Shown: positions 1 through 64,000 of the stretch, piece by piece
Layout of the letters: every line of letters begins with the position of its first letter
Numbering within the stretch: the first letter of the stretch is position 1
Assembly (NCBI RefSeq): GCF_009938225.1
Contig: NZ_AP019658.1
Coordinates: 1,054,001 to 1,118,000 of the forward strand
Direction of reading: 5' to 3'
Source: Vibrio ponticus
GTDB lineage: Bacteria; Pseudomonadota; Gammaproteobacteria; Enterobacterales; Vibrionaceae
DNA: 64,000 bases
Program-made: the position numbers and the translations under genes
Notes under the pieces: generated by a model
Seen by the model: only the letters and a program-made list of their open reading frames with translations
The model's database searches: none
What the model was told of the DNA's origin: nothing

Positions 1-642
1 GTTAGTCTTACTGATGTGATTACCCGTTCGATAAAGAAACAGTGGCTCGCTATTAAAGTAGAAATTTCCTCTCTGACTCAAACGCGCAAACAACTCCCAA
101 TCTTCGCCAGATGGGACTTCTTCATCAAAGCGCACATTGAGCGCAACGCTCCGCTTGATGATCAAACCCGATGTTCCACAATAACTATTACCTTTTTTAA
201 GTACCTCTTGACTCACACACCCTGTTGCAGGCGTATTTTTACGCTTTCGTCCATCCATAAAAACATAAGAGCACAACGTCGCTTCTAGGTTTGGATTATG
301 AATAAAGTCCTTCGCTGCTGCCAACAAGCGATTGGGTAAAAAAGCATCGTCATCATCAAGAAAAGCAATAAACTCACACTCACTCGAGATCATATCTATT
401 CCTAAATTTCTCGAATGACTCGCGCCATGCCCTTGGTCTTTAGTGATAATAGTGATTGGCAGATGACTAAACTCACTCAGCAGTGTTTGAACATCAAAAT
501 CCGAATTATCGTCAACAACCACGATCTCATACGCTGGCAACTGCTGGTCTTCTAAGCTTTTTACCGCGTTTAGCAAGAAATCAGGTCGATTGTAGCTAGT
601 GATAACAACACCAAACTTAATGTCGTTGATTGCATGATTCAT
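1..642 (-). CDS. Family 2 glycosyltransferase, 3' end cut by window edge
   Basis: This reading frame is open from an ATG at 642 (minus) to the window edge, 214 codons, so the C-terminus is missing. The N-terminus has the GT-A start VVITSYNRPDF (about residues 12-22), the nucleotide-binding VVVDDNS (41-47) and the metal-binding acidic run FLDDDD (94-99). An acceptor-side SGEDWELF follows near residue 185. These are typical of inverting GT2 enzymes that add a sugar to a lipid-linked repeat unit at the inner membrane. A GGAGAT Shine-Dalgarno lies about 8 bases before the ATG. It is the last visible gene of the minus-strand capsule cluster. Donor and linkage cannot be told from sequence. Confidence 0.85.
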   Translation of the reverse strand, partial: MNHAINDIKFGVVITSYNRPDFLLNAVKSLEDQQLPAYEIVVVDDNSDFDVQTLLSEFSHLPITIITKDQGHGASHSRNLGIDMISSECEFIAFLDDDDAFLPNRLLAAAKDFIHNPNLEATLCSYVFMDGRKRKNTPATGCVSQEVLKKGNSYCGTSGLIIKRSVALNVRFDEEVPSGEDWELFARLSQRGNFYFNSEPLFLYRTGNHISKTN

Positions 643-670
643 CTGGCTATCTCCAAAGGTTATTCATGTT

Positions 671-1771
671 TCAAATCGCCAACTGATAAAACTTGTCGGC
701 TGTGCTTTTCCATGAGTATTTCTGTTTAGCCAATTGCTCTAAACTATCCCCAAGCTCTTCACAAAACTGTTGATCTGTACAGACGCGTTGCAAGTTTTGC
801 TTTAGTAGCTCTAAGTTATCCTTTTCAAATAACGCATGCTCCAACTCCACCACGTCTCGGTTTTCCTCAATGTCCGCAGTAATTATCGCCTTACCGTTCG
901 CCATCGCCGACAGTAAGCTGTTTGACATACCTTCGATAACTGACGGTAGAATAAACGCCCGACAATATTTCATAAGAGGTGCCAATTCTGCAGAACTGAC
1001 ATGACCGATAAAAATGACCTTATCACTCTGGTAGCTTTTTAATGTTGCTTCATACTCTTCACTTTGACAGTTGCCTCCTGCAATTATCAACGGCAACCTT
1101 TCCGCATTAGAAAGTGTCGAGTGAGCTTCAAGTAAAAGATGGAGACGTTTCACTGGGTCCAAACGTGCAGCAAACAAAAGATACCCATTTTCAGAAACTT
1201 GGTACTGACTAAGTTGTGATACATCCGTGCCTGATATGGCATTACAACCATTGGGAATGAAGTGCCCATCTCTTCTTCTTGTTTCAAAAGCAGTGACTAT
1301 CTTCTTGCTATTAGCGGTAAAATGGGTCGAGAACTTCCACGCACAATACTCACCCAACTGCAAGATGCCCCTACTTACGCGTCCCCATTTATCACGTTCA
1401 CTGTCCATACCTCGAATACTGGTCACGACCTTGATACCGAAGATGCGAAGGAATGGCGTGAAAATACATGGTCCTGATGCAAATAACAGCACTGTGGTCG
1501 GTCGCAATGAGAATATTGCGTGGAAAACGCAAGCTAGAATGTAGCCGTGCTGACCGAGTTTTTCATATATTAAGCGCTTTATTTCGGTCGAATATAAATT
1601 TTCCCCTGGCTCAAATACCTCGTCAGACTCACCTTCTACACCATAAACGTGAACTCTCAAATTTTCCCGTTTCGACAACTCCTTGGCGATCTCTCTCGTT
1701 GCATTTTCCACACCGCCATAACTAGAGAACAGTCCTCGCCCACCAATAAATGCAATTTTATGATCACGCAT
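671..1771 (-). CDS. Family 4 glycosyltransferase of the polysaccharide cluster
   Basis: GT-B retaining glycosyltransferase. The N-terminal domain opens with IAFIGGRGLFSSYGGVEN and the C-terminal domain carries the nucleotide-sugar signature near IEGMSNSLLSAM. The second Glu of the usual E-x7-E motif appears to be Ser, which some GT4 proteins tolerate. The frame also opens at a TTG at 1810, overlapping the upstream epimerase stop. I prefer the ATG at 1771 because conserved sequence begins there and AAGGTAGG precedes it. It probably adds one sugar to the undecaprenyl-linked repeat unit. The specificity is unknown. Confidence 0.85.
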   Translation of the reverse strand: MRDHKIAFIGGRGLFSSYGGVENATREIAKELSKRENLRVHVYGVEGESDEVFEPGENLYSTEIKRLIYEKLGQHGYILACVFHAIFSLRPTTVLLFASGPCIFTPFLRIFGIKVVTSIRGMDSERDKWGRVSRGILQLGEYCAWKFSTHFTANSKKIVTAFETRRRDGHFIPNGCNAISGTDVSQLSQYQVSENGYLLFAARLDPVKRLHLLLEAHSTLSNAERLPLIIAGGNCQSEEYEATLKSYQSDKVIFIGHVSSAELAPLMKYCRAFILPSVIEGMSNSLLSAMANGKAIITADIEENRDVVELEHALFEKDNLELLKQNLQRVCTDQQFCEELGDSLEQLAKQKYSWKSTADKFYQLAI

Positions 1772-1806
1772 ATTACCTACCTTGCTCATTTGCGTTCTTT
1801 TATGTT

Positions 1807-2832
1807 TCAAGCCGACAAGAACTTAATGTACCAAGGCATCGCTTGGCTAATACCAGCAGAAATATGGTACTCAGGCTGGTAGCCCAGTAATTCGCGCGCT
1901 TTACTAATATCGGCTTGTGAATGACGTACATCACCCGCTCTGAAGTCTCGATACTTCGGCTCGCCTTTTATCGAGATACCACTATCGCTTAACGCATCGT
2001 TGATAGCCTGATAGAGCTGATTTAGCGATGTTCTATCACCGACTGCCACGTTATAGACCTGATTTTTGGCATCTTCACTGGCTGTTGCGGCAAGGATATT
2101 CATCTGCACTGTATTTTCGATAAAACAAAAGTCACGACTCGTTTCACCGTCACCATTAATATGAACCTGTTCGCCCTCAATCATTGCTGCGGTCCACTTT
2201 GGAATGACGGCTGCATAAGCGCCATTTGGATCTTGCCGCTTACCAAATACATTAAAATAACGAAGTCCAATTGATTTAAAACCGTAGCTACGTGCAAATA
2301 CATCTGCGTAGACTTCATTTACATACTTGGTCACGGCATAAGGCGACAACGGCTTGCCAATGTTTTCTTCTACTTTCGGTAATGCAGGATGATCACCATA
2401 AGTTGAACTGCTGGCTGCATACGTGAAACTCTTTACATTAGCTTCTTTAGCAGCGTTAAGCATGTTTAAAAAACCGGAGACATTTGCAGCATTGGTTTTG
2501 ATTGGGTTAGCTAACGAGCGAGGAACAGAGCCTAGCGCTGCTTGATGCAATACATAGTCAACCCCTTCCACTACTTTTTCACATGCTGAATAATCAGTAA
2601 TATCACCCTCGACAAAAGTGAAATTGTTCCACTGCTTCGATGACACCAAGCTCTTTACTTCATCAAGATTATGTTGATGACCGGTTTCAAAATTGTCCAG
2701 ACCGACTACTCGTTGATCCAGTTTCAACAAAGCTTCCAGCAAATTAGAGCCAATAAAACCCGCTACGCCAGTAACCAACCAAACTTTTGGATCTGCTATT
2801 AACGCTTGCTGAACTTGAATAAATTTACTCAT
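1807..2832 (-). CDS. UDP-GlcNAc/GlcNAcA C4-epimerase, WbpP/TviC type
   Basis: Extended short-chain dehydrogenase of 341 residues. It has the NAD-binding TGVAGFIG (21-28), the catalytic Ser in ASSSTYG (about 140-146) and the Y165-xxx-K169 pair in SPYAVTKY. The N-terminal extension before the Rossmann fold and the [11 protein letters not shown] segment match WbpP/TviC-type epimerases that interconvert UDP-GlcNAc and UDP-GalNAc or their uronates. The gene upstream is the matching 6-dehydrogenase, 14 bases away, so the pair should supply UDP-GalNAcA. The exact order of the two reactions cannot be read from the sequence. Confidence 0.9.
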
Positions 2833-2846
2833 TTCTTACTCTCCAA

Positions 2847-4127
2847 TTAAAGTCTGATATCTACTTCTTGTTTAGGTAGTACATATTTCAGGTCATAAAC
2901 GACATGGTTTGATTTACCTAACGAGCGAATAGCACTTACGCCTAATTGTTTAAATTCTTCATGGGCAACCGCGATGATGACACCATCATAATGACTAGGT
3001 TCTAGCTTTGGCTTAAGCGCAATACCGTATTCTTCGAGCGCTTGTTGTGGCTCACACCAAGGGTCATAAACGTCAACGTTAATATTGTATTCGGCGAGCT
3101 CTTCGATAATGTCTGTCACCTTGGTGTTACGTAAGTCAGGGCAGTTTTCTTTGAAGGTTAACCCCATAACTAAAATATTCGCGCTTTCAACCTGGATGCG
3201 CTTTTTAATCATCTGTTTCACCAATTCAGAAACCACATGTTTGCCCATGCAGTCATTGAGTCGACGTCCTGCCAAGATCATTTCTGGGTGATAACCAACC
3301 GATTGCGCTTTATGAGTAAGGTAGTAAGGATCGACCCCGATACAGTGCCCCCCCACTAAACCTGGTCGGAATGGTAAGAAATTCCATTTTGTACCTGCGG
3401 CTTCAAGCACCTCAAGGGTATCAATGCCTAGCTTGTTGAAGATAATCGACAATTCATTGATCAAGGCGATATTCACATCACGCTGTGTGTTTTCAATTAC
3501 CTTAGCGGCTTCTGCTACTCGAATCGAAGAAGCTTTATGGGTACCCGCTTCAATAATGGAAGCATATAAACGGTCAATAAATTCAGCGACTTCTTCATTA
3601 GAACCGCTTGTCACTTTAAGGATATTTGTGACCCGATGCTCCTTGTCGCCGGGATTGATACGTTCAGGCGAATAACCGGCAAAAAAGTCCTGGTTGAATA
3701 CTAACCCCGATACTCTTTCTACGATTGGAATACAGTTTTCCTCAGTTGCACCCGGGAAGACGGTAGACTCGTAAACGATAATGTCATTGCTTGACACAAT
3801 GGTGCCCAAGGCTTCAGATGCCTTAATAAGTGGCGTAAGGTCTGGCTGCTTATGCTCATCGATTGGTGTCGGTACAGTGACAATGTAAAAATTGCATGAC
3901 TTTAGATCATTGAGCTCAGAGGAATATTGTAAGTATGTCGCCGCGACCAGTTCATTGTCACTACATTCTAATGTGCTATCATGCCCTCTTCTGAGTTCAT
4001 CAATTCGGTGTTGGTTAATATCAAACCCCACCGTGTCGTATTTTTTGCCGAACTCTACGGCAAGTGGTAACCCAACATATCCTAGCCCGATAATCCCTAT
4101 CTTTACGTTGTTAATTTCAAATGACAT
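2847..4127 (-). CDS. UDP-N-acetylglucosamine 6-dehydrogenase, WbpO/TviB type
   Basis: UDP-sugar dehydrogenase of 426 residues, oxidising C6 of a UDP-HexNAc to the uronic acid with two NAD. Visible are the Rossmann motif [13 protein letters not shown] (11-23), a conserved Lys in [10 protein letters not shown] (about 209) and the catalytic Cys262 in [12 protein letters not shown]. The start [17 protein letters not shown] and overall length fit the WbpO/TviB branch rather than UDP-glucose dehydrogenase. It is followed closely by the C4-epimerase. The product UDP-GalNAcA would make the polymer acidic. Confidence 0.92.
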
Positions 4128-4237
4128 TTTCCGTCCCTTAATACATCATTAAATATTAGCAATAGCCGTCCCTAGCGAAGAAACACCAGTAAATATAACC
4201 ATCTATTTAATTTGGAATTTAACTATTTAACAGGCTA

Positions 4238-5548
4238 TTAAAGTTTAAAACTCTCTTTGTTGACCAAAGATTTTTTATTCAAATCAACCAAAGCAATTAT
4301 TATTGAAAGAAATATAACTCCTTCAATTTGCCACAATGGCATTGTAGCTAAATTCAAGATAACAAAAGCAACAACCGAACCGAGTAAAAATACTTTTGCT
4401 AACCAATCAAAGCCATATAATGCCCTCATGATAATCATTATAAAAAACAAAATAAGGAGTATTACTCCAACTATCCCTAGCTCGTAAAAAAATGAGACAA
4501 ATGTATTATGTGCATATTTTTCAAAAAAACCTTTCCATGAATCCATCCCGTGCCCGAACAATATTTGTAGCGTGGTTCCATTTAATGCTTCATGAATGTA
4601 TGAAGACCAAAAATAAATTCGACCTGAGAAATATTTTCTTTCGTCACTATCATAAAGTTCAGGAAATACCGTCAGACCAGCAGAGTCATTTATAGCTTGC
4701 GGAATTTCCTGAAATCTCTCCATGACAGCGGAACTATCAACGTTAACTAGTACGCCAAGAGCAACTACGGCAAACAACGTAACTATTAGTTTATTCTTTA
4801 ACTGGCTACGAAAATAGAGAAGTGTTGCAATCGTCATGTACATCCCAACACAAGCTAATATCGAGGTTCTATAATTTATTAGAGCGAGTAATAGCACTAA
4901 CGTGAACATACTTCCAAGCACTAATTTTATGCGCCTCTCGAACACCCCAATCATTACATAAACAAACACACCACTAAAAATAATTACCGAAAAAACAGCC
5001 TCATGATTGAACCCACCGACATAGCTAACTGAACCATCATTTTCTGTGGCTTTTGATATTCCTAATACGACCGACGCTATCATTAGAATGATAGGGTAAA
5101 GGTAAGCAAAGCCAATCGACCGAAGCACTTTACTCACACCATCCTTGCTCAAAGCATCGTAAATTAAACTTACCAACAACAACAGCATTAACCACTTAAC
5201 TATCGAGGCAACACTTTGGACATAGTGAGTATTTATTATTGCTGCTAGTACCATTGATACAAGGATCATAGAGATAATAAAAAAACAATAGTTTCTATTT
5301 ATCTGAACATCATTAGAAATGATAAATAAAAGCAAAAATGACACAACAAAGATTGAGTAAAGTGAAACAATTGAAAATGGACCAATAATCTGAGGGTATG
5401 CAAACTCATGAAATGATGCGAGAACAAACCTAAAGAATACCACCCAAAACACTAATCTTGTCGATTTACTGCACGAATATGTCCACATCCATTTATGAGC
5501 AAAAATGGCGATCGTGATAAGAATTAGTGGCTTTAAAATATCTAACAT
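4238..5548 (-). CDS. O-antigen/capsule polymerase-like membrane protein (Wzy-like)
   Basis: Very hydrophobic protein of 436 residues with about ten to twelve predicted membrane segments and a large polar loop around residues 280-350 (SSAVMERFQEI to GHGMDSWKGFFEKYAHNTF). This layout, with an H-N pair in the loop, is that of Wzy/O-antigen ligase family proteins, which polymerise repeat units on the periplasmic side. Its ATG overlaps the stop of the upstream glycosyltransferase (TAATG), suggesting coupled translation. Wzy proteins diverge strongly, so the call rests on topology, loop features and context. Confidence 0.78.
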   Translation of the reverse strand: MLDILKPLILITIAIFAHKWMWTYSCSKSTRLVFWVVFFRFVLASFHEFAYPQIIGPFSIVSLYSIFVVSFLLLFIISNDVQINRNYCFFIISMILVSMVLAAIINTHYVQSVASIVKWLMLLLLVSLIYDALSKDGVSKVLRSIGFAYLYPIILMIASVVLGISKATENDGSVSYVGGFNHEAVFSVIIFSGVFVYVMIGVFERRIKLVLGSMFTLVLLLALINYRTSILACVGMYMTIATLLYFRSQLKNKLIVTLFAVVALGVLVNVDSSAVMERFQEIPQAINDSAGLTVFPELYDSDERKYFSGRIYFWSSYIHEALNGTTLQILFGHGMDSWKGFFEKYAHNTFVSFFYELGIVGVILLILFFIMIIMRALYGFDWLAKVFLLGSVVAFVILNLATMPLWQIEGVIFLSIIIALVDLNKKSLVNKESFKL

Positions 5549-6675
5549 TAGTGAAAACCAGGCACATAGTTTCGAACTATCGTGTTAAACTCGGTATAAA
5601 ATTTGTCTTCACTGTAATGTTCTGCTCTCTGTTCACTTAGCATGCACAGTTCACGATACAAACCTTGATTATCATTGACTTCATCAAGTGCTTTGGTCAG
5701 CGCTACTTTATCTTTCGCGTTGTAAACTAGACCATATTTAGCCGTTTCAAATTCACCATGCTTAGGTAAACGACTAGGTTGTAGAATGTCTACTGGACCA
5801 TCGGTTAAAGAGGATATTACTGGTTTACATAAAGACATTGCCTCAACCATAGCGTTTGGAAACCCCTCAAAGTGGGAACTTAGAACAAAAGAGTGAGCGC
5901 TTCCCATGTAAGGATAAGGGTTAGATACAAAACCTAAAAACTTCACTCTGTCTCCAATACCCGCATCTTTCGCATGCTGCTTCAAGAACTCAAGTTCTTC
6001 TCCATCACCAAGAATGACAAGTTCACGTGACAACTTTGACTTGGAAAAAGCTGTAATTAAATCATCAAACCCCTTAAGCTTTACTAATCGACCTATTGCT
6101 AATATATAGCCTGGCTCCAAGCCTTCAATGGCACTGTATTTTGCTTTATTTCGGATATCAACCAAGTTGTAAGAGTTATTTAAAATACTTATTTTATCAG
6201 GTGCTATACCATAATCATTTTTAAGGCAGTCACCTACACCTTTAGATACACAAATAGTCGTGTCACCACCACTGAAAACAAACTTAATAATCATCTTTTT
6301 CAGTGAAAACAATTTCCCCCTTAAACGTGCATTGGTATTACCTCGTTCACTGAGTAAACTCTTGTAGCTAAATAGCTTAGCGCCAATTATGTTGCACCAG
6401 TTTGATCGAAACAGGAAACTCACCACAAAATCTGGTTGAATTTTTTTAATTAACTCAATATATCGGTATGTTTGACCTATGACACCAAATTTATTTCCTA
6501 GCCTATGAATAGTGATCGACTCTGGAAGGCTATATAGTTCTTCTTTTTCATCTAGAATGATTACTTCCATGTCATATTGTCTTTTTTGGTCAGAATCAAT
6601 CATTTTCATTAGTTTAGAGAACACTTTCTCAGCCCCACCTCCGGACAATGAATTGATTACAAAGATCCCTTTCAT
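5548..6675 (-). CDS. Family 4 glycosyltransferase
   Basis: GT-B enzyme of 375 residues. The N-terminal donor-acceptor loop reads NSLSGGGAEKVF (8-19). The C-terminal domain has ILGDGEELEFL and the intact E-x7-E motif in EGFPNAMVEAM, followed by CKPVISS. It probably transfers one sugar during assembly of the lipid-linked repeat. An AAGG Shine-Dalgarno precedes the ATG. It is the first gene after a 585-base non-coding gap in the cluster, so it may begin a separate transcription unit. The sugar is unknown. Confidence 0.88.
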   Translation of the reverse strand: MKGIFVINSLSGGGAEKVFSKLMKMIDSDQKRQYDMEVIILDEKEELYSLPESITIHRLGNKFGVIGQTYRYIELIKKIQPDFVVSFLFRSNWCNIIGAKLFSYKSLLSERGNTNARLRGKLFSLKKMIIKFVFSGGDTTICVSKGVGDCLKNDYGIAPDKISILNNSYNLVDIRNKAKYSAIEGLEPGYILAIGRLVKLKGFDDLITAFSKSKLSRELVILGDGEELEFLKQHAKDAGIGDRVKFLGFVSNPYPYMGSAHSFVLSSHFEGFPNAMVEAMSLCKPVISSLTDGPVDILQPSRLPKHGEFETAKYGLVYNAKDKVALTKALDEVNDNQGLYRELCMLSEQRAEHYSEDKFYTEFNTIVRNYVPGFH

Positions 6676-7260
6676 AAAAATACAACCTTACTTATTCACA
6701 CAAGTATTTACTTAACAACCACGAGGCAAGGAAGCAAACCATCAACTAGAGAAAATTCAAACCTCACTTACATATTGAGCATTGACTGCTCACTAGAATT
6801 GCTGCCTTTCAATGTTGACGGACTTACTTATAAACAACTAAAAATAACTATGCCACAGCAACAAAAAAATTAAAGGCATTTAAACACCATTCCATTCTTC
6901 GTCTCTATTTTGATACATTTACTTTCTATAGATTTAGTTGCATTCATTATCCGACATTCTAAACATTAAGATTACGCCAAACTAAACCTCAATGATTATT
7001 GTGAGCTGGCAACTATCTTATATTTTGGAAAAATCCAACTTTTGAAACAGTTGTGCATTATTACCTTAAAGTTCGATAAACAGAATACATATTCAATCCC
7101 ATAAAGAACACACTATTAAAATAAACAACAAACTACTGTTAGATCGCAACCAGTTAGCTAGGGACAATTAACACCAAAAATAACCGATGTAATTAAATTT
7201 GATACTAGTGGGGTATAAACGCTGCTGTGTAGCATTTATAACCCACTGGCGTACCCACTC
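6676..7260. other. 585-base AT-rich gap inside the polysaccharide cluster
   Basis: No convincing reading frame on either strand. An imperfect inverted repeat near 7210-7245 lies just downstream of the Wzc stop and could act as a weak terminator. The gap separates the export/regulation genes (barrel, Wza-like, Wzc) from the glycosyltransferase/polymerase genes and so may hold an internal promoter. I found no JUMPstart/ops element in it. Confidence 0.4.
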
Positions 7261-9483
7261 TTAAGTGTTAGTTTGACTCTGCAGAGAATACTCTGAATAA
7301 GTATGCTTGCCTTCTTTTCTTACGTGGACCTGATTAAGTATCACGCCATCAATGGGGATTCCATGTCGAGAAACTAAATTCATTGCATGTTTGTAGACTG
7401 ATTTACTAGTACTACTCGCTTTCATTACAAGAAGAATACCTTTCGCAATCTTCCCAACAATAAACGCATCCTTCACTGGCAAAATGGGAGGAATATCGAT
7501 AATTATTCTGTCATAAGACTGAGAGAGCTTTTCAATAAGCTCTTCAAATGCTCTGCTACTTAATATCTCCTGCGGCTTGGCTACCACCATTCCTGCGGTC
7601 AAAACATCGAGTTTACCATCTTCAAAGGATGAAATGCTTTCCTCAATAGAGCTGTTCATAAGTAATATGTTGGTTAACCCTTTATGACTACAAGATAAAC
7701 CAAAACGATCCGCAACTGACGGTCTTCTAAGATCGGCGTCAATTAACAACACCCTTTCCAGCTTCGACATCGAGTGTGCAAGACTAATAGCGGTCGTTGT
7801 TTTGCCCTCTTCCGGTATTGAGGAGGACACAGCTAGCACTTTGCGATTCGTCCCACGTATAGCTAAATATATCGATGTTCGTATAGAATCTACAGATTCC
7901 TGGAAAATATTGAATTGACCACTTTTGAAAATCGAGACATCTAGCGGCGCGTTTCTATATTTTCTATCTCTGATCATTGGTATTGTACCCGTTGGCAACA
8001 AACCCAATTTGTTTTCAAAATCTCGGCTTGAATCAATACGGTTGTTAAACACATCCAGCGTGATAATTAGCCCGGCAGATAGCATTAAGCTTCCCAATAA
8101 CCCCAACACGACTATCAAGCCTCGATTTGGCTTAAACGGCAACTCAGGCACCAGTGCATAGTCACTAAAGCGTGCATTAGTTGAACTAAAATCGCTTGTC
8201 GCAGATGTCTCTTTCTGGCGAGTTAAGAATAAGTCATAGAGTTTTGCATTAGAGTCGACCTCTCTTTTCAATGCGTCATATTCACGTTCAACAACGCTCA
8301 ATGTTTGAAATTCCGCTTTCTTACTCATCAATTCATTTTTCAATAGGGATTCTTGCTCTCGAGCTGTAACAAGCTCCTTTCGAATACCTTCGATCAACTT
8401 CTCAACTAGCTTGTTAGCTCTTAACTGGATCGACGCAAGTTGAGCTTTAGCCTGAATCATCTTGTCATGCTTGGGACCATAGCGCTTCGATAGCTCACTG
8501 ACTTGCTTTTCTGTGTCAGCTTCTGCATTCCGAATGTCTCTAATTTGCGGATGGTTTGAAATCAACGAAATCGAAGCAACTGATGATATATCCGTATTTT
8601 GGTTGCTTTTTAGCGCGTAGTATAAGGACTGCGCTTCTATTCGTTTACTTGTCGCGTTAGCCAATCTCTCGGTGAGATTGGAGAGCTCTGAACTTGTCAA
8701 CGCGGAAATCCCACGATTATCGATTAATTCTTGCTGTTTCAAAAAGTCCAGCAAGGCTTGTTCAGAGGCATCTAATTGCTGTTTGAGTGAAGCGAGACGA
8801 TCATTGATCCAGCCTGTTGCTTGCTCCGTCGCCATTAACTTAGAGTCTAAGTTATTTTCAATGTAAGCGAGACCAATTTCATTTGCTACCAAAGCCGCCA
8901 ATTTAGGGTCACGGGACTCAAATGATATTTTAACTAACTGAGTTTTACGGATTGGTGTTATGGTCATACTTGCTTTAAAGCGCTTCAAAACGTTCTGATT
9001 CACTGTAAGCGCTGTTTCATCCCTATCAATCGTGTCTTGAGTCGATACGCGAGAAAAGTATGTCTCTACTAAGGGCATCATTTTAATTTGACTGACTAAA
9101 CCCTTAATCAAACTTGAACCTGCCACATCTGTGCTAGAGATAAACTCTGGGTGACTTTCAAGTGCTAATTTTTCTATTACACGTTGCGCTACTTGATTTG
9201 ATTTAAGTATTTCAAACTGAGTTAAGTAATATTCTTTAGCCGAAGTATCAATTCCTACGACTTCTTCAATCGAAATTGCATTTTTTTGTGAAGATTCGAT
9301 AAGTAGGGTTGCAGTCGCTTTGTAAGTCGGCTTTATCGACATCGCAACAAAAATCGACGCAATCGTACAAAAAACTGAGAAGAGTAAGACAGATAACCAA
9401 CGCTTTTTGACTAAATGAAAATAGTAGCCAATATCGATGATTTTTTCCTTTTCAACTTGTCCAGTTTGAAAATTATTAAGCAT
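7261..9483 (-). CDS. Wzc-like polysaccharide co-polymerase with tyrosine autokinase domain
   Basis: 740 residues. An N-terminal Wzz-type chain-length domain begins with a membrane segment near residue 30 and is followed by long coiled coils (about 220-440). A second membrane segment lies near 470-490. The C-terminal BY-kinase has Walker A SSIPEEGKTTTA (about 553-564), Walker A' LLIDADLRRP (about 578) and Walker B IIIDIPP (about 660). The tail is short with only two tyrosines (HTYSEYSLQ), fewer than in E. coli Wzc. It controls polymer length and export with the Wza-like protein encoded just upstream. Confidence 0.93.
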   Translation of the reverse strand: MLNNFQTGQVEKEKIIDIGYYFHLVKKRWLSVLLFSVFCTIASIFVAMSIKPTYKATATLLIESSQKNAISIEEVVGIDTSAKEYYLTQFEILKSNQVAQRVIEKLALESHPEFISSTDVAGSSLIKGLVSQIKMMPLVETYFSRVSTQDTIDRDETALTVNQNVLKRFKASMTITPIRKTQLVKISFESRDPKLAALVANEIGLAYIENNLDSKLMATEQATGWINDRLASLKQQLDASEQALLDFLKQQELIDNRGISALTSSELSNLTERLANATSKRIEAQSLYYALKSNQNTDISSVASISLISNHPQIRDIRNAEADTEKQVSELSKRYGPKHDKMIQAKAQLASIQLRANKLVEKLIEGIRKELVTAREQESLLKNELMSKKAEFQTLSVVEREYDALKREVDSNAKLYDLFLTRQKETSATSDFSSTNARFSDYALVPELPFKPNRGLIVVLGLLGSLMLSAGLIITLDVFNNRIDSSRDFENKLGLLPTGTIPMIRDRKYRNAPLDVSIFKSGQFNIFQESVDSIRTSIYLAIRGTNRKVLAVSSSIPEEGKTTTAISLAHSMSKLERVLLIDADLRRPSVADRFGLSCSHKGLTNILLMNSSIEESISSFEDGKLDVLTAGMVVAKPQEILSSRAFEELIEKLSQSYDRIIIDIPPILPVKDAFIVGKIAKGILLVMKASSTSKSVYKHAMNLVSRHGIPIDGVILNQVHVRKEGKHTYSEYSLQSQTNT

Positions 9484-9518
9484 AATATTATCCGATATAA
9501 TTTTGTTAAATTGATCGA

Positions 9519-10058
9519 TTAGAAGAAACTTTGATCAACAACGATAATGTCTCCAGGAAGCACGCGCGTAGAAAGACTTACTGACTTCTTTGCGGCTTTA
9601 TCTGCTTGTGAAATGCTGATTTTATTTCTTGAGGCTCTGTCAGTAAATCCACCAGCTAGCGCGATTGCCTTGTCTACGGTTAGACCTGGGTGATACTGAT
9701 ATCCTCCTGGTTTTTTTACTTCTCCGTTGACATAAATGGAGCGAAACTCAACGATGCTCACTCTCACTTTCGGCGATATAAGATAATCACCTTGTAATCC
9801 GGACGTTAATTCATTTTTTAATTGTTCGAGTGTTTTACCCACAACAATGACTTGACCTAAGTAAGGATATTCAAATTTACCACTATTATTTACATATAGT
9901 TCATCAATAGAAAGCTCATCCTCACCATACACAGAAATTTGAATTTTATCCCCTGCTCCAATGATATAAGTATCCTCGAAAGCACTGGCATAAAATGAAC
10001 TTAAAATAATGCTCAAGGCAATTAAAAGCGTATAGACTAATTTATTCATCACTAACAT
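9519..10058 (-). CDS. Wza-like polysaccharide export protein, short form
   Basis: 179 residues with a signal peptide ending near SAFED, then the export domain starting YIIGAGDKIQISVYGEDELS and a single SLBB-type segment (YVNGEVKKPGGYQYHPGLTV). It is far shorter than Wza (about 380) and lacks the C-terminal barrel helix. It also has no lipobox cysteine. Short OPX proteins of this kind usually work with a separate outer-membrane porin, and the next gene upstream encodes a barrel. It links the Wzc-like co-polymerase to the outer membrane. Confidence 0.88.
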   Translation of the reverse strand: MLVMNKLVYTLLIALSIILSSFYASAFEDTYIIGAGDKIQISVYGEDELSIDELYVNNSGKFEYPYLGQVIVVGKTLEQLKNELTSGLQGDYLISPKVRVSIVEFRSIYVNGEVKKPGGYQYHPGLTVDKAIALAGGFTDRASRNKISISQADKAAKKSVSLSTRVLPGDIIVVDQSFF

Positions 10059-10072
10059 CCGAATTGTTTACT

Positions 10073-11305
10073 TTAAAAAGCTAAGCTTGCAGATAGATAC
10101 CACACATTTTGAGAGTATGTATTTGAATTGAGTGTGGAATCATTTTTTTCATACCTCCATCCCATAGAAATATCTGCATCCTCTGTTTCACTATATCCAA
10201 TGGAAACATCTATATTATTAAGTTTGTCTTTTCTTTCTGACTCAGAATAATCTTCTTTACTCAAAGAAAATCCTACTCGAGTGTAAAAATAGCTGAGCCA
10301 AAAATGCTGCCATTGGGATGAGAAATTCATTCGGTCAAGGTATGTCGAATCTTGCGCTGAGTCCTCTGCTTCCATACCTGTCATAATTGATATGGTTGAA
10401 TGTCCTGCCGGACGCCAATCCAAATCCCCTTTCCAGCTCAAACCACTAAAGTCTTTTCTTGCACTCGATTCATAATCTTTATTTTGCAGACCAAGACGTA
10501 ATCTTCCTGTCGTTTTTCCAGTGACATCCCACTCCGCACCAAAGTAGTAGAAGCTATTAAAGCTATCTTGCGATTGATTGTTTTCCGGTTCAGCCAAGCT
10601 GTAGTTTTTATCAAATAGCTCTAGTTGGGCAATTAACTGCGTACTATGTGATAAACGATAGTAAAACGCCAAACTCCCCCCTAATTGTTCAAAATCTTTA
10701 TACCGTGTGCTATAGCGGGCTAAATCATCGTTATTAATTTCTCGGTAGTTAATGTGCTCTTTGCGTAAATACTTTAACCCAGATTCAATCTTCCCTTTAG
10801 CACCCTTGGAGCCAAAACTGTATCCAAAATCAACATTGTGAATGGTATAACGAACAGGTTCTGTAGCGATTTTTGATAATTCATCTCCAGCTAATAACCC
10901 CGTACCACGTTCTTCATGACCTTTGGTTAGCTCATAATTAAGCTGGAAACTATTACGTGGATTTATCTGTATTGTATTATGACTGATAACAAAGTGATCT
11001 AAAAAACTGTCATCCATGCTATTGAAATAGCTACCTGACGATAGCCGATAGGCTAATTCATATCGATTGCCATTTCTATTGGATAAAAACACCACACCAG
11101 GCTTAAGAATAGACACCGTCGACGATTCTAGCGATTCACTCTCAGACAAACGACCTACATTATCAATATGCTCAATTTTTGTCTCTATAATTGGTATAAT
11201 ATGAATTCCAGAATCAGTAATATATCCAGCAGAATTACTAGAGACACTAGCAAATGATGTCAGTGAACCTGACAACCACAAAATGCATTTGCTCACTCTT
11301 TTCAT
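10073..11305 (-). CDS. Outer-membrane beta-barrel protein of the polysaccharide cluster
   Basis: About 410 residues. A signal peptide (MKRVSKCILWLSGSLTSFAS) is followed by many alternating amphipathic strands and an aromatic C-terminal residue (LSASLAF), the usual signature of an outer-membrane barrel. It resembles barrel proteins encoded in Vibrio exopolysaccharide loci next to short Wza-like exporters, so a role as the outer-membrane channel is likely but inferred. The frame opens at 11344, but I prefer the ATG at 11305 because it starts the signal peptide and has an AAAGGAA upstream. It is first in the operon. Confidence 0.8.
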   Translation of the reverse strand: MKRVSKCILWLSGSLTSFASVSSNSAGYITDSGIHIIPIIETKIEHIDNVGRLSESESLESSTVSILKPGVVFLSNRNGNRYELAYRLSSGSYFNSMDDSFLDHFVISHNTIQINPRNSFQLNYELTKGHEERGTGLLAGDELSKIATEPVRYTIHNVDFGYSFGSKGAKGKIESGLKYLRKEHINYREINNDDLARYSTRYKDFEQLGGSLAFYYRLSHSTQLIAQLELFDKNYSLAEPENNQSQDSFNSFYYFGAEWDVTGKTTGRLRLGLQNKDYESSARKDFSGLSWKGDLDWRPAGHSTISIMTGMEAEDSAQDSTYLDRMNFSSQWQHFWLSYFYTRVGFSLSKEDYSESERKDKLNNIDVSIGYSETEDADISMGWRYEKNDSTLNSNTYSQNVWYLSASLAF

Positions 11306-11855
11306 ACTGTTCGATTCCTTTCTAAACCATTTATGCTGTGCCAAAATACGTTTTTTTGTCTTAGCAAATCTAATGCTGAAAATTAAACTGTTTTATAAAT
11401 AGGTTCAAGCAAAGAAGGAATCAAAAGTTTATTATTCATTGTTAATCTCAGGTGTAAGACTAATCTACAACTCTCACTATTTACGCGGCATACTTCACAT
11501 TTAACTTACAATAATTATTAAATGTCATCATTAATGAACATGGTTAATATTCAAAAAATAATTCAGCTATATATTCTTAGGCAAAATGTCTAGAAACACA
11601 CAAATAAGTACTAGTTGCTGTTATTATTTACTAAACTTATATATTAGTTTTTATTACTAATGTAATTTAACTAGACATTGTTGGGAGATGAAGTGTTATG
11701 GTTTAGCGTGATGAAAAACGAGATCTGCGATCTTAAACGTACAGGGGTAACATCACACCTCTGTAGAATTCGAAGGAACGATTCAGAGATCACTTGATCA
11801 AATCGACACTTCGCCCTATTATATCGCCATTCGACGATTAACTATTTTGTAGTCT
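11306..11855. promoter_or_regulatory. Divergent intergenic region, capsule operon and arsR promoters
   Basis: About 550 AT-rich bases between the minus-strand polysaccharide operon and the plus-strand arsR. It must hold the promoter of the polysaccharide operon and, at its right end, the arsR operator. No reading frame of note was found, and I could not place a convincing -10/-35 pair or a c-di-GMP regulator site by eye. Confidence 0.45.
11823..11838. promoter_or_regulatory. Inverted-repeat operator upstream of arsR
   Basis: ATCGCCATTCGACGAT is an ATCGTC-N4-GACGAT palindrome with one mismatch. A perfect version lies at 12251-12266 in front of the efflux gene. The duplication suggests both are sites for the ArsR protein encoded between them. 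Confidence 0.6.
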
Positions 11856-12194
11856 ATGACACAGTGTAACGCAGCAGATGCATCGTTATTGGATGCAACA
11901 CCAACTCAACTAGAGCTCGAACAACAATTTGCCGCACAAGCAAAAGCGCTGGCTCACCCTGCTAGAGTGCGCATTTTGAAAACACTCTTGGTTCTTGAAA
12001 GTATGGGCGGTTGTTTGAATAGTGATTTGGTCTCTCAGTTAGGTTTAGCACAATCAACCGTGTCAGAGCACTTAAGAATCTTGAAAGCTGCTGGCTTTAT
12101 TATCGCGGAGCCTAATCCGCCGAAAATCTGTTATCGCGTGTCGCCAAATGCGACAAAACAGTTTATTGGTCTTTTCGAGCAGATCACTCAGTAA
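11856..12194 (+). CDS. ArsR-family metalloregulator
   Basis: 112 residues with a winged helix typical of ArsR/SmtB repressors: LAHPARVRILKTLL, then the recognition helix LAQSTVSEHLRILKAAGFI. It lacks the E. coli-type CVC motif; candidate ligand cysteines are in GGCLN and PPKICYRV. It should repress its own gene and the ACR3 pump 90 bases downstream until arsenite binds. A matching palindrome sits in front of each of the two genes. The assignment to arsenite rests on the neighbour. Confidence 0.88.
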   Translation: MTQCNAADASLLDATPTQLELEQQFAAQAKALAHPARVRILKTLLVLESMGGCLNSDLVSQLGLAQSTVSEHLRILKAAGFIIAEPNPPKICYRVSPNATKQFIGLFEQITQ

Positions 12195-12250
12195 TAACGA
12201 TTAGTTTGGGGCTCATCCCCCAAACTATTCAAAATTTTTTGCATTATCAC

Positions 12251-12266
12251 ATCGTCATTCGACGAT
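12251..12266. promoter_or_regulatory. Perfect palindromic operator upstream of the ACR3 gene
   Basis: ATCGTC-ATTC-GACGAT is a perfect 6-4-6 inverted repeat 17 bases before the ACR3 start. It repeats the element in front of arsR. It likely gives the pump its own ArsR-controlled promoter, or a second repression point. Confidence 0.62.
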
Positions 12267-12283
12267 AAACGAAGAGAAACGTT

Positions 12284-13351
12284 ATGAATGCTTCAACCCA
12301 ACAGATAAAAACACCGAAAATGGGCTTTTTAGATCGCTACCTCACTTTATGGATATTTCTCGCCATGGCGCTTGGGGTATCGCTAGGTGCTCTATTCCCG
12401 CAAATCGCTCAATGGAATGATGCCATGTCGGTTGGCACAACCAATATCCCACTTGCGATTGGCTTAATCCTAATGATGTATCCACCTCTAGCGAAGGTAG
12501 ACTACAGCCTACTCGGTAAAGTCAAAAAAGATAAACAAGCTATCAAACTCTCTTTGTTTATGAACTGGATTGTCGGTCCTATCTTGATGTTTATTCTCGC
12601 GCTAACCTTTTTAGGCGATCACCCAGGTTATATGGTAGGCATAATTTTGATTGGTCTTGCTCGCTGTATCGCGATGGTTTTGGTATGGAATGATATCGGT
12701 GGTGGCAATAAAGAATACGGTGCGGCATTAGTCGCAATCAACAGCGCCTTTCAAATCGTAACATACAGCTTTATGGCATGGCTTTTCATTACCGTATTAC
12801 CACCACTGTTTGGCTTTCAGGGCTTTGCTGTCGACATTTCTATGCTTGATATTGCTGAGAGTGTATTAATTTACTTAGGCATCCCATTCCTAGCTGGGTT
12901 TCTGAGCCGTAAAATCTTAGTTAAAGCAAAAGGCGAAGCTTGGTATAACGAGCGCTTTATCCCTGCTATTTCGCCGATCACTCTAGTGGCACTATTGGCA
13001 ACGATTGTTTTAATGTTCAGCCTGAAAGGTGAAATGATCCTGGAATTGCCAATGGACGTAGTCCGTGTCGCCATTCCGCTCGCAATCTACTTTGTAGTGA
13101 TGTTTTTCGTCAGCTTTTATGTCGGCAAGCGTATGGGCATTGAGTACGACAAAAACGCATCCATTGCGTTTACTGCAACCGGTAACAACTTTGAACTGGC
13201 GATTGCCGTATCAATCGCTGTATTTGGACTGAATTCAGACCAAGCATTTGCAGGCGTTATCGGTCCACTTATCGAAGTACCGGTGTTAATTGCACTGGTT
13301 AACGTTGCGCTCAAACTAAAACAACGTTACCCAGTATTCGCTAAAGTGTAA
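12284..13351 (+). CDS. ACR3-family arsenite efflux permease
   Basis: 355 residues with ten predicted membrane segments, beginning after a short cytoplasmic lead ([19 protein letters not shown]). ACR3 features include [14 protein letters not shown] and the conserved cysteine in [15 protein letters not shown] within the fourth membrane segment, as well as [12 protein letters not shown] near the C-terminus. It extrudes arsenite using the proton gradient. No arsenate reductase gene is in this locus. It is transcribed with or just after arsR and ends at a strong terminator. Confidence 0.93.
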
Positions 13352-13365
13352 CGTTAATAGTAGAT

Positions 13366-13395
13366 AACAAAAGAGGGCTTTCGCCCTCTTTTGTT
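13366..13395. terminator. Bidirectional terminator between ACR3 and EIIC-EAL genes
   Basis: AACAAAAGAGGGC-TTTC-GCCCTCTTTTGTT is a perfect 13-base stem with A and T runs on both sides. It serves the convergent genes ending at 13351 (+) and 13408 (-). Confidence 0.9.
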
Positions 13396-13407
13396 ATTAA
13401 AAAGTGT

Positions 13408-15441
13408 TTACTGGCAGAACATCTGCTTATCAACAATCTCATTAAATGGCATTGGTTTGTAAAAATAGAAGCCTTGAATTAAGTGAATGTTCTGTTCAAC
13501 CATAAAATCAATTTCTTCCTGTTTCTCAACGCCTTCAACAACGATTTCCGCCCCTGTTGTTCTTACCAATTGGCTGGTCAAACTAAACATCTCTTTACCG
13601 TTCTTTTGGTTTAAGTTTAGAACTAAAGAGCGGTCAATTTTCACTTTGTCGAACTCATAACGGCTCAAGTAACCAATTGACGAGTAGCCGGCACCAAAAT
13701 CATCCAAAGCAATACGAATACCTTTACTTCGTAATTGCTGTAATACCGACCAAGTCTTTTCTTCATCTTGGATCAGCAAGTCTTCGGTGATTTCAAATTC
13801 AACTTGTTCAAAAGATAAGCTACTTTTTTCAATCAGATTCGTCACAATGCTGGCGAAATTTTCCACCAAGAACGTGTCTGGTGAGATGTTAATCGAGACC
13901 TTGAACGTTGGATTAACCGCTAGAGGGCTCACTTCAGTCAGAGCTTGTTTCACTACCCACAAATCGAGCTCCGAGGTTAAACCAAGTTTAGCGAAACTCG
14001 ACAAGAACCAAGGCGGCGTGATTTTACCATCATAGCCTTGGTGACGGATTAGCACTTCCAACGAATTAACACAGCCTCGGCTCATATCATATTGAGGCTG
14101 GTAGTAAAGTATGAAGTCACCACTAGACTGCAACTGACTAATCTCGCGTTGAGCCGACAGATTTGCACTCATTTGCGGCAATACCCCCATTACCGATCGG
14201 CTATTGCCTAGATCGCGGTAATTAAAGAAATTGTCAGAGAGTCCCTTAGTAAACACGGCATTCATACCAGCAACTTTATCCATCTGCTTAAAAAATGGCA
14301 GATAAATCGCGACACCCATCAAAACAATCACTAACTGTAATATTGGTGCTGCAAAGTCGTTACCCGTTGCGAGATAACCACTCAAAAACGCAGGTGTCAT
14401 CCAGCTGATAAACGTTTGTACCGGTGCAACCCAGCCGATTGAAGTCGCAAAATAGGCGACAACCAAGCCAGCCATTGGCGTTAATAGAAACGGTATCACG
14501 AGCACTGGGTTGAAAATGATTGGTAGACCAAACAATATCGGCTCATTGATATTAAAGATACTCAGTACTAAGGTTGCAACCGCTAATGTTCTATAACCTT
14601 TATTTTTGGTAAAGAACAACATACATAGCACTAAACTAAGTGTATTACCTGAACCGCCTATACCGGCATAAACATCATAAAAATTGCTGGTTAAGATCGG
14701 TAGCTCGACGCCAAATGAACGGTAAAGCTCAAAACTTTGCTGAGTAAACTCATACAATTCACTCTTAATTGGGGACAGAATGATATGTCCGTTCACACCA
14801 ATAGCCCAAAACAAGTTTCTGACTAATTCATAGACTAAAGCATCACCTAAAGAGTACTCATCGAGACTTGGTATAAGACGTACGAATTCGCTAAAAGACT
14901 GAATCCAACCTTTAAACAAAGAACCTGCGCCAGCATAGAGTACAACCATGAAGATACAAGCACCCACTAAGTTGATGGTTTGATCGACCACATTAGGTAG
15001 ATCACTTTCCATAAACAATTTCTTGCGCTCTAAAATTTGGGTGGTTTTACTAACCAATAAAGGGATGAAGATCGCAAGTGGGTAGTTGGTTGGAATCATA
15101 GTACCTGGATGCAACATTCCCCACTCGTGACCCAAAATCACATAGATCAATAAAGAAGGAGTGATGACATTGGTACGAGATGTCTTATGCAGAGTCGCCA
15201 AAAACTGCGAGTAGTAGACAACGAGTAGAATTGGAAAAAGTTTCCAAATCAATGTACTAGTAAATAGAATTTTGTCGGCAAGAGCCGTCATACCGACAAC
15301 AGTAAGACCATTACCTACCAGCATACAGAAAGCAGAAATCAAACTGATCGGTAAAAGCATTAAAAACACGTTACATAAGCCATTGATGTAACTGTTTTCA
15401 GATGTGCTCGCGATAAAGCGATACAACGATTTTAAATTCAT
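13408..15441 (-). CDS. PTS EIIC-like membrane domain fused to EAL c-di-GMP phosphodiesterase
   Basis: About 677 residues. The N-terminal 430 residues are a PTS EIIC (cellobiose/lactose-type) membrane domain with GIGGSGNTLSL and NINEPILFGLPIIFNP. The C-terminal 250 residues are an EAL domain with SLEVLIR in the EAL position, FEITEDLL, DDFGAGYSSIGYL, VEGVEK and QGFYFYKP, so the metal and catalytic residues look intact. It probably hydrolyses c-di-GMP in response to a ligand sensed by the membrane domain. No EIIA/EIIB is fused. A longer frame opens at 15522, but the ATG at 15441 starts the conserved EIIC N-terminus. Confidence 0.9.
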   Translation of the reverse strand: MNLKSLYRFIASTSENSYINGLCNVFLMLLPISLISAFCMLVGNGLTVVGMTALADKILFTSTLIWKLFPILLVVYYSQFLATLHKTSRTNVITPSLLIYVILGHEWGMLHPGTMIPTNYPLAIFIPLLVSKTTQILERKKLFMESDLPNVVDQTINLVGACIFMVVLYAGAGSLFKGWIQSFSEFVRLIPSLDEYSLGDALVYELVRNLFWAIGVNGHIILSPIKSELYEFTQQSFELYRSFGVELPILTSNFYDVYAGIGGSGNTLSLVLCMLFFTKNKGYRTLAVATLVLSIFNINEPILFGLPIIFNPVLVIPFLLTPMAGLVVAYFATSIGWVAPVQTFISWMTPAFLSGYLATGNDFAAPILQLVIVLMGVAIYLPFFKQMDKVAGMNAVFTKGLSDNFFNYRDLGNSRSVMGVLPQMSANLSAQREISQLQSSGDFILYYQPQYDMSRGCVNSLEVLIRHQGYDGKITPPWFLSSFAKLGLTSELDLWVVKQALTEVSPLAVNPTFKVSINISPDTFLVENFASIVTNLIEKSSLSFEQVEFEITEDLLIQDEEKTWSVLQQLRSKGIRIALDDFGAGYSSIGYLSRYEFDKVKIDRSLVLNLNQKNGKEMFSLTSQLVRTTGAEIVVEGVEKQEEIDFMVEQNIHLIQGFYFYKPMPFNEIVDKQMFCQ

Positions 15442-15583
15442 GTTGGGCTTTTTCTCTTTATTTGCTTTTTTATAAAGCCTTGCAAATAGAAACGCCGCCC
15501 CATTCATTCCGTGTGGTGTCACCTCTAACTAGAGATGGTTGTTCTCTCAACAGCGCCAAATTGACTATTCATTATCAATTCAC

Positions 15584-15614
15584 TTGCTTTAATAAGCACA
15601 TAGAGTGATATATA
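15584..15614 (+). promoter_or_regulatory. Candidate plus-strand promoter for a short RNA
   Basis: TTGCTT at 15584 and GATATA at 15607 are spaced 17 bases and point rightwards toward an orphan terminator at 15635-15668. No plus-strand gene lies here. This is a by-eye match only. Confidence 0.35.
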
Positions 15615-15634
15615 AGCAAGTCGGCGCACAGTAC

Positions 15635-15668
15635 TCCCAATGAAAGCAAACTTCCATTGGGATTTTTT
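15635..15668 (+). terminator. Orphan plus-strand Rho-independent terminator
   Basis: TCCCAATG pairs with CATTGGGA across a 12-base loop and is followed by TTTTTT on the plus strand only. Both flanking genes are on the minus strand, so this would end a short plus-strand transcript. Confidence 0.65.
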
Positions 15669-15718
15669 GTTATGACGATAGCATTATCTAAAATTAGAGT
15701 TTTTAGTCTAAAAAGCAT

Positions 15719-16579
15719 CTAAAGTGATGAAATATCGTTCGATTTCTCCACAAAACGTTGCTCATAAAGCACCATAAAATCTTCTCGAATCAATTGCTCA
15801 ATATGGTTAGCTTGATCGGTTGGACAGAAGATCATTATGTGGATATTTTGCTCACCAGTTGCCGTACTATTAATATGAATATGCGGTTCGGAACCTGGTA
15901 GATCGACGCCAGCATGGCGCTCAATGATCGAGTTGTATCGTCTTGCGACTTCAATAAAATCCTGACAGTGGTTTTCAATCTTGTTAGTCAAATCAGGCAG
16001 CATTGGGTATAAGTTGACGAAATCACGTACCACAATCGAAAAATCGTGATACACGAATCGCTTCATAAAATTTAAGTTCTTAACTGGATAAGTAAAAAAC
16101 ATACTGTTTGGCAATGTCGCTGTTTTACCCGTAAAGTGATACTGCCCATGGTAAAGATCAATTTCTTGGATTACGGTTGCCATCATGTTGTGCTCTATCA
16201 CTTCACCGCACAGCTTGCCTACTTCAATCCAATCCCCTATTCGAAATGAGCGCGAACTCGCTCGTTGAATTGATCCTGTAAAACAAAGAATAATTTCTTT
16301 ACTCGCAACGACCACTGCAACGGCAATGGCTGTTAATGACAGTGCAAACTCATTGATTTCGGACTGCCAGAGAATAAAAAGTAATAAAACAATTGTGGTG
16401 AACGAGCCGTTTTTGGTACGCGACATCCATTTGCGTTGATCTTCAGAAACGAACGCCACATCACCACGTATTTTGGACAACGCAATCCGGCGGATGATCG
16501 AGATAAAAGTGATAATTAAAACAGAAAAGACTATTTTGTGAGTAAGAAGAAAATCGATTACAACTTGTACTTTCTCCAC
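15719..16579 (-). CDS. MscS-like mechanosensitive channel family protein
   Basis: 286 residues. Two to three membrane segments (FLLTHKIVFSVLIITFISII, then about 55-95) are followed by an MscS beta domain starting RIGDWIEVGKLCGEVIEHNMMATVIQ and a soluble alpha-beta tail. The family forms tension-gated or ligand-gated channels. The pore helix glycine/alanine pattern of E. coli MscS is not obvious here (AVAVVVASKEIILCFTGSI), so gating may differ. The start is a GTG at 16579 with CAGGAGTAA upstream. It is probably monocistronic. Confidence 0.85.
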   Translation of the reverse strand: MEKVQVVIDFLLTHKIVFSVLIITFISIIRRIALSKIRGDVAFVSEDQRKWMSRTKNGSFTTIVLLLFILWQSEINEFALSLTAIAVAVVVASKEIILCFTGSIQRASSRSFRIGDWIEVGKLCGEVIEHNMMATVIQEIDLYHGQYHFTGKTATLPNSMFFTYPVKNLNFMKRFVYHDFSIVVRDFVNLYPMLPDLTNKIENHCQDFIEVARRYNSIIERHAGVDLPGSEPHIHINSTATGEQNIHIMIFCPTDQANHIEQLIREDFMVLYEQRFVEKSNDISSL

Positions 16580-16633
16580 GAGTTACTCCTGTAAGCAGTT
16601 TTATTGGTTTACATTGAATCATTCAATGTTGAG

Positions 16634-17101
16634 TTAGTTATAGCGAGCCGATGTAATAAACTCACCAAAACTTTCGCACCATACTATCACTGTGTTGTAT
16701 TCAGAAACATTAACCTCCGGCGGTAAATTCAAACTAAAGCGGTCAAAAGTTTTAATATCACCAATCTGAATCATTGTATCTTTGTACTGAGCAAATGCCT
16801 CTTCGGTTTCAATAAATACCGGTGATAGGTAGAGTTTGTAATCAGGACCTGGTGCAAGCTCGCCCATGAACACGATTTGAGTATCGCTGATCGCCACTGA
16901 GCCTTCACCCCAGTGCAAAAAGTCACTGTCTAGCCGCTCTCGTTGAAATTCAGCGTTAAACAGTGCATGTTTGGTGATGTCTTGTATCTCTTCTACGGCT
17001 GGTGCCGTAGGCTGGGTAAGAATAGGCAAAGCGTAGATCCCTAACGCGAAACCCACAGCAGCAAACGTAAGATGGGACCCAATTAATAAAAGAAATCGCA
17101 T
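16634..17101 (-). CDS. DM13 domain protein, membrane-anchored
   Basis: 155 residues. A single N-terminal membrane segment (FLLLIGSHLTFAAVGFALGIYALPIL) precedes a DM13 domain: FLHWGEGSVAISDTQIVFMG, APGPDYKLYLSP, and a C-terminal NTVIVWCESFGEFITSARY with the conserved cysteine. DM13 domains are proposed to mediate redox or electron transfer outside the cytoplasm; that is a family prediction. AAGGAG precedes the ATG. The physiological role is unknown. Confidence 0.85.
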   Translation of the reverse strand: MRFLLLIGSHLTFAAVGFALGIYALPILTQPTAPAVEEIQDITKHALFNAEFQRERLDSDFLHWGEGSVAISDTQIVFMGELAPGPDYKLYLSPVFIETEEAFAQYKDTMIQIGDIKTFDRFSLNLPPEVNVSEYNTVIVWCESFGEFITSARYN

Positions 17102-17179
17102 TTATACTCCTTCAAATTCAGTATTGAGCCAGACCGATTCCCAGTCTGGCTCTTACTAAATCCTAGAGCATTCAGGCGA

Positions 17180-18409
17180 TTAACGGTATTCTAAAGCGGT
17201 TTTTTCTGCCAATTTTACTATCACGCTAACAGCTTGCTTCATTCCATCAACCGTAATGAATTCGTGAATACCGTGGAAATTGTAGCCACCAGTAAAGATA
17301 TTCGGGCAAGGCAAACCCATAAATGACAATCTTGCACCATCGGTACCACCTCGAATCGGCTTAATCAAAGGTTCTACATCACACTCGAGCATCGCCTGTT
17401 TTGCTAGTTCAATAATGTGTGGATGAGGCTCAACCATCTCCTTCATATTGAAGTAGCTATCAGTGAGTTTTAGCTCAACACGACCACGGCTTAAGCTAGC
17501 ATTTATGTCATCGGTAATACGCTGCATGAACGCTTTACGCTGTTCCAATCCATCGCGCTCAAAGTCACGGATAATGTATCCGAGTTCGCTTTTCGCCACA
17601 GACATCTCAGCAGATTTTAGATGGTAGAAACCTTGATAACCTTCGGTGCACTCCGGCGTTTCCTCTGCTGGCATCATCATTTGAAAACGCGCAGCGATGT
17701 TCATTGAGTTAACCATTTTGTCTTTGGCTGTACCCGGGTGGACATTGTTACCGTAGAAAATGACATCAGCATTGGTCGCGTTAAAGTTTTCAAACTCCAA
17801 CTCACCTACAGGACCGCCATCAATGGTGTAAGCCCATTGCGCACCGAATTTTTCAACATCAAATAAGTTAGCACCACGACCGATTTCCTCGTCTGGCGTA
17901 AAGCCAATGCAGATATCTCCGTGAGGAATGGTTGGATTTTCGATTAGCGTTGCAATTGCTGTGATGATTTCAGCAATACCCGCTTTATTGTCTGCACCTA
18001 GAAGCGTTGTTCCATCTGTCGTGATCAGTGTGTGACCATGTAACTTATGTAAATCTGGGTATTGAACTGGTGAAAGAACTTGCTCACCAGTTCCTAAAGC
18101 AATATCACCACCTTGGTAGTTTTCAACCACTTGAGGTTTTACATTCGCTCCAGATGCATCAGGTGCAGTATCCATGTGTGCAACAAAACCTATCGCTGGT
18201 ACTTCATAGTTTACATTACTTGGTAAACGAGCCATTAGGTAACCGTTCGCATCTAATGTTACATCGCTTAAGCCGAGTTCAACTAACTCCTGTTTTAGTT
18301 GATTGGCGAAAGTAAATTGTCCATCACTGCTTGGGCATGCAGCGTTAGCTGGGTTTGATTGAGTGTCAAAAGAAACATAACGCAGAAATCGTTTAACCAA
18401 ATTATCCAT
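17180..18409 (-). CDS. pepT: Peptidase T, tripeptide aminopeptidase
   Basis: About 409 residues, the usual size for PepT. Two-zinc M20 residues are in place: [33 protein letters not shown] and the final His in [13 protein letters not shown]. It removes the N-terminal residue from tripeptides in the cytoplasm. A TTG five codons upstream (18424) is open, but the ATG at 18409 has GAGAAG at the right spacing and begins the conserved [17 protein letters not shown]. No other gene is close enough to form an operon. Confidence 0.96.
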
Positions 18410-18666
18410 ATCTGTACTTCTCAAAATAGCTTTCGTTTAGGTATATGAAGCACAATATGAGCGACATCAAGGCTCGAGACAATGACTTAAACAATAGTTT
18501 TCCGATTTAATCAGTCAGATTTATTAGAGGATGGGAAAAGTCGCTAAAGTCATCAATAGAGAAGCGCGTTTCGCCTCCTCTCGCTGAATCATCGTCTTTG
18601 ATATGAGTGAGTTGACTCATTTAAGTTGTTAATCACGCCTTCAAGCCTCATTAGCCTTCCGCGGAA

Positions 18667-18702
18667 CAAAAAAAAGCGCCATCAAATGAAGGCGCTTAAA
18701 CA
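18667..18702 (-). terminator. Terminator after nupC
   Basis: On the minus strand AAGCGCC-TTCATTTGAT-GGCGCTT is followed by eight or more T residues, about 20 bases after the nupC stop. Confidence 0.88.
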
Positions 18703-18717
18703 AAACTGATTGGTTAA

Positions 18718-19926
18718 TTAAAGCAGAATAAAGATACCCGCTAAACATGCACTCATTAGGTTCGCCAGTGTACCGGCAGCTACCGCTTTAAGACCTAGGT
18801 TGGCAACTTCAGAACGACGCTCAGGAGCAATCACACCAATCGAACCAAGCTGGATTGCAATAGAACCGATGTTAGCAAAACCACACAGAGCGAAAGTAAT
18901 GATCACTTGCGAGTGTTCTGATAGCAGTTGTTTGTGTTCTACGAAGTCAATGAAGGCAACAAACTCATTCATTACCACTTTTTGACCAATGTATGAACCC
19001 GCCATCAATACTTCATTTGATGGTACACCGATAACCCAAGCAAGTGGTGCGAACAAGTAACCAAATAGACCTTGCAGCGTGACGCCTGAGAAACCAACAA
19101 GCTCACCCAAGTTTTCAAGACCCGTATTGACCATCGCGATAACCGATACAAATGCAATCAGCATGGTACCTACAGCAACGGCTACTTTCATACCATTCAT
19201 CGCACCGCTTGCAAGCGCATCGATAACGTTAGAGTCTTGAGCTTTGTCCATTTCAATGTCTGACTGATCAACTGGTGTACCGCGTTCAGGTACAATGATC
19301 TTTGCCATCATCAAACTACCAGGGGCAGCCATAAAGCTCGCCGCAATAAGGTATTTAAGATCGACACCCAAGCCTGCGTATCCACCCAGTACACTACCCG
19401 CTACCGATGCCATACCACCAGCCATTACAGCAAACAGTTCAGAACGAGTCATACGAGAAAGGAAAGGACGAACAAGAAGTGGAGATTCACCTTGAGAAAG
19501 GAAGATATTACCCGTTGCAACGAGAGATTCAGCTTTACTTGTACCCAAGAATTTTTGAATAGCGCCACCGATGAACTCGATAACACGTTGCATGATGCCT
19601 AAGTAATAAAGCGCTGAGATAACCGCACTAAAGAAGATAATAATAGGAAGGACGCGGACAGCGAAGATAAAACCAGTATTAGCAAGATCGCCAAAAAGGA
19701 ACTTGATGCCTTCATCGGCAAAAGAGAGAAGACTTGCAACACCACCACTTAAACTGGCTAACGCTACTTGCCCCCACGGGAAATAGAGAACTAAGGCGGC
19801 GAAACCAACCTGCAATAGCATCGCTCGCGATACTGTTTTCCAATTGATCGCCTTACGGCTCTCTGACAACAGCACTGCACATCCAACTAGGACTAGGATA
19901 CCGATTAAACCAAAAATCACATTCAC
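18718..19926 (-). CDS. nupC: NupC-family concentrative nucleoside transporter
   Basis: 402 residues, matching CNT proteins. It has an N-terminal helix pair, the gate-domain segment GIMQRVIEFIGGAIQKFLG, the QGESPLLVRPFL nucleoside-binding hairpin, and a second hairpin PSNEVLMAGSYIGQK. ALCGFANIGSIAIQLG lies near the C-terminus. It imports nucleosides with Na+ or H+. The start is a GTG at 19926 with AAAGGTGAT upstream. A long GC-rich leader and two PurR-like boxes lie upstream, suggesting purine-responsive control. Confidence 0.94.
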   Translation of the reverse strand: MNVIFGLIGILVLVGCAVLLSESRKAINWKTVSRAMLLQVGFAALVLYFPWGQVALASLSGGVASLLSFADEGIKFLFGDLANTGFIFAVRVLPIIIFFSAVISALYYLGIMQRVIEFIGGAIQKFLGTSKAESLVATGNIFLSQGESPLLVRPFLSRMTRSELFAVMAGGMASVAGSVLGGYAGLGVDLKYLIAASFMAAPGSLMMAKIIVPERGTPVDQSDIEMDKAQDSNVIDALASGAMNGMKVAVAVGTMLIAFVSVIAMVNTGLENLGELVGFSGVTLQGLFGYLFAPLAWVIGVPSNEVLMAGSYIGQKVVMNEFVAFIDFVEHKQLLSEHSQVIITFALCGFANIGSIAIQLGSIGVIAPERRSEVANLGLKAVAAGTLANLMSACLAGIFILL

Positions 19927-20045
19927 TTAAGATCACCTTTACAAGCATTGAATTAACAGCTGGTCCTGTCCTTGGGGTCATTCACTCGTCCATGTGACGG
20001 CTTGTATTGGTAGGGTTTTTGCCCATAACCGGGCGGCAAGTATAG
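19927..20045 (-). promoter_or_regulatory. Structured, GC-rich 5' leader of nupC
   Basis: About 100 bases that would be transcribed ahead of nupC. They are more GC-rich than the surrounding DNA and can form TTGCC/GGCAA and GTCA/TGAC hairpins; a GGAC repeat follows (AAGGACAGGACC). The sequence does not match the purine, preQ1 or c-di-GMP riboswitch cores that I know. It may be an attenuator or an unrecognised regulatory RNA. Confidence 0.35.
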
Positions 20046-20077
20046 CGATAGATACGAGACATTCATCACATATTTTT

Positions 20078-20093
20078 ACGCAAACGTTCAAGC
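20078..20093. promoter_or_regulatory. PurR-like box 1 upstream of nupC
   Basis: ACGCAAACGTTCAAGC matches the PurR consensus ACGCAAACGTTTNCGT strongly in its left half. It lies about 150 bases before the nupC start and 31 bases from a second copy. Confidence 0.55.
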
Positions 20094-20108
20094 GCTCATT
20101 ATTTAACC

Positions 20109-20124
20109 ACGCAAACGTTTTTTA
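20109..20124. promoter_or_regulatory. PurR-like box 2 upstream of nupC
   Basis: ACGCAAACGTTTTTTA shares the 11-base core ACGCAAACGTT with box 1, in the same orientation and three helical turns away. CytR, another LacI-family member, is the alternative binder. Confidence 0.52.
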
Positions 20125-20308
20125 GTTTCATCGCTTTTCCATTCACTCCTGAATAAGGATCACACTTACGAACATAAAAGCAACAGAATGCATATTTAAA
20201 TTGGCGCTAAACAGACTTTGTTTCTAACTTTAATTTAGTTAACGAATAACTCCTCGCGTTCTTAACATACGTCAGTTTGGCATTAGACATATACAACAAC
20301 CTTCTGCC

Positions 20309-20335
20309 CCGCTTTGTGCGGGGTTCTTTTTTTGT
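20309..20335 (+). terminator. Orphan plus-strand terminator
   Basis: CCCCGC-TTTGT-GCGGGG followed by TTCTTTTTTT. No plus-strand gene precedes it: nupC points the other way and the next plus-strand gene starts downstream at 20445. It would end a small RNA transcribed from between 20130 and 20300. Confidence 0.75.
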
Positions 20336-20444
20336 ATTGAAAAGCTTACAGTAAACATCGCCTAGGTAAACCACGTACTATAGACCAATAATTTGACTGG
20401 TGATAAATTGAACGATGTACGGTTTTATTGATAGGAATCAACGG

Positions 20445-20669
20445 ATGATGAAAATCGAACATGCTATCTACCAACCCCATATCCAGCATGACTTAAAATC
20501 TGCGACTAAATTCATCGATCAAAGCTTGAAAAACCAAGGTGGTCATTTAAGTGCTTCGCTTAATCAGCACAATCAAATCCAAATTCGCAATGAAGACAAT
20601 GTCGTGGTAAAGACATTTAAAGGCGAAAATGTTGTTCGAAAGATGCACCACATCGATGAATACGTCTAA
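20445..20669 (+). CDS. Small uncharacterised protein
   Basis: 74 residues from the ATG at 20445, which has AGGAA 11 bases before it. A 10-codon extension to 20415 is possible but lacks a good ribosome site. The body ATKFIDQSLKNQGGHLSASL followed by IQIRNEDNVVVKTFKGENVV resembles the helix-strand-strand layout of FlaG-like flagellar proteins, but the match is too weak to assign. It has no signal peptide or membrane segment. It stands alone between nupC and the protease. Confidence 0.6.
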   Translation: MMKIEHAIYQPHIQHDLKSATKFIDQSLKNQGGHLSASLNQHNQIQIRNEDNVVVKTFKGENVVRKMHHIDEYV

Positions 20670-20938
20670 ATTTCGCCGAGTAATGCAAGCGATTCACTGA
20701 TCATGTTTAACCTGGGCACAAACTTTCACCGACTGCGCACCTAGAGCACTCGAGAGGGCATTGTCTCCGTTGCTAACAACGCCCTTACAAGAGCGCATTA
20801 AACTTACTTTCTTTTTTGATTTGACTTGCCATTCGAACCTTCGCTTTCCAATCTATCGCTACTTGATAATACGATAAACAAGTAGTTATGCGCAGCAAGA
20901 AAACGAGCCGTTTGCGCCTCTGAGGATATAAGTGACCA

Positions 20939-21994
20939 TTACGATCTAACAGATAATCGAGCAAAGCCAATCGCAGTTAAGCACAAGAGCATAAACAACG
21001 ACGTACTACCACCGCTCGAATCGTTTACTGAAAATAATCGGTCTATCTCTTCAAAAGCTCGGTCTCTATCCCTATCGCCGAAATCATCAGATCCCTCGTA
21101 CTGATCACGCTGCTCTGCCGTAACCGTAAAATTTGGTGTTTCATTCCCAGCAATAACGCTCGCTATCCAACTTGAATAGTCGGCAACTTCCGTGAATACC
21201 GAAGTATCATCCGAACTCGACTCATAACAGTCTATCCAACCATAACTCGAAATTCCGACTTGCTTGTATTCTGAACCATCAAACCAGTACAGCGGTCCCC
21301 CAGAATCGCCGCTACAGATTGCATTACGCACGTTTGTCGAATTATTGAATTCACCAGAGGTGCAGATCTGTGAATCACTAGCGCCTAGATCGCATGAAAA
21401 GCTTGGCTCATAATTGAGTTGAGTTTTTAACAACTCACCACTACTTCCAGTTTCAGTTACCCCATAACCCACGGCAACAAGCGGCTCACCGTCAATACGA
21501 TAATTGAATGAATCCATCGATTGTCCAAGCTCAACGTAGTCAAAAGCAGAGACATTCATCGCCTCTTCAAGTTGAATGATCGCGATGTCATTTGGCCAGG
21601 CTATGCCATTGGCATCAGATGAGTCCACATAGTTAGGATGAATATAAAACGCTTGACCACGCACCTTGCCAGAACTTGCAAATTGACGACTGCTGTTGAG
21701 TTGAGGGGCGACCGAAGTGAACACCATGACTTCTTCATCTAAGTTACCATTGTAATATAGGCAATGGGCTGCGGTCATAACATGTCGATTGTCTAGTATC
21801 GTGGCGGTACAAAACTGACCATAAACATTGGGATCATCAACCGACTCATAATATAGCCCTGCGATAGACGGCCATTCTGCAGCGGAGGTATTGGCACCAT
21901 TATAGATAAATGTTGAGATTTCCTGAGAAGCCAATGAATTAACTGCAACACCGCATGTTAATAGTGCCAACATCGCTTCGCGTTTAAGTTTCAT
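20939..21994 (-). CDS. Secreted trypsin-like serine protease with GlyGly-CTERM tail
   Basis: 351 residues. A signal peptide (MKLKREAMLALLTCGVAVNS) precedes an S1 trypsin domain with the catalytic His in MTAAHCLYY, Asp in NDIAIIQL and Ser in CSGDSGGPLYW. The C-terminus ends with SSGG, a hydrophobic helix (LFMLLCLTAIGFA) and basic residues, a GlyGly-CTERM signal. In Vibrio such tails are cut by rhombosortase and the proteins leave through the type II secretion system, as for VesB-like proteases. The substrate is unknown. The DSG run before the tail is probably a flexible linker. Confidence 0.92.
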   Translation of the reverse strand: MKLKREAMLALLTCGVAVNSLASQEISTFIYNGANTSAAEWPSIAGLYYESVDDPNVYGQFCTATILDNRHVMTAAHCLYYNGNLDEEVMVFTSVAPQLNSSRQFASSGKVRGQAFYIHPNYVDSSDANGIAWPNDIAIIQLEEAMNVSAFDYVELGQSMDSFNYRIDGEPLVAVGYGVTETGSSGELLKTQLNYEPSFSCDLGASDSQICTSGEFNNSTNVRNAICSGDSGGPLYWFDGSEYKQVGISSYGWIDCYESSSDDTSVFTEVADYSSWIASVIAGNETPNFTVTAEQRDQYEGSDDFGDRDRDRAFEEIDRLFSVNDSSGGSTSLFMLLCLTAIGFARLSVRS

Positions 21995-22514
21995 ACCAAT
22001 ATCCTTTTGATGTGACTTAGAGTTAACGCTAGAGGTTAGAAATATTAAAAATCACCGACTCAAATGATGTTTATCCATTTATAAACAGGCACCACCATCG
22101 ATCTATCGTTATCTTTAATAATCAAAAGAATAGCACAACAGAGGCACTCACCCTGACTATATCGAATTCTGTGCGAGCAAAATGGGATTTTTATCAGTCA
22201 GTTACAGCGACATTCTCATGCTTATAACTACTGTTTATCACCTGACACAAATGCACATATAAACATATATTTATTACTAATCAATTATCTAGCTTTAGTC
22301 GTTAAATCTATTCCGCCATCATTTAACTTTATATAAGTTGTTTACATTAATATCTAACGCCTAATATCGCCTTCCCTTAATCGTTACTGAATACGCTTTT
22401 ATGAACAACAGTACGGTTATCTTGCAACAATCATTAGTATCAAAATCAATCAAGTTCAGAGAATTTCTGGGGTTTTCTTGATTGGTTTATGCTCCGGTAT
22501 AAGGAACCTAGAAT
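21995..22514. other. AT-rich gap upstream of the protease gene
   Basis: About 520 bases without a supported gene. The protease promoter must lie at the left end. No strong hairpin, repeat or attachment site was seen. Confidence 0.35.
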
Positions 22515-22631
22515 ATGTGCACACACCATAAATCGCTTCAAAGACTCCACCGCACCTTTCTACAAAAACTAGTGGGCATAAAAGAAGTTTATCAATGCAG
22601 TCAGTGCGGATATTTACTCAAGATCCGATAA
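22515..22631 (+). CDS. 38-residue protein with paired cysteines (zinc-ribbon-like)
   Basis: A short frame starting ATG at 22515 with AAGGA nine bases upstream. It encodes MCTHHKS, a basic middle, then YQCSQCGYLLKIR. The C-x2-C knuckle with the N-terminal CTHH could bind one zinc ion. The coding quality of the C-x2-C end and the good ribosome site favour a real small gene, but at this length chance cannot be excluded. Function unknown. Confidence 0.5.
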   Translation: MCTHHKSLQRLHRTFLQKLVGIKEVYQCSQCGYLLKIR

Positions 22632-23090
22632 CGACTAAGCATTAGATATTGAGCAATTAAACAACACAGCGTAAAGTTTAGGTTTCACGCCAAGTAACTC
22701 TGTTGAATGAAATGTCATATTCAGATTGTTAGCGATATAAAGCATCTGTCCGTTTAACGCTTAACTTGCCTTTAACTTTCTCTGTGTTGTCTAACCTTTC
22801 TCCCGTAGTCCTATCGCGGTCTTTAAATATGCAAAACGACTGACGGAATAATTTGTTATATACATAACCATCATTATGCTTTTTTGTAATAGAATTACAC
22901 CATTTTCGCCAAAGCAAACGTTTACAACAATCAAAGATCATTGCTCAACTTTTTTCTCCATTTTTGAGTAAATACATACCATTTTTGGCTATATACCAGC
23001 GGTTTGTCACCTTCCTACAATACGTACGTCTTACTTGTAGCACGCGCTTTTCCTATGTGTAGTACGCGTCACGATAACTAAAGGTATCGA
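22632..23090. other. Gap before the amino-acid permease gene
   Basis: About 460 bases. A 70-residue minus-strand frame at 22729-22941 has no recognisable features and I do not count it. The permease promoter probably lies in the last 120 bases. Confidence 0.35.
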
Positions 23091-24518
23091 ATGAGCAATA
23101 TCGCCAAATCCGCCGTCAAACTGAGTGTTTTTTCTGTCATTATGATTACGGTTACCTCCGTTGACAGTATAAGGAACATACCTGGCGCCGCCTTATTTGG
23201 CAGTCATGCAATCTCTTTCTTCTTATTAGCTGGGGTTTGCTTCTTCATTCCAACAGCTCTAGTCTGCGCAGAATTAAGCACTACCTACCCTCAACAAGGT
23301 GGGGTTTACTTGTGGGGTAAGGAAACCATCGGACCAAACTTCGGTTTTGCTACCGTTTGGTATCAATACGCTGAAAATATCGTCTATTACCCACCATTGA
23401 TTTCATTCATTGTTGCAACAGGGACATACCCGTTTTTTCCTGAACTCGCACAAAACAACATCTTCATGCTGGTAATGATCAACGTCATTTTCTGGGCTCT
23501 GACTTTAGTGAATATATTCGGCTTACGGTTGTCATCCATGATCACCAATGTATTTGGTACTTTGGGCTTAATCTTTCCTATATTGCTGATTATTGCGCTT
23601 GGTGGTTACTGGGCTTACACCAACCCGAGCGAATCACATATTTCACTACGTCATGTATCTGACTGGCTACCTGATTTTTCTCAAGATGGCATTGGTGCTG
23701 GCTTTACCGCCGTGGTGTTATCACTAACAGGGCTAGAGATTACAACCTCATACGCAAATGAAGTAGACAACCCACAAAAGACCTATCCGAAAGCACTGAT
23801 TATATCAACCGTGTTGATCTTAGTGTCTCTAACCGCTTGTTCTCTTTCGATCTCTTCTGTTGTATCAAGTGATCATTCAAGCTTAAGTGAAGGTGTTATT
23901 CTCGCGTTCAAAGCCTTTTTTGATGATCTAAACATGTCGTTCATGTTGCCAATCATTGCCCTTGCCATTGTCTTCGGCAGTCTTGCGAGCCTTAACAACT
24001 GGATCATCGCACCAACCAAGAGCCTACACGTCGCGGCGAAAGACAATTTCATGCCAATCGCGCTATCAAAAGAGAATAAAAACCAAGCGCCAGTACCCCT
24101 GTTGCTGCTGCAAGGTGCTATCGTCAGTGTTCTTTCTCTGGTGTTTATCTTGGTACCAAATGTTAACCAGGGGATGTGGCTACTAAACATTCTTATGACT
24201 CAGCTATACATGGTGATGTACATTTGTATCTTCATCAGCTTCTTGGTATCGCGTCGCAAACATTCAGAGTTTGAGCGCCCATTTCGTGTTCCGGGCGGAA
24301 AAGTAGGTATGGTGCTCGTAGCGGCACTGGGTTTGATGAGTTGCGCCATCACTATCATCGTATCCTTCGATGTACCGGCAGGTATCAGTGCAGAAACTGG
24401 CGCGTATGCACTTATTCTTGGCTTTATCACGTTTAGCTTGCCAGCAGTTGCGGCGGTGTTATACCGCAACCGTAAACACCAACAGCAAGCTCTATTGGTT
24501 GAAGCGGTGGCGAATTAA
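23091..24518 (+). CDS. APC-family amino-acid permease
   Basis: 475 residues with twelve predicted membrane segments. APC-superfamily features include the first helix VIMITVTSVDSIRNIPG, the GGVYLWGKETIGPNFGF segment after helix two, and LSLTGLEITTSYANEVDNP in helix six. It resembles the glutamate/GABA antiporter and YjeM-like branch, but the substrate cannot be told from sequence. There is no decarboxylase gene nearby. A hairpin terminator follows 36 bases after the stop. Confidence 0.86.
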   Translation: MSNIAKSAVKLSVFSVIMITVTSVDSIRNIPGAALFGSHAISFFLLAGVCFFIPTALVCAELSTTYPQQGGVYLWGKETIGPNFGFATVWYQYAENIVYYPPLISFIVATGTYPFFPELAQNNIFMLVMINVIFWALTLVNIFGLRLSSMITNVFGTLGLIFPILLIIALGGYWAYTNPSESHISLRHVSDWLPDFSQDGIGAGFTAVVLSLTGLEITTSYANEVDNPQKTYPKALIISTVLILVSLTACSLSISSVVSSDHSSLSEGVILAFKAFFDDLNMSFMLPIIALAIVFGSLASLNNWIIAPTKSLHVAAKDNFMPIALSKENKNQAPVPLLLLQGAIVSVLSLVFILVPNVNQGMWLLNILMTQLYMVMYICIFISFLVSRRKHSEFERPFRVPGGKVGMVLVAALGLMSCAITIIVSFDVPAGISAETGAYALILGFITFSLPAVAAVLYRNRKHQQQALLVEAVAN

Positions 24519-24553
24519 GCTCGCAAATTCAGTAACATCTTTAATCCATAAAA

Positions 24554-24576
24554 AGCCCCAAAATATAATTGGGGCT
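24554..24576 (+). terminator. Terminator after the permease gene
   Basis: AGCCCCAA-AATATAA-TTGGGGCT stem-loop just after the permease stop. The T-rich tail is weak, and an IS3 element has inserted 13 bases further on. Confidence 0.65.
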
Positions 24577-24629
24577 CTTGGCAATTTCTTGTCCCGTCCT
24601 GAAATGTGTTTACACATTGAGGACGAATT

Positions 24630-25040
24630 ATGACCACGTCAAATAAACTCTACATTAAGCGCACTCAGCGTGATTACACACTAGGCTTTAAATTGCAGGT
24701 TGTTGATGCTGTAGAAAAAGGCGAAATGACCTACAAGCAAGCACAAGCCATTTATGGTATCCAAGGTCGCTCAACTGTTTTAACCTGGCTGAGGAAGCAC
24801 GGGAAAATGGATTGGACGCAAAACCCAAGGAAGAACGCTATGCATGAGACTACCAAACCTAGTGAGTCTCCCGCTCAAAAAATTAAACGTCTTGAAAAAG
24901 AACTCGAAGATGAGCGAATAAGAAATCTGTTCTTGAATGAAGTGGTTGATATTCTTGACGCTGAGCATGGGACAAGCCTAAGAAAAAAGTATCTCGCCAA
25001 GGAGCGAGAAGCCTTCAAAAACAGAAAGGGATCAGCTTAG
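24630..25040 (+). CDS. IS3-family transposase OrfA
   Basis: 136 residues with an N-terminal helix-turn-helix (YTLGFKLQVVDAVEKGEMTY, then AQAIYGIQGRSTVLTWLRKHG). A leucine-zipper-like helix follows (QKIKRLEKELEDERIRNLFL). It binds the terminal repeats and helps assemble the OrfAB transposase. Its end overlaps the upstream part of the orfB frame, and a run of A residues (TTCAAAAACAG, about 25014-25024) is the probable -1 frameshift site. Confidence 0.9.
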   Translation: MTTSNKLYIKRTQRDYTLGFKLQVVDAVEKGEMTYKQAQAIYGIQGRSTVLTWLRKHGKMDWTQNPRKNAMHETTKPSESPAQKIKRLEKELEDERIRNLFLNEVVDILDAEHGTSLRKKYLAKEREAFKNRKGSA

Positions 25041-25138
25041 CTAGAATTTGCCGCCTATGTGGCATATCGAGACAAAGTGTTTACCAAAGAGAAAAGCGAG
25101 CAGCTGCCCGTCAAATTAAGCTCGATCCCGTAAAGCAA

Positions 25139-25867
25139 ATGGTTTTAGAGCTCCGACGTTATATGCCTCGAGTTGGAACAAGAAAACTGTATTTCTTACT
25201 CAAGCCAAAGCTAGAAAAAGCAGGCATTAAACTAGGTCGGGATGCGCTCTTTGACTACTTACGTAATGAGAGACTCCTTGTTCGACCAAAACGCAGTTTT
25301 ACAAAGACAACCAATAGCCGACACTGGATGCAAAAGCACCCTAACTTACTGAAGGAGCTTAAGCCGAGTCATCCCGAAGAAGTATTGGTCAGCGATATCA
25401 CCTACGTCCAATCGGATAAAGGTGTTCACTATTTATCTCTTGTGACAGACGCATTTAGTCGAAAAATCATGGGGTATGAGTTGAGTAATGAGATGAAAGC
25501 AACAGATGTTGTAAAAGCTCTGCGCAAGGCGATAAAAGCACGTCAATATCGATGCTCTTGCATTCATCACTCAGACCGCGGTCTTCAATACTGCTCAACA
25601 GTTTATCAAGAGCAGTTGAAAAGTGGGCACATAAAGCCATCCATGACTGATGGGTATGACTGCTACCAGAATGCGTTAGCAGAGAGAGTCAACGGGATAC
25701 TAAAACAAGAGTTCCTACTCGATAGGTGTCAAGACATCAAAGAGCTCAACCAACTAGTAAAAGAGTCTATTAGTATCTATAACAATATGAGACCGCATCT
25801 TAGTCTCGGGATGAAAACCCCAAATGAGGTTCATGAAAAAAGCCAACTGCTAACGCAGTTGGCTTAG
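25139..25867 (+). CDS. IS3-family transposase OrfB (DDE integrase domain)
   Basis: The first ATG of this frame is at 25139, but the frame is open and coding from about 25019 (QKQKGISLARICRLCGISRQ, then VYQREKR), overlapping orfA. The protein is therefore normally made as an OrfAB fusion by -1 frameshifting. The catalytic triad is seen in VSDITYVQ, HSDRGLQY and NALAERVNG. The C-terminus YNNMRPHLSLGMKTPNEV is typical of the family. It catalyses cutting and joining of the element ends. Confidence 0.92.
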   Translation: MVLELRRYMPRVGTRKLYFLLKPKLEKAGIKLGRDALFDYLRNERLLVRPKRSFTKTTNSRHWMQKHPNLLKELKPSHPEEVLVSDITYVQSDKGVHYLSLVTDAFSRKIMGYELSNEMKATDVVKALRKAIKARQYRCSCIHHSDRGLQYCSTVYQEQLKSGHIKPSMTDGYDCYQNALAERVNGILKQEFLLDRCQDIKELNQLVKESISIYNNMRPHLSLGMKTPNEVHEKSQLLTQLA

Positions 25868-25901
25868 TATAAAACTGTCAAGGTATTTTAGGACGAGACA
25901 T

Positions 25902-26060
25902 CTTTTTATCTTCAGGACGTACCCAAATCAGGCTGCAGAGCCAAAAGCCTTAATCCAAGAAGTACTCGACTCATATGTTTTAGGTAAAAGTAAGTTAGTT
26001 ACTTTGCCAATTCCTCTTGCAACAAATTATATAAAATATGTTGGACCTGTAATTGGTTAG
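25902..26060 (+). pseudogene. Possible 3' fragment of an unidentified gene
   Basis: A frame of about 50 codons ending TAG at 26060 (ALIQEVLDSYVLGKSKLVTL, then PIPLATNYIKYVG) has protein-like composition but no start; it begins at the IS3 right end. The match across the IS to sequence upstream is the permease terminator, so it was not interrupted by this IS alone. I do not recognise the family. Confidence 0.3.
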
Positions 26061-26301
26061 TCAGTTGACGTATCCCATGATTCGATAAAATTAGCTATTC
26101 GAATCACTTTATGATTTGAATAAAAGAAATAATCACATCACCTTAAGCACACTATCACTATCGGCATATCCAATACTGACTGTTCAGATCTATTCATCAT
26201 CAATCGCCGCTGGTCGTCATGTTAAATCACCAAACTATCAAAAGTGTCACTCATGCCCTCAGGAGATAGTTGATGTTTGTTAATTCAACCCCATCATACT
26301 C
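26061..26301. other. Unexplained spacer left of the cassette array
   Basis: About 240 bases with no supported gene, repeat or attC remnant. It separates the gene fragment from the truncated IS1111 tail, so it holds or adjoins the left edge of the cassette array. Confidence 0.3.
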
Positions 26302-26659
26302 ACCTCTAGCTCTGATTAGCCGCTTCATTGGTGCGCACCCATAACAACGAACAGCAAAGTTGCTTACACCTCGGCTGAGCCTGAAGATAACTGGAAAACA
26401 ACTGTTTAACTATTTTTTGAATAGCGCCAGATGGGGTTAACCGATATGTGTCTAGGGGGACGCCTAGTCTGACCCTATGACAAATCATAGGCAGCGGCGA
26501 GACCGCAATAAGAGATCCTCAATATGTGTTTGTCGTAAGCAATGCTTGATGACCGAAATGACAAAGCGAAGTAGATAACTTTGTTGTTCGAAGAGAATTG
26601 GCTGCTCACGCAGCCAACAGGATGTTATTGCCTATTGACAGGCAGAAGGCTCATATGTG
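26302..26659 (+). mobile_element. Remnant of ISa: non-coding right end without transposase
   Basis: About 358 bases closely related to the tails of the two full ISa copies (compare 28660-28995 and 32872-33229), including the terminal AGAAGGCTCATATGTG. The transposase half is missing. It is followed directly by TTAG, the R'' core of a cassette attC, just as in the complete copies. It diverges from them at scattered positions yet keeps the same stem-loop segments, so the RNA-coding tail is structurally preserved. Confidence 0.82.
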
Positions 26660-26664
26660 TTAGC

Positions 26665-27177
26665 CTACTTGGAATAGTAGTAACGATCACGTGGGTCGAT
26701 ACCTTTATAAATCCAAGGTTTCTTGCTCTTGAGGATTTCTCTCATTTTTCGACTACACTTCGACCGCCTTGGAAAAACAGGGCGACCTAACCGTAATTGG
26801 TGAAAAGAATAAATAGCTCTGTGATACTTTATAGGTGCATGATCATCGAATGTGAAGTAAACCTTATCTTCGACAACTGACCATAGAACAGCAACACTCT
26901 TGGTGTGAGAGTACTTTGCATGATGAATACGCCGACCGTTGCCCGTCATCTCGGTTCCAGAGGCTGGCACTACGCGAAAACTTCTTCGTTCTAGGTATTC
27001 TTCAATTTCTGGACTGTAGGCAAGCATTTCTTTCTGGGTTATTACTCCACCACCATTTCTAATGGCCAAATCCATAATAGCTTGAATAATCTTATACTGA
27101 ATACCATTTGAGCTTTTTTTGTCTTTTAGCCAGCTACGATTGTATGTTTGGTTGCAAAAGAAAATCTCTGAATCCAT
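26665..27177 (-). CDS. Uncharacterised cassette protein, 170 residues
   Basis: I do not recognise the family. The protein is basic and rich in Tyr and Arg (HRAIYSFHQLRLGRPVFPRR, then SKCSRKMREILKSKKPW), with no signal peptide or membrane segment. The middle reads SVAVLWSVVEDKVYFTFDDH. It is read on the minus strand like the other cassettes. Its upstream edge is the R' core of an attC near 27295, and its stop lies two bases from a TTAG core where ISa sequence begins, so its own attC has been lost or replaced. Confidence 0.7.
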   Translation of the reverse strand: MDSEIFFCNQTYNRSWLKDKKSSNGIQYKIIQAIMDLAIRNGGGVITQKEMLAYSPEIEEYLERRSFRVVPASGTEMTGNGRRIHHAKYSHTKSVAVLWSVVEDKVYFTFDDHAPIKYHRAIYSFHQLRLGRPVFPRRSKCSRKMREILKSKKPWIYKGIDPRDRYYYSK

Positions 27178-27294
27178 TATTTAGCGTTCTCCTTACCACT
27201 GTTTATAAACTCTTCTGTAACGTACTTTAAACTAACAAAGATGCATATTAAATGTTGGCTATAATGTTTGGCTAATTACGTTACTCTTATTGAA

Positions 27295-27414
27295 GGCTAA
27301 CGCCCAATTAAGGTGTGAAGCACGCTACCAAGGCACTCAAACTGGACGCCGTAATAACTAAATTAGACCCAAACCAAAAATGCCAAGCGTGCTGAATCAC
27401 TCTTGAACAATTTG
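27295..27414 (-). repeat. attC site of the tRNA-like/HEPN cassette, split by ISa
   Basis: Reading minus: after the R'' core at 28996-28999 and the ISa insertion, the site continues CAAATTGTTCAAGAGTGATT, then CAGCACGC, a central arm, GCGTGCTTCACACC, and ends at the R' core GTTAGCC (27295-27301). GCGTGC/GCACGC are the paired L arms. It is a VCR-like Vibrio attC of about 120 bases. Confidence 0.85.
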
Positions 27415-27493
27415 ATACTCATTGAGCCTTCTCCTCCAACTTAGCCTCTCGACTAAGCTGGAAGGCGACGAAACCCAAAACGGAGAAGACTCG

Positions 27494-28537
27494 ATGAGAT
27501 TCTATAACAACCAGCATAACTATTACTGTGGCATTGATCTGCATGCGCGCTTACTTTACGTCTGTATTCTCGATTCACTTGGCAATAAAGTCCTACACAA
27601 GAAGATTGATGCAGATCCCGATGCGCTACTTGAGTTAATTACGCCTTACCAAGATAACATCATCATTGGTGTCGAATGCATGCACTGCTGGTATTGGGTT
27701 AGCGATCTTTGCCTTGATTATGCATTTGACTTTGTACTCGGTCATGCGCTGTATATGAAAGCGATTCACGGAGGTAAAACGAAAAACGATCGTATCGATT
27801 CTTTCAAAATTGCGTCACTGCTTCGTGGTGGTCATTTCCCTATCGCCTATGTTTACCCTAGAGCCATGCGAGCAACACGAGATTTGCTACGACGAAGAAC
27901 CAAAATCATGCGCCATGGGGCTGACCTCAAAGCCCACGTTGCCAACACCTTTAGCCAATACAATCAGCAAAGCCACAATGTTCAGCTGCGCTACCCGTGC
28001 GCACGTGAACAGGTACGCAATCAGTTCGATGAGCCCTCAATCAATCGAAGTATCGATATGGATTTAAATGTCATCGCCTTTTACACCAAGGAATTGGCGA
28101 GCGTCGAACACATTATTGAAAAAACTGCCAAGCAGCACAGTGCTCAAGATTATACTCTCATCCAAACTGTGCCTGGTATTGGTCGCATTCTCGCCCTCAC
28201 TATCTTGTATGAAATTGGCAATATTGAACGCTTCCCGTCGGTGCAAAACTTTGCCTCTTACTCACGGTTAGTCAAATGCAAAGCCGAATCAGCGGGTAAA
28301 CAAAAAGGAACCAACGGCAACAAGATTGGTAACGCCTACTTAAAATGGGCATTCTCCGAAGCAGCGGTTCTTTATTTAAGGAGCAATGAACCCGCCAAGA
28401 AATACATTCAACGCTTGCAAAAACGCATGAGCAAAGCCAAAGCGCTATCAGCGTTAGCTCATAAGCTAGGGCGATGTGTCTACTTCATGCTGAGGGACAA
28501 AACGGTGTTTGATGAGAAACGATTTTTACCCCAATAA
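27494..28537 (+). CDS. ISa transposase copy 1 (IS110/IS1111 type)
   Basis: 347 residues from the ATG at 27494, which has GGAGAAG upstream. An earlier TTG at 27422 lies within the IS end and is unlikely. The RuvC-like DEDD domain shows Asp in GIDLHAR, Glu in VECMHCWYW and two Asp in KNDRIDS. The C-terminal Transposase_20 domain starts TVPGIGRILALTIL and ends with the Ser-containing SAGKQKGTNGNKIGNAYLKW. Compared with copy 2 one extra C near the end changes the last codons, so LPNKSHNEVS becomes LPQ-stop. Confidence 0.93.
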   Translation: MRFYNNQHNYYCGIDLHARLLYVCILDSLGNKVLHKKIDADPDALLELITPYQDNIIIGVECMHCWYWVSDLCLDYAFDFVLGHALYMKAIHGGKTKNDRIDSFKIASLLRGGHFPIAYVYPRAMRATRDLLRRRTKIMRHGADLKAHVANTFSQYNQQSHNVQLRYPCAREQVRNQFDEPSINRSIDMDLNVIAFYTKELASVEHIIEKTAKQHSAQDYTLIQTVPGIGRILALTILYEIGNIERFPSVQNFASYSRLVKCKAESAGKQKGTNGNKIGNAYLKWAFSEAAVLYLRSNEPAKKYIQRLQKRMSKAKALSALAHKLGRCVYFMLRDKTVFDEKRFLPQ

Positions 28538-28539
28538 GT

Positions 28540-28979
28540 CGCACAGTGAAGTGAGCTGAACGTCTAACTGGTGCTGAGTGAGAACACGTCACTGACTCTA
28601 ATTTACTGGGATTTAAGCCCGAAAAGGTCGGTTGTGTCAGGTAGTCCAAGCCCTCTTGCTTTGATTAGCCGCTTCATTGGTGCGCATCCACAACAACGAA
28701 CAGCAAAGTTGCTTACACCTTGACTGAGCCTGAAGATCACTGGAAAACAACTGTTTAACCATTTTTTTGAATAGTGCCTGCTGGGGTTAACCGATAAATG
28801 TCTAATGGCCCAACCAATAATGGTTGGCAGCGGAGAGACCGCAATAAGAGACCTTCTATATGTGTTTGTCGTAAGCAATGCTTGATGACCGATATGACAA
28901 AGCGAAGTAGATAATTTTGTTGTTCGAAGAGCATTGGCTGCTCGCGCAGCCAACAGGATGTTATTGCCTATTGACAGGC
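28540..28979 (+). ncRNA. Putative guide (bridge/seek) RNA region of ISa copy 1
   Basis: Long non-coding tail after the transposase, where IS1111-group elements are reported to encode their targeting RNA. It contains several stem-loops (for example CCAACC-ATTATTGG and GGCTGC-TCGC-GCAGCC). Segments resembling the attC target are AACTGTTT at 28749-28756 and TTGTTCGAAGAG at 28920-28931, whose complement CTCTTCGAACAA differs from target CTCTTGAACAA by one extra base. RNA ends are not known. Confidence 0.5.
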
Positions 28980-28995
28980 AGAAGGCTCATATGTG

Positions 28996-29799
28996 TTATG
29001 TGTAATGTTCGACTAGATCTTTGATAAGTGCCGGACTAAAAATACTATAATTAACTTCCAACCATCTCTCGATTTGTCGCGTCCTTTTTTCACCTTTTGA
29101 TTGCTTAGTTAACACAACAAAATCTCTTTCTTTATTCAAAATAGAAATAACATCCGCTATTTTCGTATTATTTACAAGGTTTAAATAATGGTCATCAATA
29201 GCATTACAGCATTTGATCAAAAACGTAGTGAGGGTCGTTGCTTCTTTTAAAGTCACTTTATCAGCACGAAAGTCTGAAATAGCTTTGTCCACATCAAAGT
29301 GATAATAATCTTTATAAATATCATTAGATTTACTTTGAAGAAATTGTTTATCTTTAGATGAAATATTTGCATTAGACTTAGCATGAACAATTTTATTACG
29401 CCAATGACACATTAATTCAGTTAATACGACCCACTCTCTTTCAATTCCAGGAATACTTTTACAAAACGCTGAAACCCTTTTGGCTTTAGAGTCTTGTGAT
29501 TTCAATGCTATATTGAAATTTATCCCCGATGGAGACCAAAAAGGGTCTTTACTTAACTCTGAAAGATACTCAAATAACATTTCCGCATGAAAAACAATAG
29601 ATGAGCGAATAGCAAATCGTCTGGCATTTTTGGATGCACCACCAACATTCACGGGCTTCCATGTAATATTTAAACCAGCTGGAGTTGTAGTGCTATTTGA
29701 TAAATGAGAGAGTGAAACAGCGATTGTATTTAAACTATGGATGCTACCGCCAACTTCATCTGTTAGTTTGTGGAGATAAGGGGACTTTTTTGCCATCAT
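28996..29799 (-). CDS. HEPN-motif protein in an integron cassette
   Basis: 267 residues from the tandem ATG at 29799/29796. The motif RNKIVH (R134-x4-H139, in CHWRNKIVHAKS) inside a helical protein matches the RX4-6H catalytic signature of HEPN RNases; the helix FHAEMLFEYLSEL (70-82) fits the first HEPN helix. A longer frame to 29886 would overlap the tRNA-like gene and is rejected. The stop codon TAA is itself part of the attC R'' core, and ISa begins at the next base. The gene follows the tRNA-like gene by 18 bases in the same cassette, suggesting a joint function such as toxin or defence nuclease with a tRNA-like partner. That is inference. Confidence 0.72.
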   Translation of the reverse strand: MMAKKSPYLHKLTDEVGGSIHSLNTIAVSLSHLSNSTTTPAGLNITWKPVNVGGASKNARRFAIRSSIVFHAEMLFEYLSELSKDPFWSPSGINFNIALKSQDSKAKRVSAFCKSIPGIEREWVVLTELMCHWRNKIVHAKSNANISSKDKQFLQSKSNDIYKDYYHFDVDKAISDFRADKVTLKEATTLTTFLIKCCNAIDDHYLNLVNNTKIADVISILNKERDFVVLTKQSKGEKRTRQIERWLEVNYSIFSPALIKDLVEHYT

Positions 29800-29817
29800 T
29801 GAACCTAATGAGTGTAA

Positions 29818-29901
29818 TGGTACTGTCGGGACTCGAACCCGCATTTCCAGATTTAAAGAAACTTTTAGTTTCTGGTGTCTTGCCAATTAGACGATAATAC
29901 C
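29818..29901 (-). tRNA. tRNA-like gene with enlarged anticodon arm, no encoded CCA
   Basis: Read on minus: acceptor GGTATTA pairs with CAGTACC (one mismatch and one G-T). The D arm is GTCT-AATTGGCA-AGAC. The T arm holds GGGTTCGAGTCCC. The anticodon stem CCAGA/TCTGG is intact, but the loop is 19 bases instead of 7 (AACTAAAAGTTTCTTTAAA). It can itself form AGAAACT-AAA-AGTTTCT with the stem. The rest resembles phage or bacterial tRNA-Gln-like sequences. The 3' end reads ACCATTA, so CCA is not encoded after the discriminator. It may be a decayed tRNA, a tRNA with an insertion, or a decoy. Confidence 0.65.
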
Positions 29902-29970
29902 ATTACGCAAAGGATGCTACCACTATATGGTTACTCGATCAATGTATAATTACACATAGACATAATGCCC

Positions 29971-30059
29971 CCCACGAGGTGCTAGCCTCCAATATCGTGG
30001 GTTAGCTTAAAGCCAGAGCCATAATTAGTGTGACTAAACAACTAAATTTGGAGGCTAGC
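29971..30059 (+). promoter_or_regulatory. Shine-Dalgarno-sequestering hairpin before the ISb transposase (copy 1)
   Basis: GCTAGCCTCCAA at 29981-29992 is perfectly complementary to TTGGAGGCTAGC at 30048-30059, which is the ribosome site touching the ATG. A second stem, CCCACGA (29971-29977) with TCGTGGG (29995-30001), encloses the first arm. Transcripts entering from outside would therefore be poorly translated. Confidence 0.7.
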
Positions 30060-31214
30060 ATGAATAACGATAGCATAATTTTCATTGGCTTAGATACGCA
30101 TAAGTCCTTTATCCAAGTCGCAGTTCTGCAAGGTCATCGTGGTGCTCAACCGCAACAACTTGGTCGTATTAAATCTAACAAGTCGGCGTTGGTTAAATTG
30201 GCCCAGCAACTCCAATCAAAATATCCTAAAGCTACCTTTCATTTTGTCTACGAGGCGGGCCCATGCGGATACTGGACTTATCGCCTGCTCACAAGCCTTG
30301 GGCACTGTTGCTTTGTTGTCGCGCCATCACTCATCCCCAAAAAACCTGGTGACCGAGTGAAGACTGACAAGCGCGATGCCGCTAAGCTTGCCAAACTCTT
30401 CAAGGCTGAAGAGCTCACACCTATCTACGTTCCAGAAGCCGAAGATGAAGCCATACGAGATCTCTCAAGAGCCAGAGAAACCGCCATGAAAGATCTTAAG
30501 GACGCTAAGTTCCAACTCAAAGGCTTCCTACTTCGCAATAATGTTCAGGCAACGGTGAATGACAACTGGTCTAAAAAGCATCTACGGTGGCTGACAGACC
30601 TCATCCTCCCTCACCATAGCCAACAGATCGTTCTGCAAGAGATGATCATTACTATCAGTGAACGAATGCAAAGGCTTCAGCGACTCGATAATGAACTGCT
30701 CCATCAGGTAAAAAATTGGCGATACTATCCTGTGGTCAAAGCGGTTCAAGCCATGCGAGGCGTGCGATTGCTGGTCGCTCTAGGCACCATCGCCGAACTT
30801 GGTGATTTACGACGGTTCGATCATCCCAGAAAGCTAATGGCTTACCTTGGTCTCGTTCCGACCGAAAGCTCTAGTGGCGGCAAAACTCGACGGGGCAGCT
30901 TAACCAAGTGCGGGAACAGTCGAGCAAGACGACTATTGGTGGAGGGTGCACATACCTACAAGCATAAAGCCAATATCTCTGTAGAGCTCCAACTACGGCA
31001 AGAAGGACTCCCCAAGGAGATCGTCGATATTGCTTGGCAAGCACAGCAACGATTATGTCGACGTTACCAACGACTACTTCAAAAAGGTAAACATAGGAAT
31101 GTTGTGGTCGTGGCTATCGCTAGAGAAATGATCGCTTATATCTGGGCTATCGCAAGAGAGGTTGTCGTAAGCGACGTTGATCCCAAAACGCGCATCGCAA
31201 GGCTACCTGCATGA
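30060..31214 (+). CDS. ISb transposase copy 1 (IS110 family)
   Basis: 384 residues from the ATG at 30060 with TTGGAGG directly upstream; a GTG at 30030 is less likely. The DEDD domain shows Asp in IGLDTHKSFIQVA, Glu in YEAGPCGYW, and two Asp in VKTDKRDAAKL. The C-terminal Transposase_20 domain starts VQAMRGVRLLVALGTIAELG, with the likely catalytic Ser in ESSSGGKTRRGSLTKCGN. The DEDD and serine sites act together at the attC target. It is on the strand opposite to the cassette genes. Confidence 0.93.
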   Translation: MNNDSIIFIGLDTHKSFIQVAVLQGHRGAQPQQLGRIKSNKSALVKLAQQLQSKYPKATFHFVYEAGPCGYWTYRLLTSLGHCCFVVAPSLIPKKPGDRVKTDKRDAAKLAKLFKAEELTPIYVPEAEDEAIRDLSRARETAMKDLKDAKFQLKGFLLRNNVQATVNDNWSKKHLRWLTDLILPHHSQQIVLQEMIITISERMQRLQRLDNELLHQVKNWRYYPVVKAVQAMRGVRLLVALGTIAELGDLRRFDHPRKLMAYLGLVPTESSSGGKTRRGSLTKCGNSRARRLLVEGAHTYKHKANISVELQLRQEGLPKEIVDIAWQAQQRLCRRYQRLLQKGKHRNVVVVAIAREMIAYIWAIAREVVVSDVDPKTRIARLPA

Positions 31215-31216
31215 AC

Positions 31217-31500
31217 AACGAATTAGTGTTATCGCAAAGAATGAAGCATCGGGTGTGGCACAACCACCGACGGCGTTAGGACGGCAATAGAGCGTAAGCT
31301 GTATTGAACCACGAGCATAGACTGAAGACAGGTGCCACGACGGAACAAGTAAGGTAGGCTCTGCTCACCAATGGTGAGTAATCCACGTATATCAGCATGA
31401 GAACCGACGACATTACTTGCTTCACCTATGCGGTAACACTACTACTGATTTACAAGTAAGGCTCTGGAAATGTGGGAGCAGAAACTTCTACGTTTTAATT
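31217..31500 (+). ncRNA. Putative guide RNA region of ISb copy 1
   Basis: About 285 bases of non-coding tail after the transposase, unusually structured and GC-richer than the cassettes. It contains GGCGTTAGG at 31272-31280, which matches the conserved attC end GGCGTTAG/GGCGTTATG, exactly where ISb is inserted. That is the expected property of the target-binding loop of an IS1111-type guide RNA. Hairpins such as CTCACCAATGGTGAG are visible. Confidence 0.55.
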
Positions 31501-31518
31501 GACAATGGGGGTCATATC

Positions 31519-31636
31519 AACGCCGCGTTAAGTGGTGAACAACGCCAACCACCAAACTTAAGCCATTGTACCTTAAACACTTAACCTGACTGGAACTGAA
31601 ATCGCCAAGCGTTGTGAATCACTCTTAAACAGATTG
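31519..31636 (-). repeat. attC site of the 548-residue cassette, split by ISa copy 2
   Basis: Minus reading: CAATCTGTTTAAGAGTGATT, then CACAACGC, a central arm, and GGCGTTGTTCACCACTTAACG, ending GGCG at the ISb junction. The R'' core lies on the other side of ISa at 33230. Both ends of this site are occupied by insertion elements. Confidence 0.83.
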
Positions 31637-31715
31637 ATACTCATTGAGCCTTCTCCTCCAACTTAGCCTCTCGACTAAGCTGGAAGGCGACGAAACCCAA
31701 AACGGAGAAGACTCG

Positions 31716-32780
31716 ATGAGATTCTATAACAACCAGCATAACTATTACTGTGGCATTGATCTGCATGCGCGCTTACTTTACGTCTGTATTCTCGATTCAC
31801 TTGGCAATAAAGTCCTGCACAAGAAGATTGATGCAGATCCTGATGCACTGCTTGAGTTAATTACGCCATACCAAGATAACATCATCATCGGTGTCGAATG
31901 TATGCATTGCTGGTATTGGGTCAGCGATCTTTGCCTTGATTATGCGTTTGACTTTGTACTCGGTCATGCGCTGTACATGAAAGCGATCCACGGGGGTAAA
32001 ACCAAGAACGACCGAATCGATTCTTTCAAAATTGCGTCACTCCTTCGTGGTGGTAATTTCCCTATCGCCTATGTTTATCCAAAAGCGATGCGAGCAACAC
32101 GAGATTTGCTGCGACGAAGAACCAAAATCATGCGCCATGGCGCTGACCTAAAAGCTCATGTTGCCAACACCTTTAGCCAATACAATCAGCAAAGCCACAA
32201 CGTTCAGCTGCGCTACCCATGCGCCCGTGAACAAGTACGCAATCAGTTCGACGAGCCCTCAATCAATCGAAGTATCGATATGGATTTAAATGTGATCGCC
32301 TTTTACACCAAGGAATTGGCGAGCGTAGAACACTTTATTGAAAAGACAGCCAAGCAGCATAGTGCTCAAGATTATTCTCTCATCCAAACTGTGCCTGGTA
32401 TTGGTCGCATTCTCGCCCTCACTATCTTGTATGAAATCGGTAATATTGAACGCTTCCCGTCGGTGCAAAACTTTGCCTCTTACTCACGGTTAGTCAAACG
32501 CAAAGCCGAATCAGCGGGCAAACAAAAAGGAACCAACGGCAACAAGATTGGTAACGCCTACTTAAAATGGGCATTCTCCGAAGCAGCGGTTCTTTATTTA
32601 AGGAGCAATGAACCCGCCAAGAAATACATTCAACGCCTGCAAAAACGCATGAGCAAAGCCAAAGCGCTATCAGCGTTGGCTCATAAACTGGGGCGATTTG
32701 TCTACTTCATGTTAAGGAACAAAACAGTGTTTGATGAGAAACGATTTTTACCCAATAAGTCGCACAATGAAGTGAGCTGA
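31716..32780 (+). CDS. ISa transposase copy 2 (IS110/IS1111 type), full length
   Basis: 354 residues from the ATG at 31716. Same DEDD and Transposase_20 domains as copy 1 with about five substitutions (for example N for H in RGGNFP, R for C in LVKRKAES). It keeps the complete C-terminus LPNKSHNEVS. This is therefore the better candidate for an active enzyme. It could act on all three ISa copies, including the truncated one if its left end were present. Confidence 0.93.
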   Translation: MRFYNNQHNYYCGIDLHARLLYVCILDSLGNKVLHKKIDADPDALLELITPYQDNIIIGVECMHCWYWVSDLCLDYAFDFVLGHALYMKAIHGGKTKNDRIDSFKIASLLRGGNFPIAYVYPKAMRATRDLLRRRTKIMRHGADLKAHVANTFSQYNQQSHNVQLRYPCAREQVRNQFDEPSINRSIDMDLNVIAFYTKELASVEHFIEKTAKQHSAQDYSLIQTVPGIGRILALTILYEIGNIERFPSVQNFASYSRLVKRKAESAGKQKGTNGNKIGNAYLKWAFSEAAVLYLRSNEPAKKYIQRLQKRMSKAKALSALAHKLGRFVYFMLRNKTVFDEKRFLPNKSHNEVS

Positions 32781-32782
32781 AA

Positions 32783-33213
32783 GTCTAACTGGTGCTGAGT
32801 GAGAACACGTCACTGACTCAAATTTACTGGGATTTAAGCCCGAAAAAGTCGGTTGTGTCAGGTAGTCCAAGCCCGCTTGCTTTGATTAGCCGCTTCATTG
32901 GTGCGCATCCATAACAACGAACAGCAAAGTTGCTTACACCTTGGCTGAGCCTGAAGATAACTGGAAAACAACTGTTTAACCATTTTTTTGAATAGTGCCT
33001 GCTGGGGTTAACCGATAGATGCTAGGGGGACGCCTAGTCTGGCCCAACCAATAATGGTTGGCAGCGGAGAGACCGCAATAAGAGACCTTCTATATGTGTT
33101 TGTCGTAAGCAATGCTTGATGACCGATATGACAAAGCGAAGTAGATAACTTTGTTGTTCGAAGAGCATTGGCTGCTCGCGCAGCCAACAGGATGTTATTG
33201 CCTATTGACAGAC
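32783..33213 (+). ncRNA. Putative guide RNA region of ISa copy 2
   Basis: Non-coding tail parallel to that of copy 1, with the same AACTGTTTAACC and TTTGTTGTTCGAAGAG segments conserved. A stem unique to this copy and the remnant, CTAGGGGGACGCCTAG, is missing from copy 1. The ends of any RNA are not determined. Confidence 0.5.
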
Positions 33214-33234
33214 AGAAGGCTCATATGTGTTATA

Positions 33235-34881
33235 TTATTTTTTGCACTGTACCAATAAACCAACAGGCGAGTTTGATAGTTTTTTATCCGCCTCTGCTAA
33301 CTCTTTGTATTTTGCCGGTATATCTTTTATTTTAGGCGCATCAACTAATTGACCTACTCCCCAATTTAGAAAACCGTACAATGGTGTACCCGTCGCGACA
33401 GCTGTGAGCTCAATAGCACCAGTACAAAGCATAGAGCCTATTTCTATTCCACCAAAGCGCCATTTTTTGCTCCTTAATTCAGCAAGTTTCTTATTGTGCT
33501 CATCAAAGGCATTTTGAAAGTTCTTATACACTTGATAGGTTGTCTGCCCGAAATTATCTGGTGATGCTTTGATTAGACTCTCTAAATTGGAACCAACCAT
33601 TTCACGCAGTTCTTCCAAAGCTCCTTGCTCACGAATTTCAATTAGCGACTGAGGAGGAATACTACCAAGCCAACTCAATTCTGTGCCATCTAAAGAGGTA
33701 AGAGCATGGGAGCAATGCAATAACTCTTTGTTCGCATAGTCCAGTTGAGAACTATCGAGTTGTAACTTCCAGTTAAAGTATCGCCACGAAGTTGGCGCAT
33801 CTATAACTGGAACCCCTCTCAATCTACGACTCTTCAAAAGAGCATCATTGGCTTGCCCCATGCGCCCAAGAAAATTAGTGAACACTTTTTGCCCAACATT
33901 AAATTGCGCCATTGCGCCAAAAGGAACATCGCACAACTGTTTAAGCTGCTTTTCAGGATCATTCCCTAACTCTATATCTGCAAGCAATTTAGTGTCATCT
34001 TTAACCTCTTTGAGAACTTTAGAAGCACTATCGAGAGAAGAAAAATATTCGTAAGCTTCCTCAATAGATTCAAATTTACGCTCAAACGCTTGCTCTGCAA
34101 GCTTAAGACTATCGGCTTCCGCAAGGCTTTGAACAAACTCAGCTTCATTTTCTTCGAAAAATTTGGGTTCTGGAAGTATTGCTACTATGGGTGCAGTAAA
34201 CTCTGCAAGAGCCAAATCCTTATATGCGAGAACTCCGAGTGCGTGCTTGAGCAAATAATATACTTTTTGTTGGTCGTCCCACATTGGATATAGTTCTAAA
34301 GTACGGACAAAGGGACAAGGGAGTACGATTGTATCGCTATAAATTCCACATTTTGATGCAATATTATGAGAGTAAGATGGAAATAGGTCTCCGGCATGAG
34401 ATAACTTGAGAGTATTCATATCTTCTAAATGATCCCAAGCTACATCCCCACATGACAGCCATAGCTCTCTTATATGATTCAAAAACTCAGGAATAGACTT
34501 CAGTAAACCAGCTCTCTTTTCGTGATCCTGCGAAAAGAATCTAGCTGTTAGATCTGGATCTTTATTAGCTTTGATCATCATTTCATAAAAGAAAGAGAAA
34601 TTCGTTTCGATGAAGCCAAAGTAAGCTTTTTGAATTTCACTCAAAGGTAAAAGCTTTTTATTTTCTTCTCTATCGTGAAACGTCGTAATGGCATTTGCCA
34701 TCGCTCTAACAGACGCATCAACTGTGTTTAGATCTACTTTCCCATTTGAGTCCATTCGGACAAGTTCAAGGCTTTTTCCAACCTTTTCATAAACTTCTGG
34801 ACTAACCCGAACTTTTCCTGCCTTAAAGTTTTCCTGCAGGATACTCAAGCGTCTTTGCATTTCATCTTCATTACTACTCAT
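33235..34881 (-). CDS. Large uncharacterised cassette protein, 548 residues
   Basis: I do not recognise a family. The protein is mostly helical and acidic through residues 1-470, with no nucleotide-binding motif that I can see. A hydrophobic stretch near the C-terminus (about 485-515, IGSMLCTGAIELTAVATGTP) could insert in a membrane. GGGAAAG precedes the ATG. At 1.65 kb it is much larger than typical integron cassette genes. Its attC lies after the stop, interrupted by ISa copy 2. Large single-gene cassettes in Vibrio integrons often prove to be phage-defence genes, so that is a reasonable but untested guess. Confidence 0.75.
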   Translation of the reverse strand: MSSNEDEMQRRLSILQENFKAGKVRVSPEVYEKVGKSLELVRMDSNGKVDLNTVDASVRAMANAITTFHDREENKKLLPLSEIQKAYFGFIETNFSFFYEMMIKANKDPDLTARFFSQDHEKRAGLLKSIPEFLNHIRELWLSCGDVAWDHLEDMNTLKLSHAGDLFPSYSHNIASKCGIYSDTIVLPCPFVRTLELYPMWDDQQKVYYLLKHALGVLAYKDLALAEFTAPIVAILPEPKFFEENEAEFVQSLAEADSLKLAEQAFERKFESIEEAYEYFSSLDSASKVLKEVKDDTKLLADIELGNDPEKQLKQLCDVPFGAMAQFNVGQKVFTNFLGRMGQANDALLKSRRLRGVPVIDAPTSWRYFNWKLQLDSSQLDYANKELLHCSHALTSLDGTELSWLGSIPPQSLIEIREQGALEELREMVGSNLESLIKASPDNFGQTTYQVYKNFQNAFDEHNKKLAELRSKKWRFGGIEIGSMLCTGAIELTAVATGTPLYGFLNWGVGQLVDAPKIKDIPAKYKELAEADKKLSNSPVGLLVQCKK

Positions 34882-34895
34882 AACTTTCCCAAATA

Positions 34896-35021
34896 ATATA
34901 ACGCCGCGTTAAGTGGTGAACAACGCAACCACCCAACCTAATAATTACACCCTAAACACCGCAACAAATTTGAACTAAAAATGCCAAGCGTTGGGAATCA
35001 CTCTTAAATGCTTTGTTATGC
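34896..35021 (-). repeat. Intact attC site after the 204-residue cassette
   Basis: Minus reading: R'' GCATAAC (35015-35021), AAAGCATTTAAGAGTGATTC, CCAACGC, a central arm, then GCGTTGTTCACCACTTAACG and R' GTTATAT (34896-34902). The L arms CCAACGC/GCGTTG pair. It is about 126 bases, undisturbed. The preceding gene's TAA stop is inside R''. Confidence 0.88.
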
Positions 35022-35630
35022 ATTTTCAATCACATACCACAACTGCGCACCAAGATTGCATGCCTCGAAAGTAACTGGGATTTTACCATCATTTGTCACC
35101 TTTGCTTCGTACTTACGTCTTAGTAAGCCAAGATTAGCCAGCTCTTCGGGATGATCAGCATCATAAGCAAAAGCATACCCATTTCCATTGCTGTAATCTC
35201 TTGGCAAATACCAAACGTCTAAGGTGCTTTTCAGAGTGGGGCTAAAGCGCTCGATTGTATATACCAGACGCTCGAAAGTATCTAGACAGTAACGCCCCTC
35301 AACAAGACCAATAACTGCCTGAGCAATCCATTTGGACTTATCAACATTGCTAACTCTTTCTAGGATGAACACTAGATCACTGCTAATCTTTTGGAGCTGC
35401 TTTTTATTTTCAACTCCAACATCGATGTTATCAATATGGCTGTTTTTCAACTTGATAAGGAAAGCCTCTAATTTCTTGGCAAACAAATAGTTCGTTATAT
35501 CTCCTTTGAGTTGTAATACTTTGACGGCATTTCCCAACAACGGAATGTCCTTAAGCAAACCATTTTCAAGCAGGGAATCAAATATCAGTTCACCATTACT
35601 TACAGCTAGATCTACTACTTTTTCTTTCAT
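35016..35630 (-). CDS. Uncharacterised cassette protein, 204 residues
   Basis: The family is not recognised with confidence. The N-terminal part (DIPLLGNAVKVLQLKGDITN, then YLFAKKLEAFLIKL) resembles the amphipathic or membrane-associated helices of DUF4393/Abi-like proteins. The C-terminal part ends with a small mixed alpha-beta segment (ELANLGLLRRKYEAKVTN to LWYVIENA). There is a good ribosome site (GGAG) before the ATG. The stop codon lies in the attC core. A role in phage defence is possible from context only. Confidence 0.72.
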   Translation of the reverse strand: MKEKVVDLAVSNGELIFDSLLENGLLKDIPLLGNAVKVLQLKGDITNYLFAKKLEAFLIKLKNSHIDNIDVGVENKKQLQKISSDLVFILERVSNVDKSKWIAQAVIGLVEGRYCLDTFERLVYTIERFSPTLKSTLDVWYLPRDYSNGNGYAFAYDADHPEELANLGLLRRKYEAKVTNDGKIPVTFEACNLGAQLWYVIENA

Positions 35631-35753
35631 CTAAACTCCAAGAAAATGCATAGACATAATGCCCCCCACGAGGTGCTAGCCTCCAATATCGTGGGTTAGC
35701 TTAAAGCCAGAGCCATAATTAGTGTGACTAAACAACTAAATTTGGAGGCTAGC

Positions 35754-36908
35754 ATGAATAACGATAGCATAATTTTCATTGGCTTAGATACGCATAAGTC
35801 CTTTATCCAAGTCGCAGTTCTGCAAGGTCATCGTGGTGCTCAACCGCAACAACTTGGTCGTATTAAATCTAACAAGTCGGCGTTGGTTAAATTGGCCCAG
35901 CAACTCCAATCAAAATATCCTAAAGCTACCTTTCATTTTGTCTACGAGGCGGGCCCATGCGGATACTGGACTTATCGCCTGCTCACAAGCCTTGGGCACT
36001 GTTGCTTTGTTGTCGCGCCATCACTCATCCCCAAAAAACCTGGTGACCGAGTGAAGACTGACAAGCGCGATGCCGCTAAGCTTGCCAAACTCTTCAAGGC
36101 TGAAGAGCTCACACCTATCTACGTTCCAGAAGCCGAAGATGAAGCCATACGAGATCTCTCAAGAGCCAGAGAAACCGCCATGAAAGATCTTAAGGACGCT
36201 AAGTTCCAACTCAAAGGCTTCCTACTTCGCAATAATGTTCAGGCAACGGTGAATGACAACTGGTCTAAAAAGCATCTACGGTGGCTGACAGACCTCATCC
36301 TCCCTCACCATAGCCAACAGATCGTTCTGCAAGAGATGATCATTACTATCAGTGAACGAATGCAAAGGCTTCAGCGACTCGATAATGAACTGCTCCATCA
36401 GGTAAAAAATTGGCGATACTATCCTGTGGTCAAAGCGGTTCAAGCCATGCGAGGCGTGCGATTGCTGGTCGCTCTAGGCACCATCGCCGAACTTGGTGAT
36501 TTACGACGGTTCGATCATCCCAGAAAGCTAATGGCTTACCTTGGTCTCGTTCCGACCGAAAGCTCTAGTGGCGGCAAAACTCGACGGGGCAGCTTAACCA
36601 AGTGCGGGAACAGTCGAGCAAGACGACTATTGGTGGAGGGTGCACATACCTACAAGCATAAAGCCAATATCTCTGTAGAGCTCCAACTACGGCAAGAAGG
36701 ACTCCCCAAGGAGATCGTCGATATTGCTTGGCAAGCACAGCAACGATTATGTCGACGTTACCAACGACTACTTCAAAAAGGTAAACATAGGAATGTTGTG
36801 GTCGTGGCTATCGCTAGAGAAATGATCGCTTATATCTGGGCTATCGCAAGAGAGGTTGTCGTAAGCGACGTTGATCCCAAAACGCGCATCGCAAGGCTAC
36901 CTGCATGA
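35754..36908 (+). CDS. ISb transposase copy 2 (IS110 family)
   Basis: 384 residues, identical to copy 1 in protein sequence, with the same ATG, TTGGAGG ribosome site and sequestering hairpin (arms at 35675-35686 and 35742-35753). DEDD and Ser motifs are intact (IGLDTHKSF, YEAGPCGYW, KTDKRDAAK, SSSGGKTRRGS). Confidence 0.93.
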   Translation: MNNDSIIFIGLDTHKSFIQVAVLQGHRGAQPQQLGRIKSNKSALVKLAQQLQSKYPKATFHFVYEAGPCGYWTYRLLTSLGHCCFVVAPSLIPKKPGDRVKTDKRDAAKLAKLFKAEELTPIYVPEAEDEAIRDLSRARETAMKDLKDAKFQLKGFLLRNNVQATVNDNWSKKHLRWLTDLILPHHSQQIVLQEMIITISERMQRLQRLDNELLHQVKNWRYYPVVKAVQAMRGVRLLVALGTIAELGDLRRFDHPRKLMAYLGLVPTESSSGGKTRRGSLTKCGNSRARRLLVEGAHTYKHKANISVELQLRQEGLPKEIVDIAWQAQQRLCRRYQRLLQKGKHRNVVVVAIAREMIAYIWAIAREVVVSDVDPKTRIARLPA

Positions 36909-36910
36909 AC

Positions 36911-37194
36911 AACGAATTAGTGTTATCGCAAAGAATGAAGCATCGGGTGTGGCACAACCACCGACGGCGTTAGGACGGCAATAGAGCGTAAGCTGTATTG
37001 AACCACGAGCATAGACTGAAGACAGGTGCCACGACGGAACAAGTAAGGTAGGCTCTGCTCACCAATGGTGAGTAATCCACGTATATCAGCATGAGAACCG
37101 ACGACATTACTTGCTTCACCTATGCGGTAACACTACTACTGATTTACAAGTAAGGCTCTGGAAATGTGGGAGCAGAAACTTCTACGTTTTAATT
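36911..37194 (+). ncRNA. Putative guide RNA region of ISb copy 2
   Basis: Matches the copy 1 tail, including GGCGTTAGG at 36966-36974, which is the same as the attC R' end at the insertion point. Confidence 0.55.
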
Positions 37195-37213
37195 GACAAT
37201 GGGGGTCATATCA

Positions 37214-37333
37214 ACGCCCTGTTAAGGGGTGAAGCACGCAATGACCAAGCCACCGCATTGCACTTCAACACAAAAACCAACGCATACTAAAAATGCCACG
37301 CGTGCTGAATCCCTCTTGAACTGTTTGTTAGCT
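37214..37333 (-). repeat. attC site of the nuclease-like cassette
   Basis: Minus reading: R'' GCTAACA (37326-37332), AACAGTTCAAGAGGGATT, CAGCACGCGTGG, a central arm, GCGTGCTTCACCCCTTAACA and GGGCG at the ISb junction. It is close to the classical Vibrio VCR-type consensus. Complete except that ISb copy 2 occupies the R' crossover point. Confidence 0.9.
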
Positions 37334-37353
37334 GATACCGACCAACCTCACAC

Positions 37354-38019
37354 CTAGCTTGACTCTTTCTCTCTTTCCCACTCCACACCCAGCCCTTTAA
37401 ATTTTTGGATGTATGGCATTAGTAATAATGCAATTGAGCCACCAACAAGAGTTAAACGTTCTGCACTTAAAAGCTTTATGCCAAAAAGCTCCAAAGTAAA
37501 ATCAGCGATTACAATAAGCAATGATAAGAAAGCTAACAACGTTGTAGTCAATTTAAATGAATTAGTTATTTTATCTGACTTAACTACTAAATTTCCTTTC
37601 CGTTCTATTGATGCTTGGTTGCAAAGAGCATCATATGTAGGAAACAAAGAATAATCGATTTCGCTAAGCTCATGGTTTTCATCAAACCCATATATTTTTA
37701 CCTCAGTATCATTTGGTAACAGCGCAACAAGATAGATGGGCATCCTTTCATTATTTCTAGCTTTGCGATAGAGGTCGAGGTCTCTGTATAGAAGTTTTCC
37801 GGCATTACTAACACGACAATCTTTAACCTCAATTGCAGCTAATACTTCTTTTCGTTTCGGCTCGATAATGAGAAAGTCCGGTCTATAATGCCTTCTTGGA
37901 GCTTCAACAACTATCCATTCAGGGTCGTATATAACAGAGCCAGAAGGAAAACCTTTTTGTGTTAGAAACTCTGAAAAAAGCTTCTCCCCCTCTGATTTTT
38001 TTCTATCCATTTTATCCAC
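37354..38019 (-). CDS. PD-(D/E)XK nuclease-like protein with two membrane segments
   Basis: 221 residues. The N-terminal domain has YRPDFLII (Asp48) and VLAAIEVKD (Glu64, Lys66), spaced as in PD-(D/E)XK nucleases, followed by an alpha-beta region with YLVALLP. The C-terminus has two predicted membrane helices (about 155-178 and 186-204) and a charged tail. Start is either GTG at 38019 or ATG at 38010. It is the first gene of the visible cassette array. Membrane-tethered nucleases occur in phage-defence systems, so a defence role is plausible, but the target is unknown. Confidence 0.72.
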   Translation of the reverse strand: MDKMDRKKSEGEKLFSEFLTQKGFPSGSVIYDPEWIVVEAPRRHYRPDFLIIEPKRKEVLAAIEVKDCRVSNAGKLLYRDLDLYRKARNNERMPIYLVALLPNDTEVKIYGFDENHELSEIDYSLFPTYDALCNQASIERKGNLVVKSDKITNSFKLTTTLLAFLSLLIVIADFTLELFGIKLLSAERLTLVGGSIALLLMPYIQKFKGLGVEWEREKESS

Positions 38020-38034
38020 AATCTTTGATTAATC

Positions 38035-38041
38035 AGCTAAC
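38035..38041 (-). other. Recombination core at the right edge of the cassette array
   Basis: Minus-strand GTTAGCT starts the nuclease cassette. No attC arms lie to its right and no integrase gene is seen. It may be a secondary (attG-like) insertion site or the scar of a lost attI. Confidence 0.45.
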
Positions 38042-38389
38042 AGTTCTTAGACCGAAAAATTCTATAGTTAAATGCCGAATTATTCTGTCTAGTATTGTTT
38101 TGAGATAAATCATACTCAACTTTTATCATAAACAACAGCAAGTTAAGCATTCAAAGCCCCTACCTAAATCTCAAATTACAGACTTTTTCTATATAGTATG
38201 AATCAGTGTTACAAACTCAACAACATGTATGTATAACCAGTTAACATTTAGATAAAAACTCAAGTCTTAGCACCAAATGCTTTCGATATAACCCTTGCTC
38301 TTTTTCCCTTACCTTTCACAGCAAATTTGTCGGCTGATCTACCGATGTAAAAATATCCACATAAACAACAAAGACAAATGAAGAAAGAA
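38042..38389. other. AT-rich spacer right of the array
   Basis: About 350 bases without a gene, attC or clear repeat. It lies where an attI/intI platform might be expected but neither is present. Confidence 0.4.
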
Positions 38390-38842
38390 TTGTGGACCTA
38401 TTTCCACCTGCTATCGAAGCGTTGAAAGCCCAACAGCTCTTGACCTTAACTGAAAGTTTTCCAGCAAAAGAATACAATGTTGAGGCTCCAGACTTAACGT
38501 TATATCAGGAATGATTGCGCTTTGTATTTAATCCAAAAGCGGTAAGAGCTCAAAAAGGAAGTGATTATGGGCCATAGAGCCATTGGTCGAATCTGGAAAT
38601 CAATGTGCAGTATCGCCAGAGTCAAATATCGAAACCCATATCAACTCAGACACACCTATGGGAGTTGGTTAATCACGCATACAAATGTAAATGTTAGCTA
38701 TTTAGCCGAACAAATGGGACATGCCGCTGTAGCAATGATTGCAAAAATATACGGCAATTGGCTAAAAGAGGCGAATAAAGCCGAGTCTGAACGTGCATGG
38801 AAAGCACTGATAGAAGCCCATAGATTGAGTCTTGATGATTGA
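38390..38842 (+). pseudogene. Phage-type tyrosine recombinase, broken C-terminal remnant
   Basis: One frame from about 38392 reads VDLFPPAIEALKAQQLL and continues to LTLYQE-stop, then RFVFNPKAVRAQKGSDYGP-stop. The sequence then shifts frame and continues from 38561 as MGHRAIGRIWKSM, with the catalytic box QLRHTYGSWL, EQMGH and the tyrosine in KIYGNWL. So at least one stop and one frameshift break it, and the N-terminal domain is absent. It resembles P4/P2-like prophage integrases, a trace of an older genomic island next to the cassette array. Confidence 0.8.
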
Positions 38843-38868
38843 TTTTTCCGATAATGGGCCTTACACAT

Positions 38869-38899
38869 TAAAACGCCACAGAGACTTTCTGCGGCGTTT
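38869..38899 (+). terminator. Hairpin after the integrase remnant
   Basis: AAAACGCC and GGCGTTTT pair around an ACAGAGACTTTCTGC core, followed by a T-rich run. Confidence 0.7.
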
Positions 38900-38928
38900 T
38901 CATTTTATATCAGATACTTGGAGGAAAA

Positions 38929-38991
38929 ATGGTCCCAAAGAAAATTAGGCGATTTTCCCCTCTGATTTTGGGACCAAATTGGGACCATTCG
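38929..38991. repeat. TTGGGACCA-type repeats near the integrase remnant
   Basis: TGGTCCCAAA appears at 38930, and TTTTGGGACCAAATTGGGACCA lies at 38968-38989. These inverted and direct copies next to an integrase remnant may be the vestige of a phage attachment region. Confidence 0.35.
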
Positions 38992-39082
38992 CTAGGCTAA
39001 ATGGGGTTATGTTTACCATTTATATAGTCGAATAACCCGTATTCAAACAAATCGAACGACAGCCGATTTAGCCTGCTTTTAG

Positions 39083-40114
39083 TTATTCCCAGTCGAGGAT
39101 AACTTTGCCAGACATCCCGCTACGCATGATGTCGAAGCCTTTTTGGAAATCATCCACCTTGAATTGGTGAGTGATGATTGGCGTCAAATCTAGACCAGAT
39201 TGAATCAATGATGCCATCTTGTACCACGTCTCGAACATTTCACGACCGTAGATACCCTTGATCACCAAGCCTTTGAAGATAACTTGGTTCCAGTCGATAC
39301 CCATGTCTGATGGTGGAATGCCTAGTAGTGCAACGCGACCACCGTGGTTCATGGTTTTTAACATTGAGTTAAACGCTGATGGGTTACCCGACATTTCGAG
39401 ACCCACATCGAAGCCTTCAAGCATACCCAGATCAGACATTACGTCTTCTAGAGACTCTTCCGCTACGTTAACCGCGCGAGTCACACCCATTTGACGAGCA
39501 AGGTCTAGGCGGTATTCGTTCACATCTGTAATTACAACATGGCGAGCACCAACGTGTTTTGCCACTGCTGCAGCCATAATGCCAATTGGACCCGCACCCG
39601 TGATCAGCACGTCTTCACCGACTAGGTCAAATGACAACGCTGTGTGTACTGCGTTACCAAATGGGTCAAAGATTGATGCTAGATCATCAGAGATGCCATC
39701 AGGGATCTTGAATGCGTTGAACGCAGGGATCACTAGGTATTCAGAGAAACACCCCGTGCGGTTTACGCCAACACCAATAGTGTTGCGGCATAGGTGGGTG
39801 CGACCAGCGCGGCAGTTACGGCAGTAACCACACGTGATGTGACCTTCACCAGATACGCGGTCACCAATGTTGAAACCACGCACTTCTTGACCAATCGCCA
39901 CAACTTCACCTACATACTCATGACCTACAACCATAGGTACAGGAATGGTTTTTTGTGACCATTCATCCCAGTTGTAGATATGAACGTCGGTACCACAAAT
40001 TGCGGTCTTTTTAATCTTAATCAGTAGATCGTTGTGACCAAGCTCTGGCTTGTCCACTTCGGTCATCCAAATGCCTTCTTCAGGCTTTAATTTTGATAAT
40101 GCTTTGATTTTCAT
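39083..40114 (-). CDS. tdh: L-threonine 3-dehydrogenase
   Basis: 343 residues from the ATG at 40114 (a GTG three codons earlier is less likely). Zinc-dependent medium-chain dehydrogenase: catalytic zinc residues in [15 protein letters not shown] and VVGHEYVG, structural zinc cysteines in [15 protein letters not shown], and the Rossmann motif ITGAGPIG. It oxidises threonine to 2-amino-3-ketobutyrate. The kbl gene lies directly upstream, giving the standard threonine-to-glycine pathway. In Vibrio cholerae this pair is on chromosome 2. Confidence 0.97.
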
Positions 40115-40273
40115 ACTACACACCGAAATTTGCTCTGAAACACTCAGAACAATGAAATCTTATCTATAAAAATAGTGTATTTTTTGGCTTAGGCGATTTG
40201 TGTCTCTACTCAGAAGAGTTCTATCTGAGTAGAGATCGTTTTATCGGTTCGCTCTAAAACAAGAACTGCAAAT

Positions 40274-41470
40274 TTATTGAATGATGCCCATATCGCGACC
40301 TACTTCGATAAATGCATCGATAGCGCGGTCAAGTTGCTCACGTGAGTGCGCAGCAGACATTTGTGTACGGATACGTGCTTGGCCTTTTGGTACCACAGGG
40401 AACGAGAAACCTACTACGTAGATATCTTTCGCTAGACAGCGCTCAGCAAACTCTGCCGCGATTTTTGCATCACCTAGCATGATTGGAATGATTGCGTGGT
40501 CCGCGCCCGCAAGCGTGAAGCCTGCTTCAGTCATACGTGCACGGAAATGCGCAGCGTTTTCCCATAGGTGGTCACGTAAGTCGCCACTCTCTTGCAGTAA
40601 GTCAAGTACGCGTAGAGACGCGTTAACAATGGCTGGAGCAACAGAGTTAGAGAATAGGTATGGACGAGAGCGTTGACGTAGCCAATCGATCACTTCTTTC
40701 TTACCAGAAGTGTAGCCGCCTGATGCGCCACCCATTGCTTTGCCAAGTGTACCTGTGATGATATCGATGCGGTCAATAACGTCATGGTATTCGTGAGTAC
40801 CTGCGCCATTTTTGCCCATAAAGCCCACTGCGTGAGAGTCATCAACCATCACTAGCGCGCCATATTTATCCGCTAGGTCACAAATAGCAGGAAGGTTCGC
40901 CACAACGCCATCCATTGAGAATACGCCGTCGGTTACGATTAGGGTGTTACGTGCGCCCGCTTCTTTCGCCGCAATAAGCTGCTCTTCTAGCTCTTGCATG
41001 TTGTTGTTTGAGTAGCGGTAACGCATTGCTTTACACAAACGAACGCCGTCAATGATTGAAGCGTGGTTTAGTGCATCAGAGATGATTGCATCTTCAGCGC
41101 CAAGAATGGTTTCAAATAGACCTGTGTTGGCATCAAAACATGAGGTGTAAAGAATTGTATCTTCTTTACCTAGGAATTGAGAAAGCTTTTGCTCAAGTTG
41201 TTTATGGATATCTTGCGTACCACAGATAAAACGAACTGAAGCCATACCAAAACCGTGTTGATCCATACCCGCTTTACCCGCTTCAATTAGAGCTGGGTGG
41301 TTAGCAAGACCAAGGTAGTTGTTAGCACAGAAGTTTAATACTTCTTGACCCGTCGAAATCTGTACTTGGGCTTGTTGCTGTGAGGTAATGACACGCTCAG
41401 ACTTGTAAAGGCCTTCTGCCTTCACTTCTTCAAGTTGTTGTTGGATCTGTTGGTAAAATGCAGAGGACAT
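40274..41470 (-). CDS. kbl: 2-amino-3-ketobutyrate coenzyme A ligase
   Basis: 398 residues from the ATG at 41470 with AGGAA upstream. It is a PLP enzyme of the alpha-oxoamine synthase family: [14 protein letters not shown] at the N-terminus, [10 protein letters not shown], and the PLP lysine in [14 protein letters not shown]. It cleaves 2-amino-3-ketobutyrate with CoA to glycine and acetyl-CoA, the step after Tdh. The two genes form a probable kbl-tdh operon, with a 159-base gap. Confidence 0.97.
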
Positions 41471-41544
41471 GTTCAATTCCTTCCTATCTTTATAGTTTTA
41501 ATCACGCACATCATCGGGCAGTTTAAGCATGGAATGATGGCATC

Positions 41545-41574
41545 AGGCTATTGAAGTGATTACTCGAATAGCCT
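41545..41574. terminator. Hairpin upstream of kbl
   Basis: AGGCTATT and AATAGCCT pair around a 14-base loop, with TTTT on the plus-strand side. It lies between the small membrane-protein gene and kbl, so it may also be an attenuator or operator. Confidence 0.4.
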
Positions 41575-41659
41575 TTTCCATAAAGTGTAATCTAGGTTAG
41601 GAATTAGAATTATCCCACTAGGTGGAAAAACATTATTGAATCACAGGCACAAATCAGTT

Positions 41660-41776
41660 TTACTTACCGCTGTTCATCGTCAACTGTACAGCAGCAAGAA
41701 GACATAAAGCAGAGGCAACCATCATAATATTTTCCAGCGTCGACCAAAGGTCGAGCATTGCGTCAGCGTAATACAT
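41660..41776 (-). CDS. Small membrane protein, 38 residues
   Basis: ATG at 41776 preceded by a strong AAGGAG at seven bases. The product MYYADAMLDLWSTLENIMM continues with a hydrophobic helix VASALCLLAAVQL. The upstream codons of a longer frame run through the LysR promoter and are not credible. It lies upstream of kbl on the same strand and divergent from the LysR gene. Function unknown; the ribosome site is the main evidence that it is translated. Confidence 0.55.
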   Translation of the reverse strand: MYYADAMLDLWSTLENIMMVASALCLLAAVQLTMNSGK

Positions 41777-41891
41777 CTTGGTCTCCTTATTGGTTTTCGT
41801 TGCTGACAACATTACAGTGCAAACTGAGCCAAAACCGCGAACTAAATCGCAAAAAACCTTTATTTTCATATATATCAACATGTGACAAATT

Positions 41892-42815
41892 ATGATAAAC
41901 AGCCGTCTTATAGCCCTACTTCCTGACCTTGCGACCTTTATTCTAATCGTCAACCAAGGCAGTTTTACTGCGGCTGCTAAACAACTCGATGTGACCCCAT
42001 CGGCGCTCAGTAAACTGATCACTCGCCTAGAGAAAGCACTATCTATCAAGTTATTTGAGCGAACCACCCGCAAGCTAATCATCACCCCTGCGGGTCAAAA
42101 AGTGTATGACCAAGCTCTGCTCATGGTCAATGCGGCCCAACAAGCAATAGAACTCTCCAATAGTGACCACACAGAAGTCAGCGGCTCGATTACTGTTGCC
42201 GCGCCAGAGGCATTTCTAAACTCGGTGCTGCAACCCCTGGTTGTCCCTTTTTTACAACAGTACCCAGAAACTGAACTGAAGCTGCGTGTAGCCGATGGTG
42301 AAATGGACTTATTGCGCGATCGCATCGATATCGCGTTTAAACTGACCGACAAACCCGACGAAAACTTAGTACTAAAAGAGATCGGTAAAACCCATTTACG
42401 CTTATGTGCCAGTCCGGATTACATTGAGCAATTTGGCATGCCTACACACCCGACTGAGCTAATCGATCATCAATGCCTCTACCTTGCTGAACGTGAGCGA
42501 GACAATGTGTGGGATTTCTTTAAAGATGATGAGTACCACTCTGTAGCTGTTGCGGGGAGATACGCCGTTAACCATTCGCAAATGCGCCTTACCGGGGTTA
42601 AAAATGGCTTAGGGATAGGCATTTTCCATGATTTCGTTATCGCCGATGCACTCAAAGATGGCAGCGTGGTCGAAGTGCTGAACGACTGGACTCTTAAGAG
42701 TAACTACCATGGTGCCATCGCGATGCAGTACCCACAAACCCAATATATGCCCGCTCGCATAAGAGCATTTATTGATTTTGCGGTCAAACATCTGGTCGAG
42801 AAATTGAACGCCTAA
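41892..42815 (+). CDS. LysR-family transcriptional regulator
   Basis: 307 residues. The N-terminal winged helix reads FILIVNQGSFTAAAKQLDVT, then PSALSKLITRLEKALSIKLF. A LysR substrate-binding domain follows from about residue 90 (GSITVAAPEAFLNSVLQPLV). It is close to the CrgA/YafC subgroup. It is divergent from the 38-residue gene and convergent with the DMT exporter gene, so its target could be either side. The ligand is unknown. Confidence 0.93.
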   Translation: MINSRLIALLPDLATFILIVNQGSFTAAAKQLDVTPSALSKLITRLEKALSIKLFERTTRKLIITPAGQKVYDQALLMVNAAQQAIELSNSDHTEVSGSITVAAPEAFLNSVLQPLVVPFLQQYPETELKLRVADGEMDLLRDRIDIAFKLTDKPDENLVLKEIGKTHLRLCASPDYIEQFGMPTHPTELIDHQCLYLAERERDNVWDFFKDDEYHSVAVAGRYAVNHSQMRLTGVKNGLGIGIFHDFVIADALKDGSVVEVLNDWTLKSNYHGAIAMQYPQTQYMPARIRAFIDFAVKHLVEKLNA

Positions 42816-42818
42816 GGA

Positions 42819-43667
42819 TTAACTCTCTTGCGGGTCTGAGGCCACACGCTTTCGCTTGGGTTGATAAAGGTTAACGATGTTGCCAACCAACATCAGCAAA
42901 GCACCTATCAGCAGTGTCACCTCTATCTTTTCAGCGTAAAAAAGTGCGCCTACGATGGCGATGGCAGGTAAACGTAGGAAATCCATCGTTACCACTATCG
43001 CCGCATCGGCGTACTTCATCGCATTCGACAAACAGTAGTGGGCAGACATAGCAGTAATACCAATGGCTGCCATCCACAGCCACTGATTACTATTGGGCGA
43101 CTCCCAATGAGGTAGCGCAAAAACCAGCGTGATTGGAAACTGAATAATGCACATATAAAACAAAATCGTTAGAGGCGCATCAGTACCTGCCAGTGCTCGC
43201 GTGCTGATATAGGTAAAGCTATAACAAATTGCCGCAAGCAAAATAACGACTACACCAAAATCTATTTGCTTAAATCCTGGTTGTACGATGATCAATACGC
43301 CAAGAAAGCCACACAGAATCGCAATAAGCTTGCGCGCCGTTAAGGATTCTTTTAGCACCACGTAGGCTAAAATCGCGGTCCAAAATGGCACGGTGAACTC
43401 GAGTGCAAATACTTCTGCTAGCGGAAGCAGGCCGATAGCGACAAACCAACCATATTGTCCGGCAAGATGGCTAATATTCCGAAAGCTATGCCATTTCAAC
43501 CGCTGAGTGCGGAACAGATCAGTTTTGCCGCTGACAGCAATGATCGCCAAAACAACCCCTAAGCTTATCGAACTGCGCACAAACAGTACTTGAAAGGTAT
43601 TTAGCTCACCGCTGAGTTCTTTGGCACCAATCGCCATCAAGCAAAAAGATGCCAGCGCTCCTAGCAT
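42819..43667 (-). CDS. EamA/DMT-family transporter
   Basis: 282 residues, ten predicted membrane helices forming two EamA repeats (LASFCLMAIGAKEL and VVILLAAICYSFTYISTRAL). These exporters usually extrude metabolites or amino acids. It ends the four-gene minus-strand operon with a racemase, a nitrilase-like enzyme and a phosphoesterase. The start is uncertain: AAGGAG lies 24 bases before this ATG and the frame is open further up, but no standard start codon follows the AAGGAG at normal distance. Confidence 0.88.
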   Translation of the reverse strand: MLGALASFCLMAIGAKELSGELNTFQVLFVRSSISLGVVLAIIAVSGKTDLFRTQRLKWHSFRNISHLAGQYGWFVAIGLLPLAEVFALEFTVPFWTAILAYVVLKESLTARKLIAILCGFLGVLIIVQPGFKQIDFGVVVILLAAICYSFTYISTRALAGTDAPLTILFYMCIIQFPITLVFALPHWESPNSNQWLWMAAIGITAMSAHYCLSNAMKYADAAIVVTMDFLRLPAIAIVGALFYAEKIEVTLLIGALLMLVGNIVNLYQPKRKRVASDPQES

Positions 43668-43712
43668 CCATACCGCTGACTTATAGATAACCGGCTCCTT
43701 ATCTGTGGAAAT

Positions 43713-44405
43713 TTAGCTCAATGCGAATTTAACCGCCGCCTCCGCATGTATCTGCGTCGTATCATACAGTTTTGTATCGGTATGCTGTTGCTCAACCAAC
43801 AACGCAATCTCAGTGCAACCAAGGATCACCGCTTGTGCGCCCTGCTTGACTAAATCATCGATGATCTCGAGATAACGCTCGCGGGAATCAGGCTTGATCT
43901 CGCCCTTGCATAACTCTTGATAAATCACGTCATGGACGACGGTGCGCTGCTCGTCACTTGGGATCACGACTTCAATACCAAACTTATCCACTAAACGCTG
44001 TTTGTAGAAATCCTGCTCCATTGTAAAGCGTGTGCCCAATAGACCCACTTTACTGATCCCATCCATAACCAGTTGCTCGGCTGTTGCATCAGCAATGTGC
44101 AAAATAGGTTTGGTGATGTGAGGCTCAATCTGAGGAACGACTTTATGCATGGTATTTGTGCATATCAGCACAAAATCTGCCCCACCCGCCTCGACCGATT
44201 GCGCAGCCTGAGTGAGGATCTCAGCGGTTTCATCCCACTTCCCTTGATGTTGCAGTTGCTCAATTTCATGGAAATCGACACTATACAGACATATTTTTGC
44301 CGAGTGTAAACCGCCAAGCTTATTTTTGATGCCCTGATTCAGTGCTTTGTAATAGCTCGCGGTAGACTCCCAACTCATCCCACCAATCAATCCAATTGTT
44401 TTCAT
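43713..44405 (-). CDS. Aspartate/glutamate racemase family protein
   Basis: 230 residues with the two catalytic cysteines in LICTNTMHK and LGCTEIAL and the N-terminal TIGLIGGMSWESTASYY. It fits cofactor-independent Asp/Glu racemases of the RacX/YgeA type. It starts two bases after the nitrilase-like stop, so the genes are translationally coupled. The amino-acid substrate is not determinable from sequence. Confidence 0.9.
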   Translation of the reverse strand: MKTIGLIGGMSWESTASYYKALNQGIKNKLGGLHSAKICLYSVDFHEIEQLQHQGKWDETAEILTQAAQSVEAGGADFVLICTNTMHKVVPQIEPHITKPILHIADATAEQLVMDGISKVGLLGTRFTMEQDFYKQRLVDKFGIEVVIPSDEQRTVVHDVIYQELCKGEIKPDSRERYLEIIDDLVKQGAQAVILGCTEIALLVEQQHTDTKLYDTTQIHAEAAVKFALS

Positions 44406-44407
44406 TT

Positions 44408-45166
44408 TTAGCTCTCTAATGGGTATAAGTGACCACTAATTCGGTTGCCGGTAATTTCAACCATACCCAACACTGGGTCGGTTGTTTCCGTCGCAAAACG
44501 AAGATTTCCTTTACCACTCCATACTGCGTTATTGCCTGCAGTTTGCCAACCGCCAGTTTCACTGATGTGGTTGGCAAGTAACACTGGGAAGCGATGTTTT
44601 TTAGCGATTCTTGCCAGTAATTCCGCGTCCACCTCATAACCGTTTGGTGACACTAACGCACTAACCAAATACACATCCGCTTCATCTTCAGCGGCTTCGC
44701 TACTATGAATCGGCTGAGTAAAATCCGCGCAAATTGCTAATGCTAGTTTGTAACCTTTTAGTCGTAACGTGTAATTATGTTGACCTGCTGAACAGTACTC
44801 ATTTTCACCGCTATGCAGATACTGCTTAGCATAGTAATCAAGCTCGCCTGTTGGCTTGCATATCACAGCGCTTATAGATGGTTTCTTTTTCGCCTGTTTT
44901 AAAAAACAACCCGCGACAATCGTGATTTGCTGAGTCACCGCTAATTCCGATAGGTCACGTAAAATACTATGTTTTGCATCAAAACATAATTCTGCCGCCA
45001 TCGGCAGCACATACCCTGTCAAAGAAAGCTCAGGAAATAAAACCAGATCTGCGCCTTGCTCCGCTGCTGTTTTAGCCGCTCTCAAATGTTGACGAAAATT
45101 CGCCTCAACATCACCATCAATCACTGGAATCTGTGCTAACGCCACTGAAAGGTTATTTGTATTCAT
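44408..45166 (-). CDS. Carbon-nitrogen hydrolase (nitrilase superfamily)
   Basis: 252 residues from the ATG at 45166. The catalytic triad is visible: Glu in LFPELSLTGY, Lys in YYAKQYLHSGE and Cys in LALAICADFTQP. The family hydrolyses amides or nitriles such as deaminated glutathione or N-carbamoyl compounds. A longer frame to 45265 overlaps the upstream phosphoesterase and is rejected. It lies in an operon with a racemase and an exporter, suggesting amino-acid derivative metabolism. Confidence 0.88.
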   Translation of the reverse strand: MNTNNLSVALAQIPVIDGDVEANFRQHLRAAKTAAEQGADLVLFPELSLTGYVLPMAAELCFDAKHSILRDLSELAVTQQITIVAGCFLKQAKKKPSISAVICKPTGELDYYAKQYLHSGENEYCSAGQHNYTLRLKGYKLALAICADFTQPIHSSEAAEDEADVYLVSALVSPNGYEVDAELLARIAKKHRFPVLLANHISETGGWQTAGNNAVWSGKGNLRFATETTDPVLGMVEITGNRISGHLYPLES

Positions 45167-45185
45167 AACAATACTCCAACGACAA

Positions 45186-45935
45186 CTACTGACCACGACC
45201 TGTGGTAAGAAAATGTACCCAGTCTTGCCTGTCGCGCAAGTTCGCTTGTTCAGCGGCAAACTCAACCGGATAAGAAACTTTATGAAATGCTACATCCCAT
45301 CCACCAGATTCACTCTGTGAGAGAATGGCGTAGCTTGCTTTAGAGCTATAGGTTTCCATCGAATGTAGATGGGGTTCATCATCGGTATAAGCTGGCATCC
45401 CCACACTACCAGGGTTAATCACTAGCTGACCTGTCGAGAGTTCAACGCAGCGTGGAATATGTGTATGACCACATAAAATCACCGGTGAAGCGTTGCCTTG
45501 AAGCAAGTCCAAAATGTCCTTATCACTACGAAGAATGGGAAAGCCTTGCTCCGTCTCTTCCAACAAATAAACCAAATCATCACTTGGAGTTCCATGACAG
45601 GCATAGATATGCTCAGATATCTGACAATCAAAAGGAAGTGATGTCATCCACTCGATTGGTTCTACGCCCAGATCTTGCAAAATGAACTGCATGGTGGGAT
45701 TCGATGAGATTTCTTGCTCGCCAGCTTGGTAAATTTGGCGATCTTGATTGCCACAAATCGTAATGGTATCAAGCGACTGGAGAAGCTCAAACGTTGCTTT
45801 TGGAGCTATTGGACCATAAAGAATATCGCCCAAATTAATAAACTTATCCACGCCCTCTGCTCGAGCATGTTCAACTACCGCTTTTAGTGCGTAGTAGTTG
45901 CTGTGAATATCGGAGACCAGTGCGTATTTTGACAT
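45186..45935 (-). CDS. Calcineurin-like metallophosphoesterase
   Basis: 249 residues from the ATG at 45935. Metal ligands follow the family order: DIHSNYYAL, NLGDILYG, ICGNQDRQ, YACHGTPSD and LCGHTHIPR. It is a cytoplasmic phosphodiesterase of YfcE/MJ0936 type. It begins the operon. The substrate is unknown. Confidence 0.9.
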   Translation of the reverse strand: MSKYALVSDIHSNYYALKAVVEHARAEGVDKFINLGDILYGPIAPKATFELLQSLDTITICGNQDRQIYQAGEQEISSNPTMQFILQDLGVEPIEWMTSLPFDCQISEHIYACHGTPSDDLVYLLEETEQGFPILRSDKDILDLLQGNASPVILCGHTHIPRCVELSTGQLVINPGSVGMPAYTDDEPHLHSMETYSSKASYAILSQSESGGWDVAFHKVSYPVEFAAEQANLRDRQDWVHFLTTGRGQ

Positions 45936-46014
45936 CCTACTCAATCCTTGAGTTGTGACTAGTACGTCAATATAGCAGTATAATTATCGTTCAAACAATA
46001 AGTTAAAGTGATAT

Positions 46015-46389
46015 TTATAAGACTACTCGAATTATGGGAGGTGCTCTGGGTATTGCAGGTTCAAACCGCGTGCTTTGAGCCAATAAAGCGTAATCGGTCT
46101 GCTCTGCAACAAGACTGTGTTTGATGTAGAGTGTAGGTGTCGTCGTAAAGTCTGGTAAAGATGAAAAATAGGCGAAAGGACAGGGTTTACTGTGCTGCGT
46201 AGAAGCGGTGGCTTGCTCTACTTGTACATACTCAAAACCATTAATGGTACACAAACGCGCCCACACACCAGCACTAGCGCCATGAGCATTGATTATTGGC
46301 ATTAGTGTCACCAATACCCAACTCAAAGCACTCACTAGCAACATCCGCTGTTGAAACACATTTCTATGTTTTGGCGTTGGTGTTTGCAT
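46015..46389 (-). CDS. DUF2946-like exported small protein
   Basis: 124 residues from the ATG at 46389 with AAGAGGG upstream. A membrane or signal segment (LLVSALSWVLVTLMPIINAH) precedes WARLCTINGFEYVQV and a KPCPFAYF segment, the paired-cysteine layout of DUF2946 proteins. DUF2946 members often lie beside copper or TonB genes, but none is here. Function unknown. Confidence 0.68.
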   Translation of the reverse strand: MQTPTPKHRNVFQQRMLLVSALSWVLVTLMPIINAHGASAGVWARLCTINGFEYVQVEQATASTQHSKPCPFAYFSSLPDFTTTPTLYIKHSLVAEQTDYALLAQSTRFEPAIPRAPPIIRVVL

Positions 46390-46740
46390 CTTTGCCCTCT
46401 TAACTTGAAGCACAAATATATAACCAACTTGAAACACAATCAGAAAAAGTGTTTAAAATTCATCCACAGATCATAAAATTACTCAAATTTTCAACCTATC
46501 AGACAAGCTTAACTAAAGAGTCCCGATTTCAGATAAGCTCGGCTACCGGTTATCAATCAAGGCATTCAGTATCCGTAGCCCGTTTAACCTTTATGTCACG
46601 AATTGCTGTTACTAGAAGGCAATTGAGAATCTTTCGATAAACATTCTTTCATTTATTGATAAAAATAATTTTATTTGTGGAACTATACACATATAATTAT
46701 AACAAAATCATTAAACTTATAATCCGATCAAGGAATCGAT
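46390..46740. other. Gap before the periplasmic protein/GGDEF pair
   Basis: About 350 AT-rich bases; no supported gene. The promoter of the plus-strand pair probably lies in 46640-46735 (TATAATTATAAC near 46692). Confidence 0.35.
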
Positions 46741-47217
46741 ATGAAATACTTGATTACCTTGCTGTTATTTCTTTTTAGTCCTTTGGTTTTAAGCTCACCG
46801 CTCAAAATCTATCTTGCTGATGGCACAGCAATTGAAACCAATATGGTTGATTTGCTGGAAGAGTTTCCTACGACAAGCTTTGAAACTCGCCTCCCTTGGT
46901 TCCCTGATCAACGGTCATTTACTGGTATTCCCGTGACCAAGCTCGTTGAACGTTATGGTGACGACAACACCTTCGCTGTGACATTCCTCGCTCTGAATGA
47001 CTACGCCGCCACCAGCACAGTGGATGACATACGAAAGTTTTCTCCAATCGTCGCGGTCAAAATGAATGGAGAGCCTATGAAAATTCGCCACAAAGGTCCC
47101 TATTGGCTAATTTTTAATCTTAATAAACACCCTGAAATCGACCATATTGGCTATCATGCCCAAATGGTATGGCAAATTGACGAGATAATTTTACATAGTA
47201 AAGACAATGGCAACTGA
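46741..47217 (+). CDS. Periplasmic molybdopterin-oxidoreductase-like domain protein
   Basis: 158 residues with a signal peptide (MKYLITLLLFLFSPLVLSSP). The mature part LPWFPDQRSFTGIPVTKLVE, FLALNDYAATSTVDD and NGEPMKIRHKGPYWLIFNL resembles the SUOX/YedY-type fold but is small and lacks an obvious molybdenum-ligand cysteine. It may therefore be a sensory relative rather than an enzyme. It overlaps the GGDEF gene by 11 bases, so the two are probably made together and work together. Confidence 0.7.
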   Translation: MKYLITLLLFLFSPLVLSSPLKIYLADGTAIETNMVDLLEEFPTTSFETRLPWFPDQRSFTGIPVTKLVERYGDDNTFAVTFLALNDYAATSTVDDIRKFSPIVAVKMNGEPMKIRHKGPYWLIFNLNKHPEIDHIGYHAQMVWQIDEIILHSKDNGN

Positions 47218-48319
47218 TAAAACTTCTTATATGAAAAGTCTGCTAAAGCGCTCAAAAGTCTTACTTATCGTACTGTCTATCGTACTGGTGCTGGCAAACT
47301 ACTTTGTCATGCTTGAAACTCGAGATCTCACTCGCTCTTTTTCTGAGCAACAAAATCAAGCAACTTGGTCTTTGTTTCATCTCACAAAAGAGTTTTCTTC
47401 GCTAGTGACCATTGCACCACTATCAGCAAACAACAAGCAATATCAGCAAAAAGCAGAATTGGCTTATGAGCTAACGTGGAGCAGATTTGATTTACTGCTT
47501 ACCTCACAAGAATCCAACAGCTTTATGCAGATTGACGGGACTCGTCAATTCTTCAGCCAACTATTTGATCGCTACAAACAGTTGGAGTCATTGTCACTGC
47601 AACTCAATAGCAGTGATAGCAGACAAAAATTCGTTCTGCAGATCAACGGCATTTATCAGGATTTGTTGAACTACTTAAACCACAACTTTCGAATTAAGAA
47701 TCCATTTTTTCAGAAACAAACTGAGAGAGCCAAATCACTCGAGCACTTACAAATCGCATTGATGTTTTTACTCTTTGCCTGCTGCGCGCTCGTCGGTTAT
47801 ATCCTCCAGCTGGAATCTAAAACCAATAGACGCCTTGCTATGACGGATGTGTTGACCCACATTCCAAATCGATTAGCAATGGCGCAATCTATCCAAGATG
47901 ATATTGAACAGGGTATCCCTTTTACCCTGTGCATTCTCGACTTAAATGGGTTTAAGCAAATCAATGATTTGTTTGGTCACCAAGCTGGCGACCGTGCTTT
48001 ACAAGAGCTCGCCAAGCGCTTTATGAGCTCGGAAAACCGCACACAATTTTCCTGTTATCGAATCGGCGGTGATGAGTTTGCATTGATTCTGCGAGATAAA
48101 TCCAGTCAAGATATGGAACATGCACTGAACTGTGCATTAGATTGCTTTAACGAAAAAATTGAAGTCACCCACGGGATCTATCATGCCTTATCTGCAAGTG
48201 TTGGCTTAGCCAGTTTCCCTAGCCAAGCAATCACCTTTAGTGAGCTGATCAATATTGCCGATAGAAACATGTATCAAATGAAGTTTGCGACGCGCCCCCA
48301 CGCCAAACAGCCACAATAA
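47207..48319 (+). CDS. Membrane GGDEF diguanylate cyclase
   Basis: 370 residues. Membrane helix at about 18-37 (VLLIVLSIVLVLANYFVM), a periplasmic helical sensor of about 135 residues, a second helix (LQIALMFLLFACCALVGYIL) and a GGDEF domain with ILDLNGFKQINDLFGHQAGD and the active site RIGGDEFAL. The usual RxxD inhibitory site is not evident. It makes c-di-GMP. Overlap with the upstream periplasmic protein suggests that protein feeds the sensor. It opposes the EIIC-EAL enzyme at 13-15 kb. Confidence 0.92.
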   Translation: MATDKTSYMKSLLKRSKVLLIVLSIVLVLANYFVMLETRDLTRSFSEQQNQATWSLFHLTKEFSSLVTIAPLSANNKQYQQKAELAYELTWSRFDLLLTSQESNSFMQIDGTRQFFSQLFDRYKQLESLSLQLNSSDSRQKFVLQINGIYQDLLNYLNHNFRIKNPFFQKQTERAKSLEHLQIALMFLLFACCALVGYILQLESKTNRRLAMTDVLTHIPNRLAMAQSIQDDIEQGIPFTLCILDLNGFKQINDLFGHQAGDRALQELAKRFMSSENRTQFSCYRIGGDEFALILRDKSSQDMEHALNCALDCFNEKIEVTHGIYHALSASVGLASFPSQAITFSELINIADRNMYQMKFATRPHAKQPQ

Positions 48320-48324
48320 TGAAA

Positions 48325-48359
48325 AAAGCCAAGTGACAACAACGCTGCACCTTGGCTTT
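48325..48359. terminator. Bidirectional terminator between the GGDEF and transferase genes
   Basis: AAAGCCAAG and CTTGGCTTT pair across a 17-base loop, flanked by A and T runs; the neighbouring genes converge here. Confidence 0.8.
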
Positions 48360-48395
48360 ACTCAATGCTACCCGACCTAACAAATTCACCCCGAT

Positions 48396-49796
48396 TTAGT
48401 AGGCAGTTTTGCCAATAAAACCTTTAAAAATAGTCAGAAAAATGATCTTAACATCCCACCATAGCGACCAACCGCGAATATAGTTAAGATCATACTCAAC
48501 GCGCTTTTCCATCTTATCTAATGTGTCGGTTTCACCTCGGTAACCATTGATTTGCGCCCAACCAGTAATGCCCGGCTTCACTTTATGACGAAGCATATAT
48601 TTATCAACAATTTGGCGATACTCTTCATTGTGGGATACCGCATGAGGTCTCGGTCCGACAATAGACATACGCCCCTGCAATACATTAATAAACTGTGGCA
48701 ATTCATCCAGAGAAGTGCGGCGAATAAAAGCGCCGAATTTGGTTACGCGAGGGTCACCTTTGGTTGCCTGTTTCACTTCGGCACCATTATCCATCACACG
48801 CATGGAACGAAATTTCCACACTTTAATTTTCTTGCCGTCAATCCCATAGCGATCTTGCTTAAAAATAATCGGTCCTGAAGAGGACAATTTAACGCCTAGA
48901 GCAACAAACAGAAGAACCGGGCTAATCATCAGCAAAATTAACGAAGAAACAATGATATCTTCCAAACGTTTGACAAATGTCGACATTCCATAAAACGGCG
49001 TATCATGAATGCTAAGCGTTGGCACACTACCGACATTACGCCAACGTGATTGAATTAAATCAAACGTAAAAAAATCTGGCACAATATATACACGCGCAGT
49101 ACTGTCTGCAAAGTAATTCACGACTTCTTTAATTCGACCACTAGCAGCCATTGGCAGAGCGACATAAACGTGGCGAAAATTACGTTCTTTTGCCATTTTA
49201 AGAGCGTCATTTATCGAGCCCTTCACTTTCAATTCGTTTTTTTCTTCCGATAATCGTTTTTGACTACGGTCATCAAATACACCAACCAGTTGTAGTCCAT
49301 GGTCTTTATTCGTTTCAATTTCTTTCGCTAGCGCCAAACCAGAATGAGTGGCACCAATAATAATTGTTTTCTGCGTATAACAATTTTCACGACTAATAGT
49401 CCGCGTTTTTTTAGCAACAAATCGGTATAAGACAAATAGAATCGGTGTTGATACAAACCAAATTGATAAGGTCACTCGAGAAAAATGTTCTGTGATCTTA
49501 AATCCGAAACTTAGCACTAAGACAAAACCAACAGCACACAGCCATGAGAGTAAAACCGGGGCTAAGGTTTGACGCAAAGAAGAAGTGAACGAAGGGTTAT
49601 ATACGCCTAACAATTCTGCCATAACGCTATATGAAACCAGGGCGATACACGTTGCTAGAACATAGTAAATATCCCAAGTTCCCGTATATAAATAAGACGT
49701 AGTTAAAATAGATACAATGATCACCATTATATCCATCACCCGATAAGCCATGATGTGCTCATCGCCGTGTCGTTTAATTATACTGCTTTCTCTCAT
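48396..49796 (-). CDS. Undecaprenyl-phosphate sugar phosphotransferase (WcaJ-like)
   Basis: 466 residues. Four N-terminal membrane helices, a CoA-binding-like domain (TIIIGATHSGLALAKEIETN), a fifth helix and the C-terminal bacterial sugar transferase domain: FKQDRYGIDGKKIKVWKFRSM-type segment, RRTSLDELPQFINVLQGRM and SIVGPRPHAV. It transfers a sugar-1-phosphate, commonly glucose, onto undecaprenyl phosphate and so starts a polysaccharide repeat. It stands alone 37 kb from the capsule cluster, which shows no initiating enzyme in this window. Confidence 0.93.
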   Translation of the reverse strand: MRESSIIKRHGDEHIMAYRVMDIMVIIVSILTTSYLYTGTWDIYYVLATCIALVSYSVMAELLGVYNPSFTSSLRQTLAPVLLSWLCAVGFVLVLSFGFKITEHFSRVTLSIWFVSTPILFVLYRFVAKKTRTISRENCYTQKTIIIGATHSGLALAKEIETNKDHGLQLVGVFDDRSQKRLSEEKNELKVKGSINDALKMAKERNFRHVYVALPMAASGRIKEVVNYFADSTARVYIVPDFFTFDLIQSRWRNVGSVPTLSIHDTPFYGMSTFVKRLEDIIVSSLILLMISPVLLFVALGVKLSSSGPIIFKQDRYGIDGKKIKVWKFRSMRVMDNGAEVKQATKGDPRVTKFGAFIRRTSLDELPQFINVLQGRMSIVGPRPHAVSHNEEYRQIVDKYMLRHKVKPGITGWAQINGYRGETDTLDKMEKRVEYDLNYIRGWSLWWDVKIIFLTIFKGFIGKTAY

Positions 49797-50300
49797 GAGC
49801 GATGTCCCTAGTTATTCAACACCCGCAACCACTCCATGGAACTCAGGCATTAACAATCCATTTAATTTAGTGGCATAGTTTGTATGTTTTCGGAAAAAAT
49901 AAAACTATTTTTGTAACCACAATTTATTATTTCGCCCATTTGAGATGAAAGAACTTCCAACTATTGAGAAGCCTATTTAAATGAAATGTTTTACTCAAAT
50001 CTTACACTAACCTAAAGCACAGTATATTTACCAAGCAAAACTACGACTTTACTATTAAATACAGCCACACAAAATTACGTTTAAAGTCAAATATTCATTT
50101 TCAATATAACTACAACAATCAACAGATTCATTTTAGAGACATTTCCAACTTAATTATCCATGTAATTACATAACATTTAACTGGTTCACAAGTTAAAAAC
50201 GCAGCTAGTACTTTTGCTTGTGAGATTAACTCAACATAAATAGGTAAATATTATAATTAATATTACGGTATCAATGACACAGTTAACCGTGCGTACAAAA
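49797..50300. other. AT-rich gap between initiating transferase and pst operon
   Basis: About 500 bases with no supported gene. It must contain the promoter of the minus-strand transferase at its left end. No convincing regulator site was recognised. Confidence 0.4.
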
Positions 50301-50302
50301 AA

Positions 50303-50322
50303 GCCCCTCTAAATAGAGGGGC
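50303..50322 (-). terminator. Terminator of the pst operon
   Basis: On the minus strand GCCCCTCT-ATTT-AGAGGGGC is followed by TTTTTTG. Confidence 0.9.
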
Positions 50323-50370
50323 AAATGTTACCATCGCTTATAGTTATAGTGTTATGCCAGTAAATTCTGC

Positions 50371-51120
50371 TTAACCGAAATCGCCGTTTACGTAACCTTG
50401 AGTGCGGTCATCACGCGGAGCGCTAAAGATCACGTCGGTTGCATCATGCTCGACCAGTTCACCCATTAGGAAGAATGCGGTGCGATCTGAGATACGACGC
50501 GCTTGTTGCATTGAGTGTGTCACGATAACAATCGTAAACTTCTTCTTCAGCTCTTCCATCAACTCTTCGATTTTGTGCGTTGCAATCGGGTCCAGAGCTG
50601 AGGTTGGTTCATCCATTAGAATCACATCAGGTTCCATGGCAATCGTGCGCGCGATACATAGACGCTGTTGCTGACCACCAGAAAGACCAAATGCATGTGA
50701 TTTAAGACGATCTTTTACTTCATCCCATAGAGCGGCGCCACGTAGTGAACGCTCTACCACTTCATCAATGTACTTTTTGTCTTTGATACCTTGAGCACGC
50801 AGACCGTAAGCGACGTTCTCGTAGATGCTCATTGGGAACGGGTTTGGCTTTTGGAAAACCATGCCAACTTTGATACGCAGGTCAGCGACATCAATGTTGC
50901 CATAGATATCTTCATCATCCATGGTCAACTTACCGGTAATTTTTACGCCTTCAATCAGGTCATTCATGCGGTTCAAACAGCGTAGCAGTGTTGATTTGCC
51001 GCAGCCTGAAGGACCAATCAATGCGGTTACTTGACGCTCTGGGATTGGTAAGTTGATTGACTTAAGCGCTTGGTTTTCGCCGTAAAATAGGTCTAGGTTT
51101 TCGATACTAAATTTGTTCAT
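50371..51120 (-). CDS. pstB: Phosphate ABC transporter ATP-binding protein
   Basis: 249 residues. Walker [10 protein letters not shown], the Q-loop [14 protein letters not shown], signature LSGGQQQR and Walker [13 protein letters not shown] are intact. It powers high-affinity phosphate import and, with PhoU, helps control the PhoR/PhoB system. Last gene of pstSCAB; no phoU follows in this direction. Confidence 0.97.
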
Positions 51121-51166
51121 TTTGTTTATCTCTTAATTCTTAAATTCGTCTGTAATGTGCTTTAGC

Positions 51167-52039
51167 TTAGTAAGTAGCAGTATTAAAACGGCTTGCAATC
51201 AATTTGGTTACCATGTTGATAACCAGCACTACTACAATCAGCACTGTCGCTGTACCGTACGCTTGGTTCCATTCTTCAATGGTGAACAGCTCGGTAGTTA
51301 ATTTGTAAAGGTGTACTGTCAGGGTTCGACCTGAATCCAATAGCGAGTCTGGAATACGCGCTACCATACCTGCGGTTAAGAACACAGGCGCAGATTCACC
51401 AATTACACGACCAATACTCAGAATGACCGAAGTTAAGATACCTGGCATTGCACTTGGCAAAATTAGACGCCAGATGGTGTAGATTCTTGAAGAGCCTAGG
51501 GCATATGAGCCTTCGCGGTACGTTTGTGGTACTGCCATTAGCGCTTCTTCAGTGGTACGAATAATCACAGGTAGGATTAAGATACTTAGTGTTAGTGCGC
51601 CCGATAGAATCGAGAAGCCCAAACCAAGAATGCCTACAAAGAAAGTCATACCAAATAGACCAAAGATGATTGACGGGATACCGGCAAGAGATTCCGTACA
51701 GAAACGAATCACTTTCACTAGGCGGCTACCCACTTTCGCATACTCAGTCAGATAAATTGCAGTCATGATGCCCAGTGGCGCTGCAACTGCGATTGACGCA
51801 AATACCATGTAGATAGTTGATACAATCATTGGGAAGATGCCGTGCTCATCCCCTGTTCTTGTGTAGTTGTCGGTAATAAAGTTCCAATCAACATGTTGTA
51901 AACCGTTAGATAGGATGTACCAAATAATCCAGAATAAAAAACCAACGGTCAACGCGGCAGCTGCCCAAATAAAACCATTTAGCACTTGGTCTTTCACTTG
52001 GCGAGCTTGTTTAAGTTTTGCAAAATCCATCGTCATCAC
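51167..52039 (-). CDS. pstA: Phosphate ABC transporter permease PstA
   Basis: 290 residues, six membrane helices. The cytoplasmic EAA-like loop TYREGSYALGSSRIYTIWRL matches phosphate permeases. It pairs with PstC, whose stop lies five bases upstream. Several tandem start codons (GTG ATG ACG ATG) make the exact first residue uncertain. Confidence 0.95.
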   Translation of the reverse strand: MMTMDFAKLKQARQVKDQVLNGFIWAAAALTVGFLFWIIWYILSNGLQHVDWNFITDNYTRTGDEHGIFPMIVSTIYMVFASIAVAAPLGIMTAIYLTEYAKVGSRLVKVIRFCTESLAGIPSIIFGLFGMTFFVGILGLGFSILSGALTLSILILPVIIRTTEEALMAVPQTYREGSYALGSSRIYTIWRLILPSAMPGILTSVILSIGRVIGESAPVFLTAGMVARIPDSLLDSGRTLTVHLYKLTTELFTIEEWNQAYGTATVLIVVVLVINMVTKLIASRFNTATY

Positions 52040-52044
52040 CCGTC

Positions 52045-52977
52045 TTATTTCGCTTTTTGGCGGTTTAGGTATAGTAGCGCGGCGTTCAGTCCCATGATAA
52101 ACACCAGTAGAACCACGCCCGTTGCGTATAGTGCATTGGCGTGTACGCCACTTGCGTAAGACATCTCAATCGCAATGTTCGCGGTTAGTGTACGTGCTGA
52201 GTCTAAGATGCCCTGTGGCATCGCTGGCGCATTACCCATTACCATGATGATTGCCATGGTTTCACCCAAAGCACGACCGATACCCAAGATCACGCCAGTC
52301 ATAATGCCCGAACGAGCGGCTGGAACGAGAAGTTTGAAGATGGTATAAATTTTTGATGCGCCTAATGCCAACGAACCTTCTTTGTACGTACGTGGAACTG
52401 CGCGAATTGACGTTTCTGATACAGTAATAACTGTTGGCAGAATCATCACACCCAACACGATGATACCCGCTAAGATGGTGTTACCCGCTGGTACATTAAA
52501 AATATCTTGGATAAGTGGAACGATGATTACCAAACCAAAGAAGCCATAAACCACAGAAGGAATACCCGCAAGCAGCTCAACTGCCGGACGAATAATGTCT
52601 GCAACGCGTTTAGGCGCGATTTCAGCAATAAAGATGGCTGTCAGTACACCCACTGGCACACCCACAACGACAGCACCAAAAGTTGACACCATAGAGGCGA
52701 CAATCATGGTCGCAACACCGTATAAAGCTGGCGGTAACCAGTCTTGTCCAAATACGATGCCTGTTACACCTGCTTCTTGAAACGCAGGGATAGATTCTTT
52801 AACAATGAAATAGGCAATTACTGATAGAGATACAATCCCGATAACAGCACTGGTCAGAAATAAGCCATGGAAAATGCGCTCTTTCCAATCTACTCGCTTC
52901 TTGGCGCGTAGACCCGACTTAGCAATTTGAGTCGCTTCAGTGTTCATAAGCTTTTCACTATTTGTTGCGATGGTCAT
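52045..52977 (-). CDS. pstC: Phosphate ABC transporter permease PstC
   Basis: 310 residues, six membrane helices after a basic N-terminus (RAKKRVDWKERIFHG). The loop TYKEGSLALGASKIYTIFKL parallels that in PstA. It follows pstS after a 111-base gap with a stem-loop, a usual arrangement that lowers expression relative to the binding protein. Confidence 0.95.
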   Translation of the reverse strand: MTIATNSEKLMNTEATQIAKSGLRAKKRVDWKERIFHGLFLTSAVIGIVSLSVIAYFIVKESIPAFQEAGVTGIVFGQDWLPPALYGVATMIVASMVSTFGAVVVGVPVGVLTAIFIAEIAPKRVADIIRPAVELLAGIPSVVYGFFGLVIIVPLIQDIFNVPAGNTILAGIIVLGVMILPTVITVSETSIRAVPRTYKEGSLALGASKIYTIFKLLVPAARSGIMTGVILGIGRALGETMAIIMVMGNAPAMPQGILDSARTLTANIAIEMSYASGVHANALYATGVVLLVFIMGLNAALLYLNRQKAK

Positions 52978-53030
52978 AAATAAATCTCACTAGACTGGCG
53001 TGATTAAGACAACCAGCTGTGAAAGAAAGA

Positions 53031-53053
53031 GCTCAGCCCAATGCGGGCTGAGC
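53031..53053 (-). terminator. Attenuator hairpin between pstS and pstC
   Basis: GCTCAGCCC-GCATT-GGGCTGAGC perfect stem with a T/C-rich downstream run on the minus strand. It probably terminates part of the transcription or stabilises the pstS mRNA. Confidence 0.8.
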
Positions 53054-53088
53054 AAGGGTATTTCTATTAATTCAAATCTATCGCTAGA

Positions 53089-53913
53089 TTAGTTAACTGA
53101 GATGTAGCCTTTTTGGTCTACTAGTGCTTGTGCATTGTCAGATACCATCCAATCTAGGAATTTCTGAGCTTCTGCTGAAGGCTTGCCTTCTTTGTATAGC
53201 ACTAGGAAAGGACGCGCGACTTCGTAAGATTTGTTCTTAACGTTGTCTACTGTTGGCTCTGTACCGTTGATTGCTAGCGCATTGACTGAGCTATCCACTG
53301 TACCTAGCGAGATGTAGCCGATTGCGTATGGGTTAGATGCAACCATAGTCTTAAGTGCACCGTTGCCGTTTGCTACTTGAGCGCGTTGAGAGATTGCCGA
53401 TACTTTTACATCACCAATCTTTTTCTTAAGCTTCATGATGTCTTCAAATGCACCGCGAGTACCAGAGGCGGTATCACGAGTGATTGCGACGATAGGCTTA
53501 TCCGCACCACCAACCTGTTTCCAGTTTGTTACTTCACCTTTGTAGATTGCTGTTACTTGCTCAGCCGTTAGACCTTGAAGGTCGTTTTTAGGGTTAACAA
53601 CAACTGCGATACCGTCTAGAGCCACTGTTAGTTCTTTCAGTGCTGGCTCTTTTTCAGAATCTTTTAGGTTACGTGAAGACATACCTAAGTCTGCACTACC
53701 ATTTTTTGCTGCTTTCACGCCTGCCGATGAGCCCGGTCCTTGGACTTCAATGAATACGCTTGGATTTGTCTTCATGTATGTTTCAGAGAAAACTTCCATC
53801 AGCGGAGTCACACTGCTAGAACCTACTGCTGAGATAGTTTCTTTCGCTAGAGCTGGAGTTACTGTCAGAGTACCTAGTAGTGCGATTGCACCGATAACTG
53901 TCTTTTTCATCAC
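53089..53913 (-). CDS. pstS: Periplasmic phosphate-binding protein PstS
   Basis: 274 residues with a signal peptide (KKTVIGAIALLGTLTVTPALA). Phosphate-contact segments are GSSSVTPLMEVF, GPGSSAGVKAA and TRDTASGTRGAFE. It is shorter than E. coli PstS and belongs to the compact class common in Vibrio. First gene of the operon; two TGTCATAT repeats lie upstream. Confidence 0.96.
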   Translation of the reverse strand: MMKKTVIGAIALLGTLTVTPALAKETISAVGSSSVTPLMEVFSETYMKTNPSVFIEVQGPGSSAGVKAAKNGSADLGMSSRNLKDSEKEPALKELTVALDGIAVVVNPKNDLQGLTAEQVTAIYKGEVTNWKQVGGADKPIVAITRDTASGTRGAFEDIMKLKKKIGDVKVSAISQRAQVANGNGALKTMVASNPYAIGYISLGTVDSSVNALAINGTEPTVDNVKNKSYEVARPFLVLYKEGKPSAEAQKFLDWMVSDNAQALVDQKGYISVN

Positions 53914-53976
53914 AATTTCCTTTAATGGCTTTATTGCCGTTGTGTTTCATTCAACGGTTGTCACTTTAGAATCCGA

Positions 53977-54018
53977 ATATGACAGTTGTGTTTCACTTAA
54001 TTGAAGCCTATATGACAT
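53977..54018 (-). promoter_or_regulatory. Possible PhoB-binding half sites upstream of pstS
   Basis: On the minus strand CTGTCATAT (53977-53985) and ATGTCATAT (54010-54018) match the TGTCAT half of a Pho box and are 33 bases apart. The second halves of each box are poor, so this is tentative. Confidence 0.4.
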
Positions 54019-54132
54019 TTCATCGCGTATTGAACCAATTCGTACAAATAGCATTCAGCTTGGTTATTTTTCATTCTTATCCAAGATTACGGAGTAGATT
54101 ATCTTGTTACTTCACTGGGATTTAGATGCTAA

Positions 54133-54157
54133 AAAGCCAGCCGACAATGCCGACTGG
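54133..54157 (-). terminator. Terminator after the EIIACB gene
   Basis: On the minus strand AGCCAG-TCGGCATTGTCGG-CTGGCT is followed by TTTT, about 90 bases past the stop. Confidence 0.7.
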
Positions 54158-54245
54158 CTCAAGCCCAACAACGTTGGTTTGCAGGAGCATAATTGTCTGG
54201 GGGAAAGACAAATATACTTGGGGGAACTGTAATATAGCGTTCACG

Positions 54246-56117
54246 CTATCTTCGCGTAGATTGTAATAACCCTGCCGCGTTGATCATTGCATCTTTGGTA
54301 CAGACATCGATGATCTTGATATTGCTAAACCGCTCAGGATCCTTAATTGCCACATCATGAGCAAAAATCACGCAACGTGCATTTCTAATGTCGGTACTAG
54401 TTATGCGGTTATTTATACCGTTGGCACCTTGGGTTTCGACCTTGATCTTGATACCCATGGTATGCGCCGCTTTCTCAAGCGACTTTGCCGCCAAGAAAGT
54501 ATGTGCCACGCCTGAAGGGCAAGATGTTACTGCCAACACATCAGCCACACCTTCACCTTCCACCGATGAATAAGCTTGCCTTGTTGTCAGGCTTTCCTCA
54601 TCTTCAGAGACGGTTTTCTTTAGCAGTATCGCTATCGTTGCTGTCGTTAATGCGCCCGCTAACGTACCAACAATGTAGCCCAGCTTGCCATCAACTACTG
54701 GCAGTACTATCCATCCGCCCCAGGGCGCGTGGTTAAGTACATGGAACATAAAGCCGACCACGTTACCGACAATACCACCCGCCACAATCGCCGGCAGTAC
54801 TCGCGCCGGGTCAGCCGCAGCAAACGGAATCGCACCTTCACTAATGCCAATCATACCCATGATGCCCGCCGCCTTACCGGCTTCGCGTTCATCACGTTTA
54901 AATTTCTTTGGCGCTAATATTGTTGCCAAAGCCATACCCAATGGCGGGGTACAAATTGCAATGCCGACGCCGCCCATCAGCCAAGGCTGGGTATTAACTT
55001 GGGTTTGCGCAAACAAAGTCGCCACTTTATTAATCGGTCCGCCCATATCAAAAGCCGTCATCGCGCCAAGCACCGTGCCTAATAACACCTTACCTGAACC
55101 GGCTAGCCCAGCGAGCCAATCATTGAGCGATGCCATCGCACTGGCGATCGGCGCTCCAATAAGCCACATGACCGCGCCGCAAGTCACAAACGTGCCGATT
55201 AGCGGGTAAATGAAAATCGAACTCAGCGATGCCATGCTGTCGGGCAATTGAATTTTCTTTAACGCCGCAACGGTATAGCCCGCTATAAAACCGACAATAA
55301 TAGCGCCTAAAAAACCGGTATTGTAATGACTCACCGCAATCCAAGAACCAATCATCCCCGGCGCTAAACCGGGCTTATCCGCAATCGAGTAAGCAATGTA
55401 GCCACCCAGTACCACGGTAAACAAGGTTAAGCCTGCGATACCCATCTGCGCCACATCCGCAAGGATGCCTTGCGTTGGCAATGCGCCGTGCCCTGACATC
55501 ATCACTGATAAAGAGAGTAATACCCCACCCGCGACGATAAACGGGATCATATGGGAGGTACCAAACAGCAAGTGCTCTTTGCCACGCGCTAACTGCTGCT
55601 TCCAAACACTTGGCGGCTCGCTAATGGTTTCAAAACTGAGCGCCTCAATACTCTCTGATTGATTCGCTTCAATATCCGTGAGCAGCTCTAACGCTTGCTG
55701 TGATGATTCAGCAGCCTTTAACTTGGCGACAAAATCATCTTCAATTAACTTAGATGAGATCTGCGCCAGCACTTCAATATGGTGATGATCATCACCATTG
55801 GGCGATGCCAACATAAAGAACACATCGGATAGCTCGCCATCTTCTGCGCCGTAATCAATCCCAGCGCGACTGATGCCGATCACCACACCAGGTTTAAGCA
55901 CCGCGTCACTTTTGGCATGCGGAATCGCAATGCCATCTTCAAATCCTGTATTACCAATTTGCTCACGCTTCCAAATATCACGTAAAAATTGGTCTTTATC
56001 AGAGAGCCTGCCGGTGCAGTCGAGAATATCGACCAACTCAGCCAGTACTTCCTCTTTGGTTTGCGCCTGAAGATCGAGGCAAATGGTATTTGTATCTAAT
56101 AGCGTGGTGATGTCCAT
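54246..56117 (-). CDS. Fructose-family PTS permease, domain order EIIA-EIIC-EIIB
   Basis: 623 residues. EIIA (1-150) has its phospho-His in GIAIPHAKSD; the membrane EIIC (about 185-490) has DMGGPINKVATLF and ISEGAIPFAAADP; EIIB (about 525-620) has its phospho-Cys in VTSCPSGVAHTF. It imports and phosphorylates a hexose of the fructose/mannose type. The domain order differs from the A-B-C permease at 58.6 kb. It is divergent from the EIIB/EIIA pair at 56.3 kb. Confidence 0.93.
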   Translation of the reverse strand: MDITTLLDTNTICLDLQAQTKEEVLAELVDILDCTGRLSDKDQFLRDIWKREQIGNTGFEDGIAIPHAKSDAVLKPGVVIGISRAGIDYGAEDGELSDVFFMLASPNGDDHHHIEVLAQISSKLIEDDFVAKLKAAESSQQALELLTDIEANQSESIEALSFETISEPPSVWKQQLARGKEHLLFGTSHMIPFIVAGGVLLSLSVMMSGHGALPTQGILADVAQMGIAGLTLFTVVLGGYIAYSIADKPGLAPGMIGSWIAVSHYNTGFLGAIIVGFIAGYTVAALKKIQLPDSMASLSSIFIYPLIGTFVTCGAVMWLIGAPIASAMASLNDWLAGLAGSGKVLLGTVLGAMTAFDMGGPINKVATLFAQTQVNTQPWLMGGVGIAICTPPLGMALATILAPKKFKRDEREAGKAAGIMGMIGISEGAIPFAAADPARVLPAIVAGGIVGNVVGFMFHVLNHAPWGGWIVLPVVDGKLGYIVGTLAGALTTATIAILLKKTVSEDEESLTTRQAYSSVEGEGVADVLAVTSCPSGVAHTFLAAKSLEKAAHTMGIKIKVETQGANGINNRITSTDIRNARCVIFAHDVAIKDPERFSNIKIIDVCTKDAMINAAGLLQSTRR

Positions 56118-56319
56118 TTTGTCTTACCTAACCATTCATGCGCACCGATAGATTAACCAGAGCGATAGCGACACGATATAGTACGAATCAATCATTAACT
56201 GGAGTAATGTAACACAGCTTTTAAACTGTGATAGAGGTCTAACCTTTACTTGGCTTATATCAATGCTTTCTGTTACTGATGTGCTAGTATCCTGCAAAAA
56301 TAAAAAGCCGAGAATTACC

Positions 56320-56619
56320 ATGAAAATTGTAGCGGTGACAGCATGCCCTACCGGCATTGCACATACATATATGGCTGCTGATGCGCTAGTGAAAGCAGCA
56401 CCAAAATTTAATGTTCAAATCAAAGTTGAAACTCAAGGTGCGATGGGTATTGAAAACCAACTCACCCCCCATGATATCGCCCATGCTGACAAAGTATTGA
56501 TTGTCTCTGATATTGATATCGAGCAAGCTGCGCGCTTTGAAGGCACCAATAAGGTACATATCTCTATTGAGGAAGTCCTGCTCAATGTCGACAAGGTTTT
56601 TCAAGTACATTGCCGCTAA
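56320..56619 (+). CDS. Stand-alone PTS fructose-family EIIB
   Basis: 99 residues from the ATG at 56320; the frame opens earlier at 56263 but the conserved start is MKIVAVTACPTGIAHTYMA. The phospho-Cys is in TACPTG. It receives phosphate from an EIIA and passes it to sugar at an EIIC. It lacks its own EIIC, so it may serve the neighbouring permeases. It runs 9 bases ahead of the EIIA-like gene. Confidence 0.9.
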   Translation: MKIVAVTACPTGIAHTYMAADALVKAAPKFNVQIKVETQGAMGIENQLTPHDIAHADKVLIVSDIDIEQAARFEGTNKVHISIEEVLLNVDKVFQVHCR

Positions 56620-56628
56620 ACTAGCCTA

Positions 56629-57405
56629 ATGAACGAATATCAAATCACCTTTCTGGTCGATAGCCCAAGTGGCAGCGCCTACGTCGCGCAGCCACTCAAT
56701 CGCTTAGCGAAAAAATTCAAATCGTCATTGCATATCATCAATATCACTCAAGACCGCTGCGCTGACCTGTGTAAGCCTTCAGCGATGTTGCGTGCCGGTT
56801 TGCAGCAAGGCGATTTATGCCAAATTACCGCCATAGGTATTGATGCCGAGCTTGCCTGCTTTGTACTGAAAGACATTATCGCTGAGCACTTTAGTTTGGT
56901 CGGCGCGCATATTAACTATCAGTTCTCAAGCCAACTTGCTGAGCGATTACCGCAAATCAGCCCGCCATGTGAGATAAAATGGCACTACGCCAAAGCGCAA
57001 ACCGAGCTCACCAAATTCGAGTGTCTTAAAGGTTTAGCGCAGTTGATTTATCCCAAACACCCTGATGAACTGATCTTAGCGTTTGTTAAACGCGAAGAGC
57101 GCTCATCGACGTGTGTCACACCCGGTATTGCCCTTCCCCACGTGATGTTTGCGGATGTCAGCGAAATCTCGATTGCCGTCATCAGTAATGATCAGGCGAT
57201 AGATTGGGCATCACAAATGGGCGAAGTGCATATTGCGATTGCTCTGGTCATGCCACAAGCCCCTTCTCGTGAGCAAATTGTTGCTGCCACCAACCTCACG
57301 CGCAATCTGCTTTCTGGTCAAATGGCAGAACGTTTGTTACTGACTCGTTCAAGTGTCGATTTGCAAGCACTGCTAATGTATGCCATGTCACGCCTACTGG
57401 CTTGA
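56629..57405 (+). CDS. EIIA protein with degenerate HPr-like N-terminal domain
   Basis: 258 residues. The C-terminal 145 residues are EIIA of fructose type with phospho-His in TPGIALPHVMF. The N-terminal 90 residues look like an HPr fold (AKKFKSSLHIINI, then KPSAMLRAGLQQGDLCQITA), but the place of the HPr active-site His reads SGSAYVAQP, with no His. So this half probably cannot carry phosphate and may be a docking or regulatory module. The domain order is the reverse of FruB. Confidence 0.75.
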   Translation: MNEYQITFLVDSPSGSAYVAQPLNRLAKKFKSSLHIINITQDRCADLCKPSAMLRAGLQQGDLCQITAIGIDAELACFVLKDIIAEHFSLVGAHINYQFSSQLAERLPQISPPCEIKWHYAKAQTELTKFECLKGLAQLIYPKHPDELILAFVKREERSSTCVTPGIALPHVMFADVSEISIAVISNDQAIDWASQMGEVHIAIALVMPQAPSREQIVAATNLTRNLLSGQMAERLLLTRSSVDLQALLMYAMSRLLA

Positions 57406-57447
57406 CGCTATTGGTGGCATATACAAGCCCTAGCACCAGAACATTAA

Positions 57448-58287
57448 TTAAATCGAGCCACGGTATTCTGACGGTGTCCGTCCGGTTTTGTTTTTAAATA
57501 CGCGACAAAAGTAGTTAACATCTTTAAATCCACAACGCACCGCTACTTCATTAAGTTTGAAATTGTATTTCTTAAGCATGAATTTAGCGCGATCGACCCT
57601 TACCCACGTAATGTAATCCGCTAACGTCATGTGTCCTTGTTGGCGGAACAAACGCGATAAATGGTTAGCGGAAATACTAAAACGGTCAGCGATACTGTCG
57701 CGCGTAATTTGGCGATGAAAGTTCTCTTGGATATAAATGCAGATCCCTTGATAAAGATCTTGCACGCGATTGTGTGATTGCTCGACCGGTTGCTCAAGCA
57801 TAATTTTGCTGTACTGCAGCAAGGCTTGCAGCAACAGCTCATCCATTGGCTTTTTATTGCTTTCTCGCGCAAGAGAACTCAATGCTTCAAGGATGTTGTC
57901 GATAGCAAAACCAGAACGAGTTTGAATACTGTGCTTTTGAATATCATAAAAGCCGGCTTCACCTTTGCGTTTACTGACAAAGCTCAACCCCAGTTGTCTG
58001 CGACCAAATAGCATGCTCAGCACGGAACAATCGCTATCCCAATTCGGCTTATTCCAACAGTTTGGTGGGATAAAAATTGCATCACCTGGCTTAGCCACGA
58101 TTCTTTGCACTTTTCTTTCGTGATCTTCCATCTCATTGATGTATTCGCCATCCAGTACCAACTCTAAACGTGGAAAGTTAACCTGATAACTGCACTCTGG
58201 CGGTGTGTGAAAATCTCCAGCAAACCAAATGTTATGGAAAGGTTCGCGTTCACTTAAAACGGTTGAAATCAGGTCATGGAAAATCAT
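57448..58287 (-). CDS. AraC-family regulator of the mannose-type PTS locus
   Basis: About 279 residues. An N-terminal cupin-like sensing domain (RIVAKPGDAIFIPPNCWNKP) precedes two C-terminal HTH motifs (ADRFSISANHLSRLFRQQGH and VAVRCGFKDVNYFCRVFKNK). A GTG start at 58308 is possible. It is divergent from the EIIABC/manA genes, the same arrangement as in the V. cholerae VC1825-VC1827 mannose locus (from memory), so it likely activates them in response to the sugar. Confidence 0.9.
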   Translation of the reverse strand: MIFHDLISTVLSEREPFHNIWFAGDFHTPPECSYQVNFPRLELVLDGEYINEMEDHERKVQRIVAKPGDAIFIPPNCWNKPNWDSDCSVLSMLFGRRQLGLSFVSKRKGEAGFYDIQKHSIQTRSGFAIDNILEALSSLARESNKKPMDELLLQALLQYSKIMLEQPVEQSHNRVQDLYQGICIYIQENFHRQITRDSIADRFSISANHLSRLFRQQGHMTLADYITWVRVDRAKFMLKKYNFKLNEVAVRCGFKDVNYFCRVFKNKTGRTPSEYRGSI

Positions 58288-58661
58288 CTTGGCACTCTCA
58301 AAATGCACCTATGGTGCTATAGACCTAGGTATAAACCCTACATTTAAAAATCGCTATAGCGTCAAATCACAACTCCAACTAGTGGTTACAATATTACAGC
58401 AAAAGCCTCTATTTTCCAGCCCAACACCCACCAGCCCAACTCATCACCCTGAATTTACGGAACCAACACCGAAATTACTTATTTTCCACCCAGCCTCAAC
58501 CAGTTACATATTTCCAGATCACAGTTTGATTAGCGATCTAGTTCACACTCTGTTTTTAGTGATACAAAAATCCAGTCAATGCACTTTTTCTTCACTACCT
58601 AACTTTTATAAAACCTCACAAAATAACCTCAATAGATAACGATAAAAAATAGGGGTGTGAG
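58288..58661. promoter_or_regulatory. Divergent region, AraC gene and mannose-type PTS promoters
   Basis: About 370 bases between divergent genes. It should hold the activator sites and the PTS promoter. The only strong signal I see is the ribosome site GGGGTG before 58662. Antisense frames across it are not credible genes. Confidence 0.4.
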
Positions 58662-60566
58662 ATGATCACAAAACTTATTAATCAAGATTTGATTTCGCTT
58701 GATCTTAAAGCGACGACTAAAGAAGAGGTTTTCCTTGAGCTGATTGACGTATTACATGCTCAAGGTCGAATTTCAGATAAAGCACAATTTCTAGCTGACA
58801 TTAAAGCACGTGAAGAACTGGGTAACACTGGTTTTGAAGAAGGCGTTGCATTGCCGCACGCAAAAAGCGCTGCGGTTATTGAGCCAGCGGTTGTGATTGG
58901 TGTGAGCCGCACGGGTATTGAATACGGTGCAGAAGACGGCTTGCCATCAAAACTATTTTTCATGATTGCCTCTCCAGATGGCGGCGATAATCACCACATC
59001 GAAGTGCTTGCAGAACTCTCTTCAAAACTGATTGAAGATGGTTTTATTGAGCGTTTCTTTGCAGCGCAGAACAATCAAGAAGCACTTGCACTACTACTTG
59101 AAAAGCCTGAAGAACAAGTGGCTGTCCAAGCTGAAGTAAGCAAAGGCTTTGTTATCGGTGTAACCGGTTGTCCTGCTGGTGTGGCGCACACTTACCTTGC
59201 CGCAGAAGCGTTAGAAAAAGGTGCAGCCGAGCTAGGTTACGAAATCAAAGTAGAAACCAACGGCTCTATCGGCGTTAAAAACAGCCCGACTGACGAAGAA
59301 ATTGCTCGTGCAGACGCAATCATCGTGGCTTGTGACAAACAAGTCGACATGGCGCGCTTTGCTGGTAAACGCTTAGTTGAAACCAACGTTAAAGCGCCAA
59401 TCCGCGATGCAAAAGGTCTGATTAACCAAGCGCTGAGTGCACCTGCTTACCAAGCATCGGCTTCTGCAAGCAAAGCGACAACCGCAGAGAAAGCGTCACA
59501 AACTCGCTCTGACCTATACCGCTACCTAATGAATGGCGTATCACACATGATCCCATTCGTAGTAACCGGTGGTCTATTGATCGCACTTTCACTGGCTATT
59601 GGTGGTAAACCAACCGAAGCGGGTATGGCAATTCCAGATGGCAGCATGTGGAACCAAATCCTAAACGTAGGTGTGGTTGCCTTTACGCTGATGATCCCAA
59701 TTCTAGCAGGTTACATTGCTTACGCAATTGCTGACCGCCCAGCTCTTGCACCTGGTCTAATCGGTGGTTGGATTGCAAACAACGGTTCATTCTACGGTGC
59801 AGAAGCTGGTACTGGCTTTATCGGTGCTATCATTGCTGGTCTACTTGTTGGTTACTTCGTGAAGTTCATTACTTCAATCAACTACCACAAGTTTATCCAA
59901 CCGCTTGTACCTATCATGATCGCGCCAATTACAGGTTCGCTATTTATCGCTGGTCTATTCATCTTTGTTATTGGCGCGCCAATCGCAAGCTTGATGGATG
60001 GTCTAACCGCAATGCTAACTAGCATGAGCACAGGTAACGTTGTTCTACTAGGTATTGTTCTAGGTGGCATGGCTGGCTTTGATATGGGTGGTCCATTCAA
60101 CAAGGTAGCGTTCCTATTCTCTGTAGGTATGATTGCAAGTGGTCAAACACAGTTCATGGGCGCAATGGCGTGTGCTATCCCTGTAGCACCACTTGGTATG
60201 GCGCTAGCAACAGTGCTTGGTCGTAAACTTGATCTATTCGAAGCTTCTGAAATCGAAGCAGGTAAAGCATCAGGTGCAATGGGTCTAGTTGGTATCTCAG
60301 AAGGTGCTATCCCATTTGCGGCGCAAGACCCAATGTCAGTAATTCCTGCTAACGTGCTTGGTTCAATGGTTGCAGCAGTAATGGCATTCTCATTCGGCAT
60401 CACCAACAGCGTAGCGCACGGTGGTCCAGTGGTTGCTCTTCTAGGCGCAATGAACCTGCCAATCCTAGCTCTAGTGTGCATGGCATCAGGCGCAGTAGTA
60501 ACAGCACTGACCTGTGTAACACTTAAGAAAATCCGTAAGGCGAAACAAATTGCAGCTACTGCATAA
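58662..60566 (+). CDS. Fructose/mannose-family PTS permease, EIIA-EIIB-EIIC
   Basis: 634 residues. EIIA with phospho-His in GVALPHAKS (about residue 65); EIIB with phospho-Cys in VTGCPAGVAHTY (about 172); EIIC from about 285 with DMGGPFNKVAFLF and ISEGAIPFAAQDP. The next gene is manA, making mannose the likely substrate, as in the similar V. cholerae locus. Product mannose-6-phosphate would be fed to ManA. Codon use is more biased than in the neighbours (many CTA and GGT), which suggests high expression. Confidence 0.94.
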   Translation: MITKLINQDLISLDLKATTKEEVFLELIDVLHAQGRISDKAQFLADIKAREELGNTGFEEGVALPHAKSAAVIEPAVVIGVSRTGIEYGAEDGLPSKLFFMIASPDGGDNHHIEVLAELSSKLIEDGFIERFFAAQNNQEALALLLEKPEEQVAVQAEVSKGFVIGVTGCPAGVAHTYLAAEALEKGAAELGYEIKVETNGSIGVKNSPTDEEIARADAIIVACDKQVDMARFAGKRLVETNVKAPIRDAKGLINQALSAPAYQASASASKATTAEKASQTRSDLYRYLMNGVSHMIPFVVTGGLLIALSLAIGGKPTEAGMAIPDGSMWNQILNVGVVAFTLMIPILAGYIAYAIADRPALAPGLIGGWIANNGSFYGAEAGTGFIGAIIAGLLVGYFVKFITSINYHKFIQPLVPIMIAPITGSLFIAGLFIFVIGAPIASLMDGLTAMLTSMSTGNVVLLGIVLGGMAGFDMGGPFNKVAFLFSVGMIASGQTQFMGAMACAIPVAPLGMALATVLGRKLDLFEASEIEAGKASGAMGLVGISEGAIPFAAQDPMSVIPANVLGSMVAAVMAFSFGITNSVAHGGPVVALLGAMNLPILALVCMASGAVVTALTCVTLKKIRKAKQIAATA

Positions 60567-60583
60567 CTCGCTATAAACTCTCT

Positions 60584-60609
60584 AGGCCTAGGCAATTTTG
60601 CTTAGGCCT
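60584..60609 (+). terminator. Stem-loop between the PTS gene and manA
   Basis: AGGCCTA and TAGGCCT pair around a GGCAATTTTGCT core. The T run is weak, so partial read-through into manA is expected. Confidence 0.55.
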
Positions 60610-60634
60610 TGTTGCATTTCAAGCTTGCATATTT

Positions 60635-61843
60635 ATGGTGACAATGATGTCTGATTTCCTACACTCTGTATTCTTCCCGATGACTAACGTCATCCAAAAC
60701 TACGCATGGGGTAGCACTACCTCGGTAAACCAACTGTTTGGTATTGAAAACCCAAATGGCGAGCCACAAGCTGAAGTTTGGATGGGCGCGCACCCTAACG
60801 GCTGTTCTATGGTTGAAAGCCAAAGTACAACAACCAAACTTTCTGAGCTGATTGGCAGCGATATGAACGCTTTCCTAAGCGAAAAAGTTGCTAAGCGTTT
60901 TGGTGAACTGCCTTACCTGTTTAAGATCCTAGCGGCTGAAAAAGCACTTTCAATTCAAGTGCACCCAAATAAACAGCAAGCAGAAGCTGGTTTTGCTCGT
61001 GAAGAGCAACAAGGTATTGAGCTTTCTGCCGCTAACCGTAACTACAAAGATCCAAACCACAAACCTGAATTGGTTTATGCTCTGACCTCTTACCAAGCGA
61101 TGAACGGCTTCCGCGCGACTGAAGAGATCATTGCGAACTTTACTCGTTTAGATATTGCAGAGCTCGCTACTCTGCTTGCAGGTCTAGTAGCAGACCAAAC
61201 AGCGCAAGGTCTAAGTGACTTCTTCTCAGGCTTGCTTTCTCTGCAAGGTGAAGAGAAAGATAAAGCGCTGGCAGCATTACTTACTTATGCCAACAACTCT
61301 CAAGACCCATTATTGGCACTGATTGTTGAATTAGAGACACAATACCCTGGTGATATCGGTCTGTTTGTACCGCTAACGCTTAACATCATCACCCTTGAGC
61401 CGGGTCAAGCAATGTTCCTAGACGCGGAAACGCCACACGCATACATTAAAGGGACAGGTCTTGAAATCATGGCGAACTCAGACAACGTACTGCGTGCTGG
61501 TCTAACGCCAAAATACATGGACATTGAAGAGCTCGTCGCTTGCACTATTTTCGAAGAGAAGCCTTTCGACACACTGCTACTAGAGCCAAACGTGAATGAC
61601 GAAGTGCTGGAGTACCCTATCCCAGTCGAAGACTTCAAGTTCGCGATTATTCCAAGCTCTACAGCGCGTACAATCGAGATCTACAGTGCTGAAATCCTTC
61701 TACCTCTAGATGGAACCATGACCCTAACCCACAGCAATGGTCAACATTGCGTGATTGAGAAAGGTCAATCTGTGTTTATTCCTGCTTACGCAGAGCACTA
61801 CACCCTAGAGAGCCAAGGTCGCGTCGCACGCGCTTATAGCTAA
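60635..61843 (+). CDS. manA: Mannose-6-phosphate isomerase, class I
   Basis: About 400 residues (starts at 60635, 60644 or 60647 are possible). Type I PMI features: MTNVIQNYAWGS, zinc ligands in SIQVHPNKQQA and KPELVYALTSYQAMNGF, and ETPHAYIKGTGLEIMANSDN with the catalytic Arg in VLRAGLTPKY. It interconverts mannose-6-phosphate and fructose-6-phosphate, linking the upstream PTS to glycolysis. Confidence 0.96.
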   Translation: MVTMMSDFLHSVFFPMTNVIQNYAWGSTTSVNQLFGIENPNGEPQAEVWMGAHPNGCSMVESQSTTTKLSELIGSDMNAFLSEKVAKRFGELPYLFKILAAEKALSIQVHPNKQQAEAGFAREEQQGIELSAANRNYKDPNHKPELVYALTSYQAMNGFRATEEIIANFTRLDIAELATLLAGLVADQTAQGLSDFFSGLLSLQGEEKDKALAALLTYANNSQDPLLALIVELETQYPGDIGLFVPLTLNIITLEPGQAMFLDAETPHAYIKGTGLEIMANSDNVLRAGLTPKYMDIEELVACTIFEEKPFDTLLLEPNVNDEVLEYPIPVEDFKFAIIPSSTARTIEIYSAEILLPLDGTMTLTHSNGQHCVIEKGQSVFIPAYAEHYTLESQGRVARAYS

Positions 61844-61860
61844 TCCTGACTCGCTTCCGG

Positions 61861-61886
61861 AGCCCTGCAAAAGCAGGGCTTTTTTG
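61861..61886 (+). terminator. Terminator after manA
   Basis: AGCCCTGC-AAAA-GCAGGGCT followed by TTTTTTG; a strong Rho-independent terminator. Confidence 0.93.
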
Positions 61887-61887
61887 T

Positions 61888-62110
61888 AAGGACACACATC
61901 CTAAGATCATACCCTGTTGTTATATCGAACCAACGTATCTTATCTAGAATTTAAGGGCTTTTTATAAGAGGGCTTTTTATAAGGACACACACCTCAAGCT
62001 CATACCCTATTGGCATATCTAACCAACATATCTAACCAACATATCTAATCAGGACTATCTAATCAGGACAGACGTCATTATCTAACGAGGACAGGCACTA
62101 TAAAATAGAA
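61888..62110. repeat. GGACACAC repeats and short tandem repeats left of the RAYT gene
   Basis: TAAGGACACACATC (about 61888) and TATAAGGACACACACC (about 61978) are direct copies about 90 bases apart, each followed by a related TCATACCCT-TATC block. AGGGCTTTTTATAAG is doubled near 61960-61982. CATATCTAACCAA and TATCTAATCAGGAC then recur in tandem at about 62012-62070. Inverted copies lie on the other side of the transposase gene. Confidence 0.7.
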
Positions 62111-62291
62111 ATACTATCGCGTTCAGAATTACACTGAACTATTGCTAATATTAAATCACTTGAACAAAAGGAACCGATTGAGATAACAACGAAGAAAAAC
62201 TGAAGGGCTGATTTAGGTTTTGCACCATGCCGATACCATTAAGAATAGATTTGAAGTAACAGAAAATGGTTTAAAAGACGAATCGACTAAC

Positions 62292-63284
62292 TTACCCATC
62301 CAAACGAAATAAATGCACCCGAGTTTTACTCAATGTCCGCCTGACAAGTTCTCGATGCTCTACTCCACCCACTACCATAGCGCGATGCCTTTCCAGTTCC
62401 GTACATGCTTTTGCCCAATTTTGTTGGTTTAGACCAAGCCGCTGCAATATGGGAGGAACTTGAGAGCTTAACGTAAATTTGCCTTCGCGGTATTGCCGAG
62501 CTGTCCAATCTACAAGCTCGATATAATCTAACAGTCTAAACGTAATACCATCAAGCTCTGCACCATCACGATTCCCGACAAAAGGATGGAGGCAAGGTGT
62601 TGTTTCTTGCTGATTTTTCAATGAATCCAACCGGGCTTGAATTGAAGTAAAATCTGACGTTTCTGGCTTACTCGCGATACCCGCTCTTAAAGGGTTGAGA
62701 TCAACATACGCCATAGCAGCAAGCAGCGCTTTTTCGTCTAGTAATGCCTGACTCTTAAATCGACTCTCCCAAAAATGCCCACGGCACTCATCTTCCTGGT
62801 TCGCTTTGCAGGCTATTTCAAAGTTCAGCTCTTTCATAAACCAACTGAGACTCCATAGACGAGTTCGCCACGAATCGATAATCAGTAAGCACGCATCGAT
62901 TTCAGCCTCACTTTTTAATTGATCAGACAGCCAACGTTCAACCAGATGTGGCAGCTTATGCTCTTGTTGCCATCGTTCGACCACCTCCCTATTGGATAAA
63001 CAGAGCGCTTTATCTCGGTTAATGTGTACAACTAAATGATAGTGGTTACTCATTATCGCGTAAGCGCAAATATCAATGCAGTAGACATGAGAAAGCGCGT
63101 AGATTTTCTGCTTAATCCACTCTCTGCGGTGCTCGTAGCTTTGTTCTGTAACAGGGTCGACTCCGCATAGATAACTTCGCCTAACACACCGTGATACACA
63201 ATGATAGTAAGGCGTCGCTTCCACCGATACTTGCTGTTTTCGAGCCGTCGTCATGCTGGTATCCAAATCAAGATGAGTATTCAT
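62292..63284 (-). CDS. REP-associated tyrosine transposase (RAYT)
   Basis: 330 residues. The Y1 transposase domain has YYHCVSRCVRRSYLCG, the metal-binding HYH (H81-Y82-H83, in IMSNHYHLVVH) and the GHFWESRFKSQ segment, with AYVDLNPLRAG near the end of the domain. A basic C-terminal extension follows. A second start at the ATG 10 codons in (63254) begins the more conserved MTTARKQQ. RAYTs are single-copy genes flanked by short palindromic repeats that they may mobilise. Confidence 0.9.
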   Translation of the reverse strand: MNTHLDLDTSMTTARKQQVSVEATPYYHCVSRCVRRSYLCGVDPVTEQSYEHRREWIKQKIYALSHVYCIDICAYAIMSNHYHLVVHINRDKALCLSNREVVERWQQEHKLPHLVERWLSDQLKSEAEIDACLLIIDSWRTRLWSLSWFMKELNFEIACKANQEDECRGHFWESRFKSQALLDEKALLAAMAYVDLNPLRAGIASKPETSDFTSIQARLDSLKNQQETTPCLHPFVGNRDGAELDGITFRLLDYIELVDWTARQYREGKFTLSSQVPPILQRLGLNQQNWAKACTELERHRAMVVGGVEHRELVRRTLSKTRVHLFRLDG

Positions 63285-63369
63285 AGGCTAAAAACTATCA
63301 GTCAAAGCGACAAGAATAGATCGCGTAATCTATCGCGGTGTTAACAGTAATTCATACTTTGTTTACTTT

Positions 63370-63450
63370 ACGGTGTGTGTCCTTTTATAAAAAGAAGACA
63401 GATTCAGGATGTTCAGCCCGCCTTAGGGTGTGTGTCCCTATAAGGAAAAT
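63370..63450. repeat. Inverted GTGTGTGTCC repeats right of the RAYT gene
   Basis: GGTGTGTGTCCTTTTATA (about 63371) and GGGTGTGTGTCCCTATAAGG (about 63426) are reverse complements of the left-hand TATAAGGACACACACC units, also in two copies about 55 bases apart. Confidence 0.75.
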
Positions 63451-63575
63451 AATGACCGTTATCACACTCAGATTTGCTTGATACAAAAGTATAGTGATTG
63501 GATTTTTTTTGCTATTTCGCTGAATAAGCAATTGATTTAATTTTAGCTCATAGCATGAACACCCAGAGTTAAAAA

Positions 63576-64000
63576 ATGATTACTACACTAACAAACGTCA
63601 ATTTAATTAAACACCAACTTCAAGCGAACAATAAAAAAGAAGTTTTTGAAGAACTGGCTCAAGCGTTATTTGAAAATAACCGTATTAATAGCAAAGAAGC
63701 ATTTCTAGCTGATATCGAAGCACGTGAAGCGGTAAGTGTTACTTCAACTGAAGGCATTGCTTACCCACACGCAAAGAGCAAAGCAGTTATCGAGCCTGCA
63801 ATTGCTGTTGGCGTAAAACGTGAAGGTATCGAGTACGGTGACGAAGATGGTATCAAACCAACCGTATTCTTTATGATTGCATCACCAGATAACGGTGCTG
63901 ATCATCATATTTATGTACTACAAGAACTATTCGGAAAATTCAGCGATGAATTTATCGAAGAAATTAACAACGCACAAAACCAAGAACAAATTCTAAATAT
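63576..64000 (+). CDS. Fructose/mannose-family PTS protein, EIIA domain, cut by window edge
   Basis: 141 codons visible from the ATG at 63576. It is an EIIA of the same type as those at 54.2 and 58.6 kb, with the phospho-His in GIAYPHAKSK and SPDNGADHHIYVLQEL. EIIB and EIIC domains probably follow off the edge, giving a third permease of this family in ten kilobases. The sugar is unknown. Confidence 0.85.
   Translation, partial: MITTLTNVNLIKHQLQANNKKEVFEELAQALFENNRINSKEAFLADIEAREAVSVTSTEGIAYPHAKSKAVIEPAIAVGVKREGIEYGDEDGIKPTVFFMIASPDNGADHHIYVLQELFGKFSDEFIEEINNAQNQEQILN

Follow-up and report, generated by a model that had tools for sequence, protein, structure and literature searches.

The AbiF protein (Abi_2/AbiD/F) of C. 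difficile is described as a HEPN-related toxin with an R-x4-H motif that acts in abortive infection and is neutralised, through direct binding, by RCd22, a cognate small RNA encoded upstream; the arrangement of a HEPN protein with a cognate RNA has also been proposed as the source of Cas13 (PMC12373285). In type III toxin-antitoxin systems (ToxIN, AbiQ, TenpIN and CptIN) the RNA gene likewise comes first and the RNase gene second, and the RNA is proposed to bind the toxin (PMC12373285). Among other HEPN RNases, PrrC and RloC cut tRNA anticodon loops (PMC3710099) and Cas13a cleaves tRNA anticodons (PMC11042736); these enzymes are regulated by a fused ATPase, by restriction partners or by CRISPR RNA, and the accounts given of them mention no tRNA mimic (PMC3710099, PMC11042736). 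In HEPN-MNT (HepT-MntA) pairs the antitoxin is a protein, a nucleotidyltransferase. An adjacent small RNA also restrains a defence enzyme in AvcID of Vibrio cholerae, but there the enzyme is a cytidine deaminase and the RNA is not called tRNA-like in the text that describes it (PMC12409362).

The unit described here consists of a tRNA-like RNA and a gene for a HEPN-like protein, both on the minus strand of a 64 kb stretch of Vibrio ponticus DNA (the window, by which the whole of the analysed stretch is meant). The RNA occupies 29818..29901, which is 84 nt up to the discriminator base, and is followed by an 18-nt spacer (29800..29817), in which no terminator-like site was found, and then by the protein gene (28996..29799), whose 267 codons run from an ATG at 29799 to the gene end at 28996 and include the motif RNKIVH at residues 134-139. 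An earlier note, made from the letters alone, had pointed out both elements, the distance between them and the lack of an attC there; all of this is confirmed in the sequence, the 18 intergenic nt being too short to hold an attC. RCd22 differs from this RNA in having two repeated abiF motifs and a terminator (PMC12373285); here a single tRNA-shaped RNA is seen and no terminator was found. Compared with HEPN-MNT pairs, an RNA stands in the place of the partner protein, while PrrC, RloC and Cas13a share with the present protein the HEPN active-site motif and, as proposed here, the tRNA anticodon loop as target (PMC3710099, PMC11042736). A tRNA-like RNA as the partner of a HEPN protein is not described in the open-licence PMC literature, as judged from titles and the starts of abstracts among the matches listed.

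The tRNA-like RNA is found by both ARAGORN and Rfam. ARAGORN calls a tRNA-Phe (aaa) at 29817-29902; the Rfam tRNA model (RF00005) matches at 37.4 bits, its gathering score being 29, and this is the sole Rfam match at the gathering threshold in the window; and our own model of the RNA, R1, gives it 98 bits in its genome, where the 18 other matches reach at most 48 bits and have tRNA-like lengths of 69-77 nt. Rfam, which we take to contain a model of the abiF RNA, gives only tRNA at the RNA site in gathering-threshold scans of the window and 18 loci. The acceptor, D, anticodon and T arms are all present, as the earlier note had it. When 18 RNAs from different loci were aligned, T8, A14, G18, TTC and A69 (position 58) were found to be invariant or at least 90% conserved, and the cloverleaf with conserved core residues expected of a functional tRNA gene is present. 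Energy folding of the window RNA alone gave no cloverleaf. The sequence CCA is not encoded in the window, where TTA follows the discriminator base; it is encoded in 11 of the 15 loci outside four Bacteroidota records (the exceptions being the window, L002, L008 and L018) and in none of those four.

The RNA is altered beyond its anticodon arm too, at the junction of the acceptor and T arms. The T arm of the window RNA (29826..29842, GCGGG TTCGAGT CCCGA) carries a G49.A65 mismatch in the RNA alignment, and the same pair is mismatched in 15 of the 18 RNAs, being canonical in L017, L020 and L029. A variant fold in which the acceptor stem has 5 bp and the T stem 6 bp with a bulged A has 97.5% of its cells paired and suits the T arm of the main clade better. 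On the alignment, then, the junction is rebuilt in most of the main clade, which is a sign of a dedicated RNA. The ordinary tRNAs that best match the RNA model are Gly, Lys and Asp in the window's genome, and Glu, Gln and Arg in a sample of the class; an origin of the RNA body from tRNA-Glu or tRNA-Gln, to which the 12 loci of the class sample (Glu 5, Gln 5, Arg 2) had pointed, was rejected as the window's own genome gives Gly, Lys and Asp.

The greatest departure from a tRNA is in the anticodon arm. Its stem is retained (CCAGA at 29871..29875 and TCTGG at 29847..29851, as previously noted), with 96.7% of cells paired and a double-sided change in 4 of the 5 pairs in the pairing and covariation analysis. 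The loop that it closes is 19 nt long in the window (AACTAAAAGTTTCTTTAAA, 29852..29870), in agreement with the earlier description, and 19-23 nt long in all 18 aligned RNAs, none of which has a 7-nt anticodon loop with U33 and an anticodon. A loop motif, CUAAAA (29863..29868), is found in 16 of the 18, the second-clade loci L020 and L029 having AUUAU at the same place, and 3' of it a U-N-A ahead of the closing stem is invariant. It is unlikely, judging from the loop, which cannot present a normal anticodon, that the RNA decodes. ARAGORN reads an anticodon in only three of 19 loci (aaa in the window and L007, att in L020). These three reads, the tRNA body and the CCA found in 11 of 19 copies are what could be expected of a functional or reserve tRNA which withstands the HEPN nuclease and so lets translation continue; such a role is very improbable, given a 19-23 nt loop without conserved U33 and anticodon, the G49.A65 mismatch in 15/18 and the fact that we know of no bacterial splicing route for an insert of this kind. 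An intron-bearing functional tRNA was likewise rejected, as no constant spliced loop could be drawn and U33 is not kept.

The loop segment after CUAAAA differs between loci, which, together with the combination of a HEPN protein and an RNA, might recall a guide or cofactor that directs the nuclease to a target in the manner of Cas13. We find this hardly credible, since this segment spans only about 5-10 nt and is AU-rich, and nothing resembling an array or spacer is present. A second hairpin within the loop, which had been noted previously, is not supported as a functional feature: of the seven anticodon arms that were folded, the inner hairpin GAAACT/AGTTTC dominates in that of the window only, and it shows no sequence conservation. 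An inner UAAA/UUUA loop helix was also considered and rejected; two of its pairs are invariant, yet its covariation score was reached by 42 of 500 shuffles.

In all 19 testable loci the HEPN gene is immediately preceded by a tRNA-like RNA whose anticodon loop is enlarged; these loci are the window, 16 of the 17 loci fetched, L020 and L029. L015, a weak partial match (residues 105-195) that starts 352 bases before its stretch ends, is outside this count and untestable because the expected place of the RNA falls off the contig. The hosts are Thalassotalea, Colwellia, Parendozoicomonas, Pseudomonas, Methylophaga, Trabulsiella, Thalassolituus, Pseudoalteromonas (two), an Oceanospirillaceae MAG, four Bacteroidota records, two IMG/VR contigs, two other genomes and that of the window, so that the paired loci span Gammaproteobacteria and Bacteroidota. 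Model R1 finds all 19 loci at 55.5-100 bits, but it was built from 17 of them and the RNA of L018 is identical to that of L002, leaving L029 as the sole new sequence. As an independent test, the Rfam tRNA model scores above its gathering score in 15 of the 19 (the window and 14 of the other 18, as 10/11 and 4/7), falling below it at L002, L007, L014 and L018.

Each of the 19 loci has one tRNA-like unit beside the gene and no tandem repeats, which sets the unit apart from type III toxin-antitoxin systems. The toxins of those systems have the ToxN fold, and the putative toxin here is HEPN-like instead. By its repeats, then, the unit is not of type III; the upstream position of the RNA fits in 19/19, and its role as an antitoxin is putative.

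Protein and RNA were also sought separately in larger samples. A scan of 369 genomes of the class with the protein profile finds the window's genome and one other, G365; with the RNA model, the family RNA is found in these same two (98 and 76.6 bits). The other R1 matches in this sample, 52 in 50 genomes, score 52.9-58.9 bits and are 74-76 nt long, the RNAs of the family having 87-91 nt; 12 of the 52 were run through ARAGORN and were ordinary tRNAs for Glu (5), Gln (5) and Arg (2). As second-clade RNAs score like ordinary tRNAs (L029, 55.5 bits), it is length and not score that separates them. Among 296 genomes of the family, two again contain the protein, the window's and G640, and the RNA is found in the same two. 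Neither component was found alone in the 369-genome and 296-genome samples, and no other family protein was seen in 201 further genomes around G365. The system is rare, occurring in 1/368 and 1/295 genomes besides the window's own. The one exception to joint occurrence that was met, outside these samples, is a truncated family RNA that two of 5426 E. coli genomes carry without the family gene (TUM1880, L027 6001-6069; MEI2A-0323, L028 6001-6069); it ends before the T arm, lies near icd and intE, and is upstream of a different gene (WP_063121962.1) having its own HEPN-like motif, RNSVAH; this RNA may be a remnant or the result of partner exchange.

Selection on the RNA was assessed from the same alignment, L018 being excluded from the RNA alignments and pair statistics because its RNA is identical to that of L002. 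The canonical cloverleaf has 88.6% of cells paired in the 18 RNAs, with a double change in 13 of 21 pairs (reached by 7/500 shuffles), and its covariation score is 0.458 compared with 0.204 in shuffles (0/500) and at most 0.112 when the structure is slid along the alignment. In every one of the 153 pairs of loci the RNA shows greater similarity than the coding sequence. The 80 nt upstream have a mean similarity of 48-50% in the 141 pairs whose genes are less than 70% identical and 57-68% in the 12 closer pairs, the value for shuffled RNAs being 49.5%. RNA and gene similarity are correlated (rho 0.77 for 18 loci and 0.61 for the 16 main-clade loci, 0/5000 permutations each). On these comparisons it is clear that the tRNA architecture is under selection and that the pairing of HEPN protein and RNA is conserved and co-inherited in distantly related bacteria; this common inheritance suggests that the RNA controls the protein. 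A decayed tRNA or integration scar was rejected, since covariation is seen in the stems and conservation is higher in the RNA than in the gene, and there is no random decay of the RNA in homologues of the kind that the earlier note had named as telling against it. In two of the 19 loci the HEPN frame is interrupted and the RNA intact (L014, about 8001-8760; L018, about 6001-6790), and the reverse is seen in none; these interruptions could be sequencing errors.

The protein has 60 database relatives, its own entry included, and Pfam, NCBIfam and PADLOC give nothing significant for it. Residues R134, N135 and H139, in an R-N-x3-H motif, are invariant in 29 of 29 aligned main-clade proteins, and the corresponding R128, N129 and H133 are present in all 24 aligned proteins of a second clade. 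The AlphaFold model of the window protein is all-helical (pLDDT 91.8), and the motif falls at the end of a long helix (121-138 in the window protein, 117-133 in the second clade), which matches the position described for the HEPN catalytic motif R-phi-x3-H, whose R is at the end of a long helix (PMC3710099). The best structural matches are HEPN toxins; in the VIA lists, HEPN entries take ranks 1-8 for one clade and 1-10 for the other. The proposal that this is a HEPN protein with conserved R134 and H139 has therefore held up, and by motif and predicted fold the protein appears to be a member of the HEPN superfamily, with predicted RNase activity. No Abi_2 match was seen in Pfam scans of the family proteins. 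HEPN_RiboL-PSP was touched by 6 of 24 second-clade members, below or near threshold, and by 1 of 29 main-clade members, and PADLOC gave four scattered single matches in the main clade. The PADLOC model of RT-associated HEPN (DRT) matched 2 of 24 second-clade members, below or near threshold (best E 3.2e-4), which may connect the family with defence reverse-transcriptase effectors.

A sequence search of the PDB gave no match, and a phage collection gave none for one protein of each clade. For the second clade there was no match in plasmids, in viral contigs or, at the DNA level, in E. coli genomes, and when 247 genomes of the window's family were searched with its profile, the window's own gene was the sole match. 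Pattern scans of viral contigs gave 6 and 5 stretches, of which L023 is the contig of L016; no family gene was seen beside any of the other 10.

The N-termini of database entries bear on the RNA as well. An NTIxV-like motif is found near the N-terminus in 171 of 177 retrieved proteins, and in 24 proteins with extended N-termini, including P0001, the window's own, it begins at an offset of at least 27. All 24 extensions can be read as the translated 3' part of the tRNA-like RNA, from the T arm in 23 (giving peptides such as MQVRILT, MRVQILT, GSNP and RFESS) and from the acceptor end in P0016 (MPPG). N-termini such as MQVRILT and MRVQILT (P0031, P0047, P0064, P0118) are probably gene-caller artefacts. 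The RNA is easily overlooked, since ARAGORN detects it at no more than 3/19 loci and its 3' part is mistaken by gene callers for the N-terminus of the protein.

The constant position of the RNA immediately upstream of the gene would also be expected of a cis-acting leader, a tRNA-like fold within the HEPN mRNA which sets expression through RNase P/Z processing or through binding and cleavage by the HEPN protein. At L011 (RNA 5543-5632) and L014 (RNA 7898-7986) the start codon is at most 3 nt past the discriminator base, so that 3' maturation would leave an almost leaderless message, and 3' processing and translation would compete. A leader of this type nevertheless has only a small chance of being correct, as the conserved whole tRNA core and the CCA in 11/15 non-Bacteroidota loci look like those of a matured RNA. 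Sigma-70-like sites 5' of the RNA are found in 7 of 19 loci at a shuffle p below 0.1 (L003, L004, L007, L008, L010, L016 and L017) and in 4 at p below 0.05; for the window p is 0.52.

The reading that we prefer, with a probability of roughly 55%, is that a tRNA mimic holds a HEPN RNase inactive, the two forming a toxin-antitoxin or abortive-infection unit; an RNA antitoxin that mimics a tRNA substrate is suggested by the HEPN tRNases, by AbiF, by the anti-phage cassettes of Vibrio and by the anatomy of the unit. Its two components would be an RNA dedicated to mimicking tRNA and an RNase of the HEPN type. The RNA would most likely be made first and, presumably, in excess, and could bind the HEPN dimer as a substrate mimic and so keep it inactive. 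Loss or displacement of the RNA, for example when a phage stops host transcription or attacks tRNAs, would then free the HEPN protein to cut RNA, probably at tRNA anticodon loops, and growth would stop. It is possible, although we hold this more tentatively, that the enlarged loop forms a pseudo-substrate which both plugs the active site of a HEPN anticodon nuclease and senses attack on the tRNA pool, tRNA damage or phage shut-off of transcription releasing the nuclease, and that the unit represents a new class of toxin-antitoxin or immune system. A unit of this kind would show how a tRNA can come to regulate an enzyme that cuts RNA, and a further case of a HEPN protein with a cognate RNA would stand beside AbiF. 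The unit is below 1 kb and looks self-contained, and is therefore readily testable. Of what the earlier note put forward, the HEPN motif, a HEPN-like fold and the pairing with a tRNA-like RNA, conserved in 19/19 loci, have stood; the second hairpin has not stood as a feature with a function.

Some features around the unit would fit an integron cassette. Vibrio integrons are described as carrying many anti-phage cassettes (PMC12409362), and Vpc_cass2 (PDB 3jrt) is also a HEPN protein from an integron cassette (PMC3710099). A direct repeat (D1, 28788..28998, minus strand) starts at the end of the HEPN gene and recurs at 26452-26662 and 33022-33232, the copies having 85 and 92% identity to the reference copy; it is probably an attC region, and an IS110-family element adjoins it. 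Attention by eye to the 12 loci printed revealed attC-like ends on both sides in six (L002, L003, L004, L006, L010 and L017), while an attC script found nothing in the window and nothing in shuffles. The RNA and the HEPN gene may travel together as one integron cassette. Three IS110-family transposase genes (Pfam) surround the unit, at 27422-28537, 30030-31214 and 31644-32780, those at 27422 and 31644 being near-identical. A second direct repeat (D2, 29955..30254) has an exact copy (100%) at 35649-35948 and runs into the transposase gene at 30030-31214. That the RNA might be part of an IS110-family element was considered and rejected; the duplicated stretch stops at 29955 and the RNA is outside it.

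Ten neighbouring genes chosen from six loci gave matches to three named defence models and one candidate model, and none for the other six, counts that carry no background rate; the three named defence neighbours are a CBASS-type cyclase and E1-E2 at L007 and DzbA at L014. Among these 10 neighbours and four ORFs of the window none was named as MNT by Pfam or PADLOC. Such defence-gene neighbours would also suit a sensor or bait, in which the HEPN protein rides on an RNA whose main role is not inhibition and is switched on when a phage factor (a nuclease or modifier) that attacks tRNAs alters the bait. A lure would have to retain the tRNA core, as this RNA does, and the altered loop is at the site where anticodon nucleases act; however, the conserved loop motif and remodelled junction make the RNA a poor copy of any single host tRNA, and there is no known trigger. 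A bait is thus unlikely, though it has a real chance of being correct, and the inhibitory tRNA mimic is the reading that we retain. At the Galbibacter locus (L012), a group II intron match (Rfam, 50.8 bits) was also seen at 9424-9501, about 650 bases downstream of the HEPN gene.
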